Source: Acetobacteraceae bacterium (lineage in GTDB: Bacteria > Pseudomonadota > Alphaproteobacteria > Acetobacterales > Acetobacteraceae). From it: a stretch of 64,000 nucleotides of DNA. Both the position numbers and the translations under genes were made by a program. The stretch is taken from the NCBI GenBank assembly GCA_024280945.1, contig JAMXLO010000146.1, forward strand, positions 1 to 64,000. The letters run 5' to 3'. This document shows positions 1 to 64,000 of this stretch, piece after piece; the stretch's first letter is position 1; each line of letters starts with the position of its first letter. The notes beneath the pieces were generated by a model, which saw nothing but the letters and a program-made list of their open reading frames with translations, searched no databases and had not been told where the DNA came from.

Positions 1-396
1 GATCGTGGCGTTCAGTGCGAGAACGGCGGCCGGATAGTCGGCGGCCGGGTCGTTGTTAGCGAGGCTGCCGCCGATCGTGCCGCGATGCCGCACTGCGTCG
101 TCGCCGATGATTGACGCCATTTCGGACAGCGAGGGGATCTTCGACTTCAAGCCCGCATCGGCTGCTACCGCCCCGTGCGTCGTCATCCCGGCAATGCTAA
201 CCGTGTTGCCTGACACGGTGATGCCCACCAGTCCCAGCTTCGCCAAGTCGACCAATAGCGAAGGCTTGTTCAGTCGCTGCTTCAGCACCGGGATAAGCGT
301 CATGCCGCCCGCCAGCGCCTTGGCGTCCGGATCGGCACTTAGCGCCTTCACCGCATCGGCGAGGCTCGACGGCTTCTGATATGCGAAATCATACAT
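1..396 (-). CDS. coxM: FAD-binding (medium) subunit of a CO-dehydrogenase-like molybdenum hydroxylase, partial
   Basis: The reading frame begins at ATG 396 and runs off the left window edge. The N-terminus starts MYDFAYQKP and carries the FAD-binding motif AGGMTLIPVLKQR near residue 40, followed by RHRGTIGGSLANNDPAADYP near residue 110, which are the two pyrophosphate-binding loops of the vanillyl-alcohol-oxidase fold in this family. The subunit passes electrons from the 2Fe-2S subunit to an acceptor through FAD. An AGGA sequence about 8 bases upstream supports the start, which lies 20 bp after the large-subunit stop. It is the third gene of a coxS-coxL-coxM operon. About 132 codons are visible, roughly half of the usual length. 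Confidence 0.93.
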   Translation of the reverse strand, partial: MYDFAYQKPSSLADAVKALSADPDAKALAGGMTLIPVLKQRLNKPSLLVDLAKLGLVGITVSGNTVSIAGMTTHGAVAADAGLKSKIPSLSEMASIIGDDAVRHRGTIGGSLANNDPAADYPAAVLALNATI

Positions 397-416
397 CGCG
401 TAATTCCTCGTTCCGA

Positions 417-2798
417 TTACTCTGCAGCCATCCGTGGCGTCCCAGACTGGATAATCGACCACAGCTTCTGCGGTGACGCCGGCATGTCGATATGCCGCAC
501 GCCATAGTCTTTGAGAGCATCGATCACCGCATTGATCACCGCCGGAGGCGAGCCGATCGCGCCCACTTCGCCACAGCCTTTGACCCCAAGCGGGTTATGT
601 GTGCACAGCGTGATCTCGGTCCCGACCGTTATCATAGGCAGGTCGTTGGCTCGTGGCATCGAGTAGTCCATGAACGAGCCGGATAATAACTGCCCGCCTT
701 CGTCATAGACCGCGTTCTCGAGCAACGCCTGGCCGATGCCCTGCGCCACGCCGCCCTGTACCTGCCCCTCGACGATCATCGGGTTGATCACGCGGCCCAC
801 ATCGTCCACCGCTACAAAGTTGACCACCTCCGTCACGCCTGTGTCCTTGTCGATCTCCACCTCCGCAACATGGCAGCCACCGGGGAAGGTGAAGTTCTTC
901 GGATCATAGAATGCAGTCTCATCCAGGCCGGGTTCCAGCTCCTCAATGGGATAGTTGTGCGGTACATAGGCAGCGAGCGAGATGTCAGTCAGCGTCTTCG
1001 ACTTGTCGGTGCCAGCGACACTGAACTGGCCGTCCTTGAACTCGATGTCCTCGACCGAGGCTTCCATCAGGTGCGCCGCAATCTTCTTGCCCTTGGCGAT
1101 AATCTTGTCCATCGCCTTGACCATGGCGGTACCACCGACGGCGAGGCTGCGGCTGCCGTATGTGCCCATGCCAAATGGGATCTTGCCCGTGTCCCCATGC
1201 ACCACCTCCACCTGGTCGAGCGGAACGCCCAGCTGATCGCACACGAGCTGCGCCAGCGTCGTTTCATGCCCCTGCCCGTGGCTGTGCGTGCCGGTGTACA
1301 CGGTGACGCTGCCGGTCGGATGCACTTTGATGTTGGCCACCTCATAGAGACCGGCACGAGCACCAAGGGATCCCACCACGGCGGATGGCGCGATACCGCA
1401 AGCTTCCAGGTAGGTTGAGATGCCGATACCGCGCAGCTTGCCCTTCGCTGCCGCCGCGCCGCGGCGCGCCTCGAAACCGGCGTAGTCCGCCGCCTTTAGG
1501 CACGCATCCAGCGTAGCCTGATAATCCCCACTGTCGTACTGCAGCGCGACCGGTGTCTGATAGGGAAAAGCGTCCGCGGGAATGAAGTTCTTTCGACGGA
1601 TCGCAACACGGTCCATGCCCGTGTCACGCGCACAGACATCCACCAGGCGTTCGAGCAGGAACGTCGCTTCGGGTCGTCCAGCCCCGCGATAGGCGTCCAC
1701 CGGCACTGTGTTGGTGAACACCGCCTTCACCTCGCAGTAGATGACCGGCGTCTTGTAAACACCGGCCAGCAGCGTCGCGTACAGATAGGTCGGAATGCAC
1801 GGCGCGAAGGTGGACAGATAACCGCCCATATTGGCCAGGGTGGAGACGCGCAGGCCGAGGAATGTGCCATCCGCGTCCAGCGCCATCTCGGCAACCGTAT
1901 CGTGATCGCGGCCGTGCGCGTCCGACATGAAGCTCTCGGCGCGCTCCGCGGTCCATTTCACCGGACGCCTCACCTTGCCGGCAGCCCACGTGACGGTCGC
2001 TTCCTCGGCATAGTGATAGATCTTCGAGCCGAACCCGCCACCGACATCTGGCGCCACCACGCGCAGCTTATTCTCCGGAATATGCAGCACGAAGGCGCCC
2101 ATCAGCAGCCGGATCACATGCGGGTTTTGGCTTGTGGTGTAGAGCGTGAAGTCGCCGCTGTTTGGATCGAAATCGCCCACCGCAGCGCGCGGCTCCATCG
2201 CGTTCGGGATGAGCCGGTTATTGGTGAGCTCCAGCTTCACCACCTTGGCGGCCTTGGCGAAGGCCGCATCGACCACGGCCTTGTCGCCGATGTGCCAGTC
2301 GTAGCAGATGTTACCGGGCGCATCGTCGTGCACCAGCGGTGCACCTGACGCGACAGCGTCGCGCACCGACGCGACCGCGGGCAATTCCTGATAGTCGATC
2401 TCGATCAGCTCGGCTGCGTCCTTCGCCGCCTGCTTGGTCTCGGCCACAACGACGGCGATCGGATCGCCGACATGGCGCACCTTGTCGACTGCAAGTACCG
2501 GATGCGGTGGCTCCTTCATGGGCGAGCCGTCCTTGCAGTGGATCTGCCAGCCGCACGGCAAGCCACCGATATTGTCGGCCGCCATGTCGGCCCCGGTGAA
2601 CACGGCCATCACCCCTGGCGCTTTCGACGCCTGCGTGGTGTCGATGCGGCTGATCCTGGCGTGCGGCCGATCCGACCGGCGCACATAGGCGTAAAGCTGG
2701 CCAGGGCGGTTGATGTCGTCCGTGTAGTTGCCGCGACCACTCAGGAAGCGCGCGTCCTCCTTGCGGCGGACAGCGGCTCCAATTCCCTCGAAAGGCAT
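417..2798 (-). CDS. coxL: Molybdopterin-binding large subunit, form II CO-dehydrogenase-like hydroxylase
   Basis: This 793-residue protein matches the catalytic subunit of the xanthine oxidase/CO dehydrogenase family. It carries the motif AYRGAGR near residues 367-373, which marks form II (the CO oxidisers of form I have AYXCSFR). The proton-abstracting glutamate is in GCGEVGAIG near residue 741. I chose ATG 2798 (MPFEGIGA) rather than an upstream in-frame start because an AGGGAGA sequence lies just ahead and the longer start would overlap the small subunit. Substrates of form II enzymes are mostly unknown, and CO oxidation should not be assumed. No CoxD/E/F/G maturation genes are visible. 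Confidence 0.93.
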
Positions 2799-2821
2799 CG
2801 GCGTCTCCCTGTGGCTCGTCG

Positions 2822-3313
2822 TTATTCCGCCGCGGCCGCCTTCTGATGCATCAGCGGCCACGCGGCTGCGATCGCCTTGACGATGTTATGGTAGCCGGTG
2901 CAGCGGCAGAGATTGCCCTCAAGGCCCTCGCGGATCTGCTTCTCGCTCAGGCCTTCGGGATGCGCGTTCACCAGGTCAACCGCGCTCATCACCATGCCGG
3001 GGGTGCAGAAGCCGCACTGCAGAGCGTGATGCTCGCGAAACATCTCCTGCATAGGATGCAGCGTGCCGTCCGCCGCTGCCAGACCCTCGATTGTCAGCAC
3101 GTTGCTGCCATCCGCCTGCAGCGCCAGCATAGTACAGGACTTCGCGGATACCCCGTCCACGTGCACGACACAGGCGCCGCACTGGCTGGTGTCGCAACCC
3201 ACATGAGTACCGGTCAGCCCTAGCTTCTCGCGCAGCAGCTCCACCAGGAGCGTGCGGCCCTCGACCTCGACCGTGTGCCGCTTGCCGTTCACCGTCAGGG
3301 TCACCTGAGGCAT
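2822..3313 (-). CDS. coxS: 2Fe-2S small subunit of the CO-dehydrogenase-like hydroxylase
   Basis: The 163-residue protein has both iron-sulfur sites of the family. A plant ferredoxin-type cluster uses C40, C45, C48 and C60, and a second cluster uses C100, C103, C136 and C138 (CGFC and CRC motifs). It transfers electrons from the molybdenum centre to the flavin subunit. ATG 3313 ([10 protein letters not shown]) is preferred over an upstream start because of the GGGAGGG sequence upstream and the usual N-terminus of the family. It is the first gene of the operon, with coxL 23 bp downstream. The next genes upstream belong to an unrelated toxin-antitoxin pair. Confidence 0.94.
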
Positions 3314-3373
3314 TGCGCAATCCCTCCCTGGTCGTCGCGTGGGCCGGAGTGTGGTCACCGCACAGTGCGGTGG

Positions 3374-3781
3374 TCAAGCGGGTGCGGGCAGTGCCGGAAC
3401 AATGTCCGTTTTGGCGAAGTCAGTGCCCTTGAACAACAAGGGAATAGAGTACTTCTTGGCAAGCGCGTACGAGGCACAATCACCAAAGTTCAGCCTTGCC
3501 GGGTGACGACCCTTCCCAAAGCGGAAGAAAGCCTCGCCGGCAAGACGGGCAAGCTCCTCGTCGTGGCTCACAACCTGAAGCCGCATATCGCGAAGCAATC
3601 GATCGAGTGGCGCCAGAATGGTCGCATCGCCTCGGCGGCCAAGCATGACGGCCAGTATCTCCTGCAGGCTGAGCGCGGACAAACAGACGGACGGCGCTTC
3701 CTCGATACAGCGCCGTAATTCAGCAGCCTCCGGTGCGAGCTGCGCAACGGCAACAACAGCCGATGTGTCGACGGCAATCAC
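3374..3781 (-). CDS. PIN-domain ribonuclease toxin, VapC family
   Basis: The 135-residue protein has the acidic residues of the PIN fold: D5 in VDTSA, E41 in SLQE, D101 in NFGDCASYA, and D121 or D126 near the end. VapC proteins cleave specific tRNAs or rRNA and are held inactive by a partner antitoxin. Translation begins at GTG 3781, whose last two bases with the following A form the TGA stop of the preceding antitoxin frame (GTGA overlap), so the two would be translationally coupled. The toxin frame is intact although the antitoxin frame is broken. The pair sits between the cox operon and a peptide transporter operon, the kind of place where such modules are often inserted. Confidence 0.88.
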   Translation of the reverse strand: MIAVDTSAVVAVAQLAPEAAELRRCIEEAPSVCLSALSLQEILAVMLGRRGDATILAPLDRLLRDMRLQVVSHDEELARLAGEAFFRFGKGRHPARLNFGDCASYALAKKYSIPLLFKGTDFAKTDIVPALPAPA

Positions 3782-4130
3782 GCCGGGAGGCCGTGCTCAT
3801 CGTAGAGATCATCCTCGGTGAGTTCCGGCGTTCCCTTCAGCAGTTCAGCGCACTCTGCCGCGATTTTCAGCGCCCGCCTGAACTCGTGCCTCGACTTCTT
3901 CTGGGCTCCGCTTGCGACGCTTCACGCCCTCCTCAATGAACTCGGCCCCCGCGCTCTCGAGAACGCGCCGCACCCCATCGGGGGTAGCTGGGGCTACTCT
4001 GCTCAGCCCATCCGGCCCTTCCAACCTCCGCACGGTCACCACCAAGACCTTGGCGCGGCGCGCCAGCTCCTCCTGATCCATCCGAAGAAGGGCGCGAGCG
4101 GCACGGATTCTGGTCAGGCGTGATGAGCAT
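3778..4130 (-). pseudogene. HTH-domain antitoxin with VapB-like tail, two frameshifts
   Basis: Three frames read in succession give one recognisable protein. ATG 4130 opens MLITPDQ. One base later in another frame comes IRAARALLRMDQEELARRAK and a helix-turn-helix domain ending SPEEVEARV. Near 3880 the frame changes again to ALKIAAECAELLKGTPEL and the tail DLYDEHGLPA. The start MLITPDQIRAARALL is typical of small XRE regulators, and the end is typical of VapB-type toxin-binding tails. Each junction needs removal of a single base, near 4108 and near 3883. The final stop overlaps the toxin start. This is either a dead antitoxin beside an intact toxin or two sequencing errors. Functional frames would give about 117 residues. 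Confidence 0.75.
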
Positions 4131-4158
4131 GCAGTTCGTATCATGCAACTGCGCCGCT

Positions 4159-5165
4159 TCAAGCAGCAATCGGCACGACCTGTCCGCCGGGCACATGTTC
4201 CAGATGGCATGCCGATACGTGGCCCTCACCCACCGGCCGCAGCAGCGGTTCCTCCACCCGGCAGCGATCGAATACGAACGGGCAACGCGTGTGGAACCGG
4301 CAACCGGACGGTGGGTTGATCGGGCTCGGCACATCGCCGGTCAGGATCACCCGCTGCCGCTTCGCCGTCGGGTCGGGCACTGGCACCGCCGACAGCAGCG
4401 CCCGCGTATAGGGGTGGTGCGACGTCGCGAATAACGTGCGCCGATCTGCCAGTTCGACGATCTTGCCCAGGTACATCACCGCGACCCGATGGGTCAGGTG
4501 CTCAACGACGGCCAGGTCGTGGCTGATGAACAGCAGCGCCATGCCGAACTCGTCCTGCAGATCCACCAGCAGGTTGATGATCTGCGCCTTCACCGACACG
4601 TCCAGCGCGGAGACTGCCTCGTCGCAGATGATCAGATCGGCGCCCGGCGCCAGCGCGCGGGCGATGCCGATGCGCTGCCGCTGTCCGCCCGAGAACTCGT
4701 GCGGATAGCGGTTGATCGCGTCGCGCGGCAGCTGCACCTTGGCCATCAGCTCTTCGACACGCTTGGTCAGTTCGCGACCTCCGCGCACGATGCCGAAGTT
4801 GACTAGCGGCTCCGCCAAAATGTCGCGGACCTTCATGCGTGGGTTCAGCGATGAGAATGGATCCTGGAACACCACCTGGACGCGCCGTCGCAGCGGCCTG
4901 AGCTGCCCGGCCGACAGAGTGTCGATACGGTCGCCGGCCAGATACACTTCGCCACCTGTGATCGGGTACAGCCGCAGGATCGCCTTCCCGACCGTCGACT
5001 TGCCGCAGCCCGACTCGCCCACCAGCGACAGCGTCTCGCCGCGGTTGATCGAGAACGACACGCCATCCACCGCATAGACCTTCGCGGTCTCCAACCCCAA
5101 GACACCTCCGTGGATCGGAAAGTGCTTCTTCAGGCCATTCACCTCGAGCAATGGCGCCTCAGCCC

Positions 5166-5169
<4 letters not shown>
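4159..5169 (-). CDS. dppF: Peptide-type ABC transporter ATPase, second subunit
   Basis: The 336-residue protein has Walker [10 protein letters not shown] at residues 51-59, signature FSGGQRQR, Walker [13 protein letters not shown], and the C-terminal oligopeptide/dipeptide extension with CRFHTRCPF. That cysteine-containing tail is typical of DppF/OppF proteins. Its start ATG overlaps the TGA of the dppD-like gene (ATGA), so the two ATPases are coupled and probably form the heterodimer that powers the permeases. It is the last gene of the B-C-D-F operon. The substrate is not shown by sequence: di- or oligopeptides, nickel or other solutes are all possible for this family. Confidence 0.93.
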
Positions 5170-6155
<986 letters not shown>

Positions 6156-6158
6156 TCG

Positions 6159-7067
6159 TCAGAGCCGCTTGGCCAGCCGCGGATCGAGCGCGTCACGCAG
6201 TCCGTCGCCCAGCAGGTTCACTGACAGTACGGTGACGCTCAGGAACACCGCCGGGAAGAACACGATATAGGGCTTTACCTGCCAGAGCGCGCGGCCCTCT
6301 GCCATGATGTTGCCCCAGCTTGGAATGATCGGCGGTGTGCCGGCGCCAATGAAGGACAGCGACGCCTCGATGATCATCGCCGATGCGCAGATGAAAGTGG
6401 CATTCACCATCAAGGGCGCCAGTGTGTTCGGCAGAATGTGCTTCAGAATGATCATCGGCATCCGCGTGCCGGACGCCACGGCCGCCTCGACGAAGGGCTG
6501 TTCCCGCAGGCTTAGCACCACACCGCGGATCAGCCGTGACACGCGGGGAAACTCGGCTACGGCGATGGCGATGATCACGTTCTGCACCGATGCCCGGGTC
6601 AGTGCCATCAGCGCAATGGCCAACAGAATGGAAGGAATCGACATCAGCCCGTCCATCACGCGCATCAGGACTGTATCCAGCCCGCGAATGAAGCCCGAGA
6701 TTAGACCAATGAACGTGCCAACGGCGGAGGCCAGCGCGGCCACTGCGAAGCCGACGATGAGCGAGATGCGCGAGCCGTAGATCACGCGTGAATAGACATC
6801 GCGGCCAAGCATGTCGGTGCCGAACCAGAACTGTGCCGACGGCTCGCGGGTGCGCTTCGCTGGCGCTAACGCTGTCGGATCGACAGTGCCGAGGAAGGGC
6901 GCGAGGATTGCGATGAGGATCATGATCAGCAACAGCGCGCCGCCGGCAACGATGGTCGGGTTCCGGCGCACGAAGGTCATCACCTTGCCGCGCTGCCTGG
7001 GAGGCGGCAGCACGTCCGCCAGCTCGGGCGCTGATGCGAAGCCTGATCGCGTTGTTGCCGAACTCAT
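6159..7067 (-). CDS. dppC: Peptide-type ABC transporter permease, DppC family
   Basis: The 302-residue inner-membrane protein has an N-terminal hydrophobic segment near residues 38-60, a periplasmic stretch with FGTDMLGRDVYSR, and then five more segments with the EAA-type loop EAAVASGTRMPMIILKHILPN that contacts the ATPases. The end LGDGLRDALDPRL is the usual C-terminus of DppC/OppC. It lies 13 bp after the B permease gene and 3 bp before the first ATPase. The ribosome-binding site is weak, so translation may depend on coupling. Confidence 0.92.
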   Translation of the reverse strand: MSSATTRSGFASAPELADVLPPPRQRGKVMTFVRRNPTIVAGGALLLIMILIAILAPFLGTVDPTALAPAKRTREPSAQFWFGTDMLGRDVYSRVIYGSRISLIVGFAVAALASAVGTFIGLISGFIRGLDTVLMRVMDGLMSIPSILLAIALMALTRASVQNVIIAIAVAEFPRVSRLIRGVVLSLREQPFVEAAVASGTRMPMIILKHILPNTLAPLMVNATFICASAMIIEASLSFIGAGTPPIIPSWGNIMAEGRALWQVKPYIVFFPAVFLSVTVLSVNLLGDGLRDALDPRLAKRL

Positions 7068-7080
7068 GATATGCTGACCA

Positions 7081-8022
7081 TCAATAGCGTATCCTCGGAT
7101 CGAACACGGTGTACAGCAGATCGACCGCCAGGTTCACCAGGACATAAACGAAGCTGAACAGCAGCACGACTCCCTGGATCACCGGGTAATCCCGCCGCAG
7201 GATCGCATCCACCGTCAGGCGGCCCAGGCCGGGAATGGCGAACACACTTTCGGTGATCACCGCGCCGCCGATCAACAGCGCAACGCCAATGCCCACGATG
7301 GTGACGATTGGCACTGCAGCATTCTTCAACGCGTGTACGAACAGCACCGCGCGTTGACCGACACCTTTCGCCTTCGCGGTGCGGACGTAGTCCTGGCTCA
7401 GGACCTCCAGCATGGTTGCTCGTGTGATCCGCGCGAGCAGCGCGATGTAGATCAGCCCCAGCGCTATGGTTGGAAGCGCCAGGCTGCGCAGGAACGGCAC
7501 GAAGCCCTGACTGATCGAGGTAAAGCCCTGTACTGGCAACCAGTCCAGTCGTAGCGCGAACAGATAGGCAAGCAGATAACCGAGCACGAACACCGGTGTG
7601 GAGAAGCCGAACACCGCCAGCACCATCACGCAACGGTCGATCCAGGTGCCGTGTTTCCACGCCGCCACCACGCCAAGTGGGATGGCGACCACGATTGAGA
7701 AGAGAATGGTTAGTACCATCAACGACGTCGTCGGCTCGATGCGCTGCGCGATCATGTGGCTGACCGGCAGGTTGGTGAAGATCGAGGTACCGAGATTGCC
7801 ATGAACGATCTGCCACAACCACTCGCCGAAGCGGACCAGAAACGGCCGATCGAGCCCAAGCGATGCTCGAATTCGCTCCACGTCGGCGGGGGTGGCTTGG
7901 TCGCCCGCGATGATCGCGGCGGGATCGCCGGGCGCAAGATACAATAGGCTGAACACGAACAGCGCGACGAACAGCATCACCGGGATCGTGGCAAGGATTC
8001 TGCGCACCGCGTAAGCAAGCAT
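7081..8022 (-). CDS. dppB: Peptide-type ABC transporter permease, DppB family
   Basis: The 313-residue permease begins MLAYAVRRILATIPVM, the usual first helix of DppB. It contains the family sequence LAPGDPAAIIAG, the LGLDRP loop, the coupling loop VRTAKAKG, and the end AVDLLYTVFDPRIRY. It is the first gene of the operon, with a strong GGGGAGGGG site just upstream of ATG 8022. The 281 bp between it and the divergent gtrA-like gene should carry its promoter. No periplasmic binding protein lies upstream, so the partner must be encoded elsewhere or shared with the second peptide system at 21.7-27 kb. Confidence 0.93.
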   Translation of the reverse strand: MLAYAVRRILATIPVMLFVALFVFSLLYLAPGDPAAIIAGDQATPADVERIRASLGLDRPFLVRFGEWLWQIVHGNLGTSIFTNLPVSHMIAQRIEPTTSLMVLTILFSIVVAIPLGVVAAWKHGTWIDRCVMVLAVFGFSTPVFVLGYLLAYLFALRLDWLPVQGFTSISQGFVPFLRSLALPTIALGLIYIALLARITRATMLEVLSQDYVRTAKAKGVGQRAVLFVHALKNAAVPIVTIVGIGVALLIGGAVITESVFAIPGLGRLTVDAILRRDYPVIQGVVLLFSFVYVLVNLAVDLLYTVFDPRIRY

Positions 8023-8120
8023 GCGGCCCCTCCCCGCTCAGCGCCAGGTCGGGCTGGTGTCCCAGCCGGATCGTCCACGCCAACCCATCGCTCGTCTCGG
8101 CCTCCTGTCCCGTTTTTCTC

Positions 8121-8151
8121 GCTGACGCCGGGTCCCAGTCCCGGCATCAGC
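8121..8151. repeat. Near-perfect palindrome between dppB and gtrA
   Basis: Bases 8121-8132 and 8140-8151 form 12-bp arms with one mismatch around a 7-base loop, and the core is GCCGGG/CCCGGC. There is no T-run on either side, so it is not a standard intrinsic terminator. It lies in a 281-bp gap between divergent genes, where a terminator would not be expected. A REP-like element or an operator are both possible. Nothing else was recognised in the gap. Confidence 0.5.
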
Positions 8152-8303
8152 TAGCCTGCCTCAGCCGTGCCGGAAACACCAGCGGCTGCCTGGCCCCAGT
8201 GCCGGTATTGAGGGATTGAGAGATAACGGATACTTGGCACGGGCGATCAACCCCGCGAAAACGCTATTTGGTCGGTACAGGCAGTTCCGCTAGGCAGCCG
8301 TTG

Positions 8304-8759
8304 ATGCGTGCCTTCTTACTTCGGCTGGCCGCCCGGCTTCCGCCGTCTGCCCGTCAGCATGTCACACCGGCACGCATCACGACGCTGACCCAATTTTTGA
8401 TGTTCGGCTCCGTCGGGGCGGTCGGGTTCCTGTTCGACACCGCCACCGTTTATTCGCTTCGTCGCTCTCTCGGGCTATACGGCGCCGGCGTGGTCGCCTA
8501 CATCGTAGCGGCAACGGTTACCTGGCTGCTCAACCGCCTATGGACCTTCCGCGGCGGCAGCACTGGTCCGGCTCACCAGCAATGGGCGCGCTTTCTCGCA
8601 GTCAACCTGCTCGGCTTCGTGCTCAACCGCGGAACCTATGCGCTGCTCGTAACCTTTGTTGCATTATGTGCCGCGCAACCGGTCTACGCCGTCGGCGCCG
8701 GCGCGATTGCCGGAATGTTCCTGAACTTTAATCTCTCTCGTGCGATTGTATTTCGCTGA
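8304..8759 (+). CDS. GtrA-family membrane protein
   Basis: The protein has about 151 residues and four hydrophobic segments. The first follows TLTQFLMFGSVGAVGFLFD, and the family pattern VTWLLNRLWTFR appears near residue 75, with NLSRAIVFR at the end. GtrA proteins are proposed flippases or partners for polyprenyl-phosphate-linked sugars in O-antigen or cell-surface glycan modification. ATG 8304 gives the usual family length. A TTG at 8268 would add 12 unlikely residues, and neither has a strong ribosome-binding site. It opens a same-strand run of glycan genes. Confidence 0.88.
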   Translation: MRAFLLRLAARLPPSARQHVTPARITTLTQFLMFGSVGAVGFLFDTATVYSLRRSLGLYGAGVVAYIVAATVTWLLNRLWTFRGGSTGPAHQQWARFLAVNLLGFVLNRGTYALLVTFVALCAAQPVYAVGAGAIAGMFLNFNLSRAIVFR

Positions 8760-8909
8760 GCCGTTCACGTCACGGGAATCACCTGCTTTACGGTCGTTAA
8801 TCGTCGATCAGGCAATTGCGCGTTTAATTGCCACCGGAAGTAGCGCATCTAGCCATTACACAACCAAAACCGAGTGCGATGGCCTGCACCACGATACGTG
8901 GGGACGGCG

Positions 8910-9620
8910 ATGTATCAGCCTGTTGGGAGTTTAGTCGACACCGCATTCCTGCCCTCGCGAGACATCGGTCTCGTCCCGCTCTCGTACCGCCAGCCAGCCC
9001 ACTGGCCGATCCACGGCTGGCGTGCAGCCGTCAAGCGGACGATGGATATATCCATAGCACTGATCTTGTTGGTCGTATTGTCCGTGCTTTTGCCGGCAAT
9101 CATGCTCCGGATTCGCCTGGAAACACCCGGACGAGCACTGTTTTGCCAGCGGCGGGTCGGCTTCGCCAATGTCGGGTTCGACATGTGGAAGCTCCGGACT
9201 ATGTACGATCACGCGCCGGAGCAAAGCAGACTGGTGCAAGCGACCCGAGACGACCCGCGCGTCACGCCGTTGGGCCGATGGTTGCGACGCACATCGTTGG
9301 ACGAGCTCCCTCAGCTGATCAATGTGCTGCGCGGCGACATGTCACTCGTCGGCCCGCGCCCACATGCACCGGGAACGTGCGTCGGCGACAAGCCGTTCGA
9401 AATGGTCACGCCACACTATTTTGCACGCCACCGCGTGCGCCCCGGGATGACCGGTCTGGCGCAAGTTCGCGGTTTCAGGGGCGAAACCGAAACCGAGCAG
9501 AAGCTGCTGCAGCGCATTGCAGCAGATCTGGAATACATCGAGCACTGGTCGCTGTGGCTGGACCTAAAGATCCTGCTGCGTACAGTCGCCACACTCTTCG
9601 GTGCACAGAACGCATACTGA
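8910..9620 (+). CDS. Undecaprenyl-phosphate sugar transferase (initiating transferase)
   Basis: The 236-residue protein belongs to the bacterial sugar transferase family (WcaJ/PssY core). A single membrane segment near residues 50-70 follows KRTMDIS. The catalytic domain contains WKLRTM, the LRRTSLDELPQL motif, the MSLVGPRPH motif, and RPGMTGLAQVRG. These enzymes attach the first sugar phosphate to undecaprenyl phosphate at the inner membrane to start a polysaccharide repeat unit. It is a short type lacking the multi-pass N-terminal domain. ATG 8910 has GGGGACGG upstream. Glycosyltransferases that could extend the chain follow at once. Confidence 0.92.
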   Translation: MYQPVGSLVDTAFLPSRDIGLVPLSYRQPAHWPIHGWRAAVKRTMDISIALILLVVLSVLLPAIMLRIRLETPGRALFCQRRVGFANVGFDMWKLRTMYDHAPEQSRLVQATRDDPRVTPLGRWLRRTSLDELPQLINVLRGDMSLVGPRPHAPGTCVGDKPFEMVTPHYFARHRVRPGMTGLAQVRGFRGETETEQKLLQRIAADLEYIEHWSLWLDLKILLRTVATLFGAQNAY

Positions 9621-9632
9621 CGCTGAAGCGCG

Positions 9633-10613
9633 ATGATGCTGACAACACTATCGGTTCGCAATGCAGCGCAACTGAGCTCCTCCACCGGCTTCGCCGTCGC
9701 CGTACTGATCCCGTGCTATAATGAGGAGGCTGCCATTCGGAAGGTTGTTGAAGACTTCCGAACCCGACTTCCTGATGCCGCCATACTGGTCTACGACAAC
9801 AACTCGACAGATCGCACCCGCCAGGTCGCCAGCGCCGCCGGTGCACAGGTCCGCAGCGAAAGGCTGCAGGGCAAAGGCCATGTCATCCGGCGGATGTTCG
9901 CCGACGTAGAGGCAGACATCTACGTGCTGGTGGATGGCGACGACACCTATGACGCGGCCGTCGCACCGCTCATGGTGCGGCAGCTGATCGAAAATCGCCT
10001 CGACATGGTCACCGCCGTGCGTGAGCCCACCCAGCAGCAGGCATACCGGCTTGGCCATAGACTCGGTAATCGACTGCTGACTTCTTTGGTCTGCGGCGCT
10101 TTCGGCAATCGTGTTGGGGACGTATTATCGGGCTACCGAGTATTCAGCCGGCGCTTTGTGAAATCGTTTCCAGCGCTTGCTTGTGGGTTCGAGACAGAAA
10201 CCGAATTCACCATCCACGCGCTTGAGCTGAACATGCCGGTCGGCGAAGTGCCAACCGCGTACTGCGGCCGGATCGCAGGATCTCGCTCCAAGCTGAACAC
10301 GATTTCTGACGGGCTGCGCATCTTGCGCACGATCATGATGCTGGTGAAGCAGGAGCACCCGCTGCAATCATTCGGCATCTCCGGCATCGTACTGCTCAGC
10401 ACATGTCTCATTCTCGGCCTGCCGGTCGTGCTCGAATTCCATCGAACCGGCTTGGTGCCGCGCCTGCCGACGGCTCTGCTGGCAACCGCTTTGGGACTGG
10501 CTTCGTCGTTGTCATTCGTCTGCGGCCTTGTCCTGGAGCAGGTGGCGCGCGGCCGTAAGGAGCTGAAGCGCCTTGCCTATCTCGCCATCCCGGCAACCGG
10601 CAACGGCAGATGA
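9633..10613 (+). CDS. Family 2 glycosyltransferase, membrane-anchored
   Basis: The 326-residue protein opens its GT-A fold with VLIPCYNEEAAI near residue 24, and has LVYDNNSTDRT and the metal/nucleotide-binding DGDDTYD near residue 100. Two C-terminal hydrophobic segments (about residues 250-270 and 280-305) anchor it in the membrane, as in DPM/DPG-type transferases that use nucleotide sugars and polyprenyl phosphate. That architecture fits a partner of the GtrA-like protein: making a lipid-linked sugar that is then flipped. The next gene overlaps its stop by 4 bp (ATGA). The sugar specificity cannot be read from sequence. Confidence 0.9.
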   Translation: MMLTTLSVRNAAQLSSSTGFAVAVLIPCYNEEAAIRKVVEDFRTRLPDAAILVYDNNSTDRTRQVASAAGAQVRSERLQGKGHVIRRMFADVEADIYVLVDGDDTYDAAVAPLMVRQLIENRLDMVTAVREPTQQQAYRLGHRLGNRLLTSLVCGAFGNRVGDVLSGYRVFSRRFVKSFPALACGFETETEFTIHALELNMPVGEVPTAYCGRIAGSRSKLNTISDGLRILRTIMMLVKQEHPLQSFGISGIVLLSTCLILGLPVVLEFHRTGLVPRLPTALLATALGLASSLSFVCGLVLEQVARGRKELKRLAYLAIPATGNGR

Positions 10614-11638
10614 CTGCGCGTCACATTGCCGGTGCCGCTGGGCCTCCGGATGGTGCGTATGATGCGGACGTGGTGATTCTGGCGCTCGACCGCGCCGAGG
10701 AGACCGCGGCGGCGATCTGCTCTGCTCTGGCGCAGATCGGTGTCTCTCGTCACGTCTTCATCGTCGACCAGGGTTCGCGGCCCGAGAACCTGTCGCGCTT
10801 TGCAAGCGTGGTGCGTGACCGGGCCGATGCGACACTTGTCGCACTCGACCGGAACCACGGGGTTGCAGGCGGACGCAATCGCGGCACCGCACTGGGACAC
10901 GGCCGCATCATCTTCGGCCTTGATAACGACGCGGAATTCGCCGACGCAACAACGCTCGCGCATGCGGTCGCCGCGCTGGATCAGGACGGTAGCCTGGCGG
11001 CAATCGGCTGCCGCATTAAGCACTATGCGAGGGACGCCGACGATCTTTCATCATGGGGCTATCCGGCCAAGCTCCTGGCCCGCGCAGGCGAGTCGTTCGA
11101 GACGGTGACCTTTGTCGGTGCCGGCCATGCAATTCGCCGTGCGGCCTGGGACGGCTACGACGAGACGTTGTTCTTCTGCTGGGAGGAACTCGACTTCTGC
11201 CTGCGGGCTATCGAGCGTGGGTGGCGCGTCCGCTATCGCGGTGACATCGTAGTACGCCACAGAGTCAGCCGAGAGCAGCGTGTGATCTGGTCGGACATCC
11301 GCTGGTTCCACTTCGTACGCAACAGGCTCTACATCGCGCGCAAGTGGAGCACGCCGTGGCCAGCGTTGTTGTCCCGGGTGGGCTTCTATCTGATCAGGGG
11401 CGCTCGAAATGGTTTGCCGGTGCAGACAGTGCGGGCCATTGTAGCAGGGTTGGGATCGCGCGTGACACCTCGGCGGTTCTCGCCGGCGGCGCGGTGCTAT
11501 TGCCGTGCAAACGACTCCGCGCATCGCTCCAACTGGATGGTGACCCTATGGCATGTGTGCCACGATCACCTGGACGTCACCGAGGCAAAGCGTTCGTGCA
11601 GCAGCAGCGGTAGGATTGCCGGGCTGTCAACCAAATAG
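10610..11638 (+). CDS. Family 2 glycosyltransferase, rhamnosyltransferase-like
   Basis: The 342-residue protein has a GT-A fold with FIVDQGSRPEN near residue 45, NHGVAGGRNRGTALG near residue 83, and the DNDAEFAD acidic site. The later FFCWEELDFCLRAIERGW resembles the ED-containing acceptor region of rhamnosyltransferase-type GT2 enzymes. No membrane segment is obvious, so it is probably cytosolic or peripheral. Its ATG overlaps the previous stop. The last 73 bp overlap the 3' end of the opposite-strand WecG-like gene, although the C-terminal segment SPAARCYCRANDSAHR still reads like family sequence. Confidence 0.87.
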   Translation: MTARHIAGAAGPPDGAYDADVVILALDRAEETAAAICSALAQIGVSRHVFIVDQGSRPENLSRFASVVRDRADATLVALDRNHGVAGGRNRGTALGHGRIIFGLDNDAEFADATTLAHAVAALDQDGSLAAIGCRIKHYARDADDLSSWGYPAKLLARAGESFETVTFVGAGHAIRRAAWDGYDETLFFCWEELDFCLRAIERGWRVRYRGDIVVRHRVSREQRVIWSDIRWFHFVRNRLYIARKWSTPWPALLSRVGFYLIRGARNGLPVQTVRAIVAGLGSRVTPRRFSPAARCYCRANDSAHRSNWMVTLWHVCHDHLDVTEAKRSCSSSGRIAGLSTK

Positions 11639-12303
11639 CGCCGAGCCAGGCGGCGCGGGTCGCGTATGAGGCGGTACAACCACTCAAGATCGGCATGCTG
11701 CATCCACTCTGGCGCACGCCTTTGTGCACCGGCAAGAAACTCAAGGCTCGCGCCGATGCACAATCCGACGCCGCGGGCGCGCCCGGTCGCCTGAATCGCG
11801 GCCGCCAGCATCTCTTGCCGCGGTGAGCCCACCGCAAGGAACACGAAGCGCGCCGGATGCGCCAGCACGAACTCGACTGTTGCACGCAATGCCGCTGGAT
11901 CGCGCTCGAACCCGCGCGGTGGATCATAGTGTGCCGGTGGCGCGAGGCTGCAACGAGCGACGAGTGCTGGCAGCCAACGTGGCGACAGGCCAATGATTGT
12001 GATCCGCTCGGATGGCAGCAGGTGTCGAGTGAGCAGCAGCGACGTCAGGTCGCTCCCGGTCGCGACTTGAGGCACCGACAATCCCATCAACCAGGCCGCC
12101 GCTGCAACCACGCGCGAGTCGAGCAGTCGGAGCATCGCCCCCTGATAGAGAGGCAGGAATTCTGGGTGACGGTGCAGTCGCACGATGTGGTCTGCGTTCG
12201 GCGTGGTAACATAGCGGAACGATTCAGCTTCGGCAGACCGTGCGATCAGTGTGGCCGCGTCCGCAGTTTCGAGATCGGCGAACTCCATGTCGAGCAGACG
12301 CAT
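11566..12303 (-). CDS. WecG/TagA/CpsF-family glycosyltransferase
   Basis: The 245-residue protein carries the family landmarks: TPNADHIV near residue 34, DSRVVAAAAWL, a GSD in place of the common GTD near residue 83, VGSPRQEM near residue 157, and the C-terminal helix block RAPEWMQHADLEWLYRLIRDP. Members transfer N-acetylmannosaminuronate, N-acetylmannosamine or glucose-type sugars onto lipid-linked acceptors in enterobacterial antigen, teichoic acid or exopolysaccharide assembly. It faces the other glycan genes, converging with and overlapping the upstream transferase by 73 bp. The acceptor here is unknown. Confidence 0.9.
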   Translation of the reverse strand: MRLLDMEFADLETADAATLIARSAEAESFRYVTTPNADHIVRLHRHPEFLPLYQGAMLRLLDSRVVAAAAWLMGLSVPQVATGSDLTSLLLTRHLLPSERITIIGLSPRWLPALVARCSLAPPAHYDPPRGFERDPAALRATVEFVLAHPARFVFLAVGSPRQEMLAAAIQATGRARGVGLCIGASLEFLAGAQRRAPEWMQHADLEWLYRLIRDPRRLARRYLVDSPAILPLLLHERFASVTSR

Positions 12304-12379
12304 GGCACCGTTCCGGCAGCACTCCGATACAATGTCAGAATGATATTAACCGACGGAAAACGCGGCACAAACGTCATTG

Positions 12380-13414
12380 TCAGTCGCTGCTGACAGCCCT
12401 CGCCAGTACCTCCGCCGCATGCCGGCACTGGGTCGCATCGACGTTCAGATGCGTTACCGCGCGCACGGTCCGTGCCGCGAACGCCGACACCATCACGCCC
12501 TTTTCCTGCGCGCGTCGCACAACGGTCGCCGCATCCGGCAATGGCTCCGGCACCCGAAAGATCACGATGTTGCTCTGAACCGTCGCGAGATCGATCTGCA
12601 CGCGTGTGTCGGCGAGGCGTTCCGCCAGCAGCCGCGCATTCGCATGATCCTCCGCCAACCGAGCAATATTGTGCTCCAGCGCATACAACCCGGCTGCTGC
12701 CAGAATGCCGGACTGCCGCATCGCGCCGCCGAACATGCGGCGCGCCCTGACAGCACGGACCATATCGTCGGCCCGGCCAGCGATCAGGCTGCCCACCGGG
12801 CAGCCAAGCCCCTTTGACAGCGCGACCGACACGACATCGAACGGCGCCGCAAGCTCAGCCAGCGATCGTCCGGTCGTCACCGCGGTGTTGAACAACCGCG
12901 CCCCGTCCAGATAGCTCGCGATCCCCAACTCGCGCGCCGCGGCACAGATCGCTCCGACGTCCTCCTGTGGGAACACGACACCGCCGCCACGATTGTGCGT
13001 GTTCTCCACAGCAACCAGCGTGGTGGGTGGAAAGATGATGTGGCCCGGCGGCTTGTAGGCGGCACGCAAGTCTGCCGCGGTGAACAAGCCGCCGCTTCCT
13101 ACTACCGTGAACTGAACGCCGGAATTTGCCGCCGCCGCACCTGATTCGTGCCACACGACATGCGCCTCATCGCCCACCACGACATCATCGCCTGGGCGCG
13201 TCAGCAATTTCAGACCGATCTGGTTGGCCATGGTGCCGCTCGGCACGAAGGTCGCTGCCTCCTTGCCGAGCAGGCCCGCAATTCGTTCCTGCAGTGCGCG
13301 CACCGTCGGGTCTTCGCCATACTGATCGTCGCCTACTGGCGCGCTCGCCATTGCCGCACGCATCGCCTCCGATGGCAGCGTCACGGTATCCGAGCGCAGA
13401 TCGATCCGTTGCAT
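12380..13414 (-). CDS. ltaE: Low-specificity L-threonine aldolase
   Basis: This 344-residue fold-type I PLP enzyme cleaves threonine or allo-threonine to glycine and acetaldehyde. It opens [15 protein letters not shown] and has [20 protein letters not shown] near residue 40. The cofactor lysine is in [14 protein letters not shown] near residue 195, and [10 protein letters not shown] precedes it. ATG 13414 follows a GAGGTGAG site. The gene stands alone: the wecG-like gene lies 76 bp downstream and the liv operon ends 139 bp upstream. The C-terminal third reads normally and no break was seen. Confidence 0.94.
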
Positions 13415-13553
13415 GCTAACTCACCTCATTCCTTTTGCTGCCATGACGCCGCTTGCATATAACTGCCATCGAGCGAACCGCTCGGCATCGACCATGTCGG
13501 CCATTACCACGTTTTGAGCGCAACCTGCGCGCGGCAATCCCGACCGGCGCCCG

Positions 13554-14276
13554 CTAGACAGCCACCTGCATCTCGCCCAGATACGCCTCGCGGATCAGCG
13601 GGTTCTGTCGCAGCTCTGTCGCAGTGCCTGACAACACCACCTGCCCAGTCTGCAGCACATAGGCACGGTGGGCGATCGACAGCGCCATGTTGGCGTTCTG
13701 CTCCACCATGAAGATCGTGGTGCCTTGTTTGTTGATCTCCTGGATGATGTCGAACACCTGTTCGACATAGATCGGCGACAGGCCCATCGAGGGTTCGTCC
13801 ATGCACAGCAGCTTCGGCCGTGCCATCAGCGCGCGGCCCATCGCCACCATCTGCTGTTCGCCACCCGACAACGTGCCCGCGATCTGATTGCGCCGTTCCT
13901 TGACGCGCGGGAACAGGGCATAGACCCGCTCGAGGTCCTGGTCGAATTCCGGCCCGCGCTTGCGCAGATAGGCACCCATTTCCAGGTTCTCGAACACCGT
14001 CATACGCGGGAACAGCCGCCGTGCCTCCAGGACGGGCGCGATGCCGCGTCGTACACGCTCCGCCGTTGGCATCCGTTCGATCGCCTGTCCCTGATAGACC
14101 ACGCTGCCGCGCGTCGGTCGCACCACTCCCATAATGGTCTTCATCGTGGTTGACTTGCCCGATGCATTGCCGCCGAGCAGGGACACGATCTCGCCATCAC
14201 CGATCGTGTAGTTGACCTGTTTCAGCACATGCAGGTCACCGTAGTGGGTATCGATGTTCTTGAATTCGAGAATCAT
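13554..14276 (-). CDS. livF: Branched-chain amino-acid-type ABC transporter ATPase LivF
   Basis: The 240-residue ATPase has Walker A GGNASGKST at residues 35-43, where most LivF proteins have GxNGAGKT. The signature is LSGGEQQMVAMGRAL and the Walker B LLCMDEPSMGLSP. The end LIREAYLG is typical of the family. It pairs with the LivG domain of the fused protein encoded 42 bp upstream and is the last gene of the operon livK-livH-livMG-livF. Substrates of such systems include leucine, isoleucine and valine but also amides and aromatic acids, and the sequence does not decide between them. Confidence 0.93.
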   Translation of the reverse strand: MILEFKNIDTHYGDLHVLKQVNYTIGDGEIVSLLGGNASGKSTTMKTIMGVVRPTRGSVVYQGQAIERMPTAERVRRGIAPVLEARRLFPRMTVFENLEMGAYLRKRGPEFDQDLERVYALFPRVKERRNQIAGTLSGGEQQMVAMGRALMARPKLLCMDEPSMGLSPIYVEQVFDIIQEINKQGTTIFMVEQNANMALSIAHRAYVLQTGQVVLSGTATELRQNPLIREAYLGEMQVAV

Positions 14277-14318
14277 CGTCGTCCTCAGTCAGTCATGGCG
14301 GGAGCCGGGACCCAGCCA

Positions 14319-16364
14319 TCAGGCAACATTCACCGACGCCCCCGCCAGTGACGCCTGCGCATTCCGACCCAGATACGCCCGCAGCACCTCCTCATCGCGC
14401 CGCACCTCGTCTGGCTTGCCATGCGCGATCACCTCGCCGTGGTCGAGCACGTAAACGGTATCGGCAAGTGTAGTGACAACGTCCAGCTTGTGCTCGATCA
14501 GCAGCACGGTGAGGCCCAGAGCGTTCAGGCTCTTGATCTGCTCCGCCAGCTCCAGCGTCTCCGCCGGATTCATGCCGGCGGTCGGCTCATCGAGCAGCAG
14601 GATGCGCGGTCGCGACGCCAGTGCGCGCGCAATTTCGATGCGGCGGCGATTGGCGTAGGACAACCCCGCCACCACCTGCGTGACGCGCGGTGCCAGGCGA
14701 TTGCCAAAGATGGAGAAGATTTCCATCGCCCATTCGCGCGCCTGCTTCTCTTCTGCCATGGTGCCCGGTGGATGCAGGATCGCTGCCAGAACGCCCGTCT
14801 TCAGCCTCGCATGCTGGCCGATCAGCGCGTTCTCCATCACCGTCAGGTTGGGAAACAGCCGCAGGTTCTGGAAAGTCCGGGCGATGCCCTTCTCCAGGAT
14901 CTGGTAATCCGCCAGCCCCATGATCTCGTCGCCGTAGAAGCGAATAGAGCCCTCCTCCGCCTCGACCAGCCCTGTGATCACGTTGAACAGCGTGGACTTG
15001 CCGGAACCATTCGGGCCGATCACCGCAACCACGCCGCCTCTCGGCACCTTCAGCTCGACTTTATTAAGCGCCGTCAAGCCACCAAAGCGCACGGTCACGT
15101 CCTGGATATCCAGCGCCGCCTCCGGCGACCGCATCTCGCCACCAAGCCCATGCAGTTTGAGATCGCTGAACCCGCCGCGCCGAACCTCGGCGTGCTGCTG
15201 GTCGAGCGTCAGAGCCGCCTGTTGCCGCGTCGCCGGAATCAGACCCTGTCGGCGGAACAGCATCATACCGACCAGGATGAGGCCAAAGATCAGCTCTATG
15301 GATGGCACAAGGTCGACGTGCTGCAGCCAGATATTGTCCACCGCCCGGCCAATCGCGTGCAGCCATTCGGTCAGGTCCTGCAGCCACCACGACTGCAGCA
15401 ATTGCAGGATGAACGCGCCCAGCACGACGCCCCAGACGCTGCCGATGCCGCCGAACACGATCATCACCAGGATCATCACCGAAACTGGGAAGCCAAACAT
15501 CTCCGGCGTCGCCGTCTGGAGTTTGGCGACATAGAACACCCCGGTCATGCCGCCGAACGCGGCGCCAATGGCGAAAGCCAGCAGCTTGTACTTCGTGCGG
15601 TTGATGCCCATCGCACCCGCGGCGATCTCGTCCTCGCGAATCGCCATCCACGCCCGGCCGATTCGCGAATCGCGCAATCGCACGCTGACAAAGATCAGCA
15701 GCGCCACCAGCGCAATCGCCACGTAATAGTACGGTGTCGCGTCTACACCGAAGCTCCAGCCGAACAGCCGTGGCGCGGCAACTCCGTTCAGGCCGGCGGC
15801 CCCATTGGTCAGATCCGACCAGTTGCGCACCACGATCGGTACGATCTCGCCGAAGCCCAGGGTGACGATGGCGAGGTAGTCGCCCTTCAGTCGGAGCGTC
15901 GGAGCCCCGAACAGCACGCCGAAGAACGCCGCGAGGCATGCCGCGAACGGCAGTGCAAGCCAGAACGACAGCGTGAAGTGCACCACGCTGCCGTCGCCAG
16001 TCTCGGCTGGCATCTTCCCGACCAGGCCAAGGAACTGGAACGGTTCCCAGAAAGCACTCCATTCCGGCTGCAACTGAAACGCCGTGAGAATGCCGTAAGT
16101 GTACGCACCAATGGCGAAGAACGCGGCATAGCCGAGATCGAGCAGTCCGGCGAAGCCAACAACAATGTTCAGTCCCAGGGCCAGGGTGGCATAGGCCGCG
16201 GCGTTGGCCATGCTGTCGATATCGGCGTCGTTATTATGGACCAACGGGAATGCAACCGCGGCCGCCGTCAGCAACATCATCCAGATGCGCCGTCGCTGAA
16301 CCTCTGGGATGCGCGTGAATGGCCGGGTGAGGACCGATACGGCAGCGGATGCGGTGGCGTTCAT
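14319..16364 (-). CDS. livM-livG: Fused LivM permease and LivG ATPase
   Basis: One 681-residue frame joins two normally separate subunits. Residues about 15-400 are a LivM-type permease with around nine hydrophobic segments and the motif WMAIREDEIAAGAMGIN. A linker of charged residues follows, and the LivG ATPase begins near residue 420 with Walker A GPNGSGKST near residue 449, Walker B LLLDEPTAGMNP, and the LivG ending EVRRDEEVLRAYLG. The ATPase signature is SYANRRRIEIARAL, slightly unusual in lacking YGxQR. Start ATG 16364 follows a purine-rich site 14 bp after the livH stop. Such fusions are known in alphaproteobacteria. Confidence 0.94.
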   Translation of the reverse strand: MNATASAAVSVLTRPFTRIPEVQRRRIWMMLLTAAAVAFPLVHNNDADIDSMANAAAYATLALGLNIVVGFAGLLDLGYAAFFAIGAYTYGILTAFQLQPEWSAFWEPFQFLGLVGKMPAETGDGSVVHFTLSFWLALPFAACLAAFFGVLFGAPTLRLKGDYLAIVTLGFGEIVPIVVRNWSDLTNGAAGLNGVAAPRLFGWSFGVDATPYYYVAIALVALLIFVSVRLRDSRIGRAWMAIREDEIAAGAMGINRTKYKLLAFAIGAAFGGMTGVFYVAKLQTATPEMFGFPVSVMILVMIVFGGIGSVWGVVLGAFILQLLQSWWLQDLTEWLHAIGRAVDNIWLQHVDLVPSIELIFGLILVGMMLFRRQGLIPATRQQAALTLDQQHAEVRRGGFSDLKLHGLGGEMRSPEAALDIQDVTVRFGGLTALNKVELKVPRGGVVAVIGPNGSGKSTLFNVITGLVEAEEGSIRFYGDEIMGLADYQILEKGIARTFQNLRLFPNLTVMENALIGQHARLKTGVLAAILHPPGTMAEEKQAREWAMEIFSIFGNRLAPRVTQVVAGLSYANRRRIEIARALASRPRILLLDEPTAGMNPAETLELAEQIKSLNALGLTVLLIEHKLDVVTTLADTVYVLDHGEVIAHGKPDEVRRDEEVLRAYLGRNAQASLAGASVNVA

Positions 16365-16377
16365 ATGCCCCGCCCTC

Positions 16378-17307
16378 TCAGGACTTGCTCGGCGCGATGC
16401 GCCCGAACAGGCCGGCCGGCTTGAACACCAGCACCAGCACCAGGATCGAGAAGATGATGACATCGGTCCAGGCGGTAGCGATGAACTGCCCGCCCATTGC
16501 CTCGATCAACCCGATAAGCACACCGCCCACCATGGCGCCCGGCACGTTGCCGATTCCGCCCAGCACGGCGGCGGTGAAGGCACGCAGCCCGGCAGTAAAG
16601 CCGATGATAAAACTGGTGAAATTGTAGTAGAGGCCGAAGATCAGACCGCCGGCGCCCGCCAGCGCCGAGCCGAGGAAGAACGCCATGACGATGACCTTGT
16701 CCACCTCGACTCCCATCATCCGCGCGGCCTCGGCATCCTGCGCCGTGGCACGCATGGCCTTGCCGATCCGCGACCGCTGCACGAAGATGTACAGTGCCGC
16801 CATCAACAGCAGCGCGATTGCCCAGATCAGCACAACGCGGAAGTCCAGCGTGGCACCGGCAAGTTTCCAGCGGATCACGGGCAGCGGATTGGGGAAATTC
16901 TTCGAATCTGCACCGATTGTCAGCAGGATCACGTTGAACAGGATGTAGGACACACCGATTGTGGTGATCATGGCTGCTGGCCCCTTCACGTTGCGCAGGG
17001 GACGCAGGCACAGCCGCTCGATCGCCAAACCGAGGGCACCCGAAAACAGCATGGTGCCAATGAACGCCACCAGCAGCACGCCAAACAGCGGCAGGCCGGT
17101 CAGGATCACCTCCTGGCCGGATAGGCCGAAAGCCTGCAGCACGAACAGGGCCACAAAAGACCCGACCATGAACACGTTGAAATGCGAGAAATTGATCAGC
17201 TCCAGAATGCCGTAGACCAGGGTGAACCCCAGCGCCAGCAGCGCGTACATCGCTCCCAGACTAAGTCCGTTGATCGTCTGTTGCAGCAGCAGATCAAACG
17301 TCGTCAT
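16378..17307 (-). CDS. livH: Branched-chain amino-acid-type ABC permease LivH
   Basis: The 309-residue membrane protein starts MTTFDLLLQQTINGLSLGAMYALLA, the usual LivH first helix. It has about eight hydrophobic segments, the coupling loop MRATAQDAEAARMMGV, and GGIGNVPGAMVGG in the later part. It forms the permease pair with the LivM half of the next protein. ATG 17307 gives the standard N-terminus, although its ribosome-binding site is weak. A 136-bp gap with several hairpins separates it from livK, which probably lets the binding protein be made in excess. Confidence 0.94.
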   Translation of the reverse strand: MTTFDLLLQQTINGLSLGAMYALLALGFTLVYGILELINFSHFNVFMVGSFVALFVLQAFGLSGQEVILTGLPLFGVLLVAFIGTMLFSGALGLAIERLCLRPLRNVKGPAAMITTIGVSYILFNVILLTIGADSKNFPNPLPVIRWKLAGATLDFRVVLIWAIALLLMAALYIFVQRSRIGKAMRATAQDAEAARMMGVEVDKVIVMAFFLGSALAGAGGLIFGLYYNFTSFIIGFTAGLRAFTAAVLGGIGNVPGAMVGGVLIGLIEAMGGQFIATAWTDVIIFSILVLVLVFKPAGLFGRIAPSKS

Positions 17308-17363
17308 TGCGCCATGCTCGCGGCTTGGCGGCGCAGCTTCATGCAAAGTCTCCCTGTCGCTTG

Positions 17364-17433
17364 GCCAGCCTGCTGGCTAGCAAATGCCGTGCCTTTAGCA
17401 CGGATTAGGGGCCAGGACAGTAGTCCCGGCCCC
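17364..17433 (-). promoter_or_regulatory. Three consecutive hairpins in the livK-livH gap
   Basis: Three inverted repeats lie side by side: GCCAGC/GCTGGC at 17364-17377, CCGTGC/GCACGG at 17387-17403, and a GC-rich stem at 17408-17433 with 10 of 11 paired positions. Read on the coding strand, they come just after the livK stop and before livH. None is followed by a U-run. They could stabilise the livK transcript end or act as a partial terminator, giving more binding protein than permease. That role is inference from position; the palindromes are read directly. Confidence 0.55.
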
Positions 17434-17443
17434 CGGGCCGTGC

Positions 17444-18673
17444 TCAGGACTGCGGCGCCACTTCGAGGTACTTGTATTGGGCGTCGATGTCGGTAAGCGG
17501 CTTGCTGGTGTCCTTCTTGATCTGGAACACGCTGACCGTCCGGTCCGCGAGGTCGCCATTGGCGTCGAACGACACCGTGCCCTGGATAGTGGAAACCTTG
17601 GCGGTCTGGATCGCGTCGCGAATATCGGCGCGCGTCACCGGCTTACCGGCGGCGGCCACCCGCTTGACCGCGTCGATGATCACCAGAGCGGCATCATAGG
17701 CGGTGATAGTGTAATCGTCCGGCGAGTCGTTGAAACGCTGCTTGAACGCCTCGATGAACTTGGCGGCCTTGGTGTCCTCGGTCAGGTGCGGTGCGGCGAT
17801 CGAAGTGTACCAGCCTTCGACGGCCGGGAAGCCGGCGCCGCTCAGCAGGTCGGAGCTACGCATGCCGTCCGGCCCTGACTTGATGACGTTCGGAATTATG
17901 TCATAGGCCTGCTTGGCGAGCTTCACACCGGCCAGAGTAACGCCGCCGTAATACAGCGCATCGGCGTTCAGCGACTTGATCTTGGTCAGGATCGCCGTGT
18001 AGTCGGCGGCCTTGGGATCCAGCCGGTCGCGGCCCAGGACCTTCATGCCCTTGGCCTCTGCCTGCTTCTGAAACGAGTCCGCTACGCCGACGCCGAACGC
18101 GCCGCTGTCATCCAGCACGTACACCGTCTTCACCTTCAGCTTCTCGGCCAGGAAGTTCGCCATGTTAGGGCCCTGATACGCATCTGTGGTGACGGTGCGG
18201 AAGTAGATCGGCTTGCCCGCCGGGCGGTACTGTTCGGCGAATTTCGGATCGCTGATATCCGGATTGGTGGACGACGGCGTGATGGTGGCCAGCCCTCCCT
18301 GGCTCAGGATCGGCGTCATCGCCTTGCCGGCACCGCTCATCTGTGGGCCGATAGCAGCCACAACCTCTCTATCTGCGACCATTTTACGCGCGTTGGTTGC
18401 AGCCTGCGCGGGATCGTATTGGCCGGCAGTTGCTGTCCCATCATCGGTCACCAGCAGCTCGAAGCGATGGCCAGGCACTGCGTGCGCCTCATTCGCCTCA
18501 TTGAACGCCATGACGATGGCATTCTTTACCCGATTGGCACCTTGTGAATCGGCCCCAGTCAGCGACAGATCAACACCGATCTTGATCACCTTGTCGGCGG
18601 CATAGGCAGTACCTGCCGCACCGAATGCCGCGAGGGCGGTCGTGGCGAAGAAAGTTTGACGTCGGGTCAGCAT
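17444..18673 (-). CDS. livK: Branched-chain amino-acid-type ABC substrate-binding protein
   Basis: The 409-residue type I periplasmic binding protein starts at ATG 18673 behind an AGGGAGACCTCC site. Its leader MLTRRQTFFATTALAAFGAAGTAYA has a twin arginine close to the Tat pattern and a cleavage site after AYA. The mature part has VIKIGVDLSLTGADSQGA, the lobe-hinge region with YDPAQAATNARKMVADREVVAAIGP, and SGPDGMRS. It begins the livK-H-MG-F operon. An in-frame upstream extension to 18847 would overlap the DUF1028 gene and has no signal character, so it was rejected. Confidence 0.93.
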   Translation of the reverse strand: MLTRRQTFFATTALAAFGAAGTAYAADKVIKIGVDLSLTGADSQGANRVKNAIVMAFNEANEAHAVPGHRFELLVTDDGTATAGQYDPAQAATNARKMVADREVVAAIGPQMSGAGKAMTPILSQGGLATITPSSTNPDISDPKFAEQYRPAGKPIYFRTVTTDAYQGPNMANFLAEKLKVKTVYVLDDSGAFGVGVADSFQKQAEAKGMKVLGRDRLDPKAADYTAILTKIKSLNADALYYGGVTLAGVKLAKQAYDIIPNVIKSGPDGMRSSDLLSGAGFPAVEGWYTSIAAPHLTEDTKAAKFIEAFKQRFNDSPDDYTITAYDAALVIIDAVKRVAAAGKPVTRADIRDAIQTAKVSTIQGTVSFDANGDLADRTVSVFQIKKDTSKPLTDIDAQYKYLEVAPQS

Positions 18674-18807
18674 GTCGGAGGTCTCCCTGTTGGTTACGAC
18701 TGCGGTGCGACGCCCGGTGTAATCGGACTGGTCCGCCGTGTCACCTGTCGCGCAGCTGGCGTACTGCTCGGTCACGCGCGCAATCTGCCAGAGGGGTTCG
18801 TGGCCGG

Positions 18808-19527
18808 CTAGCGCCGAAACCGAAGATCGAGACCGGCGGCGATCCACCCGGCTTCTATGGCATCAATATCGATGAACCCGGACGGATTGGCGCGTGACGG
18901 CTGGCTGGCCAGGCCCGGCGCACGCTCGCGGTCCCAGATTCCAAGCAGCCTGCGCAGTTCCGCAAGCGGCGCTGCATGGTCATCCACCCGCAGGTTGAGG
19001 TCCGGAAAATCCTCGGTCGTGATCATCACCATAGCCGCGGACTGGCGGCCGCGCCGGTCGCCGCCCGCCGCCTCGCCGGCCTCCATCGCCACCATCAGCC
19101 GTTCCGGCAAATCGAGTTCCGACTGCGCTCGGAACGTGGCCAGCGTCTCGGCAATCGTCGGCTCACCGGACAACATATTCCCCGCGACGCTTACCCCAGG
19201 TGCGGCCACACTGCCGCACCACTCGACGCAGTTCTGCCCGGTCCAGGCCGCGGTGCGCCCATGGCGATCGACCACGTGTACCTGACGAATGCCGCGGCCG
19301 GCATCGCCCGCCAGCGCACTCTCAATTGCCGCATCGGGCGGCAGTCCACGTGCCAGCGCGTCCAGGATCGCCGGACCAAGATAGCGATTGGTGAACGACT
19401 GCGTGGAGACCGCGCCCACCCCCGACCGAACGAACGGACACGAGGCGCCGACGGCAAACGCCTTGGTGGCTACCGCGACCGCAAAGGCGCCCGTTGTCGG
19501 GTCTTGGGTGACGATGGACCAAGTCAT
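18808..19527 (-). CDS. DUF1028 protein (Ntn-hydrolase-like fold)
   Basis: The 239-residue protein has the DUF1028 pattern: start MTWSIVTQDPTTGAFAVAVAT, then FVRSGVGAVSTQSFTN near residue 35, GPAILDALARGLPPDAA, and the central VSVAGNMLSGEP. The family resembles Ntn hydrolases but has no settled reaction. It is often encoded near amino-acid or peptide transporters and peptidases, and here it lies 134 bp upstream of the liv operon on the same strand. A hydrolytic role on a transported compound is possible but is only a suggestion from the neighbourhood. Confidence 0.85.
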   Translation of the reverse strand: MTWSIVTQDPTTGAFAVAVATKAFAVGASCPFVRSGVGAVSTQSFTNRYLGPAILDALARGLPPDAAIESALAGDAGRGIRQVHVVDRHGRTAAWTGQNCVEWCGSVAAPGVSVAGNMLSGEPTIAETLATFRAQSELDLPERLMVAMEAGEAAGGDRRGRQSAAMVMITTEDFPDLNLRVDDHAAPLAELRRLLGIWDRERAPGLASQPSRANPSGFIDIDAIEAGWIAAGLDLRFRR

Positions 19528-19699
19528 GCACGGATAGAGCGATGGTCGGCAGGTCAGGTCAAGTCAGCCTGCGAGACGCTTGCCAACCTTGAAGGCGCTC
19601 GCCGTCGCCAGTCACATCCCTCTATTGTGTATGAACATGGCGACGCCCGGTGTCTGACATATCCGACTGCGTCTTTCCGCCGCGATCTGAACGATAGCG

Positions 19700-20998
19700 T
19701 TACTCCGCCGCCGCCATGAGCGGCGGTGCCGCGATGTACCCCTGCGCCAAACGCCTTCCGGTTTCGCGCAGCAACTGCCTGTCCAATTCCGGCGTGTCTG
19801 CCGGAGGCACATTCAGGACCGTGTCGTTGCAGTACGTCGGAATTATGCCGCCGTCGCGGAACAGCCCCATGGGGTCATTGCCAGCCTTCACCGCGCGGAT
19901 CCCGCGTCTGATCTGGTTTCGAAAGATCGTGATGCCACGGTCGGAGGTGCCGAGATGCTCCAGGCCGTGCACGGCGATCGACCGCTGCGACACCTGCGCC
20001 TCGAAATCCTGCGGATGGCGTTGGCTATCCTCGTAGGTGCCGGCGGCGAGTTGTCCCGGCAGCATCACGCTACGATCAGCCCACCAGTCGGGCGTCACCA
20101 CGCCATGCGTTTCGCTGATATGGCGCAATTCGATCAGCATAGTGTTGGTATCGTCGAGCGGCACGATCCAGCGACTCATCATCGGGCCGCTGAACGGATG
20201 TGGCCGCTGGCCAGTCTCCCAGATCGGCGCAACCTGCTGCAAATTCGGCAGCACGTTCTCGACCATGCGTGCCCAGATGTTGTCGCCGACCCGCCTGGTC
20301 GCGACATAGATGATACCGACCGGCGTTTCGGCAAACTCCAGTTCCGGCAATACTCCGAATTCGTCGGTGAACACTGCGCCACTGACGATCGTGTGCAGAA
20401 ACGCGGTGTGCACCGGGTCCATGGCATTTTCCAGGATCTGCAACCAGTTGCACGGATAGATGTATTTCTGGCCAGGCATGAACCGGTAGCCCATCCGCGG
20501 GAAGCTGTCATAGGTCGGAAACGCCGGCATCTGGTCTGGTGGGCCCATGTAGCCAAAGACCAGCCCATGTGCCTCATGCACCGGATAAGCCCCGTGGCAG
20601 AGGCGGTCCTTTAGCGTGCTGTCGGCCGGCTCGCCCGGCGTCTCCAGGATTGCGCCATCAACGTCGAACAGCCAGCCATGATAGCAGCAGCGTATGCCCT
20701 TCGCGCCAACGAGGCCGAACTCCAGCGAGGTGCCCCGGTGACAACAATGGCGTTCCAGTAAGCCAACCTCGCCGGCGCCGTCGCGGAACACGACCAGCTC
20801 TTCGCCGAGGATCTTCACCGCTAGCGGCAGGTCCTTGAGCTCATCCGAATAGCAGATCGGCTGCCAGAAGCGCCGCATATACTCACCGCAAGGCGTATCC
20901 GGGCCGATATGCGTCAGCTCAGAGTCTTCGTGAGGAACCTGCCGGTGATGATAAGCGCTGTAACGCGTCTTCAAGAACGGAGCCCGGGTGACCGCCAT
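19700..20998 (-). CDS. Rieske non-heme iron oxygenase, alpha subunit
   Basis: The 432-residue protein has a Rieske 2Fe-2S site (C85-x-H87 and C104-x2-H107) and a mononuclear iron site with N191, D194, H197 and H202 (NAMDPVHTAFLH). It resembles the phthalate dioxygenase/vanillate demethylase group, which hydroxylates or demethylates aromatic substrates using a separate reductase. No reductase is encoded in the window. ATG 20998 has AGGAGG 7 bp upstream. It probably forms its own unit, with 172 bp to the DUF1028 gene downstream and 174 bp to the DUF421 gene upstream. Confidence 0.9.
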   Translation of the reverse strand: MAVTRAPFLKTRYSAYHHRQVPHEDSELTHIGPDTPCGEYMRRFWQPICYSDELKDLPLAVKILGEELVVFRDGAGEVGLLERHCCHRGTSLEFGLVGAKGIRCCYHGWLFDVDGAILETPGEPADSTLKDRLCHGAYPVHEAHGLVFGYMGPPDQMPAFPTYDSFPRMGYRFMPGQKYIYPCNWLQILENAMDPVHTAFLHTIVSGAVFTDEFGVLPELEFAETPVGIIYVATRRVGDNIWARMVENVLPNLQQVAPIWETGQRPHPFSGPMMSRWIVPLDDTNTMLIELRHISETHGVVTPDWWADRSVMLPGQLAAGTYEDSQRHPQDFEAQVSQRSIAVHGLEHLGTSDRGITIFRNQIRRGIRAVKAGNDPMGLFRDGGIIPTYCNDTVLNVPPADTPELDRQLLRETGRRLAQGYIAAPPLMAAAE

Positions 20999-21172
20999 GG
21001 CAAGCCTCCTGTCCTGGTATCGTTGGCGCTTCCTTGCGTTGCAGAAACCTGATGGACGGCATCATGAACTCGTCACCCATCCGACAGCAACTTTATTCAA
21101 ACAGGCTCACCGCTCCGTAATTGTTACGCGCTCGCTATCCGCTGTGCGTAGGTTGACCGTTGGACCGCGGGT

Positions 21173-21655
21173 TCAACGTTTCACCACGGTGATCTTGCCA
21201 CTCGGCTCCAATGTCACAACAGCTGCGTCTGCCGGATTCTGGAACCCAGAATCGCGCAACGCCTCCTCGAAATCGGCGCGACTGACGGAAAACGTCAACA
21301 TCGCCTTGTCGTCGCGTGCTCCTCCGCGGGCGAGCACGATCGGTATGCCTTCAAGCACTGCTGACCATTTCGGCGAGGCGGCCGCCGCGCGGCCAAGCAC
21401 CCAGTGCAGCCCCATGAGGATTGCCATGGCAACCAGTGTGCCCCCGAAAGGAGCACTGCCAGTCACGGCCCGGCTGAGGCTCGAACCCAGGATGATGGAT
21501 ATCACGATGTCCGGCGCCGACCAGCGGCCGAATGTGCGCCGCCCCGTGATGCGTACCAGCAGCAGTCCATAGCCGAAGACCGCGACGGCCCGGAGACACT
21601 CCTGCCACCAGGTCACATGCTGCATCGTGCCGAAAATACTGTCCAAGTTACTCAT
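21173..21655 (-). CDS. DUF421 (YetF-like) membrane protein
   Basis: The protein has about 160 residues with three N-terminal hydrophobic segments, including YGLLLVRITGRRTFG and the DIVISIILGSSLSRAVTG motif of DUF421. A soluble C-terminal domain follows, ending FQNPADAAVVTLEPSGKITVV. YetF-type proteins are of uncertain function. An in-frame ATG 17 codons upstream would add MSVSFRLLSVPGQDVRQ, so the start is uncertain. It is a single gene on the minus strand, 93 bp after the end of the second peptide-transporter operon. Confidence 0.84.
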   Translation of the reverse strand: MSNLDSIFGTMQHVTWWQECLRAVAVFGYGLLLVRITGRRTFGRWSAPDIVISIILGSSLSRAVTGSAPFGGTLVAMAILMGLHWVLGRAAAASPKWSAVLEGIPIVLARGGARDDKAMLTFSVSRADFEEALRDSGFQNPADAAVVTLEPSGKITVVKR

Positions 21656-21748
21656 CTGACGCACGTCCTGTCCCGGAACCGACAGCAGCCGAAACGAGAC
21701 AGACACCGTGCGGTCCTGCCATATGCACGGATTTGATTCGACCGGTGC

Positions 21749-22618
21749 CTACCGCAGCTTCTGATCCAGTGCGTCACGCAGCCCATCGCCCAGCAGGTTG
21801 AACGCCAGCACGGTGACGAATATGGCGATGCCCGGGAACAGCGTGATCTGATCGGCGACACCGAGATACGACCGGCCTTCGGCCAGCATCGTTCCCCACT
21901 CCGGGCTCGGTGGCGGTGCGCCCAGCCCGATGAAGCTCAGCGCCGCGGCTGTCAGGATCGAGGTTCCCACCCGCAGCGAGCAGTAGACGATCACACTCGG
22001 CAGCGTCCCCGGCAGAATGTGGCGCAGCATCAGCATCGGCGCCCGGACCCCGATGCTGCGCGCCGCCTGCACATACAAGGTCTGCTTCAACGCCAGCGTA
22101 CTGCCGCGCACCAGCCGGGCGAACACCGGCACGCTGAACACCGCAATGGCATAGATGACGTTGTCGATCCCAGGCCCAAGCAACGCCACCACGCCGATCG
22201 CCAACAGGATGCCGGGGAATGCCAGCAGAACGTCCATCAGCCGCATTATGAATCCATCGACCAGCCCGCCGAAGAACCCGCTGACCAGACCCAGCACAAC
22301 GCCGGCCAGCCCGCCCAGCGCTACCGATACAAACCCGACCGTCAGCGAGATGCGTCCACCCCAAAGGATGCGGCTGAAGATGTCGCGCCCGAACGTGTCC
22401 GTGCCGCAGAGATGCTGCCACGATGGTCCAGCGAGTACGCTGTCATAGTCCGGGGTTGTCGGACCGTATGGCGCGATCCATGGTGCCGCGGCGGCCGCCA
22501 CGATCAACAGCAACAGCACGCCACCTGAAAGCAGCGCCACATGCTTACGGCGGAAGCGTCGCCAGAATTCAGCCGAAGGCGAACGTATCGTCGGCGTGGC
22601 AAGTGCGACATCGCTCAT
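21749..22618 (-). CDS. Peptide-type ABC permease, DppC family (second system)
   Basis: The 289-residue permease has the first helix near residue 30, FGTDTFGRDIFSR-type sequence (here CGTDTFGRDIFSR), the coupling loop VQAARSIGVRAPMLMLRHILPGT, and the ending LGDGLRDALDQKLR. It completes a four-gene operon with order double ATPase, binding protein, permease B, permease C, like the gsiABCD glutathione importer. Similarity to the DppC-like protein at 6.2-7.1 kb is clear but only at family level. A short GC-rich repeat with a hairpin lies 10 bp upstream of ATG 22618. Confidence 0.92.
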   Translation of the reverse strand: MSDVALATPTIRSPSAEFWRRFRRKHVALLSGGVLLLLIVAAAAAPWIAPYGPTTPDYDSVLAGPSWQHLCGTDTFGRDIFSRILWGGRISLTVGFVSVALGGLAGVVLGLVSGFFGGLVDGFIMRLMDVLLAFPGILLAIGVVALLGPGIDNVIYAIAVFSVPVFARLVRGSTLALKQTLYVQAARSIGVRAPMLMLRHILPGTLPSVIVYCSLRVGTSILTAAALSFIGLGAPPPSPEWGTMLAEGRSYLGVADQITLFPGIAIFVTVLAFNLLGDGLRDALDQKLR

Positions 22619-22627
22619 GCAACAGCT

Positions 22628-22680
22628 CGGGCGAACGCCCAACCCTCTAAGCCTGCCACCGGGCTTGACCCGGTGGTCAT
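22628..22680. repeat. Dispersed 53-bp leader repeat, copy A
   Basis: This sequence aligns without gaps to 47003-47055 over 53 bases, with most positions identical. It contains two hairpins: GGGCG/CGCCC near its left end and the perfect 8-bp stem CCACCGGG/CCCGGTGG at 22656-22676. It sits directly upstream of the start codon of the DppC-like gene, in the same orientation as copy B relative to its downstream gene. It is non-coding and could be a REP-like element. Confidence 0.65.
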
Positions 22681-22699
22681 TGCCGACTCGTTCCGCGCA

Positions 22700-23620
22700 T
22701 CATCTAAGCCGGATCTCCGGATTCACCACAGCGTACAGCAGATCGACGATCAGGTTGATCAGCACGAATTCGAAGGAGAACAGAAGGATTTCCGCCTGGA
22801 TCACCGGATAGTCGCGATAGGACACGCTGTCGACAAGCAGTCGGCCCAATCCCGGCCACGCGAACACTGTTTCCACCACGATCGCGCCGCCGAGCAGGAA
22901 GCCAAACTGCAGGCCGGTCAATGTGATCACTGGGATCAGCGCATTGCGCAGTGTGTGCTTCCACACCACGAGCCGTTCCGGCACGCCCTTGGCGCGCGCC
23001 GTGCGTACATAGTCCTCGGCAGTGATCTCGACGAATGCCGAGCGTGTGAAGCGCGCCATCACCGCGGCGACACCGGTGCCCAAGGTGAATGCCGGCAGCA
23101 CAAAACTCTGCCAGCTTTCATAGCCACCGGTCGGCAGCCAACCCAGGCGGACCGAGAACAGGTCGATCAGCAGCAGGCCCAGCCAAAAGCCGGGAAACGA
23201 AATGCCGGAGATCGCCAGAACCATCGCCAACTGATCCTGCCAGCGCCCTCGCTTCACACCGGACAGCACGCCGACGGCGACGCCGCCGATGACCGACCAC
23301 ACCATCGCGAACACGGTCAGCAGCAGCGTTGGCATGAAGCGCTCACCGATCAGCTCAGCCACGGTCTGATGCGTCTTGATCGACCTTCCGAGCTGGAACT
23401 GCACAGTCTGTCCGAGATAACGGAGGTATTGCACCACCAGCGGCCGATCGAGCCCCATATCGGCGCGCACCGCGGCGATGTCCTGTGGCGTGGCATCCGG
23501 CCCTGCTACGAGCCGCGCCGGATCGCCAGGCAGCAGATGCACGAACAGAAACACGAAAAGGCTGACGGCCAGCAGCACCGGAATGGTGCCGACCAGCCGG
23601 CGGATTAAGTAATCTATCAC
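22700..23620 (-). CDS. Peptide-type ABC permease, DppB family (second system)
   Basis: The 306-residue permease begins [22 protein letters not shown] and has [13 protein letters not shown], the [15 protein letters not shown] loop, the coupling sequence [11 protein letters not shown], and the ending [18 protein letters not shown]. It lies 33 bp after the binding-protein gene. About six membrane segments are visible. Together with the DppC-like protein it forms the membrane channel of the second peptide-type system. Confidence 0.92.
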
Positions 23621-23653
23621 GCCCGCTCAGCCGCCGTGACCGACGAACTCGCG

Positions 23654-25180
23654 TCAATCCAGCGACGCATCCGTCCTCAGATAGAACTGCTGATCCGGCC
23701 GCATGAACGCGCCGTGCAGCTTCTTGGAGTAAGCAGCCAGGCTGTGGTCCACACTCAGGAAGATCCACGGCGCGTCCTTCCACGCCTGCTCCTGCACTTT
23801 GGCGTAGGCCGCCGCGCGCTTGGTTAGATCGACAGTGGCCAATCCGGCCTCGATTGCCGCATCAGTCACAGGATTGCTGTACCAGGCCAGGTTCGACAGC
23901 ACCGGGGGGAACGACTTGGTGTACAGGATCGGCCGTAGGCCCCAGTCGGCATCACCGGTGGACGACGACCAGCCGCCGTACAGCATGACGATTGTCGCGT
24001 CCTCCGGCCCCTTCACGTTGAACATCTTCGCGGTGAGTACGCCGGCTTCCAGCGGCTCGACATTGATCTTTATGCCCACCGCAGCAAGTTGCTGCTGGAT
24101 GAACTGCATGCCACGCTGCACCAGCGTATCTGCGCCGCCAGTCAGCGTTGATTCGAACCCATTGGGATAGCCCGCCTCCGCCAGTAACGCCTTCGCCTTT
24201 GCCGGGTCGTACGCGTAGAAGCCCTGCTTCTCATAGAATGGCAGCAGTTGCGGAGCCGGCGAGTCGATTGGATCGGCGTGGCCGTTGAACACCACCTTGA
24301 TGAACGCCTGCTTGTCGATCGCATAGTTCAGCGCCAGACGCACGCGCGGATCATTGAACGGCTTGCGCATGTTGTTCAGATACACATAGCGGCCCAGGAT
24401 CGACGGTTCGTTGAACACGGTGACCGTCGGGCTGTTCTGTAGCGATGCGATCAGCTCCGGCGGCACCGGGTAAATGAACTGCGCCTCGCCGGCCTGCAGC
24501 ATAGCGATGCGCGCGCCGTTCTCCGGCACCGTGCGGTACGTGATCGTGTCGATCTTGGGCTGACCCTGCTTCCAGTAGTGCTCGTTCTTCTTCATTTTCA
24601 AGGTATCGGCACTCCAGCTGACGAACGTGTATGGTCCGGTGCCGGATGGATGCCGCGTCACCTCCTTGCCGTACTCCTGTATCGACTTCGGCGACATGAT
24701 CAGCGCGCCAGGATGCGCAACGTCATTGACGAATGCGCCGAACGGATACTTCAGCACCATGCGCACCGTGTAATCATCGACCACATCGGTGTGGTCGATC
24801 ATCACGTACAGGCTCTGCCGCTTCAGGTGGTTGTCGGGATTGCCGGCGCGGTCGAAACTGAACTTCACCGCCTGCGCATTGAACGGCGTGCCATCATGGA
24901 ACGTGATGCCTTTACGCAGATGGAAGGTGAACTCCTTGGCGTCCTCGGTCGCCTCGTAGCTCTCGGCCAGCTGTGGCTGCAGCTTCATATGCTCGTCGAG
25001 GTTATAGAGTCCTTCGAACATCAGCCGCGCTGCCGACTGCGAGAGATTGTCGTTCAGATCCGCCGGATCGAGGCCGGTCAACGTCGCCGGCACGCCCACA
25101 ACGAGGTCCTTGGCGCCATACGCCGCGCCAGGTGCCGCCAACAGCAGCGCAACGAGCAACATCCGCACGGAATGCAACAC
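23654..25180 (-). CDS. Family 5 extracellular solute-binding protein
   Basis: The 508-residue periplasmic protein has a signal peptide ending PGAAYG, then LVVGVPATLTGLDPADLND, GITFHDGTPFNAQAVKFSFDR near residue 100, GTGPYTFVSW, and DPRVRLALNYAIDKQAF. These are landmarks of the dipeptide/oligopeptide/nickel/glutathione-binding family (SBP_bac_5), closest in style to GsiB. The start is GTG 25180 with GGAGGAT 8 bp upstream; an ATG six codons later is an alternative. It follows the double ATPase by 17 bp. Confidence 0.92.
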   Translation of the reverse strand: MLHSVRMLLVALLLAAPGAAYGAKDLVVGVPATLTGLDPADLNDNLSQSAARLMFEGLYNLDEHMKLQPQLAESYEATEDAKEFTFHLRKGITFHDGTPFNAQAVKFSFDRAGNPDNHLKRQSLYVMIDHTDVVDDYTVRMVLKYPFGAFVNDVAHPGALIMSPKSIQEYGKEVTRHPSGTGPYTFVSWSADTLKMKKNEHYWKQGQPKIDTITYRTVPENGARIAMLQAGEAQFIYPVPPELIASLQNSPTVTVFNEPSILGRYVYLNNMRKPFNDPRVRLALNYAIDKQAFIKVVFNGHADPIDSPAPQLLPFYEKQGFYAYDPAKAKALLAEAGYPNGFESTLTGGADTLVQRGMQFIQQQLAAVGIKINVEPLEAGVLTAKMFNVKGPEDATIVMLYGGWSSSTGDADWGLRPILYTKSFPPVLSNLAWYSNPVTDAAIEAGLATVDLTKRAAAYAKVQEQAWKDAPWIFLSVDHSLAAYSKKLHGAFMRPDQQFYLRTDASLD

Positions 25181-25197
25181 AGCCAGATCCTCCCCCT

Positions 25198-27021
<1,824 letters not shown>

Positions 27022-27167
27022 TGTCTCGGATGTAAACCCAATTTCGCCGGTCCCGTCATGGCCCGCTTCTCGCTGAGCCGGAGAAACCACACTCTTGTCC
27101 TGAGGCATACAGGATAGCTATGGATGCACGCTGGCCCCTGCGCACACAATCAGGAGCAGCGGAATCA

Positions 27168-28190
27168 ATGTACTGCTCGTGCCACTCATTCCTGAGCCGC
27201 CGCGGTTTTCTCACTGGAGCCACGGCCCTAGCCGCAACGGCTGCACGGGCGCAGACGGCGCCGCGTCGCGTCGATGTCCACCATCACATCACCGCTCCGA
27301 CTTGGCTCGACGCCGTGAAGAAGGCGAGGCTCGACAATCCGCCGATGTCGAACTGGACGCCGCAGCGCTCGATCGAGGACATGGACAAGGCCGGCACGGC
27401 CACCGCCATCACCTCGCCGACCACGCCGCAGATTGGCTTTCTATCCGCCCCGGATGCTGCCCGCATCGCACGCGAGTCGAATGAGTACGCAAAGAGGCTG
27501 ATGACCGACTTTCCCGGGAGGTTTGGCGTATTTGCCATGTTGCCCATGTCTCATATCGATGAGAGCCTGAGGGAGATCGAATACGCTTTCGATACGCTCC
27601 GCGTCGACGGCATCGGCATGATGACCAGCTATGGCGACAAGTGGCTCGGCGATCCGCAGTTCGCCCCGGTGTTCGATGAACTCAACCGGCGCAAGGCGAC
27701 TGTCTATACGCATCCGACCACCGCCAATTGCTGCATCAATCTCGTGCAGGGCATCGGCGACGCCACGGTCGAATACGGCGCCGACACCACCCGGACGATT
27801 GCCAACCTGATCTTCAGTGGCGCAGCCCAACGCTACGGGGAAATCAACTTCATCTTTTCCCATGGCGGCGGCGTCCTGACAGCAGTGGCCGAGCGCCTGC
27901 AAATCCAAATGGTCACCACGCCGCCATACAAGGGCAGATTTACCCGCGACATCGTGGACAGCCAGCTGCGGCGCTTCTATTACGACACCGCTCAGGTCGC
28001 GAACGCGGTGACGATCGACGCATTGGCGAAACTCGTGCCGACGTCGCAGATCGTGTTCGGCACCGACTACCCGTATCGAACCGGAGCGGAGCAGGCACAG
28101 GCGCTCGCCCAGCGGTTTGGCGCCGGTGATCTGAAGGCGATTGACCGCGACAACGCTCTGCGCATCCTGCCCCAGCTGCGTGCGGCGTGA
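27168..28190 (+). CDS. Tat-exported amidohydrolase-family (ACMSD-like) metal-dependent hydrolase
   Basis: The 340-residue protein has a twin-arginine signal (SRRGFL at residues 10-15, then a hydrophobic stretch ending AARA). It then has the metal site VDVHHHI, a central YTHPTT, FIFSHGGG, and the late FGTDYPYR with the conserved aspartate. This is the TIM-barrel amidohydrolase 2 group, which includes decarboxylases such as ACMSD and lactone hydrolases. ATG 27168 has AGGAG 11 bp upstream. Export to the periplasm is unusual for a decarboxylase of central metabolism. It is divergent from the peptide-transporter operon, which might share its substrate pathway. Confidence 0.87.
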   Translation: MYCSCHSFLSRRGFLTGATALAATAARAQTAPRRVDVHHHITAPTWLDAVKKARLDNPPMSNWTPQRSIEDMDKAGTATAITSPTTPQIGFLSAPDAARIARESNEYAKRLMTDFPGRFGVFAMLPMSHIDESLREIEYAFDTLRVDGIGMMTSYGDKWLGDPQFAPVFDELNRRKATVYTHPTTANCCINLVQGIGDATVEYGADTTRTIANLIFSGAAQRYGEINFIFSHGGGVLTAVAERLQIQMVTTPPYKGRFTRDIVDSQLRRFYYDTAQVANAVTIDALAKLVPTSQIVFGTDYPYRTGAEQAQALAQRFGAGDLKAIDRDNALRILPQLRAA

Positions 28191-28208
28191 AAGAGAGTGG
28201 AGAACGAG

Positions 28209-28631
28209 ATGCGAGCGTGGCCGGTGCTGCTGGTGTTTGTGTTGGCCGCCTGTGGCAACAGCGGCATGACCCGCAACTTCAGTCTTTCCCGGGACGCCGC
28301 ACCCGAGACCATGGCAGCAACGCGCGTGCCGCTAGCGACGCCGCCGGAGCTGGCGACGCGGCCCACCCGTCCGGTTTCGATAGGCGGCAGCAGTTCCAAC
28401 GCACAGCCAACCGCCGATCAGGCGCCGGCCAGCGCCGGCGAGGCAGCCCTGGTGGAAGCGGCCGGTCCGGCGCCGGACCCCCAGGTGCGCAGAGAGATCA
28501 ACGAGAAATCCGGGATGGTCTATCCAAGCCCTGAGTTCGTCGATCGCCTGATGAGCTGGACGCCGCCACCTGGCCATACGCCCACCATCACACAGGGCAG
28601 CAAAGGCGGCTGGTTCAGCCGGATCTTCTGA
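28209..28631 (+). CDS. DUF3035-type lipoprotein
   Basis: The 140-residue protein has a short signal peptide and a lipobox (LAAC) near residue 14, so it should be lipid-anchored. The following GMTRNFSLSRDAAPETMAATRVPLATPPEL is the DUF3035 pattern seen across alphaproteobacteria: a Leu/Arg-rich motif followed by proline-rich, low-complexity sequence. The role is unknown; an outer-membrane location is usual. It follows the amidohydrolase by 18 bp, and its last 17 bp overlap the convergent gluQRS gene. Confidence 0.82.
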   Translation: MRAWPVLLVFVLAACGNSGMTRNFSLSRDAAPETMAATRVPLATPPELATRPTRPVSIGGSSSNAQPTADQAPASAGEAALVEAAGPAPDPQVRREINEKSGMVYPSPEFVDRLMSWTPPPGHTPTITQGSKGGWFSRIF

Positions 28632-29451
28632 ACGTCGCGATCATCGCCCGCACATCCGCTGCGGAGTATCCCTGGGCGCGCAATTCGCGCAGCGTTTCCG
28701 CCCTGTCGCGCTTGGCAAGCCTCCGCCCGACCGCGTTCACCAGCAGTTCATGGTGCGCGTAGGTCGGGCACGGCCAACCCATCAGGGCCTGAAGCAGGCG
28801 GTGGAGATTAGTGGCCGACTTAAGATCCTCGCCGCGCGTCACCAGCGTGACGCCTTGCAGCGCGTCGTCATGGGTAACGCACAGATGGTAGCTGCCCGGA
28901 GCATCCTTACGCGCGAGCACGACATCGCCAAACAGTTCGGGGCGACAAAGAATGGTGCCCTCGCCCTCTTCCTCGAATGCCAAGGGCGCCGCGATGGCGC
29001 GCGCCATGTCGAGTCTCAGCGCATATCGCTCTCCGGCAGCGATACGTGCTTCCCGCTCATCGACTGAAAGGTTTCGACAGGTACCCGGATATAGCGGGGC
29101 GCCGTCCGGCGTGTGTGGGGCGCTGGCCGACTGAACGATGTCGGCGCGCGTGCAAAAGCATGGATACAGCAGACCGCGGACCGTGAGAGCATCCAGCGCC
29201 GCGCGATACTCGGTCAGATGCTGTGACTGCACGCGCACCTCGCCATCCCAGTCGATGCCAAGCCACGCCAGGTCCTCGAGGATCGCTGCGGCGAATTCGG
29301 GACGGCAGCGCGCTGTATCGATGTCCTCCAGACGCAGCAGGAACTTTCCCCCGGCCTCGCGCGCACGGCGCCACGCGGTCAGTGCGCTGAAGGCGCTGCC
29401 GAGATGCAGATAGCCAGTAGGGCTGGGCGCGAAGCGGGTGATGACCGACAT
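28615..29451 (-). CDS. gluQ: Glutamyl-Q tRNA(Asp) synthetase
   Basis: The 278-residue enzyme is a short class I synthetase without an anticodon-binding domain, as expected for GluQRS. It attaches glutamate to queuosine in the wobble position of tRNA(Asp). It has the HIGH-type motif PTGYLHLGS near residue 11, LLRLEDIDTARC near residue 42, a zinc site with CFC near residue 99 and a further C near residue 124, and KRDRAETLRELR in place of KMSKS. ATG 29451 or GTG 29457 could start it. The gene is divergent from the esterase 46 bp away. Confidence 0.92.
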   Translation of the reverse strand: MSVITRFAPSPTGYLHLGSAFSALTAWRRAREAGGKFLLRLEDIDTARCRPEFAAAILEDLAWLGIDWDGEVRVQSQHLTEYRAALDALTVRGLLYPCFCTRADIVQSASAPHTPDGAPLYPGTCRNLSVDEREARIAAGERYALRLDMARAIAAPLAFEEEGEGTILCRPELFGDVVLARKDAPGSYHLCVTHDDALQGVTLVTRGEDLKSATNLHRLLQALMGWPCPTYAHHELLVNAVGRRLAKRDRAETLRELRAQGYSAADVRAMIATFRRSG

Positions 29452-29497
29452 TGGCACGCGCAGAAATTACTCGCTTCACCGGCGGAGGGAGAGTGGG

Positions 29498-30148
29498 ATG
29501 GCAGAACTGGATGGCCCGCGATGGGGGCCCGCATCGAAAGCGGCGCCGAAGCAACTTGTCGTGCTGTGCCACGGGTTGGGCGCCGATGGCCATGACCTCA
29601 TCGATCTCGCACCCACCTGGTCGCGAGCGCTGCCGGATGCGCTTTTCGTTTCGGTGGACGCGCCATTTCCCCACCCTTCCGGGTTCGGCCGGCAGTGGTG
29701 GAGCGTAGAGGATCGCTCGCCCCCGGTGGTGGAAGCCGGTGTGCGTACTGCCGCCGAGTTCCTGAATGCGTTCATCGACGCGGAACTGGCGCGGCTGGGC
29801 CTGCCGGCCCCGAACTACGCGCTGATGGGCTTCAGCCAGGGTGCCATGACAATACTGTTCACCGGCCTGCGCCGCACCAGCGCGCCGCGCGCCATTCTGG
29901 CGTTCTCTGGCGCGCTGGTCGCGCCGGAAAAGCTGCGGGCCGAATTGGCCAACCACGCACCGGTACTGCTGGTCCACGGCGAGGCAGACGATGTGGTCCC
30001 TGTGCAGCGCTCGCGCGACGCCGAAACAGCCCTCCGCGCAGCAAGTTTGCCGGTTGAGGCCGTTTACGTGCCGCGTCTCGGTCATGGCATCGACGACACT
30101 GGGTTATCGATGGGCGCTCTCACGCTGCAACGCGCCTTCGCCGCCTGA
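29498..30148 (+). CDS. Phospholipase/carboxylesterase-family alpha/beta hydrolase
   Basis: The 216-residue enzyme has the oxyanion motif LCHGLGADG near residue 23, nucleophile S113 in GFSQGAM, D163 in HGEADDVVP, and H195 in RLGHGID, a complete catalytic triad. This family (YpfH/EstB-like) hydrolyses short-chain esters. ATG 29498 has GGAGGGAGAG just upstream; the longer frame to 29438 would run into the gluQRS promoter. Its last 45 bp overlap the end of the convergent LysR gene. Confidence 0.92.
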   Translation: MAELDGPRWGPASKAAPKQLVVLCHGLGADGHDLIDLAPTWSRALPDALFVSVDAPFPHPSGFGRQWWSVEDRSPPVVEAGVRTAAEFLNAFIDAELARLGLPAPNYALMGFSQGAMTILFTGLRRTSAPRAILAFSGALVAPEKLRAELANHAPVLLVHGEADDVVPVQRSRDAETALRAASLPVEAVYVPRLGHGIDDTGLSMGALTLQRAFAA

Positions 30149-31063
30149 GGCAGGGTGCGCCCACGCCGTGCCAGCCAGGCGTCGCGCCAGCAACTCGATC
30201 ACCGCATCGACTCGCACCGGGCGATGAGTGCTGGGAGGCGTGACAATGTTCAGCGCGACCGAGGGCATGGTCCAGTCGGTCATCACCGACTGCAGTCTTC
30301 CGGCTGCGATATCCTCCCAGACCAGGAACTCTGGCTGCACCGCGAGGCCCAGCCCCGCGAGCAGCATCGGCCTCAACACATCGCCATTGTTGGCCCGAAG
30401 TGGACCATGCGGCGACACAACCACCTCCTCGCCCGAGTAATGTGTGAAGCGCCAGCGGTCCGGTGTCGGCAGGTACGCATATCCAAAGCAGGCGTGGCCG
30501 ATAAGATCCCTGGGGTGCTCGGGACGCCCGTGGCGGTCGAAATAGGCCGGCGCGCCAATCAGCAGCCGACGAACCTGACAAATGCGCCGGGTTCTCAGAC
30601 TGGAGTCAGCAAGCGCCGCAATCCTCAGAGCAAGGTCGAACCCGCCGCCGATCAGATCGACCTGTTCGTCCGTCAGGTGCAGGTCGATCGATAACAGTGG
30701 ATACGCAGCGAATAGATCCGGCAGGATCGGAGCAACGTGCGCCATCCCGAACGACATCGGCGCGGTCATTCGCACCAGGCCATGAGGCACATCGGCCCGG
30801 GACATGGCCTCTTTCTCCAGCGCCTCACCTTCGGCCAGGATGCGGGCAGCACTGGCGGCCGCATGGCGTCCGGCTTCCGTTAGCGCCAGGCGTCGTGAGG
30901 TGCGGTTCAGCAGGGATGCGCCGATGCGCGCCTCCAGTCGCGCCACAGCCTTCGAAGCGGTCGCCTTCGATAGGCCAAGATCGGCGGCAGCACGCGCAAA
31001 GGATGCGGTCTCCGCCACCTTCGCGAAGACCGCCCAGGCCTCCAGATCGGGCAGACGAGGCAT
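30104..31063 (-). CDS. LysR-family transcriptional regulator
   Basis: The 319-residue protein has an N-terminal winged helix-turn-helix (about residues 8-65, with LGLSKATASKAVARLEARIGASLLNRTSRRLALTEAG, of which the recognition helix is the central part) and a C-terminal effector-binding domain. It lies divergently from the pirin pair with 122 bp between starts, so it is likely to control those genes and itself. ATG 31063 (MPRLPDLEAW) matches the usual LysR start. Its 3' end overlaps the convergent esterase gene by 45 bp. Confidence 0.91.
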   Translation of the reverse strand: MPRLPDLEAWAVFAKVAETASFARAAADLGLSKATASKAVARLEARIGASLLNRTSRRLALTEAGRHAAASAARILAEGEALEKEAMSRADVPHGLVRMTAPMSFGMAHVAPILPDLFAAYPLLSIDLHLTDEQVDLIGGGFDLALRIAALADSSLRTRRICQVRRLLIGAPAYFDRHGRPEHPRDLIGHACFGYAYLPTPDRWRFTHYSGEEVVVSPHGPLRANNGDVLRPMLLAGLGLAVQPEFLVWEDIAAGRLQSVMTDWTMPSVALNIVTPPSTHRPVRVDAVIELLARRLAGTAWAHPASGGEGALQRESAHR

Positions 31064-31185
31064 GGCAAATCCGGAAACGATGAATTTCAATTGTTTCTCT
31101 TTTTCGACCGTGCCGCCACCCCGATTTTAGCTCTACCCGAGCCAGGCAAGCACGTTGCCGGAGATGGGATATGAGGAGATCCGCC

Positions 31186-31884
31186 ATGATCGACGTGAGA
31201 CCCTATGACAGTCTAGGAGGCGGCCAGCACGGCTGGCTCGACACCCGTCACCATTTCTCGTTCGCCGATTATCATGACGCTCGTCGGATGCACTGGGGCG
31301 ACCTGCGCGTTTGGAATGATGACGAGATCGCGCCGCAGAGCGGCTTCCCGCCGCACCCGCATGCCAACATGGAGATCATCACCTATGTCAGGCAGGGTGC
31401 GATCACCCACCAGGACAGCCTTGGTAACCGGGGAAGGACCGAAGCCGGCGACGTGCAGGTGATGAGTGCCGGCAGCGGCATCCGGCACGCCGAGTACAAC
31501 CTGGAGCCCGAGACCGCCAAGATATTCCAAATCTGGATCATGCCGCGCGAGAACGGCGGCGAGCCGTCATGGGGCGCCAAGCCATTCCCAAAGTCGGACC
31601 GGACCGGGCGCTTCGTCACCCTGGCCAGCGGTGATGCATCTGACGATGACGCGCTGCGGATTCGCGCGGACGCTCGGGTGTCCGGTGTGACACTGGCCGC
31701 CGGCGAGACGGCGGAGTATCAGCTAGGCGCCGGCCGGAAGGCCTACCTGGTTCCAGCCACGGGCGCCGTAGAGGTGAACGGCAAACACGTTGCGGCCCGT
31801 GACGGCGCCGCCGTTCAGGATGAGAGCCTCCTGCGGATCCGAGCGATCGAAGATGCCGAGATCGTCCTGGTAGATACGGCCTGA
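31186..31884 (+). CDS. Pirin-family protein, YhaK-like
   Basis: The 232-residue bicupin protein has the pirin metal site in HPHANMEIITY near residue 56 and the later HQDSLGN, GDVQVMSAGSGIRHAE and the second-cupin region. Some bacterial pirins act as quercetinases; others are sensors. ATG 31186 has AGGAG 7 bp upstream. It is the first of two adjacent pirin genes under the divergent LysR regulator, 18 bp before the second. Confidence 0.91.
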   Translation: MIDVRPYDSLGGGQHGWLDTRHHFSFADYHDARRMHWGDLRVWNDDEIAPQSGFPPHPHANMEIITYVRQGAITHQDSLGNRGRTEAGDVQVMSAGSGIRHAEYNLEPETAKIFQIWIMPRENGGEPSWGAKPFPKSDRTGRFVTLASGDASDDDALRIRADARVSGVTLAAGETAEYQLGAGRKAYLVPATGAVEVNGKHVAARDGAAVQDESLLRIRAIEDAEIVLVDTA

Positions 31885-31902
31885 CGATTCCAGGAAGTGA
31901 AC

Positions 31903-32805
31903 ATGATGAAGGACCCAACGCACCCCTCGCCGCCGAACAGCATCAAGATGGTGCTGCTGCCGCGTGCCCACGACGTCGGCGGCTTCGAGGTACGCCGCGC
32001 CCTTCCGGCCCGCGAGCAGCAAATGGTCGGCCCGTTCATCTTCTTCGACCAGATGGGGCCAGGCGAGTTTCTGGCTGGGCGAGGCCTGGATGTGCGGCCA
32101 CACCCGCATATCGGCCTCGCCACCGTGACCTACCTATTCGAGGGCGAGATCCTGCATCGCGACAGCCTCGGTTCGCGCCAGCCGATCGTCCCAGGCGACG
32201 TGAACTGGATGACTGCCGGCCGCGGCATCGCACACTCTGAGCGTACCGACCCGGAACTCCGCAGCCACGCCAACCGCCTGTACGGCATTCAGTCCTGGGT
32301 CGCCCTGCCGAAGACGGCCGAAGAGACGGCTCCGGCGTTCGTCCACCATCCCGCGTCGAGCCTGCCGCAAGTCGAGGACCATGGCCTGCGGCTTCGGCTG
32401 ATCGCCGGCGAGGGCTGGGGCATCGCCTCACCCGTCGCAGTCTCCTCGCCGCTGTTCTATGCGGATGCCATCCTGGCGCCCGATGCCTCGATACCGCTGC
32501 CGGGCGAGCACGAGGAGCGTGCGGTCTACGTCGTGCAGGGCGACATCGACGTGGTCGGCGATCGATTCGAGCCTGGTCGCATGCTGGTGTTCCGTGCAGG
32601 CGATCAGTTGGCCCTCCGCGCAGGACCGCAAGGCGCTCGGGTGCTATTGCTTGGCGGTGCAGCGATGGACGGGCCGCGGCATCTGTTCTGGAATTTCGTC
32701 TCCTCCGACCGCGAGCGGATCGAGCAGGCCAAGGCCGACTGGGCAGCCGGACGCTTCGGCAAGGTGACCGGCGACGATGCGGAGTATATTCCGATTCCAC
32801 AATGA
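31903..32805 (+). CDS. Pirin-family protein, second copy
   Basis: The 300-residue bicupin has FIFFDQMGP, the metal-binding HPHIGLATVTY near residue 68, HRDSLGSRQPI, and GDVNWMTAGRGIAHSE. It is the longer pirin type with a full C-terminal cupin. Its relation to the preceding gene is paralogous at family level only. ATG 31903 has AGGAAG 5 bp upstream. The next gene begins 167 bp later with no clear link. Confidence 0.91.
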   Translation: MMKDPTHPSPPNSIKMVLLPRAHDVGGFEVRRALPAREQQMVGPFIFFDQMGPGEFLAGRGLDVRPHPHIGLATVTYLFEGEILHRDSLGSRQPIVPGDVNWMTAGRGIAHSERTDPELRSHANRLYGIQSWVALPKTAEETAPAFVHHPASSLPQVEDHGLRLRLIAGEGWGIASPVAVSSPLFYADAILAPDASIPLPGEHEERAVYVVQGDIDVVGDRFEPGRMLVFRAGDQLALRAGPQGARVLLLGGAAMDGPRHLFWNFVSSDRERIEQAKADWAAGRFGKVTGDDAEYIPIPQ

Positions 32806-32972
32806 GAGTTCGGCTAAGTCCATGACGACTGGATGATTCTGCCCCCGGCTTGGCTTGCGGCGCACGACGCGCTCTGCGATAAACGAGACGGTTCTCGGCG
32901 GCGCACAATATCTGGCGGGTCGCTCACCGCTTCTCCCCCAGGACTTGCGCTCCGTACGCAGAGGAGCGGCGT

Positions 32973-33533
32973 TTGCCCGACGGTGGCCAATTCTATCCTG
33001 CGCTGGTACTGAACGCGGACTTCCGCCCATTGTCGTATTTCCCGCTGTCGCTCTGGTCCTGGCAGGACGCGGTGAAGGCAGTGTTTCTCGATCGGGTCTC
33101 CGTGCTGTCGGAATATGAGACCGAGGTGCGCTCCCCTTCCCTCACCATGAGGCTGCCGAGTGTCATTGCGCTGAAGGATTACATCCCGTCGGCCCGGCGT
33201 CCCGCCTTCACCCGGTTCAATGTGTTCCTGCGCGACGCCTTTGTCTGCCAGTATTGCGGTACTCGTACTCCAGCGCACGACCTGACATTCGATCACGTGG
33301 TGCCACGCAGCCGTGGCGGACGCACCACATGGGAAAACGTCGTCACTGCGTGCGGCGAATGCAATCTGCGCAAGGGCTCCCGTCTGCCCCGCGAGTGCGC
33401 CATGTTCCCGCGCTCCAGCCCGCGCCAGCCGACCACCTGGGAATTGCAGGACAACGGCCGCGCATTCCCGCCCAACTACCTGCACGAGAGCTGGCGCGAT
33501 TTTCTCTACTGGGATAGCGAACTGGAGAGCTGA
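32973..33533 (+). CDS. HNH endonuclease
   Basis: The 186-residue protein contains a zinc-type HNH domain with C92, C95, C127 and C130 flanking FDHVVPRSRGG (H108) and N122. The N-terminal part LVLNADFRPLSYFPLSLWSW is shared with a widespread group of stand-alone HNH proteins of unknown target. No ATG fits the N-terminus: TTG 32973 is preceded by AGAGGAG about 6 bases away and is the best start. The gene stands alone and shows no restriction-modification partner. Confidence 0.88.
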   Translation: MPDGGQFYPALVLNADFRPLSYFPLSLWSWQDAVKAVFLDRVSVLSEYETEVRSPSLTMRLPSVIALKDYIPSARRPAFTRFNVFLRDAFVCQYCGTRTPAHDLTFDHVVPRSRGGRTTWENVVTACGECNLRKGSRLPRECAMFPRSSPRQPTTWELQDNGRAFPPNYLHESWRDFLYWDSELES

Positions 33534-33572
33534 ACCGTTCAATCGCGTCCCCATGCGTGCGATACGACGCTC

Positions 33573-34580
33573 ATGGACGAAGTCCCACCAGCGGAACTTT
33601 TCTCCGCCCTCCGCCGCATGGGGTTGCTGGGGGCTGAAACCAGCGTTGGCGGCGAGCGGCTGACGGGTGGCGTGTCATCCGACATCTGGCGCATCGACCT
33701 CCCGTCCGGTCCCGTCTGCGTCAAGCGCGCCCTGGCGAAGCTGCGCGTAGCGGCGGACTGGCAGGCGCCGGTCGAGCGCAACCGGTATGAGGCGCGCTGG
33801 ATGCGCCGTGCGGCGGCCGCCGTCCCCGGTGCGGCTCCCCGGCTGCTGGGAGTCGACGAAACCAGCGGGACGCTCGCCATGCAATTCCTGCCTGCGGATC
33901 GCTACACGCTTTGGAAAACGCAGCTGCGCGATGGCGACGCCGATTCGGCATTTGCCGCACAGGTCGCACATGCTCTCGTCGGCATCCATGCGGCGACGGC
34001 GGCCGACCCGACCGTCGCGTCGGCGTTCCCCACCGACGCCATCTTCTATGATATTCGACTTGAGCCTTATCTGGTTGCCACCGCACACGCCCATCCCGAC
34101 CTGGCGCAGCGGCTCCATAGCCTTGTCGCTGCGACGCAGGCCAACAAGCACGCACTGGTGCATGGGGACGTCAGTCCGAAGAACATACTGCGCGGACCTA
34201 ATGGTCCGCTGTTCCTGGACGCGGAATGCGCGTGGTGGGGCGATCCTGCCTTCGACCTGGCATTTTGCCTCAATCACCTGCTGCTGAAGTGCCTGTGGGC
34301 GCCTTCCGCCACACCTGGATTCCTGACCTGCTTCGACGCGATGGCCAACGCCTATGTCGCGCGCGTCACCTGGGAAGGTCCGGCGGCACTTGAAGCGCGT
34401 GCCGCGCAACTGCTCCCAGGCCTGTTTCTCGCCAGGGTGGATGGCAAGTCGCCGGTCGAATACATCACCACCGAGCAGGACAAGAACCGGGTCAGGCGCG
34501 TCGCACGGGCGCTGCTCACCCATCCGGTGGAGGCTCTTGGCGACGTCAGCCAGGCCTGGGCGAAGGAGCTTGTCGGATGA
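33573..34580 (+). CDS. Aminoglycoside-phosphotransferase-fold kinase
   Basis: The 335-residue protein has the kinase landmarks of the APH/choline-kinase fold: an ATP-loop region at LTGGVSSDIWRIDLPSGPVCVKRAL (lysine near residue 50), the catalytic loop HGDVSPKNIL near residues 197-206, and the metal-binding FLDAECAWWGDPAFD soon after. Such kinases phosphorylate sugars, choline, ethanolamine, homoserine, antibiotics or other hydroxyl compounds. It opens a four-gene set; the enolase-like gene overlaps its stop (ATGA). That coupling suggests a metabolic substrate rather than a resistance role, which is inference. Confidence 0.86.
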   Translation: MDEVPPAELFSALRRMGLLGAETSVGGERLTGGVSSDIWRIDLPSGPVCVKRALAKLRVAADWQAPVERNRYEARWMRRAAAAVPGAAPRLLGVDETSGTLAMQFLPADRYTLWKTQLRDGDADSAFAAQVAHALVGIHAATAADPTVASAFPTDAIFYDIRLEPYLVATAHAHPDLAQRLHSLVAATQANKHALVHGDVSPKNILRGPNGPLFLDAECAWWGDPAFDLAFCLNHLLLKCLWAPSATPGFLTCFDAMANAYVARVTWEGPAALEARAAQLLPGLFLARVDGKSPVEYITTEQDKNRVRRVARALLTHPVEALGDVSQAWAKELVG

Positions 34581-35863
34581 CCGATACGACGATCGCGTTT
34601 GTGCATGGCCGACGCGTGTGGGACAGCCGCGGCCGACCGACCGTCGAAGCCGAAGTGTTGCTCGAAGGCGGCGGTGTTGGTCGGGCCATCGCACCCGCAG
34701 GCGCATCGACAGGCGCCGGCGAGGCGCTGGATCTGCGCGATGGCGGCGATCGGTTTGGGGGTTACGACGTGACCCGCGCGGTTGCGCATGTGAACGGCGA
34801 GATCTTCCGCGCCGTCACCGGGCTGGATGCAGCGGATCAGGCAGCGGTCGATCGTCGGCTGATCGATCTGGACGGCACTCCCAGCAAGTCGCGTCTCGGC
34901 GGCAATGCCGTGGTGGCCGTGTCCATGGCAACGGCGCACGCCGCTGCAGCATCTGCCGGCCAGCCGTTGTATCGCTATCTGGGTGGCCCTGACGCACAGA
35001 TGCTGCCGCTGCCGCAGATCCAGATTTTTGGCGGTGGTGCGCACGCTGGACGGCGTGTCGACATTCAGGATTTCCTTATTGTTTGTCCGGCTGCGACCAG
35101 CTTCGCCCAGGCGCTCGACTGGACCGCCGAGGTGTATCGCGCCGCGGGCGAGTTGATGAAGGAAGCCGGAACGCTGCAGGGCGTCGCCGATGAAGGCGGC
35201 TGGTGGCCCGCGTTCTCCACAAATGAAGAAGCATTGGAAACGCTGGTCCGCGCGATCGAACGCGCCGGCTTTAACCCCAGCGGCCAGGTCGCCATCGCAC
35301 TCGATGTTGCGGCCTCCGAATTCGGCCGCGGCGGCAAGTACAAGCTGGCGCTGGAGGACAAAGAACTGGACAGCGATGGCATGGTCAAGCTGCTGTCCGG
35401 TTGGATCCGCCGCTATCCGATCGTGTCGATCGAGGACCCTTTGGCCGAAGACGACGACGTCGGCTTCGCGGCGTTTACGCATGAGGTCGGCAAACGCGCG
35501 CAGGTGGTCGGTGACGACTTCCTTGTCAGCAAGGCATCGCGCGTGCGGGAGGCTGCATTGCGCGGTGCTGCGAACACGGTGTTGTTGAAGCCGAATCAGC
35601 GCGGCACGCTCACCGAGACACTGGAGGCGTGGCAGGCCGCGAAGGAGACAGGCTTTGCCGGCATCATGTCTGCCCGGTCCGGTGAGACCGAGGACGTGAC
35701 GATCGTCCACCTCGCAGTAGGCTGGGGTGTCGGTCAGCTCAAGGTGGGCAGCTTCGCGCGCAGCGAGCGCATGGCGAAGTGGAACGAGGCGCTGCGCATC
35801 GAGGAGGCACTCGGCTCACGCGCGCGGTTCGCCGGAGGTGGCGTGCTGGGACGCTCGAGGTAG
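34577..35863 (+). CDS. Divergent enolase paralogue
   Basis: The 428-residue protein aligns along its length to enolase, which interconverts 2-phosphoglycerate and phosphoenolpyruvate. Kept active-site residues are S44 (GASTG), H156 (GGAHAG), E206 (DEGG), D243, E286 (SIEDPLAED), D313, K338, R367, S368 and K389. Changed are D165 in IQDF (family: IQEF) and A366 in MSARSGETED (family: SHRSGETED); K338 is followed by P instead of V. Metal ligands and the lysine base are kept, so dehydration chemistry seems possible, perhaps on a related phosphorylated acid. It is coupled to the kinase upstream. It is unlikely to be the housekeeping enolase. Confidence 0.86.
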   Translation: MTDTTIAFVHGRRVWDSRGRPTVEAEVLLEGGGVGRAIAPAGASTGAGEALDLRDGGDRFGGYDVTRAVAHVNGEIFRAVTGLDAADQAAVDRRLIDLDGTPSKSRLGGNAVVAVSMATAHAAAASAGQPLYRYLGGPDAQMLPLPQIQIFGGGAHAGRRVDIQDFLIVCPAATSFAQALDWTAEVYRAAGELMKEAGTLQGVADEGGWWPAFSTNEEALETLVRAIERAGFNPSGQVAIALDVAASEFGRGGKYKLALEDKELDSDGMVKLLSGWIRRYPIVSIEDPLAEDDDVGFAAFTHEVGKRAQVVGDDFLVSKASRVREAALRGAANTVLLKPNQRGTLTETLEAWQAAKETGFAGIMSARSGETEDVTIVHLAVGWGVGQLKVGSFARSERMAKWNEALRIEEALGSRARFAGGGVLGRSR

Positions 35864-35885
35864 ATGGGGTCCGCACCAAACTCCT

Positions 35886-35915
35886 CCTCCCCTCGCGGGA
35901 GTGGGGCAGGGGAGG
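35886..35915 (+). promoter_or_regulatory. Hairpin whose right arm contains the ribosome-binding site of the dehydrogenase gene
   Basis: CCTCCCC at 35886-35892 pairs exactly with GGGGAGG at 35909-35915. The right arm is also the only good Shine-Dalgarno sequence for the TTG start at 35920. When folded, the hairpin would hide the ribosome-binding site. The sequence resembles the C-rich/G-rich palindromic element at 47.48 kb, so a repeat may have supplied the site. The pairing is read directly; control of translation is inference. Confidence 0.5.
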
Positions 35916-35919
35916 CGCC

Positions 35920-36852
35920 TTGAACGTCCTGTTCCACTACGCCGCCGGTCCCGATCTCGCAGCTCGCCTCGCCGCCATCCCTGACCTGCAGATCACCGTC
36001 TGCCCAGAACCGAACGACGCCCTGCTCGCACGACTGCTGCCCGAGGCTGACGTGCTCTGGCATGTGCTGAAGCGGTGCACGTCGGAGATGATCGCAGCCG
36101 CGACGAAGCTACGGCTGATTCAGAAGATCGGCGTCGGGGTCAATACGATCGACCTGGATGCGGCGAAGGCGCGGGACATCGCGGTGTGCAATCTGCCTGG
36201 CACAAACGCCCGCGCAGTGGCCGAGCTGACGTTGGCGCTGATGCTCGCGGTACTGCGGCGGCTACCACGCTTCGACGCGGCGATGCGATATGGCGAATGG
36301 TCCGATCCAGATCTGCAGGATGGCATCGGCGAACTCGGCGGTCGCACGATAGGTCTGGTCGGCTACGGCGCCATCCCGCGCCTGCTCGCGCCAGTATTGG
36401 TCGCCCTCGGATGTCGGGTGATCTACTCGTCCCGCACGCCGCGGTCCGATGCTATCGGCGATTATCGGTCGCTCGACGCATTGCTTGCCCAGGCGGACGT
36501 GATCAGCCTGCACCTACCTCTGGTTCCCGAGACGGAGCACCTGATCGACGCAGGGGCACTGGCGCGAATGAAGCCTGGCGCGGTGCTGGTGAATACGGCG
36601 CGCGGCGGGCTGGTCGATCAGTTGGCCCTGACCGAAGCGTTGGCGAGCGGCCGTCTGGCCGGTGCCGGACTGGACGTGTTCGTGCACGAGCCGCATGACG
36701 CTTCCGAACCGCTGTTTCAACTGCCCAACGTCGTGCTGACCCCGCACATCGCCTGGCTCACCACCGGCACGTTTGATCGCAGCTTCGCGCTCGCGGCCGA
36801 GAACTGCCGCCGCCTCGTCGCCGGCCAGCCACTGCTGCACCGCGTGGTTTGA
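35920..36852 (+). CDS. D-isomer-specific 2-hydroxyacid dehydrogenase
   Basis: The 310-residue protein has the NAD-binding fingerprint GLVGYGAIP near residues 146-153 and the catalytic R228 (NTARGG), E257 (DVFVHEPHD) and H276 (TPHIAW). Members reduce 2-oxoacids or oxidise D-2-hydroxyacids such as glycerate, phosphoglycerate and lactate. No ATG suits the N-terminus: TTG 35920 follows GGGGAGG by 4 bases and gives the family start NVLFHY. It lies 56 bp after the enolase-like gene, and its stop overlaps the TTG of the permease gene. Confidence 0.88.
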   Translation: MNVLFHYAAGPDLAARLAAIPDLQITVCPEPNDALLARLLPEADVLWHVLKRCTSEMIAAATKLRLIQKIGVGVNTIDLDAAKARDIAVCNLPGTNARAVAELTLALMLAVLRRLPRFDAAMRYGEWSDPDLQDGIGELGGRTIGLVGYGAIPRLLAPVLVALGCRVIYSSRTPRSDAIGDYRSLDALLAQADVISLHLPLVPETEHLIDAGALARMKPGAVLVNTARGGLVDQLALTEALASGRLAGAGLDVFVHEPHDASEPLFQLPNVVLTPHIAWLTTGTFDRSFALAAENCRRLVAGQPLLHRVV

Positions 36853-37676
36853 GACGCATTTCTCCCACGCTGATCGTTTGGCTGATCATCTGCTATGCGT
36901 TTCTTTACGCGCCGATCGGCTTCCTGTTCGCGCTCAGCTTCAACGCCTCGCGGCTGGTCACCGCCTGGGATGGGTTCTCGCTGCGCTGGTACGCCACTCT
37001 CTGGCATGATGATGCGCTGATCTCTGCCGCCCTGCTCTCGCTGCGCATCGCCGCGGCTTCGGCAACGCTGGCGCTGATCATCGGCACCCTGGCCGGTTAT
37101 GCACTGGCGCGGCTCGGCCGCTTCCGCAGCCGCGCGGCATTGACCGCAACCTTGGCGGCACCACTGGTCATACCGGAGGTGATCACCGGCCTGGCGCTGC
37201 TGCTGCTATTCGTCGCGCTGCAACAGAACATCGGCTGGCCGGCGGGCCGCGGCGCCGGCACGGTGACGCTGGCGCACGCCTCGGTCTCGGTCGCCTATGT
37301 CGCCGTCATCGTACGGGCCCGCCTGGCCAGCACATCGATCGATCTGGAAGAGGCGGCGATGGACCTGTACGCACCGCCGTGGAAGGCCTTCGCACTGGTC
37401 ACGCTGCCGCTGATGGCGCCGGCGCTGGTCTCTGGCTGGCTGTTGTCGTTCACGCTTTCACTGGACGACGTGGTGGTCGCGAGTTTCACGTCAGGTCCCG
37501 GCGCCTCGACGCTGCCGATGGTGGTGTTCTCCTCGATCAAACTCGGCCCGACGCCGGAGCTGTATGCGCTGGCAACCGTCATCGTTGTGACCGTCGCCGC
37601 CATCCTGGTGGGCGTGTGGCGCACGCAAAGGGGCTCTGCGGCGGGAACGATTGCCGGGCGCGGGCCGCTCCGATAG
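36849..37676 (+). CDS. Orphan ABC permease, PotC/PotI family
   Basis: The 275-residue membrane protein has six hydrophobic segments, the first at LIVWLIICYAFLYAPIGFLF. It has the binding-protein-dependent transport loop LEEAAMDLYAPPWKAFALVTLPLMAPAL near residues 160-190 and ends with a short basic tail. It resembles the second permease of spermidine/putrescine importers. Translation must start at TTG 36849, which overlaps the TGA of the dehydrogenase gene (TTGA), because later starts would lose the first helix. No PotA, PotB/H or PotD/F genes are in the window, so it is an orphan or its partners lie elsewhere. Confidence 0.85.
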   Translation: MRRISPTLIVWLIICYAFLYAPIGFLFALSFNASRLVTAWDGFSLRWYATLWHDDALISAALLSLRIAAASATLALIIGTLAGYALARLGRFRSRAALTATLAAPLVIPEVITGLALLLLFVALQQNIGWPAGRGAGTVTLAHASVSVAYVAVIVRARLASTSIDLEEAAMDLYAPPWKAFALVTLPLMAPALVSGWLLSFTLSLDDVVVASFTSGPGASTLPMVVFSSIKLGPTPELYALATVIVVTVAAILVGVWRTQRGSAAGTIAGRGPLR

Positions 37677-37709
37677 GGTCCGCGCCCTGCCCGACCCTAG
37701 GAATCTGCC

Positions 37710-38912
37710 ATGCATCTGACCGCCGAACGCCTCGACCGGATCCAACCGAGCCTGACGATCGCGATCGCCACCAAGGCGCGGCACATGATCGCCGAGGGCA
37801 AGAACGTCATTTCGCTGTCGCAGGGCGAGCCGGATTTCGAGACGCCGCGCAACATCAAGGACGCCGCGATCCGTGCGATTGAGGAAGGGCAGACCAAGTA
37901 CACCGACGTGGCGGGCACACCGGAACTGCGCAAGGCGGCTGCGCAAAAGTTCAAGCGGGATTCCGGGATCGACTACAAGCCGGAGGAGATCATCATCTCG
38001 ACCGGTGGCAAGCAGGTGATCTTCAACGCCATGCTGGCGACGCTGGACAAGGACGACGAGGTGGTCATCCCCAGCCCGTGCTGGGTGAGCTATCCGGATA
38101 TCGTCTCCCTGGCGGACGGCAAGCCGGTGCTGGTGCCGTGCGAGCAGAACCATGGCTTCAAGCTCCGCGCCGAGGCGCTGGAGCAGGCGATCACGCCGCG
38201 CACCAAGTGGTTCATGCTGAACAATCCATGCAATCCCACCGGCGCAGCTTATTCGGCTGAAGAGCTGCGACCGATCTGCGACGTGCTGCTGCGCCACCCC
38301 AATGTGTGGATTTTTACCGACGACATCTACGAAAAGCTGGCGTACGACGGCTTCAAGCCGGCAACCATCGTGCAGGTCGAACCGAAGCTGCGCGAGCGCA
38401 CACTGACAATGAACGGTTGCTCGAAGGCGTATGCAATGACCGGATGGCGCATCGGCTTCGCCGGTGCGCCCGCGGCGCTGATCAAGGCAATGGATAAGCT
38501 GCAGAGCCAGTCGACGTCGAACACGAATTCGATTGCGCAGGCGGCAGCGGTGGAGGCGCTGACCGGACCGCAGGAATCTATTGAGGCGATGCGCAAGGTG
38601 TTCGAGGAGCGGCGCAACCTCGTGGTGGACATGCTGAACAAAGCACCCGGCATCCACTGCCATAAGCCCGAGGGAGCATTCTACGTGTATCCCTCGATCC
38701 ATGGCTGCATCGGCAAAACCTCGCGCGGCGGCAAGAAGATCAGCGACGACGAGAATTTCGTGCTGGCGCTGCTGGAAGAGACCGGCGTCGCGGCCGTGCA
38801 CGGAGCGGCGTTCTGCTATCCGGGACATTTTCGCATCGCGTATGCCAATGCCACCGAGGAACTGCGTGACGCCTGCGCGCGGATCCAGCAGTTCTGCGAA
38901 GGCCTTCACTGA
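37710..38912 (+). CDS. Class I aspartate-type aminotransferase, first tandem copy
   Basis: The 400-residue PLP enzyme has the start ERLDRIQPSLTIAIATKAR, the cofactor-binding STGGKQVIFNA near residue 98, NPCNPTGA near residue 170, the Schiff-base lysine K239 in GCSKAYAMTGWRIGF, and the carboxylate-binding arginine near 375 in FRIAYANA. This is the subgroup I-gamma aspartate/prephenate aminotransferase type of alphaproteobacteria. ATG 37710 has AGGAA 8 bp upstream. The second copy begins at the last base of its stop codon. Confidence 0.93.
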   Translation: MHLTAERLDRIQPSLTIAIATKARHMIAEGKNVISLSQGEPDFETPRNIKDAAIRAIEEGQTKYTDVAGTPELRKAAAQKFKRDSGIDYKPEEIIISTGGKQVIFNAMLATLDKDDEVVIPSPCWVSYPDIVSLADGKPVLVPCEQNHGFKLRAEALEQAITPRTKWFMLNNPCNPTGAAYSAEELRPICDVLLRHPNVWIFTDDIYEKLAYDGFKPATIVQVEPKLRERTLTMNGCSKAYAMTGWRIGFAGAPAALIKAMDKLQSQSTSNTNSIAQAAAVEALTGPQESIEAMRKVFEERRNLVVDMLNKAPGIHCHKPEGAFYVYPSIHGCIGKTSRGGKKISDDENFVLALLEETGVAAVHGAAFCYPGHFRIAYANATEELRDACARIQQFCEGLH

Positions 38913-40114
38913 TGCCCGGCTTCTCCAACCGGCTCGGCCGCGTCCAGGTCGCTGCCAGCGTGCAGATGTCGATCCGCGCGCGCGAATTGCGGGCGCAGGG
39001 CGTGGACATCATCTCGCTGACCTTGGGTGAGCCGAATTTTGCCTCCCCCCCGCACGCGATCGAGGCGGCGCATCAGGCGGCACTGCGCGGTGATACCAAG
39101 TACCCTCCACAGGATGGCACGGCGGCGCTGAAGCAGGCGATTCAGCGCAAGTTCAGACGCGACAGTGGGCTGGACTTTGCGCTCGACGAGATCTGCGTCA
39201 GCAACGGCGGCAAGCAGGCAATCTTCAACGCGCTTGGAGCGACACTGAACCCGGGCGACGAATCGGTGATCCCTGTGCCGTCGTGGAGCGCCTATGCACT
39301 GATGACCAAGCTGTTCGACGGCGAGCCGGTGTACGTCACCTGCCCGCAGAACAACGGCTTCAAGCCCCGCGCCGACGACATCGATGCGGCAATAACGCCG
39401 AAGACCAAGTGGCTGATCCTGAACAACCCGAACAATCCGTCTGGCGCCTGCTGCTCGGCCGATGACCTACGTGCCATCGCCGACGTAATGGTGAAGCACC
39501 CGCACGTCTGGGTCATGTCAGATGACATGTACGAGCACCTGGTGTTCGACGGCTTCAAGCACGCCACGATCGCCGCAGTGGCGCCCGAGTTGCGCGATCG
39601 CACGGTGACGATCAGCGGCGCGTCGAAGGCCTATGCGATGACCGGCTGGCGCATCGGCTTCGCCGGCGGCCCGAAGAACCTGATCAAGGCGATGGTGAAT
39701 ATGCAGGGTCAGGCGACTGCCGGTGTTTCCACCATCGGCCAGGCGGCCGCCGCTGCCGCGTTGAACGGGCCGCAGGATGGCGTGGCCGAGCAGATCGTCG
39801 CATATCGCAATCGACGCGATATGGCAGTGAAAATGCTGAATGCCTGCAAGGGCATCAACTGCCATAAGCCGGAAGGCGCGTTCTATGTGTTCCCTAATGT
39901 CGCTGGCTGCCTTGGCAAGACCACTGCCAGTGGCCGCATGCTGGGGTCCGATCAAGACGTGTGCATGGCACTGCTCGAGGAGGCGCATGTCGCGACCGTG
40001 CATGGTGCGGCGTATGGCATGAGCCCGTATCTACGTGTCAGCACCGCAACAGATGACGCTTCGCTGGCAGAAGGCTGCCGACGGATCGCAACATTCTGCG
40101 AAGGCCTGCACTGA
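38912..40114 (+). CDS. Class I aspartate-type aminotransferase, second tandem copy
   Basis: The 400-residue protein has exactly the length of the first copy. It shares the ends QFCEGLH/TFCEGLH, SNGGKQAIFNALGATL, NPNNPSGA, and the cofactor lysine at the same position (K239, GASKAYAMTGWRIGF). It differs in the substrate-facing N-terminus (GEPNFASPPHAI against GEPDFETPRNI) and near the arginine (LRVSTATDD against FRIAYANATE), so specificities may have diverged. The start shares one base with the preceding stop (TGATG). The pair looks like an old tandem duplication. Confidence 0.92.
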   Translation: MPGFSNRLGRVQVAASVQMSIRARELRAQGVDIISLTLGEPNFASPPHAIEAAHQAALRGDTKYPPQDGTAALKQAIQRKFRRDSGLDFALDEICVSNGGKQAIFNALGATLNPGDESVIPVPSWSAYALMTKLFDGEPVYVTCPQNNGFKPRADDIDAAITPKTKWLILNNPNNPSGACCSADDLRAIADVMVKHPHVWVMSDDMYEHLVFDGFKHATIAAVAPELRDRTVTISGASKAYAMTGWRIGFAGGPKNLIKAMVNMQGQATAGVSTIGQAAAAAALNGPQDGVAEQIVAYRNRRDMAVKMLNACKGINCHKPEGAFYVFPNVAGCLGKTTASGRMLGSDQDVCMALLEEAHVATVHGAAYGMSPYLRVSTATDDASLAEGCRRIATFCEGLH

Positions 40115-40215
40115 GCGGGACTGGGCGCAACAACGTGCAGATTGCGGCGGCATAGACGAAGACATCCGATGAGGATTCCGCATCATGGGTACGGAATTGG
40201 CATAGGAGGTCATCG

Positions 40216-41594
40216 ATGGAGAACTACGACGTCCTCATTCTTGGCAGCGGTGCAGGTGGCAAGCTCCTGGCATGGCATTTCTGACAGTCCGGGCCGCGAA
40301 CCGCGGTGGTGGAGCAGCGCCGGATCGGCGGCTGCTGGCCCAACATCGCCTGCCTGCCCAGCAAGAACGAGGTCCGCAGCGCAGAGGTCGTGCATCTGGT
40401 GCGCAACGCCGCAGAATATGGCACGATAACGGGTGCGGCCACCATCGACATGGGTATCGTTCGCAAGCGCAAGCGGGCGATGGTGGACGATCTTGTCGCA
40501 CTGCATCTGCGCAACTACGAGGCGAGCGGCGTCGAATTGGTCATGGGGACCGGGCGGTTCGTCGGGCCAAAGACGCTCGAAGCGGCGCTCAACGACGGCG
40601 GCTCGCGTACACTGGCCGGTGATCGGGATGTCGTCGATGTCGGTACACGTGCGGCCATACCGAATATCCCTGGATTGGAGGCGGCGAAGCCGCTCACCCA
40701 TATCGAAGCCCTGGAGCTCGATCATCTGCCAGCGCACCTGATCGTACTCGGCGGCGGATATGTCGGACTGGAGCTGGCACAGGCGTATCGCCAGTTCGGC
40801 AGCCGTGTGACGGTCATCGAGCAAGGTCCGCAACTGATGGGTCGCAAGGACCCTGACGTTGCCGATGAAGTGCTGGCGTTCCTGCGCGACGAAGTTATCG
40901 AGGTCGTCCTGAGCGCAGGCGCCGTCGGCATGACCGGCAGATCTGGCCAGACGGTCACCGTGACCCTGCGCACGAACAGGGGTGAGCAACGGATCGAGGG
41001 GACCGACATCCTGGTTGCAGCGGGTCGTGTTCCGAACACCGAGGGTATCGGCCTTGAGAACACCGGAGTAGTGCTGGACGAGCGGGGCTATATCCTCGTC
41101 AATCACCGGCTGGAGACGAGTGCCGCAGGCATCTGGGCTGTCGGTGACTGCGCCGGCGGTCCGCAGTTCACTCACGTCGCCGAAGACGACTTCCGGATCA
41201 TCCGCGACAACCTGGCCCGCGGCAATCGGAGTACCGGCAACCGGCTGATGCCTACTGCATGTTCACCGACCCGCCACTCGCGCATGTCGGATTGAGCGAG
41301 ACTGATGCGCAACGCCAGGGAATCGCAGCACGCGTGGCCCGGGTGCTCACGAGCGTGGTACTGCGCACCTTCGCGACCGGCGAGCGGCGCGGCTTCATGA
41401 AGGCCCTGATTGCGGCGTGCGGCGATCGCATTCTGGGCTTTACCATGATCGGCGCGGATGCCGGCGAGGCAATGGCCGTTGTTCAGACGGCGATGCTGGC
41501 TGACCTGCCCTATCAGCGCTTGCGCGACGCCGTGTTGGCGCACCCGACGGCGGAGGGACTTGGTCCTCTGCTGGCGAACGTGCCAGCGCGGTAG
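40216..41594 (+). pseudogene. Mercuric-reductase-like FAD disulfide oxidoreductase, inactivated
   Basis: A perfect AGGAGGT site precedes ATG 40216 (MENYDVLILGSGAGGKLLAW), but codon 23 is TGA (40282-40284), in frame. Reading on, the redox motif is GGCWPNIACLPSKN where relatives have GGSCPNIAC: the first active cysteine (codon 41) is W. NAD- and FAD-binding sequences follow. Near 41251 one base is missing, so the frame stops at 41295 while the dimerisation domain (MFTDPPLAHVGLSE to the end at 41594) continues in another frame. Three independent lesions make this a decayed gene. The 40306-41295 piece could still be translated but would lack the FAD-binding N-terminus and the dimer interface. Confidence 0.85.
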
Positions 41595-41627
41595 GTGCCG
41601 GTGGCACGGTGTGGTAATCGCTGCACC

Positions 41628-42629
41628 ATGTCAGTCATCATCCGCCGCGGCCAGGACGCCGATGCCGCCGGTTTTATCGCACTGATCGGCACCTGTTGGG
41701 CCCAGTATCCGGGTATCGTCTTCGAGGTTGATGCCGAGATGCCGGAGCTGCGCACGCTCGCCACCTATTATGCAAACAGAAGCGGTGCGCTGTGGGCAGC
41801 TGAAAGCGATGGGCAATTTGCAGGGATGGTCGCCACCATACCGCACGCGGCGGGGACGTGGGAGATCTGCCGCGTCTATACAATGCCCGCTACGCACGGC
41901 AGTGGCCTTGGGGATCGTCTGTTGTCTACGGCCGAGCAGCATGCGCGCGAGGCTGGGGCCCAGCGACTTGTTCTCTGGAGTGACACTCGGTTCGATCGCG
42001 CCCATCGCTTCTACGAGAAACACGGCTACGTGCGGCACGGCCCGATCCGCGTGCTGCACGATCTATCAAGCTCGCTGGAGTTCGGTTACGCCAAGCCGGT
42101 CGCGGGTATCGAGGTGCTGGATGCGCCAGCCGCTGCATCGGCCGAGCGTCGGCTCACCGAAATTCTACGCGCCTGTGTCGAGGATGGCGCATCCGTGTCG
42201 TACCTCCCGCCGCTGGCCACCGAGCTTGCGCGCGGCTTCTGGAAGCAGGTCTCTGCAGACGCCGCAGCTGGCACACGCATCCTCCTGGCGGCGTGGCATG
42301 ACGCGATCCTCGTCGGCACTGTGATGCTGGAGTTCGCTTCCGCTCCCAACCAGCCGCATCGCGCCGAGGTACAGAAGCTGTTGGTGCATCCGGAGGCGCG
42401 TCGGCAAGGTATCGCGCGCGCGCTGATGACGCGCCTGGAGCAGGAGGCGCAGCGCGCGAAGAAGACGCTGCTGACATTGGATACGCGGGTCGGCGACAAA
42501 GCCGAGATGTTGTATCGTGACATGGGCTGGCACGAAGCCGGGCGCATTCCTGGCTTTGCGCTCAACGCCGAGCGCGTCCCATGTGCGACGGTGTTCTTCT
42601 GGAAGACGGTGCCGTCGGCCTCGGACTAA
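41628..42629 (+). CDS. Tandem-domain GNAT acetyltransferase
   Basis: The 333-residue protein has two GNAT folds. The first (about residues 1-155) has VYTMPATHGSGLGDRLL as its acetyl-CoA loop, a degraded form of the Q/RxxGxG/A motif. The second (about 165-325) has LLVHPEARRQGIARALM, a canonical loop, and LDTRVGDKAEMLYRDMGW. The second domain is likely to be the active one. ATG 41628 gives the better N-terminus than the upstream in-frame start at 41595. The acceptor is unknown. It follows the broken reductase by 33 bp. Confidence 0.86.
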   Translation: MSVIIRRGQDADAAGFIALIGTCWAQYPGIVFEVDAEMPELRTLATYYANRSGALWAAESDGQFAGMVATIPHAAGTWEICRVYTMPATHGSGLGDRLLSTAEQHAREAGAQRLVLWSDTRFDRAHRFYEKHGYVRHGPIRVLHDLSSSLEFGYAKPVAGIEVLDAPAAASAERRLTEILRACVEDGASVSYLPPLATELARGFWKQVSADAAAGTRILLAAWHDAILVGTVMLEFASAPNQPHRAEVQKLLVHPEARRQGIARALMTRLEQEAQRAKKTLLTLDTRVGDKAEMLYRDMGWHEAGRIPGFALNAERVPCATVFFWKTVPSASD

Positions 42630-42773
42630 GCCAGCGCCAGCTCGCGATGATGCGGGTCTGCTTGCCCTCGACATTCCTGTTGATGCCGGTCATCCAGGGA
42701 TCGATCGCGTTTGACCAGCCCACAGGCCATTTGTCCTTCAGCCGTACCCCATCCACACGACGAATGTTGATGC

Positions 42774-42800
42774 GATGCGCACGCCTCCAGCGTGCGCATC
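42774..42800. terminator. Perfect palindrome between convergent genes, possible two-way terminator
   Basis: GATGCGCACGC at 42774-42784 pairs exactly with GCGTGCGCATC at 42790-42800 around a 5-base loop. It lies in the 203-bp gap between the ends of the GNAT gene and grxD, where a bidirectional terminator is expected. No T-run follows on either strand, so standard intrinsic termination is uncertain. The rest of the gap shows no recognisable gene. Confidence 0.5.
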
Positions 42801-42832
42801 GGTTGACGAACAAAGGGTTAACGGACCAGGAA

Positions 42833-43171
42833 CTACGCCTCGGTCTTGTGCTCGATGCCCTTCTCGGCGAGCAGCGTCTCAAGCTCGCCGGACTGGAACA
42901 TCTCGGTGATGATGTCGCAACCGCCGACGAATTCGCCCTTGACGTACAGCTGTGGGATGGTCGGCCATTGCGAGAATTGCTTGATCCCCTCGCGCAGCTC
43001 CATGTCCTCGAGCACGTTCGCCGTTTTGAACGGCACCCCCATATGGGTGAGTATCTGCACCACGCGGGCCGAGAACCCGCACTGCGGGAACATCGCCGTG
43101 CCCTTCATGTAGAGCATCACCGGTGCTTCATCGATTTCGTTCTGGATGCGATTGAACACGTCGTTGGCCAT
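42833..43171 (-). CDS. grxD: Monothiol glutaredoxin Grx4
   Basis: The 112-residue protein has the CGFS active site at residues 31-34, the glutathione-binding [20 protein letters not shown] and the ending seen in Grx4 proteins. Monothiol CGFS glutaredoxins carry 2Fe-2S clusters and partner with BolA, which is encoded 22 bp upstream. ATG 43171 gives the family start; the longer frame has no similarity. It ends the purine block in its usual alphaproteobacterial position. Confidence 0.96.
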
Positions 43172-43193
43172 CGTTGGACTCCTAGGGTCTCGT

Positions 43194-43427
43194 TCAGTCG
43201 GGGGCTGAGGTCTGTAACGCGAGGGCGTGCAGCTCGCCCCCCATGCGGCCGCGCAACGCCGCATAGACGATCTGGTGCTGCTTGACGCGCGGGATGCCGC
43301 GGAACGTCTCGGAGACGACCGTGGCGGCATAGTGGTCACCGTCACCAGCGAGGTCCTCGACGGTGACACGCGCGTCCGGGATCGCGGCCTTGATCAGCGC
43401 CTCGATCTCATTCGCCGCCATCGCCAT
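43194..43427 (-). CDS. bolA: BolA-family protein
   Basis: The 77-residue protein is a class I/II BolA domain: [27 protein letters not shown], then [25 protein letters not shown] with the conserved histidine. BolA-Grx4 complexes hold an Fe-S cluster and act in iron homeostasis. ATG 43427 has GGAGG 6 bp upstream, lying inside the 3' end of purL, which it overlaps by 20 bp. Close linkage with grxD supports the pair acting together. Confidence 0.95.
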
Positions 43428-45648
43428 GCCGGTCCTCCATCCAGGACGGGAAGAATCGTTCATGCGCCGCGCGCAATGCCCGCACGGATATTGTGCCCCC
43501 ATCGGGCAGTGTCAAATCCTGTCCACCGGATGTGCCGATGCGTACGGCTATCAGCCCAGCCGCTTCGGCCGCCCGGATCAGCGACCCGGCATCCGGGACG
43601 GCCAGCACGTAGCGGCCCTGGTCCTCGCCAAACCAATAGGCGTGACCCGGAATCTCGCGTGGACCGGTGAACACACGTGCGCCGGTCAAACCCGCCATGG
43701 CCATCTCCGCCAGCGCGACCAGCAATCCGCCGTCAGAGACGTCGTGGCAGGCCCGCACATTGCCAGCGAGGATTTGTGCGCGGACGAAATTTCCAACGGC
43801 CTTCTCGGCGACGAGGTCGACAGGCGGTGGCGCGCCCTCCTCACGGCCTGCGATCTCGCGCAGCCAGAGCGACTGGCCAAGCCAACCTTTGGTCTCACCG
43901 ACAACGACGACATCTAGCCACGGCCCCAGTGCAATGCCGACAACCTTCCTCACGTCGTCCAGCACACCGAGACCGCCGATCGCCGGTGTCGGGAGAATCG
44001 CGCGCACGCCGCCGGAAGGCAGCCGTGTCTCATTGTATAGACTGACATTGCCCGAGACGACGGGGAACTCAAGCGCTTCGCACGCCGTCGCCATCCCGCG
44101 AATGGCCGCGGCGAACTCGCCCATGACCTCCGGCCGCTCCGGGTTGCCGAAGTTCATGTTGTCGGTGATCGCCAACGGCCGTGCACCCACCGCTGTCAGG
44201 TTGCGCCAAGCCTCGGCGATCGCCTGCCGGCCACCGGTCTCTGGATCGGCAGCGCAATAGCGTGGCGTGCAATCGGTGGTCAGGGCTAGCGCTCGCGTCA
44301 GTCCTTCCAGCTTCACCACTGCCGCGTCAGCGGCTCCCGGCCGCTTCACCGTCTGCCCACCAACCGTGCTGTCGTACTGATCCCAGACCCAGGCGCGGGA
44401 GCAGAGATCGGGGCACGCCACCAGTTTCCACAGCGCCGACGTCAGACCAAGGCGGTCTTCCACCCTGGCGGCGTTGATCACCTCGTGCTTCTTCGTCTCC
44501 GTGGTCGGGCGGTGGTAAAGCGGCGCCTGTTCGGCCAGTGGCGCCAGTGGAATGTCCGCTTCCACCGCGCCATGATGACGCACCACGATGCGACCGGTGT
44601 CTGTCAGCCGGCCGATCACGGCAAAGTCCAATTCCCACTTCTCGAAGATTTTTCGCGCGGCGTCCTCGCGGTCGGGGCGCAGCACCATCAGCATGCGCTC
44701 CTGGCTCTCCGACAGCATGAACTCATAGGCGGTCATGCCGGTCTCCCGCGCCGGCACGCGATCCAGATCGAGCTCGATACCGACACCGCCCTTCCCTGCC
44801 ATTTCCACCGATGAACTGGTGAGTCCGGCGGCACCCATATCCTGAATGGCGACGATGGCGTCGGTGGCCATCAGCTCCAGGCACGCCTCGATCAGCAGCT
44901 TCTCGGTGAACGGGTCGCCGACCTGCACGGTGGGACGTTTTTCGTCCGCATCAGCGCCGAACTCGGCCGAGGCCATCGTGGCCCCGTGGATGCCGTCGCG
45001 CCCGGTCTTCGAGCCGACATACACCACCGGGTTGCCGACTCCCGCTGCCGCCGAGAGGAAGATGCGGTCGACCGGCGCAATGCCGACGGTCATGGCATTG
45101 ACCAATGGATTGCCGTCATAGGCCGGGTGAAAATTGATTTCACCGCCGACCGTCGGCACGCCCACACAATTGCCGTAACCGCCGATCCCGCGCACCACGC
45201 CATCGACGATGCGCTTGGTCACCGCGTTGTCGGGTGAGCCGAAGCGCAGCGCGTTCAGATTGGCGATCGGCCGTGCACCCATGGTGAAGACATCGCGCAA
45301 GATGCCGCCCACTCCTGTGGCTGCGCCCTGGTACGGCTCGATGAAGCTCGGATGGTTATGGCTTTCCATCTTGAATACGGCGGCCAGGCCGTCCCCGATG
45401 TCCACGACACCGGCGTTCTCGCCAGGACCATGGATGACCCAGGGCGCCTTGGTTGGCAGTTGGCGCAGCCAGACCCGGGATGACTTGTAGCTGCAGTGCT
45501 CCGACCACATGACGCTGAACACGCCGAGTTCGGTCAGCGTCGGTGTGCGGCCCATGATCTCCAGGACTCGCCCGTACTCATCGGCCGAAAGCCCGAATTC
45601 GGCGGCGAGCGCCTGGTTGACGACGGGGGATGTGCTCGGGTGGTCCAT
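43408..45648 (-). CDS. purL: Phosphoribosylformylglycinamidine synthase subunit PurL
   Basis: The 746-residue ATP-dependent synthase is the small PurL type that works with PurQ and PurS to make FGAM in purine synthesis. It has [25 protein letters not shown] near residue 35, [34 protein letters not shown] near residue 108, and [19 protein letters not shown] 45648 ([10 protein letters not shown]) gives the standard length; an in-frame GTG at 45726 would overlap the divergent Uma2 gene. No strong ribosome-binding site is seen. The gene is cut off from purQ by the antisense Uma2 insert and may have its own promoter. Confidence 0.95.
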
Positions 45649-45718
45649 GGCGCGGGGCTGATATAACTGCTCCGGCGGCAGGCTGCCATCCGGGCGGCGA
45701 ACGCGGTAATCTGTCGGC

Positions 45719-46309
45719 ATGGACACGGTTTACGACACGGGCGTTCTCAGCCGCTATCCAGTGCCCCGGCACCGTTTGACACGGCGCGACTACTATCGTC
45801 TGGCCGAGGCCGGCATCCTGTCGGAGGACGATCGCGTCGAGCTGCTGGAAGGACAACTGGTTGATTTGTCGGCGATCGGGCCACGCCATGCGATCGCGGT
45901 GGATGCACTGACTGAAGTGCTTGTCCTGGCTGCGGCTGGCCGCGCGGCGGTGCGGGTACAAAACCCGATGGTGCTGGACGATAATTCGGAACCACAGCCG
46001 GACATCACTCTCGTGCGACGCCCCTGGCACGGCTATCCGCATGAACATCCGCGACCCTCTGACATTTATCTGTTGATCGAGGTCGCCGACTCGAGCCTGG
46101 AATTCGATCTTGGGGCAAAGTTGGAACTATACGCCCGGGCCGGCATTCGCGAATTCTGGGTGGTGGACCTTCCTGGCAATCGCGTTCTGGTGCATCGCGG
46201 CCCGAACGGCGGTGGATACGATCCGACGCCCATCGTCGATATGTCGGGTACGGTCCAAGTCGAAGCGCTGCCCGATGTGACGATCTCGGCCGCGCGGATC
46301 TTCGTCTAG
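45719..46309 (+). CDS. Uma2-family (DUF820) PD-(D/E)XK nuclease-like protein
   Basis: The 196-residue protein has the Uma2 restriction-endonuclease-like fold: E44 in [10 protein letters not shown]95 in PDITLV, E121 in LLIEVADSS, and K134 in [21 protein letters not shown]. Uma2 proteins are abundant in cyanobacteria and scattered in alphaproteobacteria, and their role is unknown; a link to mobile DNA has been proposed. It lies on the opposite strand between purQ and purL, 70 bp from the purL start and 3 bp from the purQ stop, so it interrupts an otherwise conserved operon. Confidence 0.88.
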
Positions 46310-46312
46310 CGA

Positions 46313-46993
46313 CTACTGAGCCGCCAGCGCGTCGAACATCGGCTTGCCGTCGATGCCACCCATCAGCGGGTCCACAAGGTCCTCGGGATGCGGCATCAGG
46401 CCCAGGACGCGCAGATTGGGCGACAGGATGCCGGCGATCGAGTGGGCACTGCCGTTGAGATTGGCTTCGGATGTGATCTCGCCGGTTGGGGTGGCGTAGC
46501 GCAGCGCCACCAGCCCCTCGCCTTCCAGCCGATCGAGCGTGGCATCGTCGGCAAAATAGTTGCCGTCGCCGTGCGCCATCACCGCGCGAAATGTCTGGCC
46601 GCGCTGGTACTGGTTCGTGAACACCGTGTCGCTTCGCTCGACCCGCAAATGGCAGTCCATGGAAAGGAAGCGGAGCGAGGCGTTGCGCAACAGGGCACCA
46701 GGCAGCAGACCCGCTTCAGTCAGGATCTGGAAGCCGTTGCACACGCCGAGGATATAGCCCCCACGGGCAGCGTGCTCACGCACCGCGCTCATGACCGGGG
46801 AGTGCGCTGCCATCGCACCGCAGCGCAGGTAGTCACCATGCGAAAAGCCCCCAGGGATCACGACGAGGTCCAGACCGCTGAGGTCCGTTTCCTTATGCCA
46901 GATCATCCGGGGCTCGGCGCCCGACTGGCGCAGCGCGATCACCATGTCGCGCTCACGGTTGATGCCGGGGAAGACGAGGATACCGGCTCTCAT
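46313..46993 (-). CDS. purQ: Phosphoribosylformylglycinamidine synthase subunit PurQ (glutaminase)
   Basis: The 226-residue class I glutamine amidotransferase has nucleophile C85 in GVCNGFQIL, the oxyanion region [16 protein letters not shown], and the catalytic H/E pair in [14 protein letters not shown]. It supplies ammonia to PurL. ATG 46993 has GGAAGG close by, and a hairpin-bearing 53-bp repeat lies just upstream. Its stop is 3 bp from the end of the antisense Uma2 gene, which separates it from purL. Confidence 0.96.
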
Positions 46994-47002
46994 GGAACCT
47001 TC

Positions 47003-47055
47003 CGGGCGAACACCCGGCTATCTGAGCCTGCGACCGGGCTTGCCCCGATAGTCAT
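47003..47055. repeat. Dispersed 53-bp leader repeat, copy B
   Basis: This is the partner of 22628-22680, aligned without gaps. It contains a hairpin CCGGG/CCCGG at 47002-47017 and a degraded version of the second stem. It lies 10 bp upstream of the purQ start codon, in the same relative position as copy A before its downstream gene. Confidence 0.65.
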
Positions 47056-47075
47056 GGCCTGGCCCGACCAGCCCA

Positions 47076-47447
47076 TCATCGATGCGGCTCAGTGCACGGA
47101 AAGAAGCGGACGATGGCCTGGCCGACGGCAGCCGGCGCCGGTCCGTCCTCGTGCGTATCTGCATAGGCCGTCACCACCTGCGCCAGCAGGTCCGGCGTGA
47201 AGTCGGACGGCGGACAGACACCGCGCGGTGGTGTGGGAGCGAATTGCAGATCGTAAATGCCGGAGACGTAGCCCACGCACAGGCCGTGCTGGGCCGGTTC
47301 GGCCGAATGGCAGGCGGTGGCCAATTGCCTTGAGGTCATCTGCTTCCAGCCTTGCTGCGCCGGCTGGCCATGGGCGCGTGCCGTCAGCAGAGGCAAAGCT
47401 GCGGCTAGCAGCAGGAGACGTCTCCCCCTCGCCTTGCGGGAGTACAT
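47076..47447 (-). CDS. Small secreted protein with Rap1a/Tai-like domain
   Basis: The 123-residue protein has a basic start (MYSRKARGRR), a hydrophobic stretch LLLLAAALPLLTARAHG that looks like a signal peptide, and a mature part with cysteines in ATACHS, GLCVGYVSGIYD, GVCPPSDFTPDLLAQVV and a final FFPC. That pattern is the Rap1a/Tai family, first known as immunity proteins against type VI secretion amidases but also widespread as secreted proteins of unknown role. No amidase is encoded nearby. It lies between purS and purQ on the operon strand. Part of its start region is made of repeat-like sequence. Confidence 0.72.
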   Translation of the reverse strand: MYSRKARGRRLLLLAAALPLLTARAHGQPAQQGWKQMTSRQLATACHSAEPAQHGLCVGYVSGIYDLQFAPTPPRGVCPPSDFTPDLLAQVVTAYADTHEDGPAPAAVGQAIVRFFPCTEPHR

Positions 47448-47480
47448 TGGTGGCAGGGGGCGACCGGACCATCCCGCGGC

Positions 47481-47515
47481 CCCCTCCCCCCACCCCCCTC
47501 GCGCAAGGGGAGGGG
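47481..47515. repeat. C-rich/G-rich palindromic element between purS and the Rap1a-like gene
   Basis: CCCCTCCCC at 47481-47489 pairs exactly with GGGGAGGGG at 47507-47515 around a C-rich loop ending CTCGCGCAA. A second, related sequence (CTCCCCCTCGCCTTGCGGGAG) lies at about 47422-47442, inside the first codons of the Rap1a-like gene, and a third is at 35.88-35.92 kb. Such elements are common intergenic palindromes in alphaproteobacteria. The function is unknown. Confidence 0.6.
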
Positions 47516-47535
47516 GAGTGCTTGGTGCCGTGTGT

Positions 47536-47778
47536 TCACCCATCCACCGACACCCGGAAACTTTCGATCACCGGGTTCGCCAGCAGCTTGGTTGCCATCT
47601 GTTCGGCCGCCGCGCGCGCACGGTCGGGGTCGCTTTCCGTCAATTCGAGTTCGATCACCTTGCCGGCCCGCACTTCACCCACGGCGTCGAACCCAAGCGA
47701 GTTCAGTGCGTGGCCGATAGCCTTGCCCTGTGGATCGAGTACGCCGACCTTCAGCATCACCGTGACGATGGCCTTCAC
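47536..47778 (-). CDS. purS: Phosphoribosylformylglycinamidine synthase subunit PurS
   Basis: The 80-residue protein starts [21 protein letters not shown], has the HALNSLGF and [12 protein letters not shown] segments of PurS, and ends [13 protein letters not shown]. It bridges PurQ and PurL in the FGAM synthase complex. Its ATG overlaps the purC stop (ATGA), so the two are coupled. Next on this strand comes a palindromic element and then the Rap1a-like gene. Confidence 0.96.
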
Positions 47779-48539
47779 TGCATCAGCTCCGGACCCTTCA
47801 TGTCGCGCACTCCCGCCTCCGGCAGGATGCCGAGACGCTTCGCCACTTCCTGGTACGCCTCCTCGACCTTGCCCATGTCACGGCGGAAGCGGTCCTTGTC
47901 CATCTTCTCGTTTGTTTTCGAGTCCCACAGTCGACAATTGTCGGGACTGATCTCATCGGCCAATACGATGCGCATTTCATCGTTTTCCCACAGCCGCCCG
48001 AACTCCAGCTTGAAGTCGACCAGGCTGATGCCGACACCAAGGAACAGGCCGGTCAGGAAATCGTTGATCCTCAGGGTGAGCGCAACGACATCGTCGAGAT
48101 CAGCGGCATTGGCCCAGCCGAAGCAGGTGATGTGTTCTTCGGAGACCAGCGGGTCGTTCAGTGCGTCGTTCTTGTAATAGTACTCGATGATCGAGCGCGG
48201 CAGCCGGGTGCCTTCGGGAATGCCCAACCGCTGAGAGAGACTGCCGGCCGAGATGTTACGCACCACCACTTCGAGCGGAATGATCTCAACCTCGCGAATG
48301 AGCTGCTCGCGCATATTCAACCGGCGCACGAAGTGGGTCGGAATGCCGATCTCCGCCAGCCGCATCATCAGATACTCGCTGATCCGATTGTTCAGGACGC
48401 CCTTCCCGGTGATCACGCCCTTTTTCTGCGCGTTGAAAGCGGTCGCATCGTCTTTGAAATATTGCACGAGCGTACCGGGTTCCGGCCCCTCGAACAGGAT
48501 TTTGGCTTTCCCTTCGTAGAGCTGGCGGCGGCGGGCCAT
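47775..48539 (-). CDS. purC: SAICAR synthetase
   Basis: The 254-residue ligase joins aspartate to CAIR in purine synthesis. It has [15 protein letters not shown] near the start, [17 protein letters not shown], the [42 protein letters not shown] core, and [13 protein letters not shown] 48539 has AAGGGG 7 bp upstream; the long upstream frame is not family sequence. It is the first purine gene of the block, 70 bp after the NRDE gene on the same strand. Confidence 0.96.
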
Positions 48540-48609
48540 CACGATCCCCTTCTGGGCGAGTGCCTGGGGGTATAGCAGCGACCGGCCGACGTCGCCATGC
48601 CGGGAGGGA

Positions 48610-49326
48610 TCAGGCCACCGCCCGGAACGGCGCCTCATGCGGCGGGCCGGCAGCGAACAACCACAGCCATTTTTCTGCTCTGGGCAACGCGACCAGGGAG
48701 GAACAGACGGTGCCGAAGCCACCGCGCGGCATCACGTTGATCTGCTCTCCCGGGGTGCCGGTGCGATCGGCGAGGATCGCCTGCCAGGCGCTCCAGTCTC
48801 CCGGACCGGGCGATTCCGCTGCGCGGAACCGATCGAGATGCCGGGCCACGCGCGGGCTCTCTCGATCGTCCGGATCATGTGCGGTGATCATGTGCAGACC
48901 GGGCGTCAGTCGCGTGGCAGCCGGTTGTCCGTGGCCCAGACCCCGGATGAAGAAAGCGCCATTTCGGTCTGCTATGACAAGATTAAAGCTGCGCCAGACA
49001 CTGGCGTCCGTCTCGCAGACCGTGGCCACCGCGTTGCTCGCCGACGCATGCTTCAGCGCCAGCAACGGCAATTCCCCCCGACTGCTTTTGCCGGCCGCGG
49101 GCCCCAGGCTTCCCGGGCGATTGAGCACCGCCGCCGCCACGTTCGCGTCGTTCACCCCCATCCAGCTCCCTCCAGCCGTGCGGTCGCGTCCGGCGACGAC
49201 CCCAGGAAGCTTGGGCCAATAGCGGCCCGGCGGGTCCCATGCCCGCTGCAGCATCTCATCGCGGTTGGCGGCCAGGACCAGCGGCCAGTCATGCCCGGGG
49301 CGAATCAGGAGGATAACGGTGCACAT
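48610..49326 (-). CDS. NRDE-family (TANGO2-like) protein
   Basis: The 238-residue protein begins [11 protein letters not shown] and has the diagnostic LAANRDEML near residue 18, GGSWMGVND near residue 52, and ARHLDRFR. The family includes eukaryotic TANGO2 and bacterial proteins with an Ntn-hydrolase-like fold, and its reaction is not settled. It lies just upstream of purC on the same strand and might be co-transcribed with it. Confidence 0.88.
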
Positions 49327-49404
49327 CTGAGGACCGTGTCAGCCCGGGCGCTTCTGCATGAATCTGCCATTACAACAGGATATTGTGCGATGATCTTCGC
49401 ACGC

Positions 49405-49893
49405 CTACTGCCCTGGCTGTGCCAGAGCTTCATCAATGATCTGCACCGCGCGCCCCCGATCACGGGCCCCCAATGCCGCACGCGCCTGCCCGATCTTGTC
49501 CACCAATGGATTCCGGCTGGGCGCGCTGGTCTGAAACAGCGGCACGGAACGATCGAGCGCGCGCGTCTGAGCCATCTCCAGTGCCTGTTGTGCCTCACCG
49601 GTGCGGCCAGCGATCAGCGCGAAACGCGCCGCCTGCAGATATGCCTGGACCGGAGCATCCTCGCCCACGGGCGGCGACGGCAGGTTCGGCGCGATACTCG
49701 ACCGGGTGTCGTCTGGCCCGATGTTGGAAGCGCGGTCCGACAGCGGGAGCGACGCGCCGGTGCCGATCTCGTTTCCCGGCCGCGCGCCAGTGTCTGTGGA
49801 CGCTCCGGGCGGCAGGCCCTGCGCCCGGGCCGCTGATGCAGCCGACGCCATCAGCAACACCACCGCTGCCATTACTCGCCGCATGATCTGCAT
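49405..49893 (-). CDS. Secreted protein of unknown function
   Basis: The 162-residue protein has a clear signal peptide (MQIMRRVMAAVVLLMASAASAARA) followed by a Gly/Ser/Pro-rich linker. A helical part begins near residue 78 with PVQAYLQAARFALIAGRTGEAQQALEMAQTRALDRS, resembling a single tetratricopeptide-like hairpin seen in uncharacterised acetobacteral proteins. A GGAGAG site lies just before ATG 49893. The previous small frame on the same strand stops 8 bp upstream. Confidence 0.75.
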   Translation of the reverse strand: MQIMRRVMAAVVLLMASAASAARAQGLPPGASTDTGARPGNEIGTGASLPLSDRASNIGPDDTRSSIAPNLPSPPVGEDAPVQAYLQAARFALIAGRTGEAQQALEMAQTRALDRSVPLFQTSAPSRNPLVDKIGQARAALGARDRGRAVQIIDEALAQPGQ

Positions 49894-49901
49894 CTCTCCG
49901 C

Positions 49902-50163
49902 TCAGGGTTCAACAACAAGCACAGGCACACCACGCGATGCGGCAAAGTGCGAAGACACTGCCGCATCATCCGCACCACAGGCGCCGCGACCGTGCACCAC
50001 CAGGCGCTCGTTGTCATCGCGCAGGCCATCCAGCACGTCTTCCGGCATCACGCCACGATTTGTGCGAAACTTCATGCGCCGCACCGGCATGCCAGCTGCG
50101 CACACGTGGTTGGTCACGCGAAGCGGGGCCATAGAGGCGCGCGAGCGGCAGGACGGGATCCAT
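49902..50163 (-). pseudogene. Small ORF of unknown function, possibly frameshifted
   Basis: ATG 50163 opens MDPVLPLARLYGPASRDQ in one frame. The sequence then reads better in the next frame, as HVCAAGMPVRRMKFRTNRG to HFAASRGVPVLVVEP, which ends at 49902. The switch needs one base removed near 50106. The second part looks protein-like and its stop is 8 bp before the next gene, as in an operon. I do not recognise the family. It could instead be a complete short gene starting at ATG 50090 or at 50207 in the second frame. Confidence 0.4.
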
Positions 50164-50225
50164 GCGTCGACGATCCTGTCCCGGCGTCGGTGGCGGTGCA
50201 ATTGCACCGTCCGCCGTTAGCTGCG

Positions 50226-50480
50226 TCAGTTCGGTCGCTTTGCGCGGTCGAGCCGATTGTTCAGATACGCGAGCCGGCGCAGGAGCAGCGGAAGCTCGGG
50301 CTGGGATGGAAGCGGTGCATCGCTCAGGATACCCACCCAACGGCGCCGGTCGTCTGCCGACATGTGCAGCCAACGGCATTGGCGCTCGACATTGAGCCCG
50401 ATATCCTCCGCCATGCGGAGAAACTGGCTCAATTCGCGCTTGGCAACATCGGGCGCGATGCCCTGCTGGTAGTGCGACAT
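50226..50480 (-). CDS. Small protein of unknown function
   Basis: The 84-residue protein starts MSHYQQGIAPDVAKRELSQFL with a strong GGAGG 5 bp upstream. It is predicted helical, with many charged residues and RWLHMSADDRRRWVGILSDA, and ends RLAYLNNRLDRAKRPN. It has no signal peptide or membrane segment. It lies divergently from the binding-protein-like gene, 105 bp away, and may be co-transcribed with the small genes downstream. The family is not recognised. Confidence 0.65.
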   Translation of the reverse strand: MSHYQQGIAPDVAKRELSQFLRMAEDIGLNVERQCRWLHMSADDRRRWVGILSDAPLPSQPELPLLLRRLAYLNNRLDRAKRPN

Positions 50481-50585
50481 CTGGTCCTCCCGGATCTGGT
50501 GGGACCAGATCATCCCGATTGCCCGCCGCCAGTCGTTGATCTACTTCACACTGCACGCCGAAACGTGGCGCAACGGGAGGGCAGC

Positions 50586-51458
50586 ATGGCGCGCTTCGTG
50601 ATCGCACCGCATATGCGGCTGCATGAATGGGTGGCGGAGGAAAAGGGCTACTTCGCCGACGCTGGCCTCGACTATGAGTTTCGTGACGAGTTGCGTTCGC
50701 CAGATGGTCGCCGCCATGATCTCGGCGATCGGGTCGGCGCCTATCAGACGATCGAGAAGGGTCGCACCTCGGACGTCAGCTGTGCCTGCCACTGGACGGT
50801 GAACGTCGCCGCCTCGGTCGGGCATGGCAAGCTATTTGCCGACTGCTATTCGGTCGCGCCCGCGGGCATCTTCGTCCCCGCCGCCTCCCCCGTCGCCTCC
50901 CCCGAACAACTGGCGGGCGTGCCGATCTCTGTCGGGCATCAGTCGGGCAGCCACTATTCGACGATACAGGCGCTGGAGCAGTACATGCCGATCGCCGATA
51001 TCAGGCTGTCGTTTGCGGATGGGTTGCTGTTTCGTCGTATGGAGAAGCTGATCGACGGCGAAGTGCCGGCCGTGTCGCTGTTCAGTGGTCCATACTACTT
51101 TGCCGAGCAGCTTGGGTTTCGCAAGGTGATCGACACCACGTTCATGATGGTGTCGATGATCACCGGGCAGCCGGACCCGGAGGATGTGCGGCGTTACTTC
51201 GGTGCACTGCGTCGGGCGCAGCGTGACATCGACCTGCGTCCTGAGCTTTACACCCGACATTATCGAAACGAATTTCCTGAGCGGTTCCATGCAGTGATGG
51301 ACACGCGTCGCTGGGGCCCAGGGGAGCGGCTGGTGTTCGAGCCCTACACCAAGGGTGTGTTCGAGCAGGCGTTCAGGTGGATTGCTGACAGGGAAATCTT
51401 CCCTGTGGATCAAATGGGAGCCGGCCGCTACGACAACGCGATATTGTCGCTCGCCTGA
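50586..51458 (+). CDS. Leaderless ABC-binding-protein-like protein (NMT1/TauA-like fold)
   Basis: The 290-residue protein begins MARFVIAPHMRLHEWVAEEKGYFADAGLDYEF, the first strand and helix of periplasmic binding proteins of the nitrate/taurine/thiamine-precursor type. It goes on with RTSDVSCACHWTVNVAASVGHGKL, VPISVGHQSGSHYSTIQALE and SLFSGPYYFAEQLGF. There is no signal peptide, so it is cytosolic as encoded. ATG 50586 has GGGAGGG 4 bp upstream; the frame is open further upstream but without family sequence. No ABC partner is nearby. A ligand-sensing or enzymatic role, as in THI5-like proteins, is possible. Confidence 0.78.
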   Translation: MARFVIAPHMRLHEWVAEEKGYFADAGLDYEFRDELRSPDGRRHDLGDRVGAYQTIEKGRTSDVSCACHWTVNVAASVGHGKLFADCYSVAPAGIFVPAASPVASPEQLAGVPISVGHQSGSHYSTIQALEQYMPIADIRLSFADGLLFRRMEKLIDGEVPAVSLFSGPYYFAEQLGFRKVIDTTFMMVSMITGQPDPEDVRRYFGALRRAQRDIDLRPELYTRHYRNEFPERFHAVMDTRRWGPGERLVFEPYTKGVFEQAFRWIADREIFPVDQMGAGRYDNAILSLA

Positions 51459-51670
51459 TGCGCCGTCCCGTCTGCGAGGCCTTTCGATCCGAAACATGTC
51501 GCGAGATCGAGGGGGCCATGACTTTCGTTACGCTGCGTGCGTTCGGCAGGAAGCGACACCGCGCGTGCCTAATTTGCCGAGGTCGCGGCGCCGGCAGCAC
51601 GGCGCGCATGTACAAACGCGCGGATTTTCGCCTTTGGCGCAACCGCGCCTGACGTTTAGAGGAACGATCG

Positions 51671-52564
51671 ATGGCGCCGCACGACCATTCCCGTTGGGGA
51701 CCGACCGATCAGATCGGTGCCGGCAATCTTCTGACGGTGGAGAAACGCCTTGCCGCACTGCAATCGGTGCGCGAAGGGCGCGTGTACGACGTGAGTCATG
51801 AAATCGGCATGGGCGCGCCGTTCATGGCGCCGAACCAGACGCCGTTCCTGCTGTCGATCTGGGCGTCCTGGCGCGATTCGATCAAACGCCGCCGCGCACT
51901 TGGCGCCACCAACGACGCCGGCGCGAACGTCGAGCGCATCGAGATGACTGCGCATGTTGGCACGCACATCGATGCTCTCGGACACTTTTCCAAGGGAGAC
52001 CGGCTATACAACGGGCTGTCCGCTGCCGACACGGTGACTGACTGGGGCCTGGAGCGACTGGGAATCGAACATGCACCGCCGATGATCACCCGCGGCGTGC
52101 TGCTCGATGTGGGCGGCTGCGACGGCGGTCAGCATCTGAACCCTGGACGCGCGGTCACACCACAGGAGCTGGCCCGCGCCGAAGAAGCCGCGGACGCGTC
52201 GCTTGAGCCGGGGGACATCGCTTTGATACGCACCGGCTGGGGCCGCTATTTCGGCGTCGACAACGCGCGCTACCTGCAGGGCGAGCCCGGCATCGATCTA
52301 CCCGGTGCACGCTGGCTGATCGAGCGCGGCGTGGTGGCGATCGGCTGCGACAACATGGCGGTGGAAGTGTTGCCCAACCCGAACCACGGCATCTCGATGC
52401 CAGTGCACCAGCACGCGCTGGCCGAGGCCGGGGTGTATTTGATCGAGAACCTGGCACTGGAGGAACTGGCGCGCGACGGCGTGGGCAGCTTCTGCTTCAT
52501 CCTGCTGGCGACCAAGTTCCGCGGCGCCACAGGATCGCCGGTTCGGCCAGTGGCGATGGTGTAG
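51671..52564 (+). CDS. Cyclase-family (kynurenine-formamidase-like) metal-dependent hydrolase
   Basis: The 297-residue protein has the cyclase-family metal site H95-x3-H99-x-D101 with H105 (HVGTHIDALGHF), and the later ALIRTGWGRYF and GCDNMAVEV segments. Members hydrolyse N-formylkynurenine or cyclic amides and esters. ATG 51671 has AGAGGAACG upstream. The 212 bp between it and the previous gene hold no recognisable gene. It is followed by the convergent end of metC 302 bp away. Confidence 0.89.
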   Translation: MAPHDHSRWGPTDQIGAGNLLTVEKRLAALQSVREGRVYDVSHEIGMGAPFMAPNQTPFLLSIWASWRDSIKRRRALGATNDAGANVERIEMTAHVGTHIDALGHFSKGDRLYNGLSAADTVTDWGLERLGIEHAPPMITRGVLLDVGGCDGGQHLNPGRAVTPQELARAEEAADASLEPGDIALIRTGWGRYFGVDNARYLQGEPGIDLPGARWLIERGVVAIGCDNMAVEVLPNPNHGISMPVHQHALAEAGVYLIENLALEELARDGVGSFCFILLATKFRGATGSPVRPVAMV

Positions 52565-52866
52565 CTGACGATCTTTCCGACAGTCTGCTGCGGAGTGGCG
52601 TCATCAGTTCAAGCCTCACGTTGCGGTGGATGCTCGGACGCGGATTGCCGCGGCTGGGCTGGTCGGTGTGACGCACAGGCAAATCTGCTGCTCGATCCGT
52701 GCATGATGCTGCTCCATGGCGGACGCGAACGCACGGAGAAAGAATACGGCGGCCTGTTGGCGCGAACAGGCCTGCGCTGCACGCGAATGGGCGCGACGTC
52801 AGGACCGCAATCGATCATCGAGGCGGTTCCCGTCCAAGCATGCGCCGCTGGCACAGCCCGATTTGC
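52565..52866. other. Non-coding gap between convergent genes
   Basis: This 302-bp stretch lies between the ends of the cyclase gene and metC. Open frames across it have no protein character or ribosome-binding site. No clear hairpin with a T-run was found. Confidence 0.5.
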
Positions 52867-54063
52867 TCAGCGCGCGAAGTCTCGCAACACCTTCAGACCC
52901 CGCTCCAAATCGGCGATCAGGTCATCGACATCCTCGAGTCCGATATGCAGACGGACCAGCGGACCTTCGAATTTTGCAGCCCTCGCAGTGCGGGTCACGA
53001 AGCCGGTGGTCGGCAGCGCCAGGCTTTCGAAACCGCCCCATGATGCGCCGATGCCGAACAGCTCCAGCGCCTCGACAAAGGCATGCGTACTCGCAACGGA
53101 ATACTCTGGACGGAATTCGACGCCGAACAGGCTGCATGCGCCGGTAAAATCCCGCTTCCAGATCGCGTGACCCAGGGCACCGGGTAGCGCCGGATGTAGC
53201 ACCTGCTTCACCTCGGGTCGCCTGCGCAGCCAGTGCGCTACCTCCATGGCGCTGTCCATCTGCTGCGCCAGCCGCACTCCCATCGTGCGCATGCCACGCA
53301 AAGTCAGCCAACAATCGTCCGGGCTCGCGTATTGCCCGAGTCCACGGACCGTGGTGTGCAGCTTATGCCAGTCGGCATCCGAATTTACCGTGACGCAGCC
53401 GATCAGCACGTCCGAATGACCGGTAGGGTACTTGGTCGCCGCCTGGATCGATACATCGACGCCGTGCAGGAACGGCTGGAAGTGATGGATCCCCCAGGTG
53501 TTGTCCATCAGCACCTTGGCGCCACGCGCATGTGCCGCGCGTGCAATCGCCGGAACGTCCTGCACCTCGAAGGTGTGGCTGCCAGGGCTCTCGGTATACA
53601 CAACTGTTGTGTTGCTTTGGATCAGATCGCCGATGCGCGCCTCGTCGATTTCGGGATCGTAATACGTCGTCTCCACGCCGAAGCGCCGCAACACGCTATC
53701 GCAGAAACTCCGTGCCGGTCCGTACACGCTGTCGGGCATCAGGCAGTGATCGCCACTCTTGAGAAAGGCCAGCAGCGGTGTCGTCACCGCGGCCAGCCCG
53801 GAACAGACGATGGCACAGCGTGTGCCGCCCTCCACTTCCGCGATGACGTCCTCCAACGCCCAATGGGTTTCGGAACCACCCAATCCGTAGGTCAGCAGGC
53901 GCTCCCCACGCCGCGCGCCCATCGCACGGCGCTCGGCCACCGTCGGATACAGCACGGTGCTGCCGCGCAGCAGTGGCGGATTGACGAAGCCATGGACGCG
54001 TTTGCCGGCGCGGCCGGTGTGCGACAACTTCGTGCGGAAGCCGCGCTTCGACGTGTCGGTCAC
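52867..54063 (-). CDS. metC: Cystathionine beta-lyase
   Basis: The 398-residue PLP enzyme of the Cys/Met metabolism family has RGSTVLYPTV near residue 35, YGLGGSETHWALEDVIAEVEGG, the cofactor lysine K211 in QAATKYPTGHSD, and the C-terminal LVRLHIGLEDVDDLIADLE. It cleaves cystathionine to homocysteine, pyruvate and ammonia, and members can also release sulfide from cysteine. Its ATG overlaps the sseA stop (ATGA), so the two are coupled in a sulfur-metabolism operon. Confidence 0.93.
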   Translation of the reverse strand: MTDTSKRGFRTKLSHTGRAGKRVHGFVNPPLLRGSTVLYPTVAERRAMGARRGERLLTYGLGGSETHWALEDVIAEVEGGTRCAIVCSGLAAVTTPLLAFLKSGDHCLMPDSVYGPARSFCDSVLRRFGVETTYYDPEIDEARIGDLIQSNTTVVYTESPGSHTFEVQDVPAIARAAHARGAKVLMDNTWGIHHFQPFLHGVDVSIQAATKYPTGHSDVLIGCVTVNSDADWHKLHTTVRGLGQYASPDDCWLTLRGMRTMGVRLAQQMDSAMEVAHWLRRRPEVKQVLHPALPGALGHAIWKRDFTGACSLFGVEFRPEYSVASTHAFVEALELFGIGASWGGFESLALPTTGFVTRTARAAKFEGPLVRLHIGLEDVDDLIADLERGLKVLRDFAR

Positions 54064-54905
54064 GCCGACCGGCTTTCCACCGGCGTGTCGGAACGGCTAC
54101 CCCATTCCGTCCATGATCCGTCATAGACGGCGCCCTCCGGCAGTCCGGCGACACGCAGGCCAAGGGTTAAAATGCAGGCGGTGACGCCGGAGCCGCAGCT
54201 CGTCACCACCGTTCGCGCCCCATCGACACCGGCCTTCACCAGCCGTGTCCGCACCGCCTCCGCGGGCCGGAAGGTTCCATCGGCGTTCAGCAGATCAGTG
54301 TAGGGCACGCTCGCCGAGCCAGGGATGTGACCGCTGCGCATGCCGGCGCGCGGCTCCGGCACCTCGCCGGTGAAGCGAGCGGCAGCTCGGGCATCCAGTA
54401 CCAGTTCTACCTGCGTACCCACATTGCCTAGAACATCGCCAATGCCCCGTAGGCGTGTGGCGCGAAAGTCGGGACGGAAGGTTACTGGTCGTGGCGACGT
54501 GGGCTCGCCCGCCTCCACGGCGCGTCCTTCGCGTTGCCATTTCGGCAGCCCACCATCCAGTACTGCGGCGCTGTCATGGCCGAACAACCCCATCAGCCAC
54601 CAGCCGCGCGCCGCCGATGCCAGTCCCTTCTGGTCGTAGAAGACCACGCGCGAATCATTGGACACGCCGAGTACACTCATGAGCTTGGCGAACCGTCCTG
54701 GCGTCGGGACCATGTGCGGCAATTCGGTGTCCGGATCGGCCACTACATCAATATCGAAATAGCGTGCTCCCGGAATATGACCGCGGAGAAACTCCGCGTG
54801 ACCGTCCTTGTCCTCGTTGGGCAAATACTTTGTGGCATCGAACACGATCAGGTCCGGCTTGCCCAGTTCGGTCACGAGCCAGTCCGTGGTGACAAGCGGT
54901 CCCAT
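54060..54905 (-). CDS. sseA: 3-Mercaptopyruvate sulfurtransferase
   Basis: The 281-residue protein has two rhodanese domains. The active cysteine is C237 in the CGSGVT loop, the mercaptopyruvate type rather than the thiosulfate type (CRxGxT). Landmarks are GARYFDIDVVADPDTELPHM near residue 46 and SGHIPGSASVPY near residue 193. It transfers sulfur from 3-mercaptopyruvate to acceptors. ATG 54905 has GGAGGAG upstream. It is the first gene of the sseA-metC pair. Confidence 0.94.
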   Translation of the reverse strand: MGPLVTTDWLVTELGKPDLIVFDATKYLPNEDKDGHAEFLRGHIPGARYFDIDVVADPDTELPHMVPTPGRFAKLMSVLGVSNDSRVVFYDQKGLASAARGWWLMGLFGHDSAAVLDGGLPKWQREGRAVEAGEPTSPRPVTFRPDFRATRLRGIGDVLGNVGTQVELVLDARAAARFTGEVPEPRAGMRSGHIPGSASVPYTDLLNADGTFRPAEAVRTRLVKAGVDGARTVVTSCGSGVTACILTLGLRVAGLPEGAVYDGSWTEWGSRSDTPVESRSA

Positions 54906-55147
54906 TCTGCTCCTCCGTCATCAACAGCGCAGTTTCAGCACCGCTTGTGACGAGTCAATCCGAGCACCTGCAGCTTGCTTCCTGAAAAACGTGGCTTAAC
55001 CGCACAGTAATTCGACGGTGCGAGCATCCAATGCCAGCTGCCGTTTGAGTGTCGCGTGTGCTGCGTCACCGACTTCTTGGTTTCCAGCGCGGAACTCAGC
55101 CGGCGATAGCTGGCCGGCATTGGAACCCCCGGCATGGGTAGGCGTGA

Positions 55148-55486
55148 TCAGACGGTCACCTGGACCGTCTCTCTGTTGGCGAGCATCGCCGCCCTGGCGA
55201 TCGCGATTGCCCCGCCGCTCACTTCGTTATTGGCCGCTGGGAATTCGATGCACAGGCGCGTTGGCAGACCAAGTTTCTCGATTACCGCGCCAATGCCACC
55301 GAGAATACACTGGCACCTGTGTGGATAAACAACCAGTTTCTGTTCAATGCCCGGGTCGGCTATACGATCACGCCGCACGTCTCGGTGGCCCTGTCGGCAC
55401 AGCAACTGAATACGCTGCGACTGGTCCAGTCGGCCGCCCCGCCGGTCGAGCGGCGCGTGATCCTCACTTTGGTCGGTACGCTATGA
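55148..55486 (+). pseudogene. C-terminal remnant of a TonB-dependent receptor
   Basis: An open frame of 112 codons with no start codon in a suitable place reads GEHRRPGDRDCPAAHFVIG, RWQTKFLDYRANATENTL, PVWINNQFLFNARVGY and VALSAQQLNTLRLVQSAAPP, then VERRVILTLVGTL and stop. Alternating strands, the NARVGY turn and PPVERR near the last strand are the C-terminal beta-barrel of TonB-dependent outer-membrane receptors. A TGA directly precedes the frame, and the signal, plug and most of the barrel are absent from the 242 bp upstream. It overlaps the end of the next gene by 6 bp. Confidence 0.75.
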
Positions 55487-55936
55487 TCGGTTCCAAAGAT
55501 CGTGCCAATATCGGCGCCAATGCGCCTTGATCTGTGATTCGCTCTGGCCCTGGCCATAGGCGGGTGATATCAACGGTGCAGCGCGCTCGACCTTGACCAG
55601 CACAACATGCTGCTTCTCGCTTGCCGAACCGCGCTTTCGATAGAATGCCAGTGCCTGCTCGAGCTGAACACCTTGCAGAATCGTCGCGGTGCCTTTGAAG
55701 CGATAGCCCCTGCGTGAGAGGCTGTCGACGACGTTGATCTCTACGGCGGGGTTCTGCCGCAAATTGGCGATCGTGCCCGGCGAGCAGATGTCGGCAAAGA
55801 CAAGGTGCTCGTCATCCCATATCGCCGTAGTGCCCTTCGGAGATAGGTTAGGCGTGCCGTCGGTACACACAGTCGCAATGAAGCCCAGCTGCTGCTCTTC
55901 CACCATGCGTCGCATGTCGTCGGTCAGAATGCCCAC
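55481..55936 (-). CDS. Pyridoxamine 5'-phosphate oxidase-like flavin-binding protein
   Basis: The 151-residue split-barrel protein has LGFIATVCTDGTPNLSPKGTTAIWDDEHLVFADI, then PAVEINVVDSLSRRGYRFKGTATIL. These match the small FMN- or F420-binding members of the PNPOx-like group. Substrates are unknown for most such proteins. Start GTG 55936 has GGAG about 9 bp upstream. It ends a same-strand run beginning at hyi, 26 bp after alaX. Confidence 0.86.
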   Translation of the reverse strand: MGILTDDMRRMVEEQQLGFIATVCTDGTPNLSPKGTTAIWDDEHLVFADICSPGTIANLRQNPAVEINVVDSLSRRGYRFKGTATILQGVQLEQALAFYRKRGSASEKQHVVLVKVERAAPLISPAYGQGQSESQIKAHWRRYWHDLWNRS

Positions 55937-55962
55937 GCGCTGTCTCCTCGCGAATGAGATCG

Positions 55963-56679
55963 CTACCCCGCTGGTGCGATGATGATGCGCCGGTTCTGTT
56001 TTCCCTTGTTCTCGATCTTGACCACCGAGATGCGGCCAATCTCGCCGGTGCGCGCGACGTGCGTCCCACCGCAGGGCTGCAGATCGACCAGGGTCCCGTC
56101 ATCGCCGATCCGCATCAGCCTCAACCGGCCTGCGCCACGTGGTGGTGCCACCGACATCGTGCGCACCAGATCCGGATTTGTGTCCAGCACCGCGTCATCT
56201 ACCCATTCGATCCGCACCGGGTAGTCGGCATCGATCAGCCTGTTCAAGCCGGCCTCGATGTCCTCCTTCGGCGGTGGGCTTGGCAGATCGAAATCGAGCC
56301 GCGAACGGTCCGCACCGACCGAGCCGCCGGTCACCGCGGCGCCCTTGATCACGCTGCACAATAAGTGCATCGCCGTGTGCATGCGCATCAGCCGGTGCCG
56401 ACGGTCCCAGTCGATCTCAGCCTCGACAAGTGAGCCCGCCGGCGGCAGGGCGGCATCGGGCGCAGGTAAATGTCGAATCGTCTCGCCGTCGCCTTTCACG
56501 GTATCGACGATCGGTGTCTGCCCTCCGTCCCAGCGGAGCACCCCGACATCGCCAGGTTGCCCCCCGGAGCGGGCATAGAACACCGTCCGGTCCAGTACGA
56601 TCGCATTGGGACCACTCGCCAGCACCGTTGCACGAGCGGTGCACAGTCGCGGGTCGTCCAGGAACAGCTTTTCCGTCAT
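55963..56679 (-). CDS. Alanyl-tRNA editing protein AlaX
   Basis: The 238-residue protein is a free-standing copy of the editing domain of alanyl-tRNA synthetase. It has the zinc site H101-x3-H105 (HTAMH) and C203-x3-H207 (CGGTH), with FYARSGGQPGDVG near residue 36 and the GRISVVKIENKGKQNRRI end. It deacylates Ser-tRNA(Ala) or Gly-tRNA(Ala). ATG 56679 has GGAAG 5 bp upstream, and a CCGGG/CCCGG hairpin lies just before that site. Confidence 0.92.
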   Translation of the reverse strand: MTEKLFLDDPRLCTARATVLASGPNAIVLDRTVFYARSGGQPGDVGVLRWDGGQTPIVDTVKGDGETIRHLPAPDAALPPAGSLVEAEIDWDRRHRLMRMHTAMHLLCSVIKGAAVTGGSVGADRSRLDFDLPSPPPKEDIEAGLNRLIDADYPVRIEWVDDAVLDTNPDLVRTMSVAPPRGAGRLRLMRIGDDGTLVDLQPCGGTHVARTGEIGRISVVKIENKGKQNRRIIIAPAG

Positions 56680-56687
56680 ATGCACTT

Positions 56688-56703
56688 CCGGGTGGGAGCC
56701 CGG
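56688..56703 (-). promoter_or_regulatory. 5'-leader hairpin upstream of alaX
   Basis: CCGGG (56688-56692) and CCCGG (56699-56703) form a short stem just upstream of the alaX ribosome-binding site. The purQ leader has the same stem at the same distance (47002-47017). It could be a degraded copy of the 53-bp leader repeat. Confidence 0.4.
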
Positions 56704-56752
56704 CCTTCTCTCGTCACATGACCCCGGCCTTGTGCGGCGGCCCTACCGCCCC

Positions 56753-57400
56753 TCACGTCGCTATCCACTCCTTGCGCAGCGCCTCGCGTTGCACCGCCAG
56801 CCACAACAGGCCAATCGTCGCCACCGAATTGCACATCTGTCCCGCCACCGCCGATGCTATGGCACTCTCGGCTGGCAAGACGCGCACACGGATGTCCTCG
56901 TGCTCGTCCGCCGCGCCCGCATGTCCGATAACGCCATCGGGACCCGCTGACGGCACCCGCACGCGTCCGACGAACAACTCGCACAGCTCATCCGCACCGC
57001 CCGGTGTCAGCAGAAACCCACCGATCCGGTGCAGTACACCGACGGCAAGCCCCATCTCTTCCATGGTTTCGCGCCGCGCCGTCTGCTCCGCATCTTCACC
57101 TTCATCGCACAGCCCGGCGGGCAGTTCCGCCAGCACCGGGTCAACCCGCGCCATCAACGCCGGCAGCCGGAACTGCTCGATCAGCACCACTGCATCTGCC
57201 ACGGGGTCATACGGCAGCACAGCGGCCGCCCGACCGCGTCGCCATACCTCCCAGGTCTTCTCCCCCGACATCGCACCGTCGAAGCGGCGGTGGTGGAAAC
57301 GGACCACGTCGAGTGGAAATCGGCCGCTCCAGACCCGCTGCTCGGACAGCAACTGGACGTCGGGATGAGCCGGAAGCTTTGGAAAGCTGCGATGCGGCAT
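56753..57400 (-). CDS. Nudix hydrolase, ADP-ribose pyrophosphatase-like
   Basis: The 215-residue protein has a complete Nudix box from G96 to G117 (GLCDEGE, then RRETMEEMG), and upstream LIEQFRLPALMA typical of ADP-ribose pyrophosphatases. A substrate such as ADP-ribose or a sugar nucleotide is probable. ATG 57400 (MPHRSFPKLP) gives the normal length; the longer frame to 57520 overlaps the regulator gene. It lies 44 bp after the XRE regulator gene. Confidence 0.9.
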   Translation of the reverse strand: MPHRSFPKLPAHPDVQLLSEQRVWSGRFPLDVVRFHHRRFDGAMSGEKTWEVWRRGRAAAVLPYDPVADAVVLIEQFRLPALMARVDPVLAELPAGLCDEGEDAEQTARRETMEEMGLAVGVLHRIGGFLLTPGGADELCELFVGRVRVPSAGPDGVIGHAGAADEHEDIRVRVLPAESAIASAVAGQMCNSVATIGLLWLAVQREALRKEWIAT

Positions 57401-57444
57401 GCCTGGAAGATAAACCCGCCAGCGGCGGCCGGCATACCCTCCGA

Positions 57445-58332
57445 TCAGGCCGGCACGGCGGTCGCCACCAATTGCCGTAACCGCGCCGCCCCCGACGGCC
57501 CTTTCAACGCATCGCGCCAACTCGTCTCGGCTACGCGCTGGTGCGCGGCGATCGCCTCGTCAGCCCCAGTGATCATGGCGACGCCGGTATGCGAGGAAGG
57601 ATGCGTATCAGACCGGAATGGATTGATCGCCAGACTAACTCGATCCCGAGCGCGCAGGATCTTGAATGCTGAGGATGGCTCCGCTCCGGTGAGCAGACCG
57701 AATTGCAGTCCCATCGGCTCGGTTTCCATCAGCGCAGCCATGTTCTCGACCTCGGTGACCGCCACGTCGCGGCAGATCCGGCGCACCCGTTCCGAGACAT
57801 TGATTCCGCCGGCGACACCGGCTTCCAACAGCCGCTGAACCGAGGACAGCGACACCATGGCGATGATCCCCGGCCGCCGCATCGCGTACATGCGCTTGCG
57901 GGCAGCGAGGATGCCCATGACCTGCTCGGCCATCGATCGCATCGAAGTCCGCTCGACGGACGCCTGATCGGCGGCCTCCTCGAATGCCTCGCCAAGGGCA
58001 CTATCGTAGGCATCTGACGTGGTCAGATAGCAGATCGGGCCGTAGAGCTGCAGGATCTGGTCGGCCGTCTCCTCGATCTGCCGGATACGCTCAAAGTATC
58101 CGATTGGCCGGTTGTAATACTCGACACCAATCCCCAGCAGCGAGAGCGGTGAGATCTTCAGCAGCTCGGCCAGGCGCTTGATGGTATCAAGCTTGATCAC
58201 CTCGCCCTTTTCATAGCGATAAAGCGCGGCGCGCGAGACGCCCAGGCGCGCGGCGATCTCCTCTGCACGCAACCCGGACTCCAGCCTATAGGCGCGCAGC
58301 TGCTGACCGATCTCAGTGAAACGCATTGACAT
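57445..58332 (-). CDS. XRE-family transcriptional regulator with long effector domain
   Basis: The 295-residue protein has an N-terminal helix-turn-helix (about residues 5-60, with LRAEEIAARLGVSRAALYRYEKG as its core). A long C-terminal domain follows, with YFERIRQIEETADQILQLYG and MYAMRRPGIIAMVSLSSVQRL, and no recognised fold. ATG 58332 follows a GGGGGA site. It lies 151 bp downstream of garR on the same strand and may regulate the hyi-garR unit, but it could equally control the Nudix gene. The target is not shown by sequence. Confidence 0.86.
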   Translation of the reverse strand: MSMRFTEIGQQLRAYRLESGLRAEEIAARLGVSRAALYRYEKGEVIKLDTIKRLAELLKISPLSLLGIGVEYYNRPIGYFERIRQIEETADQILQLYGPICYLTTSDAYDSALGEAFEEAADQASVERTSMRSMAEQVMGILAARKRMYAMRRPGIIAMVSLSSVQRLLEAGVAGGINVSERVRRICRDVAVTEVENMAALMETEPMGLQFGLLTGAEPSSAFKILRARDRVSLAINPFRSDTHPSSHTGVAMITGADEAIAAHQRVAETSWRDALKGPSGAARLRQLVATAVPA

Positions 58333-58483
58333 CCGGCCATCCCCCATCGGCCTGTGGCCGCAACCCCGGCGCGAATCACCGGAGTCTCAGAATCGGCACA
58401 GCGGGTCTAGCTTATGGCCAGCACGCTCGGAATTTCAATCCCTGTCCACCTGCTGCGACTCGCCGCCACAGAGGGGCACCAGA

Positions 58484-59371
58484 TCATTTCTTGTCCCGAA
58501 TAGAAAAGTCGGCAAGGCCTTCGATCGCCAGGATCAGAGCCGAATGGTCCAGGTCCGCCCCGCCGTGCGCTGCACAGGACGAGAACATCTGCTGGGCGAC
58601 CGCGGTGTTGGGCAGCGAGAGGTTGAGTTCCTTTGCCGCGGACATCGCCAGGTTGAGGTCTTTCTGGTGAAGCCGGATCCGGAAGCCTGGATTGAACGAG
58701 CCGTTGAGCATGCGCTCGGCGTGCACTTCCAGAATGCGAGAGGAGGCGAACCCACCCATCAACGCCTGTCGCACCTTGGCCGGGTCCGCACCGGCGCGCG
58801 CGGCGAACACCAACGCCTCCGCACAGGCCTGGATGTTGAGCGCAACGATGATCTGGTTCGCTACCTTGCAGGTCTGGCCATCGCCGTTTTCAGACCCGAC
58901 ATGGGTGATGTTCTTACCCATCAATTCGAACAACGGCTTCGCTTTCGCGAACGCCTTCTCGGGGCCGCCGACCATGATGGTGAGCGTCGCCTGCTTCGCC
59001 CCCACCTCGCCGCCCGACACCGGGGCATCGAGGTAGTCGCAGCCAAGCGCATTGATCTTCTTGGCAAACTCCTTGGTGGCGATCGGGCTGATCGAGGACA
59101 TGTCGATCACCAGCGTGCCGGGCTTCAGTCCTTCGGCGACACCGTTCGGCGAGAACAGCACGTTCTGCACGTCCGGTGTGTCCGGAACCATCAGGATCAC
59201 GACTTCCGACTTCTGGGCGACTGTCTTGCCATCAGCCACGACCTCGGCGGCGGCACGAATGTCGTCGGCGAGCGAGGCGCGGTCATAGACCACGAGCGAA
59301 TGCTGTGCGTTATGCAGGTTCAGCGCCATGGGCCGGCCCATGATGCCAAGGCCGACAAATCCGATCTTCAT
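58484..59371 (-). CDS. garR: 2-Hydroxy-3-oxopropionate (tartronate semialdehyde) reductase
   Basis: The 295-residue beta-hydroxyacid dehydrogenase has the NAD(P) site IGFVGLGIMGRPMALNL at the start, FLDAPVSGG-type sequence (here YLDAPVSGGEVGA, residues 113-125), and the catalytic lysine K169 in GQTCKVANQII. It reduces tartronate semialdehyde to glycerate in the glycerate pathway. AGGAGG lies 6 bp before ATG 59371. The gene follows hyi by 97 bp, a gap with a CCGGGC/GCCCGG hairpin at 59433-59448. Glyoxylate carboligase is not in the window. Confidence 0.92.
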   Translation of the reverse strand: MKIGFVGLGIMGRPMALNLHNAQHSLVVYDRASLADDIRAAAEVVADGKTVAQKSEVVILMVPDTPDVQNVLFSPNGVAEGLKPGTLVIDMSSISPIATKEFAKKINALGCDYLDAPVSGGEVGAKQATLTIMVGGPEKAFAKAKPLFELMGKNITHVGSENGDGQTCKVANQIIVALNIQACAEALVFAARAGADPAKVRQALMGGFASSRILEVHAERMLNGSFNPGFRIRLHQKDLNLAMSAAKELNLSLPNTAVAQQMFSSCAAHGGADLDHSALILAIEGLADFSIRDKK

Positions 59372-59468
59372 GCAGTGCCTCCTCTGATTCCTCGCGAGAT
59401 GGCCGGATCAGTCCAGCCATGACGGGAAAAGACCGGGCTGCCGCCCGGAACCAAATTCGAGGGCCGGC

Positions 59469-60248
59469 TCAGACGCCGAATTCCTCGCGCCACTTGAGGC
59501 CGGCAACCGTGTCGCCGGACGGGCGGTATTCGCAGCCGACCCAGCCGCGATAGCCGAGTTCATCCATGCGACGGAACACGAACCGCCAGCCGATCTCCCC
59601 GGTGCCGGGTTCATTGCGCGCCGGCACGTCGGCGATCTGCATATGCGCGATCACCGGCATGAATTGCTCCATGCGCTTCGTGATGTCGCCCTCGGTTGTC
59701 TGACAGTGATAGACGTCGAACTGAAGCCCCAGCCGGTCCCTCCCGATCGCCTCCACCACCGCCGCTCCCTGCGCCTCGGTGTTCAGGAAATACCCAGGCA
59801 TGTCGCGGTGATTGATCGGCTCGATCACCAACTTCACTCCGACGGCCTGCGCCCGCTCGGCCGCCCAGGCCAGGTTAGCGGCATAGAGGCTGCCGGCGGT
59901 CACCTGCGGGACATCTGACGGCACAATGCCGGCCATGCAGTGCACCAGCTTGCAGCCCAGCGCGCCGGCATAATCGAGCGCCTGCTTCACGCCATCGCGG
60001 AACTCCGCCTGCCGGCCGGGTAGACTGGCGGTTCCGCGCTCGCCTGTGCCCCAGTCACCGGGGGGCATATTGAACAATGCCTGGGTCAGCCCTTCGCCAT
60101 CCAGCCGCTTGCGTATTTCGCCGGCAGGATGTTCGTAGGGGAACAGGAATTCCACAGCGTCGAAGCGCGCCTTGCGTGCCGCGGCGAAGCGGTCGAGGAA
60201 CGGAGCCTCGTTGAACATCATCGATAGGTTTGCGGCCAAGCGCGGCAT
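59469..60248 (-). CDS. hyi: Hydroxypyruvate isomerase
   Basis: The 259-residue TIM-barrel enzyme has MPRLAANLSMMFNEAPFLDRF at its start, FPYEHPAGEIRKRL, NMPPGDWGTGERGTAS near residue 83, and the metal-ligand region VIEPINHRDMPGYFLN and QFDVYH. These are hallmarks of Hyi, which interconverts hydroxypyruvate and tartronate semialdehyde. ATG 60248 has GGAGGG 7 bp upstream; the in-frame extension to 60557 reads as antisense of the neighbouring gene and was rejected. It forms a unit with garR. Confidence 0.92.
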   Translation of the reverse strand: MPRLAANLSMMFNEAPFLDRFAAARKARFDAVEFLFPYEHPAGEIRKRLDGEGLTQALFNMPPGDWGTGERGTASLPGRQAEFRDGVKQALDYAGALGCKLVHCMAGIVPSDVPQVTAGSLYAANLAWAAERAQAVGVKLVIEPINHRDMPGYFLNTEAQGAAVVEAIGRDRLGLQFDVYHCQTTEGDITKRMEQFMPVIAHMQIADVPARNEPGTGEIGWRFVFRRMDELGYRGWVGCEYRPSGDTVAGLKWREEFGV

Positions 60249-60309
60249 CGCGGACCCTCCCCGTAAAGGCGACGGGAAGCTACAAGCGGGCGGGGAGATT
60301 GACCAGCGG

Positions 60310-61362
60310 ATGACCGCGGAACGGATGCTGTTGGCGTTGCTGCTCGGCGGCATCGGTGTCGGCTGCGTGCTGGTGCTGTACCCGTTCTTCTCAGCACTGC
60401 TATGGGCTGGGATCCTGGTGTTCACCACCTGGCCCGTGTGCGACTGGCTCCACCAGCAGCTCCGGCTGGGTCGCGCCGCCGCCGCTGGCGTGATGGTGGC
60501 GCTGACCGCTGTGACGATCGTGCTGCCACTGGCGCTCGCCGCCCCGAGTGGTGCCAACGATGTGAACCAGCTGCGCGGCGTGATCGACGACGCGCTGCGT
60601 GCCGGGCTCCCCGACGCTCCGGACTGGGTCTACGCAATTCCCGCCGTAGGGCAAACGCTCGGCGATCTGTGGAACCGCTGGGCCGCGGACATCAGCGTCA
60701 TGGTCGAGGCGCTGGGTCCCTATGTCGGCATCCTGCTCGAGGGTGGGTTGGGTCTGCTGCTGGGCCTCGCCAACGGCGTGCTGCTGTTCATCCTGGCGCT
60801 GTTCATTGCCTTCTTCTTCTATCTGTACGGCGAGCCGATCGCGGCGCGGCTGAGCCTGATCCTGCACCGGATCGCCGGGGCCCAGGCCGAACGGCTGATT
60901 GTCATCACCCATGCGACGGTGCGCGGGGTGGTGTACGGCATCCTGCTGACGGCGATCGTGCAAGGCATCCTGACCGCGTTCGGCCTGTGGCTGTCCGGTG
61001 TGCCACGGCCGGTGCTGCTGGGCGCCGTTGCCGGCTTTATCTCGGTATTGCCGATCGGTGCACCGGTGGTCTGGATTCCAGCAGCACTCTGGCTGCTGAG
61101 CAGTGGCCATATCGGCTGGGGCGTCTTCCTCGCGGTTTACGGGGTCGTCGCTGTGTCGGGAGCGGATTCGGTGATCCGCCCATGGTTCATCGCACGCGGC
61201 GCGCAGCTGCCGTTCGTGCTGACTGTACTCGGCGTACTGGGTGGTGCGATCGCATTCGGCCTTCTGGGCATCTTTCTTGGCCCAGTGCTGCTGGGCATCG
61301 GATATACGTTGGTGAATGAGTGGGCGGTCAGCGACACCAGCGTTGTCGCGGCGGATGAGTGA
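60310..61362 (+). CDS. AI-2E-family transporter
   Basis: The 350-residue membrane protein has about eight hydrophobic segments, the first at LLALLLGGIGVGCVLVLYPFF, and the AI-2E family's late FISVLPIGAPVVWIPAALWLL and GADSVIRPWFIARGAQLPFVLTVLGVLGG. Members export various small molecules or ions and only a few carry autoinducer-2. The start MTAERMLL at 60310 has no strong ribosome-binding site. It is divergent from hyi, 61 bp away. Confidence 0.9.
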   Translation: MTAERMLLALLLGGIGVGCVLVLYPFFSALLWAGILVFTTWPVCDWLHQQLRLGRAAAAGVMVALTAVTIVLPLALAAPSGANDVNQLRGVIDDALRAGLPDAPDWVYAIPAVGQTLGDLWNRWAADISVMVEALGPYVGILLEGGLGLLLGLANGVLLFILALFIAFFFYLYGEPIAARLSLILHRIAGAQAERLIVITHATVRGVVYGILLTAIVQGILTAFGLWLSGVPRPVLLGAVAGFISVLPIGAPVVWIPAALWLLSSGHIGWGVFLAVYGVVAVSGADSVIRPWFIARGAQLPFVLTVLGVLGGAIAFGLLGIFLGPVLLGIGYTLVNEWAVSDTSVVAADE

Positions 61363-61514
61363 CGCCAGCCGAGCATGCGCATCAGCGGGCGTCGGTTAGT
61401 TCCCTGCCCATTTTCGAGCGCCTTCGCGCCTAGTACAAGCGGCGTCGTCCTCGGTCTGCTGACGGATTAGCCTCAGTGGACCGCATCATCGGCTCAGCAT
61501 AGGGAGGATTAGAC

Positions 61515-62375
61515 ATGCACTGGACCGACCGACGTGAACGTTTCCGCGCCGCCCTTGCCGGCGATCAATGCATCCATCCCGGCTCGGTGTTCGATCCGAT
61601 TTCCGCACGCATCGCGGAAGAACTTGGGTTCGAGGTCGGCATGTTTGCTGGCTCTATCGCCTCCTTCACCGTGCTGGGCGCACCCGATCTCATTGTATTG
61701 ACGCTGAGCGAATTTGCTGCACAGGCGTACCGCATCAACCGTGCCGGGAAACTGCCACTTCTGGTGGATGCCGATCATGGCTACGGCAACGCGCTCAACG
61801 TCATGCGTACGGTGCAGGAACTCGAGACGGTGGGTGTCGCCGCTATGTGCATCGAGGACACGTTGCTGCCACGTGCCTATGGGGAAAAGAAGCCGAGCCT
61901 GATTTCGCTCGATGAGGGCGTGGGCAAGATGCGAGCGGCGATTGCGGCGCGCGAAGATCCATCATTCGTCATTGTCGGTCGCACAAGCGCGGCAGCCATC
62001 AATGGCACCGACGATGTCCTTCGCCGTGCCAAGGCCTATGAGGCGGCGGGGGTCGATGCGTTGTTCTTTGCCGGCGGCATGACGCGCCAGCAGCTCGATG
62101 CGATTTCGGACACCGTAAAGCTGCCGTTGATGCTTGGCGGTTCGGGGCGCGAACTGCAGGACCGCGATTATCTGGCAAGCCGCCGCGTTCGGATTGCACT
62201 GCAGGGCCACCAACCGTTCTCCGCAGCAGTGCAGGCTGTGTACGACACGCTGAAGGCATTACGCGAGGGCACCAAGCCGAGCGATCTGCAGGGCATCGCC
62301 TCAGCCGAAACGATGCGACGCGTCACGCGCGACGGCGATTACAAGAGCTGGACGGAAAGGTTCCTGGGAGGCTGA
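61515..62375 (+). CDS. Isocitrate lyase/PEP mutase-family oxaloacetate decarboxylase-like enzyme
   Basis: The 286-residue TIM-barrel enzyme has GSVFDPISARIAEELGFEVGMFAGSIAS near residue 25, the metal site DADHGYGNALNV near residue 84, and CIEDTLLPRAYGEKKPS near residue 116. This pattern matches the PA4872-like oxaloacetate decarboxylases better than methylisocitrate lyases, which have KKCGH at the active loop. GGGAGG lies upstream of ATG 61515. It stands alone between the AI-2E-type gene and the convergent thioesterase gene. Confidence 0.89.
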   Translation: MHWTDRRERFRAALAGDQCIHPGSVFDPISARIAEELGFEVGMFAGSIASFTVLGAPDLIVLTLSEFAAQAYRINRAGKLPLLVDADHGYGNALNVMRTVQELETVGVAAMCIEDTLLPRAYGEKKPSLISLDEGVGKMRAAIAAREDPSFVIVGRTSAAAINGTDDVLRRAKAYEAAGVDALFFAGGMTRQQLDAISDTVKLPLMLGGSGRELQDRDYLASRRVRIALQGHQPFSAAVQAVYDTLKALREGTKPSDLQGIASAETMRRVTRDGDYKSWTERFLGG

Positions 62376-62390
62376 GGCCTCCCGTCTTCC

Positions 62391-62873
62391 TCATGGCATT
62401 CTTGCTCCACCCGGCATTGCGATCCGGCGACCCGTACCCTCTGGCGCTGGCCGGTCCCCGCAGGCTCGCACGGCGGCGCTGATCTTCTTCAACAGATCGG
62501 CAGGGAATGGAGCGACCCGCCGTACCGACATATCGATATGCAGCGCGATCAGCTCCTGCGCGGCCACCCGATGGCCGTGCTCCGCATGGAACATTTCATG
62601 GAAATAGTGCAATCGCTTGGTGTCCGCACCCAGCAGATACGGCACCACGCGCACCCGCTCCCCCACGCGGACCTCACGCTCGTACAACGTGTGCGTCTCA
62701 GCGGTGAAAGTCGAATTGCCGGTCGCCTCGCGATAGGCCTGCCCTATGCCGAGAGCGTCATACAACAGGTCGGTCGCCTGATCGAACAGCACGACGTAAT
62801 AGGCCAGGTTCAAGTGACCATTGGCATCGATCCACTCCGGCAGCACCAGGCCTTCAAGCTGCGGCATTTCCAT
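62391..62873 (-). CDS. Hotdog-fold acyl-CoA thioesterase
   Basis: The 160-residue protein has the 4-hydroxybenzoyl-CoA thioesterase pattern: VLPEWIDANGHLNLAYYVVLFDQATDLL near residue 11, with the conserved D-x-N-x-H, and THTLYEREVRVGERVRVVPYL. Similar proteins hydrolyse betainyl-CoA or medium-chain acyl-CoA. ATG 62873 (MEMPQLEGLV) has no clear ribosome-binding site; upstream in-frame starts are possible. It is divergent from the efflux gene, 52 bp away, which is a typical place for shared control. Confidence 0.86.
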   Translation of the reverse strand: MEMPQLEGLVLPEWIDANGHLNLAYYVVLFDQATDLLYDALGIGQAYREATGNSTFTAETHTLYEREVRVGERVRVVPYLLGADTKRLHYFHEMFHAEHGHRVAAQELIALHIDMSVRRVAPFPADLLKKISAAVRACGDRPAPEGTGRRIAMPGGARMP

Positions 62874-62925
62874 CGGCGGCACATTGTTGACGAACTGACC
62901 CAGGGTCAAGCACACAGCAGACAAC

Positions 62926-64000
62926 ATGTCAGAAGTCCGGGTCGGACAGATGGGGGTGACCGACGGGTTGCCTCCGCGAGAGCGGCGGCGTGCCATGCTC
63001 GCCGTGGCGATCGCCATTGCGATGTCTGTCCTCGTCACGTCGCTTGCCAACATTGCGCTGCCGACCATCGCACATGACCTGAACGCAACGCCTGCGGCCT
63101 CGATCTGGGTGGTGAACGCCTACCAGCTCGCGGTCACCGTCACGCTGCTGCCCTTTGCCTCGATCGGCGACATCTATGGCCACCGGCGCGTCTATATCTG
63201 GGGCCTTGCGGTCTACACCGCTGCATCCTTGTTATGCGCGATCGCGCCCTCGCTGCCAGTCCTGGTGATCGGACGGGTGCTGCAGGGTTTCGGCGGCGCC
63301 GGCATCATGAGCGTCAACGGTGCCCTGGTGCGCTTCATTTTCCCGCGCAACGAGCTGGGACGAGGGATCGGCTTCAACGCACTGGTCGTCGCCGGATCAT
63401 CGGCCGCCGGTCCATCCGTCGCCGCCGCTGTGATGTCGGTGTTCTCCTGGCCTTGGCTGTTCGCGCTGCAGGTGCCTGCCGGTATCGCCGCCCTCTGGAT
63501 GTCGCATCGCTTCCTGCCGTCGACCCCACGCACGAATCACTCATTCGATCCTCTCAGCGCGGTCATGAATGCCGTGACCTTCGGGCTGTTCATCACTGCG
63601 CTGGATGGCATCGGGCGCGGGCAAGGCGCCGCTACGGTGCTGATCGAACTCGGTGTCAGCATCACCGTCGGCTGGTTCTTCGTGCACCGGCAATACACCT
63701 TGCCGGCGCCGATGCTGCCGGTCGATCTATTCCGTCGGCCGGTCTTCGCGCTGTCGGTGGCGACGGCGATCTGCGCACACGCTGCGCAGCTTGTCGCCTT
63801 TGTCGCACTGCCATTCTACTTTCAGTACGTCAGTGGCCTCTCGCCGATCCAGATCGGCATATTGATCACGCCATGGCCCGCCGCATTGGTCGTAATGGCA
63901 CCGATCGCTGGACGTCTGGCCGACCGCTACTCGGCGGGCCTGCTCGGAGGGCTCGGGCTTTTCGTCATGACGCTGGGTCTGTTGTTGGTTCTGTTCCTGC
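62926..64000 (+). CDS. Drug-efflux MFS transporter of the DHA2 (EmrB/QacA) type, partial
   Basis: The frame opens at ATG 62926 and runs off the right window edge, giving about 358 codons. It has TM1 with MLAVAIAIAMSVLVTSLANIALPTIA, then SIWVVNAYQLAVTV and LLPFASIGDIYGHRRVYIWG (motif A), VIGRVLQGFGGAGIMSVNGALV (motif C region), and at least nine hydrophobic segments by the edge. DHA2 transporters have 14 segments and expel drugs or organic ions with protons. No strong ribosome-binding site is seen, so an ATG at 62950 is also possible. Confidence 0.9.
   Translation, partial: MSEVRVGQMGVTDGLPPRERRRAMLAVAIAIAMSVLVTSLANIALPTIAHDLNATPAASIWVVNAYQLAVTVTLLPFASIGDIYGHRRVYIWGLAVYTAASLLCAIAPSLPVLVIGRVLQGFGGAGIMSVNGALVRFIFPRNELGRGIGFNALVVAGSSAAGPSVAAAVMSVFSWPWLFALQVPAGIAALWMSHRFLPSTPRTNHSFDPLSAVMNAVTFGLFITALDGIGRGQGAATVLIELGVSITVGWFFVHRQYTLPAPMLPVDLFRRPVFALSVATAICAHAAQLVAFVALPFYFQYVSGLSPIQIGILITPWPAALVVMAPIAGRLADRYSAGLLGGLGLFVMTLGLLLVLFL

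Follow-up and report, generated by a model that had tools for sequence, protein, structure and literature searches.

In the lineage of the Acetobacteraceae genome studied here (G000), a solitary Uma2-family gene, belonging to a subfamily that is resident in the clade, has in our estimation probably been inserted antisense between purQ and purL, by a homology-independent or illegitimate route and in such a manner that purL would still be transcribed. We interpret the arrival of this gene as accidental, a mobile solo gene having been captured at an operon junction permissive to insertion, and the sequence comparisons presented below indicate that its insertion is derived relative to other genera and is lineage-specific. 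The gene is located in a window of 64,000 nucleotides, corresponding to positions 1 to 64,000 of the forward strand of contig JAMXLO010000146.1 (GenBank assembly GCA_024280945.1), and the features of the locus are collected in Table 1.

Table 1. Features at the purQ-purL junction and in the adjoining part of the purine operon, with positions in the window.
Feature	Coordinates	Strand	Basis
Uma2-family gene, 196 aa, ATG start	45719..46309	+	Pfam PF05685, 1.2e-31
purQ, FGAM synthase glutaminase subunit	46313..46993	-	NCBIfam NF002957, 2.9e-90
purL, FGAM synthase large subunit, 747 aa from ATG 45651	43408..45651	-	NF002290, 5.4e-302
Gap between Uma2 and purQ, convergent stop codons, 3 bp	46310..46312		sequence
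Gap between Uma2 and purL, divergent starts, 67 bp	45652..45718		sequence
purS	47536..47778	-	NF004630, 6.7e-29
purC, head of the visible purC-purS-purQ-purL run	47775..48539	-	TIGR00081, 4e-67
Rap1a-domain ORF between purS and purQ, sense	47076..47543	-	PF18602, 1e-12

The gene order at this locus is purC-purS-[Rap1a ORF]-purQ-[Uma2]-purL, with Uma2 being the only gene in antisense orientation. An earlier sequence-only reading had proposed an antisense Uma2 gene at this position, and both the presence of the open reading frame and the Pfam and NCBIfam matches to all three genes confirm it; the distance of 3 bp that it gave from the purQ stop codon is likewise correct, while the gap that it described between the Uma2 and purL starts is present but measures 67 bp between the two ATG codons instead of the claimed 70 bp. 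In-frame start codons are found upstream of the purL start at positions 45720 (ATG) and 45726 (GTG) and the frame remains open up to these codons, so that PurL could also be 770–772 aa long and start atop the Uma2 start. The evidence nevertheless favours the form of 747 aa, since its residue 21 is where the curated PurL models set in and the proteins of relatives start at approximately this point. Between purS and purQ, Rap1a-like ORFs were also observed in G014, G074 and G039 (60–62%), with weaker counterparts in G146 and G083 (32–33%), and since similar ORFs thereby occupy the same place in five relatives, the Rap1a insert is probably older than that of Uma2.

Concerning the distribution of the arrangement, the family sample consisted of 150 Acetobacteraceae genomes including the window genome, of which 134 with purQ and purL were kept; G114, G144, G145, G147 and G069 (purL match without the N-terminus), G027 (purQ split in two) and secondary partial rows from other genomes were left out of the count. 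The two genes were collinear on one contig in 125 of the 134 genomes and not collinear in the remaining nine, and a Uma2 gene was present between them in just one of the 125, namely the window genome. No Uma2 gene was detected by tblastn in the other purQ-purL junctions of the family, and a profile constructed from 84 Uma2 proteins and applied to 84 purine loci produced a match in the positive control (L001) only. The family Uma2 loci and 61 loci from a wider contig search were examined for purQ or purL nearby; in a set of 99 loci, these genes turned up solely in L099, which is the locus of the window itself, and in the purine loci L134 and L135, which had been fetched on purpose. A search of plasmids with PurL returned distant matches only, and a narrow literature search on purQ-purL order in the group yielded nothing on a Uma2 arrangement.

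In a PurL tree of 31 rows the window genome is sister to G094, G289 and G099 (support 93/90). A segment of 3,546 bp in G099 is identical to a public contig from an uncultured Rhodopila, which makes the Acetobacteraceae the most likely family. A possible purL start is located 71 nt past the purQ stop in G094, 1 nt inside that stop in G289 and 10 nt past the stop in G099, the two genes being adjacent in all three sisters. The junctions of the nearest relatives are therefore empty and the insert is nested among uninterrupted junctions, as expected of a lineage-specific interruption, and the absence of the arrangement from close relatives (present in 1 of 125) upholds the insertion proposed by the sequence-only reading. 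The same three genomes encode the closest Uma2 homologues among 397 family genomes (69% in G099, 67% in G289 and 64% in G094, the latter copy containing an internal stop codon), and these homologues sit among unrelated genes. The clade thus harbours the subfamily at varying positions, and in the window genome it went into the purine operon. The homologues of G289 and G099 have approximately 95 nt of 5′ flank in common although their neighbouring genes differ; homology to the window Uma2 gene stops at the ends of the ORF, with nothing significant shared outside. Neither purQ nor purL was found in the assembly of G051, the sole genome of the same genus compared, which is 73% complete.

The junctions themselves were inspected for hallmarks of insertion. 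Target-site duplications, for which the sequence-only reading had suggested inspecting both ends, were looked for and not found: no duplication or terminal inverted repeat links the two junctions within positions 45560–46420. A 9-nt repeat at the 46.31-kb junction was rejected as a target-site duplication, given that its other copy lies inside Uma2 and that approximately one such pair is expected by chance (an estimate). The immediate neighbours of Uma2 are purQ and purL, with no transposase or integrase gene beside it, and the site thus shows neither the duplication or terminal repeats nor the adjacent transposase that would mark a transposon-borne gene. Excision of Uma2 would leave 3 + 67 nt, which is close to the 71-nt spacer of G094; as a remnant of the ancestral spacer these nucleotides were rejected, being no more similar to the G094 spacer than shuffled sequences are (p 0.23 and 0.95). 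Nor do the 67 nt resemble the 5′ flanks of the G289 and G099 Uma2 homologues (p 0.11–0.47). No pair of empty and filled sites is close enough to give breakpoints. With no insertion hallmark at the site, the case for the insertion of a mobile gene is drawn entirely from distribution. Most likely a short fragment, which may have been an intragenomic copy or a piece from a related genome, was integrated illegitimately or independently of homology; as its place is between a stop codon and a start codon, no reading frame is disrupted, which would explain why the insertion was tolerated.

The encoded protein matches Pfam PF05685 with 109.9 bits (cut-off 27), the alignment covering residues 24–191 and profile positions 3–171 of 172. 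An AlphaFold2 model (pLDDT 88.8, pTM 0.84) has 6okh, 9y1l, 1wdj and 3ot2 as its best PDB matches, of which 1wdj and 3ot2 are given as DUF820 structures. The predicted fold is of the PD-(D/E)XK (restriction-endonuclease-like) type and hence nuclease-like, so that the fold assigned in the sequence-only reading is borne out by a confident model and its structural matches. D95 and E121 are kept in all 84 aligned Uma2 proteins (its own sequence counted), and K134 and E41 in 99% of them; we take D95, E121 and K134 to be candidate active-site residues. Comparison with the G289 homologue (NG86) gave a dN of 0.28 and a dS of 1.32, i.e. a dN/dS of about 0.21, a ratio that also covers the time before insertion and in which dS, being above 1, is near saturation; this value indicates purifying selection on Uma2 over the lineage. 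The protein encoded here is an intact, conserved nuclease-like protein, and nothing suggests a role for it in purine synthesis.

In sequence, fold and conserved acidic residues the protein resembles the Uma2/DUF820/COG4636 family, which two sources describe as PD-(D/E)XK proteins, likely solo toxins or predicted nucleases, occurring in paralogue cassettes (PMC2701414, PMC1913061). An expansion of the family in Thermus and cyanobacteria is described in a third (PMC1274311). The genes in those bacteria are described as solo genes with several paralogues per genome, as is the case here (PMC1274311, PMC2701414), but the copy analysed in this study departs from that description in lying antisense inside a core biosynthetic operon without an adjoining paralogue. 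There is no adjacent antitoxin gene in the same direction, the 3-bp and 67-bp gaps leaving no room for one, and the locus does not have the layout of a type II toxin-antitoxin module. Uma2 also matches four PADLOC PDC-S03 models (best 1.6e-12), which are presumably phage-defence candidate models; as such models are candidates only, the matches provide a lead, at the level of sequence, towards a possible defence role.

Eight Uma2 matches are present in the window genome. A second copy (contig 53; L136/L002) lies in sense orientation between scoA and scoB, which encode subunits A and B of 3-oxoacid CoA-transferase. Among 15 genomes examined, the scoA-scoB gap, taken by hand between best matches, is 736 bp in the window genome, 712 bp in G051 and 47–70 bp in 11 others, with the G094 pair being on different contigs and G370 having no close pair. 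In G051 the gap (L228, C78) is occupied by a GNAT acetyltransferase gene and contains no Uma2, so that the single gene carried at this junction differs between two species of one genus; the G051 relative of the scoA-scoB Uma2 (79% over 107 aa) is located on another contig, where neither scoA nor scoB is close by. Two further copies in the window genome (L003 C16 and L004 C130) lie close to sucD and hslV, within tight runs of housekeeping genes.

How readily the purQ-purL junction opens was assessed at two taxonomic levels. The class sample comprised 102 genomes with both genes, almost one per family and including a single member of the Acetobacteraceae (G040); the window genome, the weak PurL matches of G531 and G479, the weak PurQ match of G479 and second or partial rows were left out of this count. 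The genes were collinear in 97 of these genomes and not collinear in five, and the collinear junctions measured up to 100 bp in 84 cases, 101–400 bp in eight and more in five, all five intervals above 400 bp having been read. Within the family, 99 of the 125 collinear junctions measured no more than 100 bp between matches and 26, the window included, were wider; 19 junctions measured at least 485 bp, i.e. that of the window and those of 18 genomes of 13 other genera, and all 18 of these other intervals (>480 bp) were read. The assertion in the sequence-only reading that the operon is normally uninterrupted thus holds across the class (84 of 97 junctions tight) but is weakened within the family, where the 26 wide and nine non-collinear cases show that purQ-purL is not an inviolate junction.

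Reading of the intervals revealed a DUF29 gene in G138, in G125 (L083) an antisense PPK2 gene with a 3-bp overlap of the purQ stop, and in G036 (L069) an antisense LCCL/OmpA gene whose end is no more than 8 bp away from that stop codon, with a similar arrangement in G121 (L079); antisense neighbours of purQ are consequently not unique to the window genome. Some wide intervals, e.g. those of G064, G080 and G005, contain no clear gene by simple ORF scoring. In seven genomes, belonging to several genera, the gene immediately preceding purL is in sense orientation and encodes a protein of approximately 190 aa that contains a DUF4096 (IS4/5 transposase) domain, at L145 (G124), L146 (G044), L147 (G011), L148 (G102), L150 (G104), L151 (G107) and L152 (G003); the domain was assigned by Pfam for G124, G011, G107 and G102 and the other three are alike by eye, and the protein may be a fragment of a transposase that was domesticated. 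In G482, which belongs to a different family (L224 219-903, -), a Gp49-like and HTH_37 gene pair, presumably a toxin-antitoxin pair, lies between purQ and purL.

These observations bear on the possibility that Uma2 relocates itself, i.e. that the nuclease behaves like a homing endonuclease and catalyses its own movement into junctions between genes. Such a capability would accord with the different positions of the closest homologues in sister genomes, with the splitting of operons of subunit genes by two of the eight copies in the window genome, and with the predicted nuclease fold and its conserved candidate active-site residues. At the site, however, there is neither a target-site duplication nor a terminal repeat, and no target sequence is shared; the G289 and G099 homologues share their 5′ flank yet have different neighbours, and unrelated genes also enter these junctions, which implies that the junction and not Uma2 may be what matters. 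We therefore give self-relocation only a slim chance.

A further question is how purL is expressed beyond an antisense gene. Employing crude scans with simple consensus rules, for which fewer than one site is expected by chance, neither a sigma-70-like promoter nor a terminator-like site was identified in positions 45500–47100, and the suggestion in the sequence-only reading that purL was forced to adopt a new promoter is not borne out by these scans. The interference between purQ and Uma2 transcripts that the same reading raised is a conjecture. Taken together with the lack of a duplication, repeat or transposase, this result means that neither transposition nor promoter replacement is borne out. 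As the crude scan detected no terminator-like site between purQ and purL, read-through that reaches purL, whether or not a weak start in the 67-bp gap contributes, appears a little likelier than a forced new promoter: purL would probably still be transcribed by purCSQ read-through across the antisense Uma2 gene and/or from a start site within the gap. In 25 of 52 family junctions read base by base, a possible purL start overlaps the purQ stop by 1 or 4 nt, and the translational coupling that may operate at many relatives' junctions would be lost here.

It is also conceivable that the antisense gene serves as a regulatory device, tuning purQ or purL through antisense RNA or a shared divergent promoter. 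The convergent stops and divergent starts lie at distances that would suit this role, and unrelated antisense genes end no more than 8 bp from the purQ stop in two genomes of another genus (g37) and one genome of g46; the cargo nevertheless differs each time (LCCL/OmpA, PPK2 and Uma2), which speaks for chance landing, no promoter-like site was identified in the scanned region, and the Uma2 arrangement occurs in one sampled genome only, making a regulatory function highly improbable. Nothing was found in favour of an ancestral Uma2 arrangement, which would require that G094, G289, G099, G014 and many other genomes had each lost the gene independently and regained a tight junction; such an arrangement is very improbable indeed. 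The draft status of the genome (156 contigs) could raise the prospect of an assembly or binning artefact, which we scarcely credit as the junction stretch occurs once in its genome, lies well inside a 169-kb contig and leaves the Uma2, purQ and purL reading frames complete.

With a solo Uma2 gene inserted at the purQ-purL junction, the locus adds an example to a known kind of event, the interruption of operons by mobile solo genes. In "The life-cycle of operons", Price, Arkin and Alm reportedly describe the interruption of operons by horizontally acquired or relocated genes, in which a foreign or relocated gene comes to lie within an old operon in one lineage and relatives keep the order, as is the case here. 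The present example differs from theirs in the antisense orientation of the inserted gene, in the 3-bp gap to the upstream stop codon and in the repeated opening of the junction within one family.

Across genera the purQ-purL junction carries Uma2, DUF29, PPK2, LCCL/OmpA and DUF4096 genes, and the scoA-scoB junction carries Uma2 or an acetyltransferase gene. It may be, and we advance this as an unlikely yet tentative proposition, that junctions between the subunit genes of one enzyme serve repeatedly in these bacteria as docking sites, at which single genes can be exchanged and may lie in either orientation, through a process that targets or tolerates coupled stop/start junctions and in which Uma2 would perhaps be a frequent passenger. 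Recurrent exchangeable cargo between subunit genes would be more interesting than the single Uma2 case. PurQ, PurL and PurS act together, and a backward gene in this essential biosynthetic operon represents a clean natural case in which promoter gain, read-through and subunit balance come into question; since the junction has been opened repeatedly in the family, the Uma2 insertion can be compared with natural replicates.
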